Part shown: positions 1 to 11,553 of the stretch, piece by piece
Position numbering within the stretch: position 1 is the stretch's first letter
How the letters are laid out: each line of letters opens with the position of its first letter
Source of the DNA: Cyclobacteriaceae bacterium
GTDB taxonomy: Bacteria > Bacteroidota > Bacteroidia > Cytophagales > Cyclobacteriaceae
Assembly (NCBI GenBank): GCA_030589835.1
Contig: JAUUZS010000069.1
Span: 1-11,553 of the forward strand
Direction: 5' to 3'
Length of the DNA stretch: 11,553 nt
Program-made: the position numbers and the translations under genes
Notes under the pieces: generated by a model
The model's database searches: none
What the model was told of the DNA's origin: nothing
Seen by the model: the letters and a program-made list of their open reading frames with translations, nothing else

Positions 1-9
1 TACATAGGC

Positions 10-2520
10 ATGAAACACCTGATTTTATCAGTTTCCCTCATTCTATTTGGATTTTCGAATGTCCATAATGTCATAGGTCAAAAGCTTAAATCGCCCTCTG
101 AATTTTTGGGATATCCATTAGGCACAAAATTCACCTATCATCATAAGGTAATTGATTATTTTGAATACGTAGAAAAACAATCAGAGAAAGTAATACTCCA
201 TCAATATGGACAGACTTATGAGCGAAGAGATCTAAACGTCGCATACATATCGTCGCCGGAAAATCTTAAAAATATTGAAGACATCAGAAAAAACAATCTT
301 AGAAGAACTGGCATGTTGAGCGACCAACACCCTACAGACACGGATATAGCTATAATCTGGTTGAGCTACAATGTGCATGGAAATGAAGCCAATTCTACCG
401 AAACCTCCATGAAAGTATTGTACGATTTGGCAAATGGAACCCTGAGCAAGTATGATGAATGGTTGAAAAAACTTGTTGTTGTCCTGGATCCTTGTTTAAA
501 TCCGGATGGCAGGGACAGATATACCAACTGGTACAATCAGGTGGCGAATATTGCTCCAAATCCTAATATTGATTCGAGAGAGCATCATGAAAGCTGGAAC
601 CATGGAAGGTCAAATCACTATATGTTCGACCTGAACCGGGATTGGGTGTGGCAAACGCAAATCGAATCTGAACAGCGCCTTAAGCTTTATAACCAATGGA
701 TGCCACAGGTACATGTAGATTTTCACGAACAGTATTCAAACAGTCAGTATTATTTTGCTCCGGCAGCTCAACCGATGCATGAATTGATTACCGATTGGCA
801 AAAGCAATTTCAAGAAATAGCCGGTGCAAATAACGCGAAGTATTTTGATGAAAAAGGGTGGCTTTATTTCACTAACGAAACATTTGACTTATTATATCCC
901 GGATATGGAGATACTTATCCCACCTTTAATGGAGCCATAGGAATGACCTATGAGATGCCCGGGCATTCCAGGGCAGGGCTGGCTATAATAACAAACAAAG
1001 GCGATACACTTACATTAAGTGATCGAATTGACATGCACTATACCACATCTATTGCCACCATAGAATCGTGTTTTCAGCATCGCAAATCTCTGATAATGGA
1101 ATTTGAGGGATTTTTTAAGGAAAAAACCGGGGATGATATGCATTATATTTTAAAATCCTCAAGAGCAGACAGGATAGAACTATTGACAGAGCTTTTGGAT
1201 AAAAACAAAATTATCTACAATTCCCCGGCAAAGCCAGAATCCATAAAAGCTTACTCCTATGGCGAGGATAAATTGGTAAATATAAAATTGGAAAATCACG
1301 ACCTGGTTGTCCCACAAAATCAGCCAAAATCAACATTGGTGAAGGTGCTGTTTGAAAGAAATACTCGATTGTCCGATACGCTTACATATGATATCACTGC
1401 CTGGTCCCTGCCATTTATGTATGGATTGGAAGCATTTCAATCTCAGGAGCCCATAGAACTTATGACCTACATGCCAAAGGCCGATGTTTATGCTGCCGAA
1501 AAAAGTGGATCCAAACCATATGCCTACATGCTCAACTGGACAAGTATAAAAGATGCCCGATTTCTGTCGACCATTTTGAATAAGGGGTATAAAGTCAATT
1601 TTTCTTCAAAAGGGTTCACCTATAATGGCACGGAATTTAGTGCAGGATCCCTGATCATCACAAGGGTTGACAATGAAAAATTACACAACAACTATGAGGA
1701 TGAATTAATTAACATTTCCAGACAATTAACCCGGAATTTAATACCTGTGTTTAGTGGCTCGGCCATCTCAGCATTAGACCTTGGGTCTCACAAAATTAAT
1801 TTCCTGGACAAGCCAAAAATTGCCATACTGTCGGGAGATGGTATTTCTACATTGAATTTCGGGGAGTTGTGGTATTTCTTTGAGCAGGAAATTCATTTCC
1901 CTATTGATATTATTCATACCTCTACCATAGGCAAGGTAGATTTGGATGAGTATGATGTCTTTTTATTGGCTTCAGGCCAATACAATAGTTTTCAAAATGA
2001 AGCCGGGTTCAAGAAAATTGATAATTGGATAAAAGAAGGTGGGAGTCTGATATTAATCGGAAATGCGATCAATGGATTTATTGGTGAGGAGAAGTTCGGC
2101 CTCGAAAAAAATAAAAAAGACGAAAAGGATGATCCCGATCCTGTGCTATATCCATATGGTGAGAGTGAAAGGGAGAATGTTAAAAAATTCATTCAGGGAG
2201 GAATCATTAAAGTGGAAGTTGACAATACGCACCCACTAGCTTATGGATACGATACGCATTATTTTACCCTGAAGAATAATACTCGTTCTTATAAATTCCT
2301 TGAAGAGGGATGGAATGTCGCTTATATAGCTGCTGAAGACCAGGTAGTGTCTGGATTTATAGGTTCGGATTCCAAAGAAAAGCTGCAAAAAAACCTGGTG
2401 TTTGGGGTAGAACAACGGGGAAAGGGCAAGGTGATTTATTTTGTTGACAATCCTGTATTCAGGGCTTTTTGGCAAAACGGAAAATTATTTCTGGCCAATG
2501 CGGTTTTTTTCAACAATTAA
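10..2520 (+). CDS. Secreted M14-family zinc carboxypeptidase with C-terminal amidotransferase-like domain
   Basis: The 836-residue protein is predicted to be an exported metallopeptidase that trims peptides outside the cytoplasm. Residues 1-24 form a signal peptide (hydrophobic stretch LILSVSLILFGF, likely cleavage near G23-Q24). The M14 fold spans about 35-345. The HxxE zinc motif is HGNE (H123, E126), the substrate-binding segment is NPDGR (164-168), N209-R210 follow, the third zinc ligand is probably H239 in DFHE, and the general-base Glu is probably E315 in TYEMPG. All expected catalytic positions are therefore present. Residues about 601-690 (KPKIAILSGDG, then YDVFLLASGQYN and GGSLILIG) resemble a class I glutamine-amidotransferase-like fold without an obvious catalytic triad. 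The substrate is unknown. The frame stays open for the nine bases before the ATG, so a start outside the window cannot be excluded, but the signal peptide argues for this one. It is not obviously in an operon with the next gene, 350 bases away. Confidence 0.9.
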   Translation: MKHLILSVSLILFGFSNVHNVIGQKLKSPSEFLGYPLGTKFTYHHKVIDYFEYVEKQSEKVILHQYGQTYERRDLNVAYISSPENLKNIEDIRKNNLRRTGMLSDQHPTDTDIAIIWLSYNVHGNEANSTETSMKVLYDLANGTLSKYDEWLKKLVVVLDPCLNPDGRDRYTNWYNQVANIAPNPNIDSREHHESWNHGRSNHYMFDLNRDWVWQTQIESEQRLKLYNQWMPQVHVDFHEQYSNSQYYFAPAAQPMHELITDWQKQFQEIAGANNAKYFDEKGWLYFTNETFDLLYPGYGDTYPTFNGAIGMTYEMPGHSRAGLAIITNKGDTLTLSDRIDMHYTTSIATIESCFQHRKSLIMEFEGFFKEKTGDDMHYILKSSRADRIELLTELLDKNKIIYNSPAKPESIKAYSYGEDKLVNIKLENHDLVVPQNQPKSTLVKVLFERNTRLSDTLTYDITAWSLPFMYGLEAFQSQEPIELMTYMPKADVYAAEKSGSKPYAYMLNWTSIKDARFLSTILNKGYKVNFSSKGFTYNGTEFSAGSLIITRVDNEKLHNNYEDELINISRQLTRNLIPVFSGSAISALDLGSHKINFLDKPKIAILSGDGISTLNFGELWYFFEQEIHFPIDIIHTSTIGKVDLDEYDVFLLASGQYNSFQNEAGFKKIDNWIKEGGSLILIGNAINGFIGEEKFGLEKNKKDEKDDPDPVLYPYGESERENVKKFIQGGIIKVEVDNTHPLAYGYDTHYFTLKNNTRSYKFLEEGWNVAYIAAEDQVVSGFIGSDSKEKLQKNLVFGVEQRGKGKVIYFVDNPVFRAFWQNGKLFLANAVFFNN

Positions 2521-2758
2521 ATTCTAAGCAGGTATATATAGCGACGGGTTTTAAAAACGGAATCCATTTTTATAAGAAAGCCAAATGAATTTTCCTCACA
2601 GGCGGGTGACTTCTGGCTCATGGATCAAAGTTTCCCATCAAAATATAACGGTTTTACCCTTCATTTAAGGAAATTCAAATATTATAAAACCAATTTGTAA
2701 GGTTTATATCAGGTTTTAGCACTGCAGGAAGAAATAATCCGGAATTCGATCAATGTGG

Positions 2759-2778
2759 CAGCGACTTTTAGGTCGCTG
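2759..2778. repeat. 7-bp perfect hairpin upstream of nrnA
   Basis: CAGCGAC (2759-2765) pairs perfectly with GTCGCTG (2772-2778) around a 6-base loop, TTTTAG. No T-run follows directly (the next bases are AATATTTC), although a very T-rich stretch starts 21 bases later at 2799. It may be a poor terminator for upstream transcription or a protein-binding site just upstream of the promoter-like boxes. The structure is clear; its function is not. Confidence 0.45.
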
Positions 2779-2800
2779 AATATTTCATAAGGGTTGCATT

Positions 2801-2831
2801 TTTGTTTTTATTTTTTTTATTCGCAGTTTTG
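2801..2831 (+). promoter_or_regulatory. Bacteroidota-type promoter candidate for the nrnA-to-udk cluster
   Basis: TTTG at 2801-2804 and CAGTTTTG at 2824-2831 are separated by 19 bases. This matches the Bacteroidota housekeeping consensus TTTG-N19-TAnnTTTG with one mismatch (C for T). It predicts a transcript start near 2838 and a leader of about 33 bases before the ATG at 2871. The surrounding DNA is T-rich, so TTTG occurs easily by chance. Confidence 0.4.
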
Positions 2832-2848
2832 CACCTTGTTTTATTTTC

Positions 2849-2868
2849 AGCCCGTTCATGGGCTTTTT
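2849..2868 (+). promoter_or_regulatory. Small terminator-like hairpin in the nrnA leader
   Basis: AGCCC (2849-2853) pairs with GGGCT (2860-2864) around a 6-base loop and is followed by a run of T to 2868, two bases before the ATG at 2871. It lies in the predicted short leader, where it could act as an attenuator or hinder ribosome access. With only five base pairs, chance is possible. Confidence 0.3.
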
Positions 2869-2870
2869 AC

Positions 2871-3899
2871 ATGCATAAACTAGAATCATTTAAGGAGTTT
2901 CTGGAATCTCCGAAAAAAATTGTCATCACGACACATTTCAAACCTGATGCGGATGCTTTAGGATCATCTCTTGGATTGGCAGGATATCTGAAAAAAAAGG
3001 GCCATCAGGTAGATGTGATCTCCCCATCGGATTATCCCGAATTTCTCTATTGGATGAAAGGGCATAAGGAAGTGATCAATTACGAGGCGGGAAATGAAAA
3101 AAAATCGGCAAAACTAATTGATCGGGCGGATATGATCTTCTGCCTTGATATCAATAACCTTTACAGGATCAATGCTTTGGGTGAGTTGGTGGCAAAATCT
3201 GCTGCAAAGAAAGTGCTGATTGATCATCATTTGGAGCCAGAACACTTTGCAGATTATGAATTGTGGAGTACCGAAGCCGCTGCTACGGCAGAATTGATTT
3301 ATGAACTTATTGGTGATCTGGACGATATACAAAACATTGATCCCGATATTGCCGAATGTTTGTATGCCGGTATCATGACCGATACAGGTCAGTTTAAACA
3401 TCCGAATACCACAAAAAATGTGCATCAGGTGACTGCCGATCTTATCGAACTCGGAGCAGACATCGCTAAAGTCGGTCGCTACATTTACGATAACAATTCT
3501 TTAGACCGCCTTCAGTTTACCGGTTACGCCTTGTGCAATAAGCTAAAAATCCTAAAAGGTTTTCGAACGGCATACTTCTGGATTAGTGAGAAAGATTTAA
3601 AGAAATTCAATTCAAGAACCGGAGATACAGAGGGCCTTGTAAATTATGCGCTTTCGCTAAAAGGGATTGTTTTTTCTGCAGTAATTATCGAACGGCCTGA
3701 AACGATCCGGCTCTCCCTTCGATCGAAAGGAGCATTTTCTGTCAATGATTTTGCCAGAGAACATTTTGAGGGTGGAGGTCATCCGAATGCAGCAGGAGGA
3801 AAATCTGACCTGACGCTTGATGAAACAGTTGAGAAGTTTGAAAGGATCGTAAAAACATACGAAAAACAATTAAATAAAAATTATAAAAAAACAAATTAG
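2871..3899 (+). CDS. nrnA: DHH/DHHA1 phosphoesterase, NrnA-like (oligoribonuclease / pAp phosphatase)
   Basis: This 342-residue cytoplasmic phosphoesterase of the DHH superfamily probably degrades short RNA oligonucleotides to mononucleotides and dephosphorylates 3'-phosphoadenosine 5'-phosphate, as NrnA does. DHH-domain motifs run in order: HFKPDADALGSS (22-33, metal ligands H22, D26, D28), CLDINN (D93), IDHH (D118-H119-H120) and GIMTDTGQF (D171). The DHHA1 substrate-binding domain ends with GGGHPNAAGG (301-310). The length fits the family. The frame extends upstream to a TTG at 2802, but that extension is a run of hydrophobic residues encoded by T-rich leader DNA and includes the predicted promoter. 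The ATG at 2871 places the usual family N-terminus (MHKLESFKEFLESPKKI) correctly. It is the first gene of a tight cluster; the next gene starts one base after its stop. Related nanoRNases or a cyclic-dinucleotide phosphodiesterase are alternatives. Confidence 0.9.
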   Translation: MHKLESFKEFLESPKKIVITTHFKPDADALGSSLGLAGYLKKKGHQVDVISPSDYPEFLYWMKGHKEVINYEAGNEKKSAKLIDRADMIFCLDINNLYRINALGELVAKSAAKKVLIDHHLEPEHFADYELWSTEAAATAELIYELIGDLDDIQNIDPDIAECLYAGIMTDTGQFKHPNTTKNVHQVTADLIELGADIAKVGRYIYDNNSLDRLQFTGYALCNKLKILKGFRTAYFWISEKDLKKFNSRTGDTEGLVNYALSLKGIVFSAVIIERPETIRLSLRSKGAFSVNDFAREHFEGGGHPNAAGGKSDLTLDETVEKFERIVKTYEKQLNKNYKKTN

Positions 3900-3900
3900 C

Positions 3901-4764
3901 ATGAATTCAAGGATATTAAGTGCATTTATAGCCATAGTGGTTGTAGGAATGATGATGAGTTGTCAATCGGATGATTTTAAGGCTTCAGAAGATGGTTATG
4001 AGTATAAGTACATTACGAAAGGTGATGGTGAAACACCAAAACAAGGTGAGGTTGTGGTGTATAATTTAATGTATATGAACGAAAAAGATTCGGTTATTTT
4101 TGAATCGACTGTAGATCAACCTGCTATAATTCCGTGCGATACAATGCAATGGTCAAACATGGGTCCTTTGTACAAAGCGTTCAAAATAATTAAAGAAGGA
4201 GACTCTATTTTGATTAAGATTCCAACCAAAACGCTTTTTGAAGAGTCTTTTAGAGCAGCGATCCCTCCAACATTGGATACGGCGGGCGCTATTACATTTT
4301 ATATTGGCGCTACTAAAATAAATACGCAGGAAGAAATGGAAGCTGAAGCTTTGGAATCGAGTAAAGGGCGGTTAAATAAGGACATTGAAATCATCGAAAA
4401 TTTCTTAAAGGAAAATAATATTTCTGCGCAATCTACCGAGTCAGGATTGCGTTATGTGATCGATGCCGAAGGCACAGGCGACTATCCTCAGCCGGGACAA
4501 AATGTAAGTGTTCACTATACCGGAACATTAATGGACGGCACTAAATTTGATTCCTCCCTGGATCGTAATGAACCATTATCATTTCCTATAGGGCAAAATA
4601 GGGTTATTCAAGGATGGGACGAAGGTATTGCCTTGCTTAAAAAAGGAGGGAAAGGCACGCTCTACATCCCGTCGCCACTGGCATATGGGCCTCGTGGAGC
4701 AGGAGGAATGATAGGGCCTAACAGCGTTTTGAAGTTCGAGGTAGAACTTGTAGATATAGAATAA
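3901..4764 (+). CDS. FKBP-type peptidyl-prolyl isomerase lipoprotein (two FKBP-like modules)
   Basis: This 287-residue lipoprotein is predicted to catalyse prolyl cis-trans isomerisation and help fold envelope proteins. A lipobox ending MMSC gives the lipidated C21, followed by QSDD, which resembles the Bacteroidota export signal that takes lipoproteins to the cell surface. An N-terminal module (about 45-140) has the FKBP strand pattern but lacks the active-site residues. The C-terminal module (about 193-287) keeps the FKBP12-type pocket: Y206, F216-D217, F228, V235-I236, W239, Y262 and F279, so it should be active. A helical linker (about 143-175) joins them. The start is one base after the DHH gene's stop, with no Shine-Dalgarno sequence, suggesting translational coupling. 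The gliding-motility lipoprotein GldI of flavobacteria is also an FKBP lipoprotein. Orthology is possible but not shown, since GldI, as I recall it, has a single FKBP module. Confidence 0.9.
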   Translation: MNSRILSAFIAIVVVGMMMSCQSDDFKASEDGYEYKYITKGDGETPKQGEVVVYNLMYMNEKDSVIFESTVDQPAIIPCDTMQWSNMGPLYKAFKIIKEGDSILIKIPTKTLFEESFRAAIPPTLDTAGAITFYIGATKINTQEEMEAEALESSKGRLNKDIEIIENFLKENNISAQSTESGLRYVIDAEGTGDYPQPGQNVSVHYTGTLMDGTKFDSSLDRNEPLSFPIGQNRVIQGWDEGIALLKKGGKGTLYIPSPLAYGPRGAGGMIGPNSVLKFEVELVDIE

Positions 4765-4783
4765 AATATTAATAGAAAAAGTT

Positions 4784-5698
4784 ATGTGGTTACAAAAAGT
4801 TGGTAAGAAAGGATGGTTAGTGATGGCTTTTGCAGCAGGAGTAATTATGCTGCAAAGTTGTATGAAGGATGATGTAGTGGTGGACGACTATGATTTTTAC
4901 GGTTACCTGGAAAGTGATTTTGCGGAACTACATGACTATATGTCAAATAATGCCATAGATGCAGAGGTAGACTCCATAAATAGCATTTTTACTGAAACAC
5001 ATATTATTGGCGAAGGCTACAAAACAATATCCGGCACAAAGGTGCTCGTTCATTACCAGGGTCTTACATTGGATGGCGTTGAATTTGCTTCAACATTTGA
5101 CGGGGATCCCGCAGAAATAACCCTTGGAAACGAGGATACGTATCTTGAAAACATGACAAATATTATTGCTTTCGGATTATTTAATATGAATGTTGGCGAT
5201 TCGATAACGTATTATATCCCATCACCATATGGATTTCAGAATACTACCTATGAAAATGTTCCACCAAATAGCATCCTGGTTTATCATATCAAGTTTGTAG
5301 AAATAAAAAGACTGGATGAGGAATTAGCTTTAATTGATGGGTACATTGCTGAAAATAATATGGCAGTATCAATTGAACCTGATTTTGGCACAAGATATGT
5401 TATTCATCGACAAGGAAATACCATTACACCTGAAATTGGTGCTATTGTATCCCTGGATTATCATGGCAAATTATTAGATGGAACAGTCTTCGACTCAAAT
5501 TCTATGGAATTTACTTACGGAGAAGGAAGTTTGATTAGTGGGTTTGAAATGGGTGTTGCCAACCTTCATGAAAATGATTCGGCAACGATTTTTATTCCTT
5601 CGATTTATGGCTACGGAGAATATGCACAGGGAGCAGATATACCTGCCAATTCTATTTTGGTATTTGGCCTGGATATAACCAGAATTTCAAATTTATAG
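4784..5698 (+). CDS. FKBP-like lipoprotein with two diverged FKBP modules
   Basis: This 304-residue lipoprotein is related in plan to the preceding gene. The lipobox LQSC gives C26, followed by MKDD, a good match to the Bacteroidota lipoprotein surface-export signal (lysine plus two acidic residues). Module 1 (about 78-174) has VLVHYQG, DGVEFAS, YYIPSPYGF and PPNSILVYHIKF, but the segment that should carry the pocket Val-Ile and Trp is replaced by ENMTNIIAFGLF. Module 2 (about 203-302) has LDYHGKLLDGTVFDS (Y226, F236-D237), F243, SLISGFEMG (Phe at 254 where active FKBPs have Trp), YGYGEY and SILVFGLDI. The first module is probably inactive. The second may have weak isomerase activity or act as a binding chaperone. 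It follows the first FKBP gene after 19 bases, and the shared two-module layout suggests tandem duplication and divergence. Confidence 0.85.
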   Translation: MWLQKVGKKGWLVMAFAAGVIMLQSCMKDDVVVDDYDFYGYLESDFAELHDYMSNNAIDAEVDSINSIFTETHIIGEGYKTISGTKVLVHYQGLTLDGVEFASTFDGDPAEITLGNEDTYLENMTNIIAFGLFNMNVGDSITYYIPSPYGFQNTTYENVPPNSILVYHIKFVEIKRLDEELALIDGYIAENNMAVSIEPDFGTRYVIHRQGNTITPEIGAIVSLDYHGKLLDGTVFDSNSMEFTYGEGSLISGFEMGVANLHENDSATIFIPSIYGYGEYAQGADIPANSILVFGLDITRISNL

Positions 5699-5708
5699 GA
5701 TTTCATCC

Positions 5709-6284
5709 ATGAGAATTTGTTTTGCTACCAATAATGTAAACAAGCTCATAGAGATTAAAAGCAAACTTGGAGAGGCTTATGATATCATAAGCCTCTCTGA
5801 TTTAGGCCATTCAGAAGAGCTGTCGGAGACGCATGATACGCTTGAAGGCAATTCGTTGGAAAAGGCGCAATTTATATACGAAAAATATAAGGTCAATTGC
5901 TTTGCAGACGATACAGGCCTGTTGGTGGAGGCACTGAATGGCGAGCCTGGAGTAAACTCGGCAAGATATGCCGGGTCGGGAAGAAGTAGCGAAGACAACA
6001 TGCAGTTGCTTTTGGAAAAGCTAAAGGGGCAATCCAATCGCAAAGCAAAATTCGTGACGGTGGTCACCCTGATGCTTGATGGAAAAGCACATCAATTTAC
6101 CGGGGAAGTAAAAGGAGTCATTACCACTGAGCGATCGGGAGCAAACGGATTTGGGTATGACCCGATTTTTATTCCTGATGGCTGGCATAGTACTTTTGCG
6201 GAGATAACTTTGGAAGAAAAAAATAAAATCAGCCATCGCTCCCGTGCAGTAGAGAAACTGGTTGATTTTTTGAATAAAGCTTAG
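5709..6284 (+). CDS. rdgB: XTP/dITP diphosphatase (non-canonical purine NTP pyrophosphatase, RdgB/HAM1)
   Basis: This 191-residue cytoplasmic house-cleaning enzyme hydrolyses deaminated purine triphosphates (dITP, XTP, ITP) to monophosphate and pyrophosphate, keeping them out of DNA and RNA. Family motifs appear in order: the triphosphate-binding ATNNVNK (6-12), TLEGNSLEKA (E47, N48), the metal-binding ADDTGL (D67-D68), GVNSARYAG (81-89), the base-recognition loop GFGYDPIF (147-154) and the C-terminal KISHRSRA (173-180). The length is typical and nothing essential is missing. It starts 10 bases after the FKBP-like gene and ends 5 bases before the uridine kinase, so it is co-transcribed. A perfect 28-bp palindrome covers codons for residues 21-30 and is listed separately. 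Confidence 0.96.
   Translation: MRICFATNNVNKLIEIKSKLGEAYDIISLSDLGHSEELSETHDTLEGNSLEKAQFIYEKYKVNCFADDTGLLVEALNGEPGVNSARYAGSGRSSEDNMQLLLEKLKGQSNRKAKFVTVVTLMLDGKAHQFTGEVKGVITTERSGANGFGYDPIFIPDGWHSTFAEITLEEKNKISHRSRAVEKLVDFLNKA
5770..5797. repeat. Perfect 28-bp palindrome inside rdgB
   Basis: The half GAGAGGCTTATGAT (5770-5783) is followed directly by its exact reverse complement (5784-5797). Allowing G-U pairs, the match extends to about 17 pairs (5767-5800). It falls in the coding sequence for residues 21-30. In RNA it would form a strong hairpin about 60 bases after the start codon; in DNA it is a large symmetric protein-binding or cruciform-forming site. A perfect palindrome this long is very unlikely by chance in 11.5 kb. 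Confidence 0.9.
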
Positions 6285-6289
6285 CAATA

Positions 6290-6913
6290 ATGTTTGATCC
6301 CCTAATCATAGGAATTACCGGAGGAAGTGGATCAGGGAAAACACTTTTTCTTGATGTACTGCGTGAAAATTTTTCGGTTGAGGAGGTTTGCTTACTCACA
6401 CAAGATAATTATTATAAAAAAAGAACCCTTCAGCCGGTAGATGCAAATGGCATAAAGAATTTTGACCTCCCGGAATCCATTGATGATGAACGTCTTTACC
6501 AGGATATTTTATCTTTAAAAAAAGGGAATGAGATTCAGCTCATGGAATATACCTTCAATAATCCAGATATCGCAGCCAGAAAATTGACATTCAAACCTGC
6601 CCCGGTCGTGATTGTAGAAGGGATAATGATCTTTTATTGGGAAAAGATACGATCTCTGATAGACTTGAGTGTGTTTATTGAAGCCAAAGACCTTATTAAA
6701 GTTAAGCGCAGAATTATCAGAGATGCCAAGGAACGGGGCTATGATCTGGATGATGTATTGTACAGATATGAGCATCATCACACCCCATTTTATGAGCGAT
6801 TTCTTCAGCCACTAAAAGGCGAGGTCGATTTGATCATTCCTAACAATAGTGATTTCCGGAAGGGAATGGACGTATTGTCAGGGTATATCCATAATCACCT
6901 TGCCACGATTTAG
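6290..6913 (+). CDS. udk: Uridine kinase
   Basis: This 207-residue cytoplasmic P-loop kinase of the pyrimidine salvage pathway phosphorylates uridine (and cytidine) with ATP or GTP to UMP/CMP. Visible are the Walker A loop GGSGSGKT (11-18), QDNYYKK (D39, nucleoside-binding region), KNFDLPESID (D59), VIVEGIMIF (E110), the lid-region basic segment KRRIIRDAKERGYD (139-152) and the terminal VDLIIPNN (179-186). The length fits the Udk family. It starts 5 bases after the rdgB stop with no Shine-Dalgarno sequence and is the last gene of the cluster. Only a very weak TCAA/TTGA hairpin with four T follows it, so some read-through into the next gene is possible. Confidence 0.94.
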   Translation: MFDPLIIGITGGSGSGKTLFLDVLRENFSVEEVCLLTQDNYYKKRTLQPVDANGIKNFDLPESIDDERLYQDILSLKKGNEIQLMEYTFNNPDIAARKLTFKPAPVVIVEGIMIFYWEKIRSLIDLSVFIEAKDLIKVKRRIIRDAKERGYDLDDVLYRYEHHHTPFYERFLQPLKGEVDLIIPNNSDFRKGMDVLSGYIHNHLATI

Positions 6914-6924
6914 CATGTCAAGGT

Positions 6925-6955
6925 CTTGATTTTCAATGAATAGTTTTTACCTTTG
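6925..6955 (+). promoter_or_regulatory. Bacteroidota-type promoter for the small exported protein gene
   Basis: CTTG (6925-6928), exactly 19 bases, then TACCTTTG (6948-6955). The second box is a perfect TAnnTTTG and the first has one mismatch to TTTG. The predicted transcript starts near 6962, leaving a leader of about 19 bases before the GTG at 6981. This is the best promoter match in the window and supports the reality of the small gene downstream. Confidence 0.6.
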
Positions 6956-6980
6956 CTCGCCCTAATAAAAAATAGATAAG

Positions 6981-7319
6981 GTGAAGAAATCAGTTTTACT
7001 TGCATTGGCAATTTTCGTCTTACTTCTGGCAACAGGAGGAGAGCATGCCAATATGGTGCTTGAAGCAAAAGCACAGGTAAATGCTGAATTGGCCGATGAA
7101 AATGAGGATGCCAAATCCAATGGCGCTGTCCTGTCAATTGACATCTTTAATTCAGTCATCCAGGTTTCACATCTTGTATTTCATTCAGACCTTAGTTTTG
7201 AGTTTGATCTGCCGAAACTTAGTGAGACAAAAGCACTTGATGTTTTTTGTTCGGCATTAAATTTCACAAACTATTTTAAAACCTTATTTAGGTCCTTCAT
7301 TTCCCCAAATGCTCCCTAG
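6981..7319 (+). CDS. Small exported protein of unknown function
   Basis: This 112-residue protein is not recognised. It starts at GTG, the only candidate start because the frame is closed by a TAA at 6966. Residues 1-3 are MKK and 4-17 are strongly hydrophobic (SVLLALAIFVLLLA), giving a signal peptide or membrane anchor. AKA-Q at 29-32 is a plausible cleavage site. The mature part has a short acidic segment (ELADENEDA, 36-44), then a mixed hydrophobic region with VLSIDIFNSVIQVSHLVF (50-67), one Cys (C90) and a basic C-terminus ending FISPNAP. There are no enzyme motifs. A well-matched promoter 26 bases upstream and its position between udk and secDF suggest a genuine gene that may help transcribe secDF, 78 bases downstream. 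A periplasmic or membrane-associated location is inferred. Confidence 0.7.
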   Translation: MKKSVLLALAIFVLLLATGGEHANMVLEAKAQVNAELADENEDAKSNGAVLSIDIFNSVIQVSHLVFHSDLSFEFDLPKLSETKALDVFCSALNFTNYFKTLFRSFISPNAP

Positions 7320-7397
7320 TTGAGGTAGAACCACTACATCAACCAAACTCAAACCACAGCTTTTCAAAAGAATTTTTAAGTTTTAATAGATTAATAA

Positions 7398-10300
7398 ATG
7401 AAAAATCAAGGATTTGTTGTCTTTCTGACAATCATAGTAACGATGCTTTGTTTGTACTATTTGTCTTTCACCTTTATATCCAACTCGGTACAAAAGAAAG
7501 CCATTGCGTATGCAAGCGATGAAAGTGGGAATGTAGATTTTGGAAAAAAACAAACTTTTTTGGATTCTGCATGGAATGAGCCGGTTTACAATTTACTTGG
7601 TATCGAGTATACTTATAAGGATATAAAAGAAACAGAACTCGGGCTTGGTCTTGACCTTCAGGGTGGGATGCACGTGACGCTGGAAATTTCACCGGTAGAT
7701 ATCATCAAAGGATTAAGTGGAAATAATGACGATGCAGATTTTCTTGCGGCCTTAGAGCGGGCAAATGAACTGCAAAGAAGTAGCCAGGAAGATTATGTAA
7801 GCCTTTTTCAGGGGGCATTTAATGAAATAAGCGGCGGAGAAAAACTGGCTCCTATTTTTGCAAATGCTGCGAATAGAGATAAGGACATTAGTTTTCAGTC
7901 GACAGACGATGAAATAATAAAGCTGATCAAAGATGAAGTTGAGCAGGCAGTTGACAGATCATTCAACATTTTGAGAACCAGGGTTGACCGCTTCGGTACG
8001 TCACAACCCAACATTCAGCAGCTACCCGGAACCGGAAGAATTCAGATTGAATTGCCCGGTGTAGAAAATAGGGAAAGGGTAAGAAAATTATTGCAAGGGG
8101 TTGCGAAACTGGAGTTCTGGGAGGTCATGAATTTGTACGACCAGGAATTGTCCGGGCCCTTATCAGCGATCAATACCAAGCTTGCCAATGAAGATCGGTT
8201 GAGAGCTGCTGCCTTGGATTCAGAGTCGGGAGAAGAAGGTACTGCAAGTACCATACCCCAAACAGACGACTTATCATCCCTTCTTGATTCGGGGGATTCT
8301 ACCACAACTGCTTCGGCTGATAGCACAGTGGCCGGCGCTTTGGATTCTTTGGTCAATACCCAGATCTCGGAGTTCTTTACCATGATTCGGTATCCACAGG
8401 GTTTGGTAAACCTAAAGGACACCACGAAGATCAACAGAATACTTGAGCGGATGATGAAAGGGGATTTAAAAGGACTTATTCCCCCAACAGTAAGGTTTTT
8501 ATGGGATGTTCATGCAACTGTCTCAGCTGATGGGGAGGAAGTGCTTCCTTTATATGCGATCAAAACCGGAAGAGGCGGAAAGGCGTTGTTGACCGGTGAG
8601 GTAGTAACAGATGCCAGACAGTCTTATGATGAGCGTATGGCACCAGCTGTATCCATGTCTATGAACAATACCGGCGCAAGAATATGGAAGAGGGTTACCG
8701 GGGAATTTGCCCTGGATAACCGACGTATTGCCATTGCTCTGGACGATTATGTTCAGTCTGCTCCGGGAGTAAATAGTGAGATTCCAGGCGGACAATCCAT
8801 CATAACAGGAAACTTCACACTGGAAGAGGCACAGGATTTGGCAAATGTACTTAAGGCAGGAGCCTTACCAGCCAGGACCAGAATTGTGGAAGAAGCCGTA
8901 ATCGGGCCAACCCTTGGCCAGGAAGCACAAGTACAGGCAATAAAATCTATTGTTGCCGGTCTTTTGATTGTGGTCTTTTTTATGATTTTTTATTATGCAA
9001 AAGGTGGTATGGTCGCCAATGTGGCGCTGTTATTTAATATTTTCTTCATCCTGGGGATTTTAGCGCAGTTGAATGCCGCACTTACCTTGCCGGGAATTGC
9101 AGGTATCGTATTGACCATTGGCATGTCGATAGATGCTAACGTGCTGATATTCGAAAGAATCCGGGAAGAGCTCAAAAACGGAGCCTCACTCCTGAGTGCT
9201 ATTTCTGCGGGTTACAGCAAGGCTTATAGCTCTATTATAGATGCAAACGTTACGACCTTTATCACAGGTATAATTTTATTCATGCTGGGGCAGGGGCCTG
9301 TTAAGGGTTTTGCAACCACCCTTATGATTGGTATTGCATGTTCTTTCTTCTCAGCGGTATTTATTACCCGGGTGATCATAACCAGGATGACGAGAAAAGG
9401 AGACAATAGTAAGGTTTCTTTCGCCACACCATTTTCAAAGAGCCTGTTGTCAAATATGAATTTCGACTTCTTATCAAAAAGAAGATTTGCATATATAGGA
9501 TCGATCTCTTTTATCACCTCAGGTCTTATTTTGATATTCATTCAGGGAGGATTGAATTTTGGCGTTGACTTTACCGGAGGCCGGTCATATATCGTGGCAT
9601 TTAACAGTCCTGTAGTTGCATCAGAGCTAAAAGTTGAACTCACAAATGATTTTCAAAAATCGGGAACGGAGGTTAAAACCTATGGTTCAAACAACGTGTT
9701 GAAGGTCACGACCAGCTACCTGGTAAATGACGAGTCAGCAGAAGCAGATGCTACGGTAGAAAAAGCATTGATTGAAGGGATCACGGCCATGACCGGATTG
9801 AGTTATATTGAAGATGATTCTAAAGTGGATGATCAGCATTTCACCATTTCCGGCTCATCGAAAGTGGGGGCAACCATAGCGGATGATATCACTACATCGT
9901 CTCTGGAATCGATCATTTTTGCCTTAATCGCCATATTCCTTTATATCCTGATACGATTTAAAAAGTGGCAATTCAGCTTAGGTGCGATCTTCGCCCTGTT
10001 CCATGATGTATTGGTGGTGATTTCTGCTTTTGCCTTTGCCAGATTATTTGGGAAAGCCTTCGAAGTGGATCAGGTATTTATTGCCGCCATGCTGACGATT
10101 ATTGGTTATTCTATTAATGATACCGTGGTGGTGTTTGACCGGATCAGGGAAAACCTCGCCATCAGGCCGCATGAAAAGGCGATTGATACTTTTAATTTGT
10201 CGATCAACACTACGATGAACAGAACCGTAATTACATCCTTTACTACTTTGATTGTGGTACTGATCTTATTGATCTTCGGCGGTGAAGTATTGAGAGGATT

Positions 10301-10415
10301 CTCCTTCGCGTTATTTGTAGGGATTATCGTTGGTACCTATTCATCGGTATTTATTGCTACTCCTGCAGTGATTGATTTGGGAAAAGCTAAATACGGGCCA
10401 AAAGGGGATAGCTAG
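7398..10415 (+). CDS. secDF: Protein translocase subunit SecDF (SecD-SecF fusion)
   Basis: This 1005-residue inner-membrane protein uses the proton gradient to pull exported proteins through SecYEG from the periplasmic side. SecD part: first membrane segment 6-26, GLDLQGG (84-90), the large periplasmic P1 domain including RVDRFGTSQPNIQQLPG (195-211), NFTLEEAQDLANVLKAGALP (472-491), then five membrane segments (about 516-665) with GIVLTIGMSIDANVLIFERI (569-588). SecF part from about 690: a membrane segment, NFGVDFTGGRS (720-730), a periplasmic domain, and membrane segments about 838-988 with TIIGYSINDTVVVFDRIREN (900-919). The likely proton-path residues are D579 and D908, with R942 (NRT) as the partner arginine. 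A Ser/Thr/Asp/Glu-rich insert (about 270-320) interrupts the P1 domain. Fused SecDF is usual in Bacteroidota. The ATG at 7398 has no Shine-Dalgarno sequence. A strong terminator follows. Confidence 0.97.
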   Translation: MKNQGFVVFLTIIVTMLCLYYLSFTFISNSVQKKAIAYASDESGNVDFGKKQTFLDSAWNEPVYNLLGIEYTYKDIKETELGLGLDLQGGMHVTLEISPVDIIKGLSGNNDDADFLAALERANELQRSSQEDYVSLFQGAFNEISGGEKLAPIFANAANRDKDISFQSTDDEIIKLIKDEVEQAVDRSFNILRTRVDRFGTSQPNIQQLPGTGRIQIELPGVENRERVRKLLQGVAKLEFWEVMNLYDQELSGPLSAINTKLANEDRLRAAALDSESGEEGTASTIPQTDDLSSLLDSGDSTTTASADSTVAGALDSLVNTQISEFFTMIRYPQGLVNLKDTTKINRILERMMKGDLKGLIPPTVRFLWDVHATVSADGEEVLPLYAIKTGRGGKALLTGEVVTDARQSYDERMAPAVSMSMNNTGARIWKRVTGEFALDNRRIAIALDDYVQSAPGVNSEIPGGQSIITGNFTLEEAQDLANVLKAGALPARTRIVEEAVIGPTLGQEAQVQAIKSIVAGLLIVVFFMIFYYAKGGMVANVALLFNIFFILGILAQLNAALTLPGIAGIVLTIGMSIDANVLIFERIREELKNGASLLSAISAGYSKAYSSIIDANVTTFITGIILFMLGQGPVKGFATTLMIGIACSFFSAVFITRVIITRMTRKGDNSKVSFATPFSKSLLSNMNFDFLSKRRFAYIGSISFITSGLILIFIQGGLNFGVDFTGGRSYIVAFNSPVVASELKVELTNDFQKSGTEVKTYGSNNVLKVTTSYLVNDESAEADATVEKALIEGITAMTGLSYIEDDSKVDDQHFTISGSSKVGATIADDITTSSLESIIFALIAIFLYILIRFKKWQFSLGAIFALFHDVLVVISAFAFARLFGKAFEVDQVFIAAMLTIIGYSINDTVVVFDRIRENLAIRPHEKAIDTFNLSINTTMNRTVITSFTTLIVVLILLIFGGEVLRGFSFALFVGIIVGTYSSVFIATPAVIDLGKAKYGPKGDS

Positions 10416-10425
10416 TGTAAAAAGA

Positions 10426-10459
10426 CAATTGGTATAATATTAATATAAATACCAAATTG
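10426..10459. repeat. AT-rich inverted repeat after secDF
   Basis: CAATTGGTAT (10426-10435) pairs with ATACCAAATTG (10449-10459) with one bulged base. The loop contains the perfect palindrome ATATTAATAT (10437-10446). It starts 11 bases after the secDF stop and precedes the main terminator. It could protect the mRNA end, but no T-run follows. Confidence 0.5.
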
Positions 10460-10468
10460 ATTAATAAG

Positions 10469-10508
10469 AAAAGCCTTTTCGGAACATGGATTCCGGAAAG
10501 GCTTTTTT
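10469..10508. terminator. Strong bidirectional terminator between secDF and the HU-HIG gene
   Basis: A 16-bp stem (10469-10484 with 10491-10506; core AAGCCTTTTCGGAA and TTCCGGAAAGGCTT, one G-T wobble) encloses the loop CATGGA. The plus strand ends in six T (10503-10508), and the minus strand reads CTTTTC after the stem on the other side. It lies between two convergent genes and should stop transcripts from both, more efficiently on the plus strand. Confidence 0.93.
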
Positions 10509-10517
10509 AATGTGGAA

Positions 10518-10895
10518 CTAGACTTTCTCAAATATGGCTTTTGCGATTTTCTCTTTTAGGGCGTTGCCGGGGATAAAAATTATTTTTACGTTTTTTATCA
10601 TACCCACATGAAAGGATTCAGGAATTTCGGCCCCTTCGCCGTTAAGGGACAGGCGCAAGGAACCAAGATCGCCCAGACTGACTGTAAGCCCATCCAATAA
10701 ATAGTTAGGAATCTGATCTGCCAGATTATCTAACACACTGCTTATATCACCTCTATTAAGCGCTGATTTCTGTTCAAGATCAAGTGCAATATCCCTGAAC
10801 GATTTCCTGCCTTTGCTCACGTGGGTTGCATAATGCCTTTTGGGCGCCGTGCTACTCTTGGCAAAGCCTCGCTCTACTAGTTTGTATCGTATCAT
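10518..10895 (-). CDS. HU-family DNA-binding protein, HU-HIG type (histone-like)
   Basis: This 125-residue nucleoid-type protein is predicted to bind and bend DNA as a dimer. The N-terminus IRYKLVERG, the basic HYATHVSKGRKSFRDIALDLE (21-41), the helix NRGDISSVLDNLADQIPNYLLDG (47-69) and the strand segment VSLGDLGSLRLSLNGEGAE (72-90) match the HU-HIG subfamily common in Bacteroidota. The C-terminus (102-125: NVKIIFIPGNALKEKIAKAIFEKV) has a strand followed by a basic helix. The subfamily extends the 90-residue HU core at the N-terminus, which explains the length. It is convergent with secDF and shares its terminator. No Shine-Dalgarno sequence precedes the ATG and no good TTTG-N19-TAnnTTTG promoter was seen upstream. 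The palindrome array lies about 100-250 bases upstream and could control it. DNA targets are unknown. Confidence 0.88.
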   Translation of the reverse strand: MIRYKLVERGFAKSSTAPKRHYATHVSKGRKSFRDIALDLEQKSALNRGDISSVLDNLADQIPNYLLDGLTVSLGDLGSLRLSLNGEGAEIPESFHVGMIKNVKIIFIPGNALKEKIAKAIFEKV

Positions 10896-10996
10896 AATAG
10901 TTTTGTTTGGTTCCGGATTAGTGCGTAAACAACATTTCCTTTAGTATATATTACTCTATGATCAGAGGATTTGTTTCAAATGATCAGTATAAAAAG

Positions 10997-11151
10997 TTTT
11001 ATTCACCGCGGTAACCAATTACAAACGTTACTAAGAAAATATTTGTTCACCACGGTGACCAAATAATTTCATTACTATAAAAATATTTAATTACCGTAGT
11101 AATAAAATATATCCGATATAATCATTTTTTGTTTGTTCACTGACCGGCATT
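10997..11151. repeat. 44-bp-phased array of 24-bp imperfect palindromes
   Basis: There are three 24-bp units at 10997-11020, 11041-11064 and 11085-11108, with centres at 11008/9, 11052/3 and 11096/7, so exactly 44 bp apart. Unit 2 has arms ATTTG-N-TCACC and GGTGA-N-CAAAT. Unit 3 has ATTT-N-ATTAC and GTAAT-N-AAAT. Unit 1 is less regular, with TTCACCGCGGTAACC at its core. The 20-bp spacers also match: 11021-11040 and 11065-11084 share TTACTA and AAAAT at the same offsets, 13 of 20 positions. A shortened copy, TTTGTTCACTGACC (11132-11145), is centred at 11140, again 44 bp on, with the middle five bases missing. This looks like a tandem array of operator-type sites for a dimeric DNA-binding protein. 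Confidence 0.75.
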
Positions 11152-11178
11152 CATCTCTTTCGTGTTGATTTTCTATAG

Positions 11179-11258
11179 AACTCTTCAGGGATTCACTTGC
11201 TAATGCCACTACATTATTGATATCAAAGTTAAATCGAGCCTGAAACCCTTGAAGAGTT
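11179..11258. repeat. Long interrupted inverted repeat (80-base stem-loop)
   Basis: The left arm AACTCTTCAGGGATTCA (11179-11195) pairs with the right arm TGAAACCCTTGAAGAGTT (11241-11258), with one bulged base and one mismatch, around a 45-base loop. The loop contains the perfect palindrome TTGATATCAA (11217-11226). It could be the folded leader or an RNA upstream of the 11360 gene, or a remnant of a small mobile element. No flanking target duplication was seen. Confidence 0.6.
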
Positions 11259-11359
11259 GGTCTCCGAATCCAGACAAATTGTAAGCAATCTCCTTTACCG
11301 GATTTTATTTTGTAATCAGAAATTCTTAAATTTAATTAAGTAATCATTCGAAAAAGGAT

Positions 11360-11553
11360 ATGCATACTGTAGAAACAACTTTTAAAATGTGCTATACTGA
11401 TCAGCAATACGTTCAGGCAAAAGCATATGTTGAAGACATGAAGAACCACAAAGATCGTGTGTTTTGGATCGGAAAGGAAGGAAAAAGTGACAGCGAATTG
11501 ATTCTTGGACACATCGCACACAAAATCCTTTCTGGTTTTTATAATGCCTATGA
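11360..11553 (+). CDS. Start of an unrecognised gene, cut by the window end
   Basis: An open frame begins at ATG 11360 and continues without a stop for 64 codons to the end of the window. AAAAAGG lies just before the ATG but too close for an ordinary Shine-Dalgarno, and the frame is closed upstream by a TAA at 11333. The visible part begins MHTVETTFKMCYTDQQYVQ and continues with AKAYVEDMKNHKDRVFWIGK and SELILGHIAHKILSGFYNAY. It is soluble-looking, with charged and helical segments and no signal peptide or recognisable motif. An internal ATG ten codons in (11387) is an alternative start. It is divergent from the HU-HIG gene and shares its upstream region with the palindrome array. The function cannot be inferred. 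Confidence 0.6.
   Translation, partial: MHTVETTFKMCYTDQQYVQAKAYVEDMKNHKDRVFWIGKEGKSDSELILGHIAHKILSGFYNAY

Follow-up and report, generated by a model that had tools for sequence, protein, structure and literature searches.

Palindrome arrays with a 22-bp period often accompany HU-HIG genes of Bacteroidota and are candidate DNA targets of the adjacent HU-fold proteins

Introduction

Repeated palindromic protein sites close to the gene for the protein that binds them are found in ParB/parS systems, iterons and phage multi-operator regions. We use these as a working analogy for the palindrome arrays described here. Unlike ParB/parS and iterons, the array in our window (the whole stretch of 11,553 nucleotides that was analyzed) has no partition or replication gene alongside as far as the window extends, and a genome may carry several paralogous pairs of gene and array with differing cores.

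The gene next to the array encodes an HU-HIG protein. HU expansions in Bacteroidetes were reportedly described by Burroughs et al. in 2017, and are said to have been given a role in mobile-element conflict or in partition. The HU-HIG clade (PF18291) belongs to the HU/IHF superfamily, the likeness consisting in a small protein that binds DNA and has both the HU fold and beta-arms. DNA binding by HU is described as sequence-unspecific in an excerpt of PMC5683647; unlike the HU of that excerpt, the HU-HIG gene family considered here goes with palindrome arrays that are paralogue-specific. A further likeness is to REP elements with RAYT transposases (PMC12306157), which are short intergenic palindromes tied to one gene family and with copies elsewhere. 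The arrays described here differ from these in being tandem and phased at 22 bp, in having few sites per core, and in being linked to a protein with the HU fold. Among the matches listed in a search of the open-access literature, with subscription papers outside its scope, there was no account of HU-HIG and palindrome arrays and no reported DNA target of an HU-HIG protein.

Results

The window is a Bacteroidota fragment. Among the genomes searched, its SecDF is closest to those of six MAGs, part of which carry the label Cyclobacteriaceae, with 78-83% identity. Near the end of the window, secDF (ending at 10415) is convergent with the HU-HIG gene, which encodes a PF18291 protein of 125 aa at 10518..10895 on the minus strand and is the proposed binder of the array. 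The start of a small conserved gene is found at 11360..11551 on the plus strand; this gene is truncated at the end of the window (11553), and its visible part has no match in Pfam. These three genes are the neighbors of the array visible before the window stops at 11553, and no replication or partition gene is among them. A transposase domain was absent from the four window proteins scanned, the following gene being truncated by the window end. A terminator-like hairpin with T-rich tails was read by eye at 10469..10509, between the convergent secDF and HU-HIG genes, and is absent from the computed scan; it is perhaps a terminator shared by the two genes. A second inverted repeat, with 15-nt arms that are 87% complementary and 50 nt apart, lies downstream of the array at 11179-11258.

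The array contains three even palindromes exactly 44 bp apart, with centers at 11008.5, 11052.5 and 11096.5, as the sequence-only reading had described. A repeat search delimits three tandem 44-nt units at 10992..11123, with 100, 70 and 61% identity to the first unit. Palindrome 1 (10997..11020, core TTCACCG/CGGTAA) has 7 of 12 arm pairs complementary, palindrome 2 (11041..11064, ATTTGTTCACCA/CGGTGACCAAAT) has 10 of 12, and palindrome 3 (11085..11108, ATTTAATTACCG/TAGTAATAAAAT) has 9 of 12. Measured from the HU-HIG start codon, the first unit begins 97 bp upstream and the three sites lie approximately 100-215 bp upstream. The 44-bp step was correctly equated with about 4.2 helical turns. A fourth copy in the same phase had also been proposed; read by eye it is a degenerate TTTGTTCA-C-TGACC at 11132..11145 from which the central bases are missing. 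The half-sites GTTCA and TGACC are present on either side of base 11140, but palindromy in phase is not (1/12 at center 11140.5), as if the center of this copy had been lost.

We compared the array with shuffled sequence. The tandem repetition is far beyond chance: in 1000 dinucleotide-shuffled versions of the intergenic region, its self-similarity at lag 44 (44, 60 or 88 positions) was never matched. Palindromy alone is modest and each palindrome is ordinary: the best single palindrome (10/12) was equalled in 25 of 300 shuffles, and an equally spaced triple this good (spacing 25-100) appeared in 3/300 with arms of 12 and in 1/300 with arms of 11, the corresponding numbers at shorter arms being 5/300 (arm 10) and 33/300 (arm 9). 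Palindromy is poor at the positions halfway between the palindromes (2, 5 and 3 of 9). It had also been argued that paired changes in unit 3 suggest selection for symmetry. When unit 3 is compared with unit 2 in register, numbering from the center, one true double change is found (pair 5, from C-G to T-A), but the claim was otherwise overstated: pair 7 changes from a mismatch to a pair, pairs 2 (C-G to C-A) and 8 (G-C to A-A) are lost, and pair 1 is a mismatch in both units. The comparison of TCACC with ATTAC on which the claim was built is out of register by one base, and the paired-change argument for symmetric selection within the window array is weak. A CRISPR array was considered and rejected, the units being merely 61-70% alike to the first and spacer bases being shared between units. 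Searches of the intergenic region against phage and plasmid DNA gave only short matches at the level of chance.

The window HU-HIG protein matches the PF18291 profile with 88 bits (cut-off 26.2). Its structure is predicted with a pLDDT of 93.9 from 102 sequences (pLDDT 50 from 6 sequences) as an HU fold with an extra N-terminal part. Residues 31-118 of the model align with HU structures and residues 1-125 with the best fold match, 4fmr, a putative DNA-binding protein of Bacteroides vulgatus; 4fmr is not among the matches listed by the sequence profile search with the same protein. An initial protein search found five homologues with 62-91% identity and a profile search found 484, the best 120 of which include Draconibacterium and Prolixibacteraceae proteins at 58-63% identity (63% for Draconibacterium orientale); over the named organisms in general, Draconibacterium among them, the range is 58-64%. 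No relatives were found in the viral contigs searched. HU-HIG genes are numerous in some Bacteroidota, with up to 8 scored loci per genome.

Conservation in close relatives, on which the sequence-only reading had staked its proposal, was not seen at the secDF locus. In the relative L002, 322 bp separate secDF from the next gene, compared with 944 bp in the window; at this L002 locus tblastn with the window HU-HIG gave no match and no array was seen. The same query had no match (E 1e-3) in 80 SecDF loci, some of which end a few hundred bases past secDF (194 downstream in L001, 337 in L004). Relatives of the 11360 gene lie downstream of secDF, 322 bp away in L002 and approximately 5 kb away in L003, and no comparable array was seen upstream of either. 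A search with the single palindrome gave scattered matches with 2-3 mismatches in all six relatives, and no array was noticed. By these sequence comparisons, HU-HIG and its array look like a variable, added block at the secDF locus. Because HU-HIG itself is variably present, the informative comparison is across HU-HIG loci rather than across secDF loci.

Among the loci scanned for 44-bp triples, only L088 and L112 were flagged, both of which are HU-HIG gene loci. Window-like palindromes paired at 44 bp, which had been suggested as a search pattern for related genomes, showed no overall enrichment there (10 of 295 genomes of the family, against about 20 with a reversed control pattern). One of the 10 pattern matches, G013:C233, is a 22-bp array with the window core TCACCGCGGTGA, located upstream of an HU-HIG frame, and further HU-HIG loci examined after it have 22-bp palindrome arrays with differing cores. 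Arrays were scored as three palindromes with arms of 9 and a spacing of 20-24 bp, plus neighbor identity (maximum 63). The threshold of 42 was calibrated on random stretches: 520 kb of shuffled sequence yielded no cluster at or above it, and an equal length of real DNA, taken from three genomes, yielded 2. The core of one of these 2 (L154) is CATAGCTATG, which is also the core of an HU-HIG home array in that genome (L221).

Arrays scoring at least 42 were present at 40 of 60 HU-HIG loci (PF18291, related Bacteroidota), spread over 16 of the 19 genomes. Left unscored were two fragments (G076:C24) and two matches that are long and divergent (G100:C1:4041723 and G022:C1:1279064). The same score was reached by 2/156 random 3.3-kb windows, drawn from three genomes only (G038, G078 and G100; Fisher p 5e-26 against the HU-HIG loci), by 0/80 windows from the outer flanking DNA of HU-HIG genes, and by none of the 11 canonical HU loci scored out of 12 (G022:C1:2033611 was left out). 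The contrast holds at other thresholds: at 38 the numbers are 48/60 against 7/156 random windows, and at 46 they are 26/60 against 1/156. Note that the loci above 42 include weak or simple-repeat cases (L085, part of L090, L175 and L218), and that L091, L095 and L101, just under it, are clear by eye. In a phylum-wide sample of 61 genomes, whose kinship is not given and from which the strong place G337:C8 was left out, 3 of 7 strong HU-HIG loci passed, two of them (L276 and L277) being closely related with 88% identical proteins; a fourth scores 39, and none of 23 weak HU-like loci reaches 40. The 80 SecDF loci (1.24 Mb) contained 6 passing clusters in 4 loci. The suggestion that the adjacent gene for a DNA-bending protein matters is strongly supported across loci as regards the association of arrays with HU-HIG genes; binding of the arrays by HU-HIG we infer from sequence.

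Tandem repeats were also observed in other settings. One of the SecDF loci, L028, holds three of the passing clusters, at 14, 4243 and 9944. In G107, the longer and more divergent HU-domain matches L332 and L334 (frames of 253 and 262 aa) have tandem repeats scoring 51 and 47. The phage-like contig L143 (IMGVR_UViG_3300031994_002064), found by a TTGACCGCGGTCA-core pattern, has four tandem 22-bp palindromes of the TTGACCGCGGTCA type at 1688-1766, just upstream of a gene for a CHC2 zinc-finger primase-like protein; the contig also encodes an integrase and an AAA ATPase, and no HU-HIG gene was noticed by eye.

We next examined the period and position of the arrays. An exact-period scan from 18 to 48 found 22 bp at 33 of the 60 loci, 44 bp at 14, and any other period at no more than 5. 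Within 43 arrays, 110 of 138 spacings are 22 bp, with a detector that permits 20-24. The class has a 22-bp period; the 44 bp that had been taken as the basic unit is a multiple of it. Twenty 20-kb stretches chosen from long contigs contain 21 HU-HIG genes; 17 arrays lie within 1 kb of such a gene (21.9 kb of noncoding DNA) and 1 lies at 1-10 kb (48.9 kb of noncoding DNA), the latter count being 2 at a threshold of 40. Relative to HU-HIG, 32 of 44 arrays lie upstream and the other 12 downstream, with a median distance of 234.5 bp. Their palindromy is imperfect, with a mean of 6.2/9 pairs in 181 units, and the innermost three pairs are complementary in 70, 74 and 85% of these units.

The window array shares the proximity of this class, lying within approximately 1 kb of an HU-HIG gene. 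It scores 34 at a spacing of 20-24 bp and has no run of three or more palindromes at 22 bp; its spacings of 44 and 44 bp are a multiple of 22. When scored at 44 bp it reaches 43, at the palindrome center and in one other register, a value equalled by 19/60 HU-HIG loci and 1/156 random windows. The G013 array with core TCACCGCGGTGA (22 bp) lies 655 bp upstream of its HU-HIG reading frame, and the same core is found on another G013 contig with spacings of 44, 22 and 22. Among the HU-HIG proteins with arrays, that of G013 is the nearest to the window protein, at 34.9% over 87 residues compared, the next being at 34.4%. The HU-HIG frame of G013:C233 (L144:4408-4799) appears by eye to be broken near its start, and the array is intact. 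We are fairly confident, from these sequence features, that the window array belongs to the HU-HIG-linked class of 22-bp arrays as a sparse member with a 2 x 22 bp step.

We also examined the cores of the arrays. The core tends to differ by HU-HIG paralogue, for example AAACCACGTGTGGTTT, AAAAGATACGTATCTTTT, ATAAGCGCTTAT and TCTAGCGCTAGA, and in several cases among the genomes searched the home core reappears in arrays at further intergenic sites of that genome. G038 and G109 each contain 16 AGCGCT pairs; the 18 other genomes counted contain 0-2. CACGTG pairs number 6, 19 and 5 in the three genomes with such a home array (G006, G078 and G112), those of G078 falling in about ten places; they also occur in G042 and G107 and once in G082, and are absent from 14 others. 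For G042 and G107 it was predicted that an HU-HIG gene would lie next to the CACGTG arrays; none was there, and the prediction failed. Reading by eye after this failure revealed a decayed CACGTG-like array alongside the HU-HIG gene of G042:C203. In G107, which has no known home array of the CACGTG core, there is an orphan array of CACGTG pairs with 21-bp spacing (G107:C2:103673-103804). Exact ATAGCTAT pairs are found in three places in G109, one of them beside HU-HIG, and 0 were found in G038 (control 1) despite a home array of that kind. Exact ATACGTAT pairs are found in G070 only; G097, which has a home core of that type, contains none. Where counted, the sites per core number from one to about ten. 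The remote arrays inspected are intergenic, some upstream of genes and some between convergent genes, the latter position not fitting simple operators.

Core similarity correlates with HU-HIG identity across genomes (r 0.17, 0/2000 permutations; 52 loci, 1264 pairs), and does so below 60% identity (r 0.11, 20/2000 permutations). This covariation of protein and core is weak, and common descent contributes part of it; similar proteins can have unlike cores, as in L089 and L107 with 74% identity. Core sharing among paralogues within a genome is not higher than across genomes (0.307 against 0.318), which is what paralogue-specific targets would give, common descent contributing here also. Five HU-HIG residue columns are associated with the core at z above 3, and were set aside as confounded by kinship.

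Discussion

We propose that the adjacent HU-HIG protein has the window array as its home DNA target, and give this explanation as a whole a probability of about two in three. Each HU-HIG homodimer would recognize a single palindrome, the contacts probably being made by its beta-arms and N-terminal strands. With a phasing of 22 bp, or about two helical turns, the dimers could stack on one face of the DNA and cooperatively form a bent nucleoprotein segment. Expression of each HU-HIG protein may be set by its home array, and the remote arrays may be places where HU-HIG acts as a private regulator or nucleoid organizer. In the window, three sites would be left at every second 22-bp step, with the fourth, decayed, beyond them.

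Alternatively, the array might be the operator of another dimeric regulator that controls HU-HIG or the 11360 gene, HU-HIG then being regulated and not the binder. The intergenic position of the window array and the 32 of 44 arrays upstream of HU-HIG would suit an operator, but cores vary by paralogue while the linked gene family is constant, 12 of the 44 arrays are downstream, and the relatives of the 11360 gene in L002 and L003 are without such an array upstream; we consider this explanation unlikely. It is quite unlikely that the arrays are REP-like or selfish repeats gathering in large intergenic gaps around HU-HIG, with the protein carried along as a passenger or helping them to spread. 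Such repeats would account for arrays at diverse intergenic sites away from HU-HIG, such as the CACGTG sites of G078, and for the resemblance of the secDF locus to one with an added block (944 against 322 bp). The enrichment near HU-HIG holds, however, per noncoding kb (17 arrays in the 21.9 kb nearest the genes, 1 in the 48.9 kb beyond), and the number of sites per core is low for the cores counted. To our knowledge a fixed 22-bp step is also not a feature of REP elements.

The remaining alternatives concern how the repeats arose or whether they act as RNA. A single palindrome as good as the best one in the window is not rare in shuffled sequence (25/300), and spacer bases are common to the units, so that one chance palindrome might have been copied three times and then have diverged. 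Neutral tandem duplication of this kind leaves unexplained why palindrome arrays with 22- and 44-bp steps recur next to HU-HIG genes, and we think it very unlikely. A role of the repeats as RNA hairpins, in a terminator, riboregulator or processing site, is hardly credible: the RNA fold of 10985-11155 has a z of -1.98, with 6/200 shuffles equally stable, but Rfam gave no match at the gathering threshold, the symmetry of the HU-HIG arrays reaches the center and so leaves little space for a loop, and it is not evident what a fixed helical step would do in RNA.

A wider interpretation can be offered tentatively, one that may well prove wrong. Bacteroidota might possess a diversifying DNA address code in which each HU-HIG paralogue is sequence-specific and reads its own 22-bp-phased array, beside its gene and elsewhere, building private nucleoprotein segments that organize the chromosome, silence genes or mark foreign DNA. 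The arrays provide a concrete, testable candidate target for each HU-HIG paralogue, and offer a route to finding functions from DNA alone. If the interpretation is true, a fold regarded as unspecific would become a family with switchable specificity.
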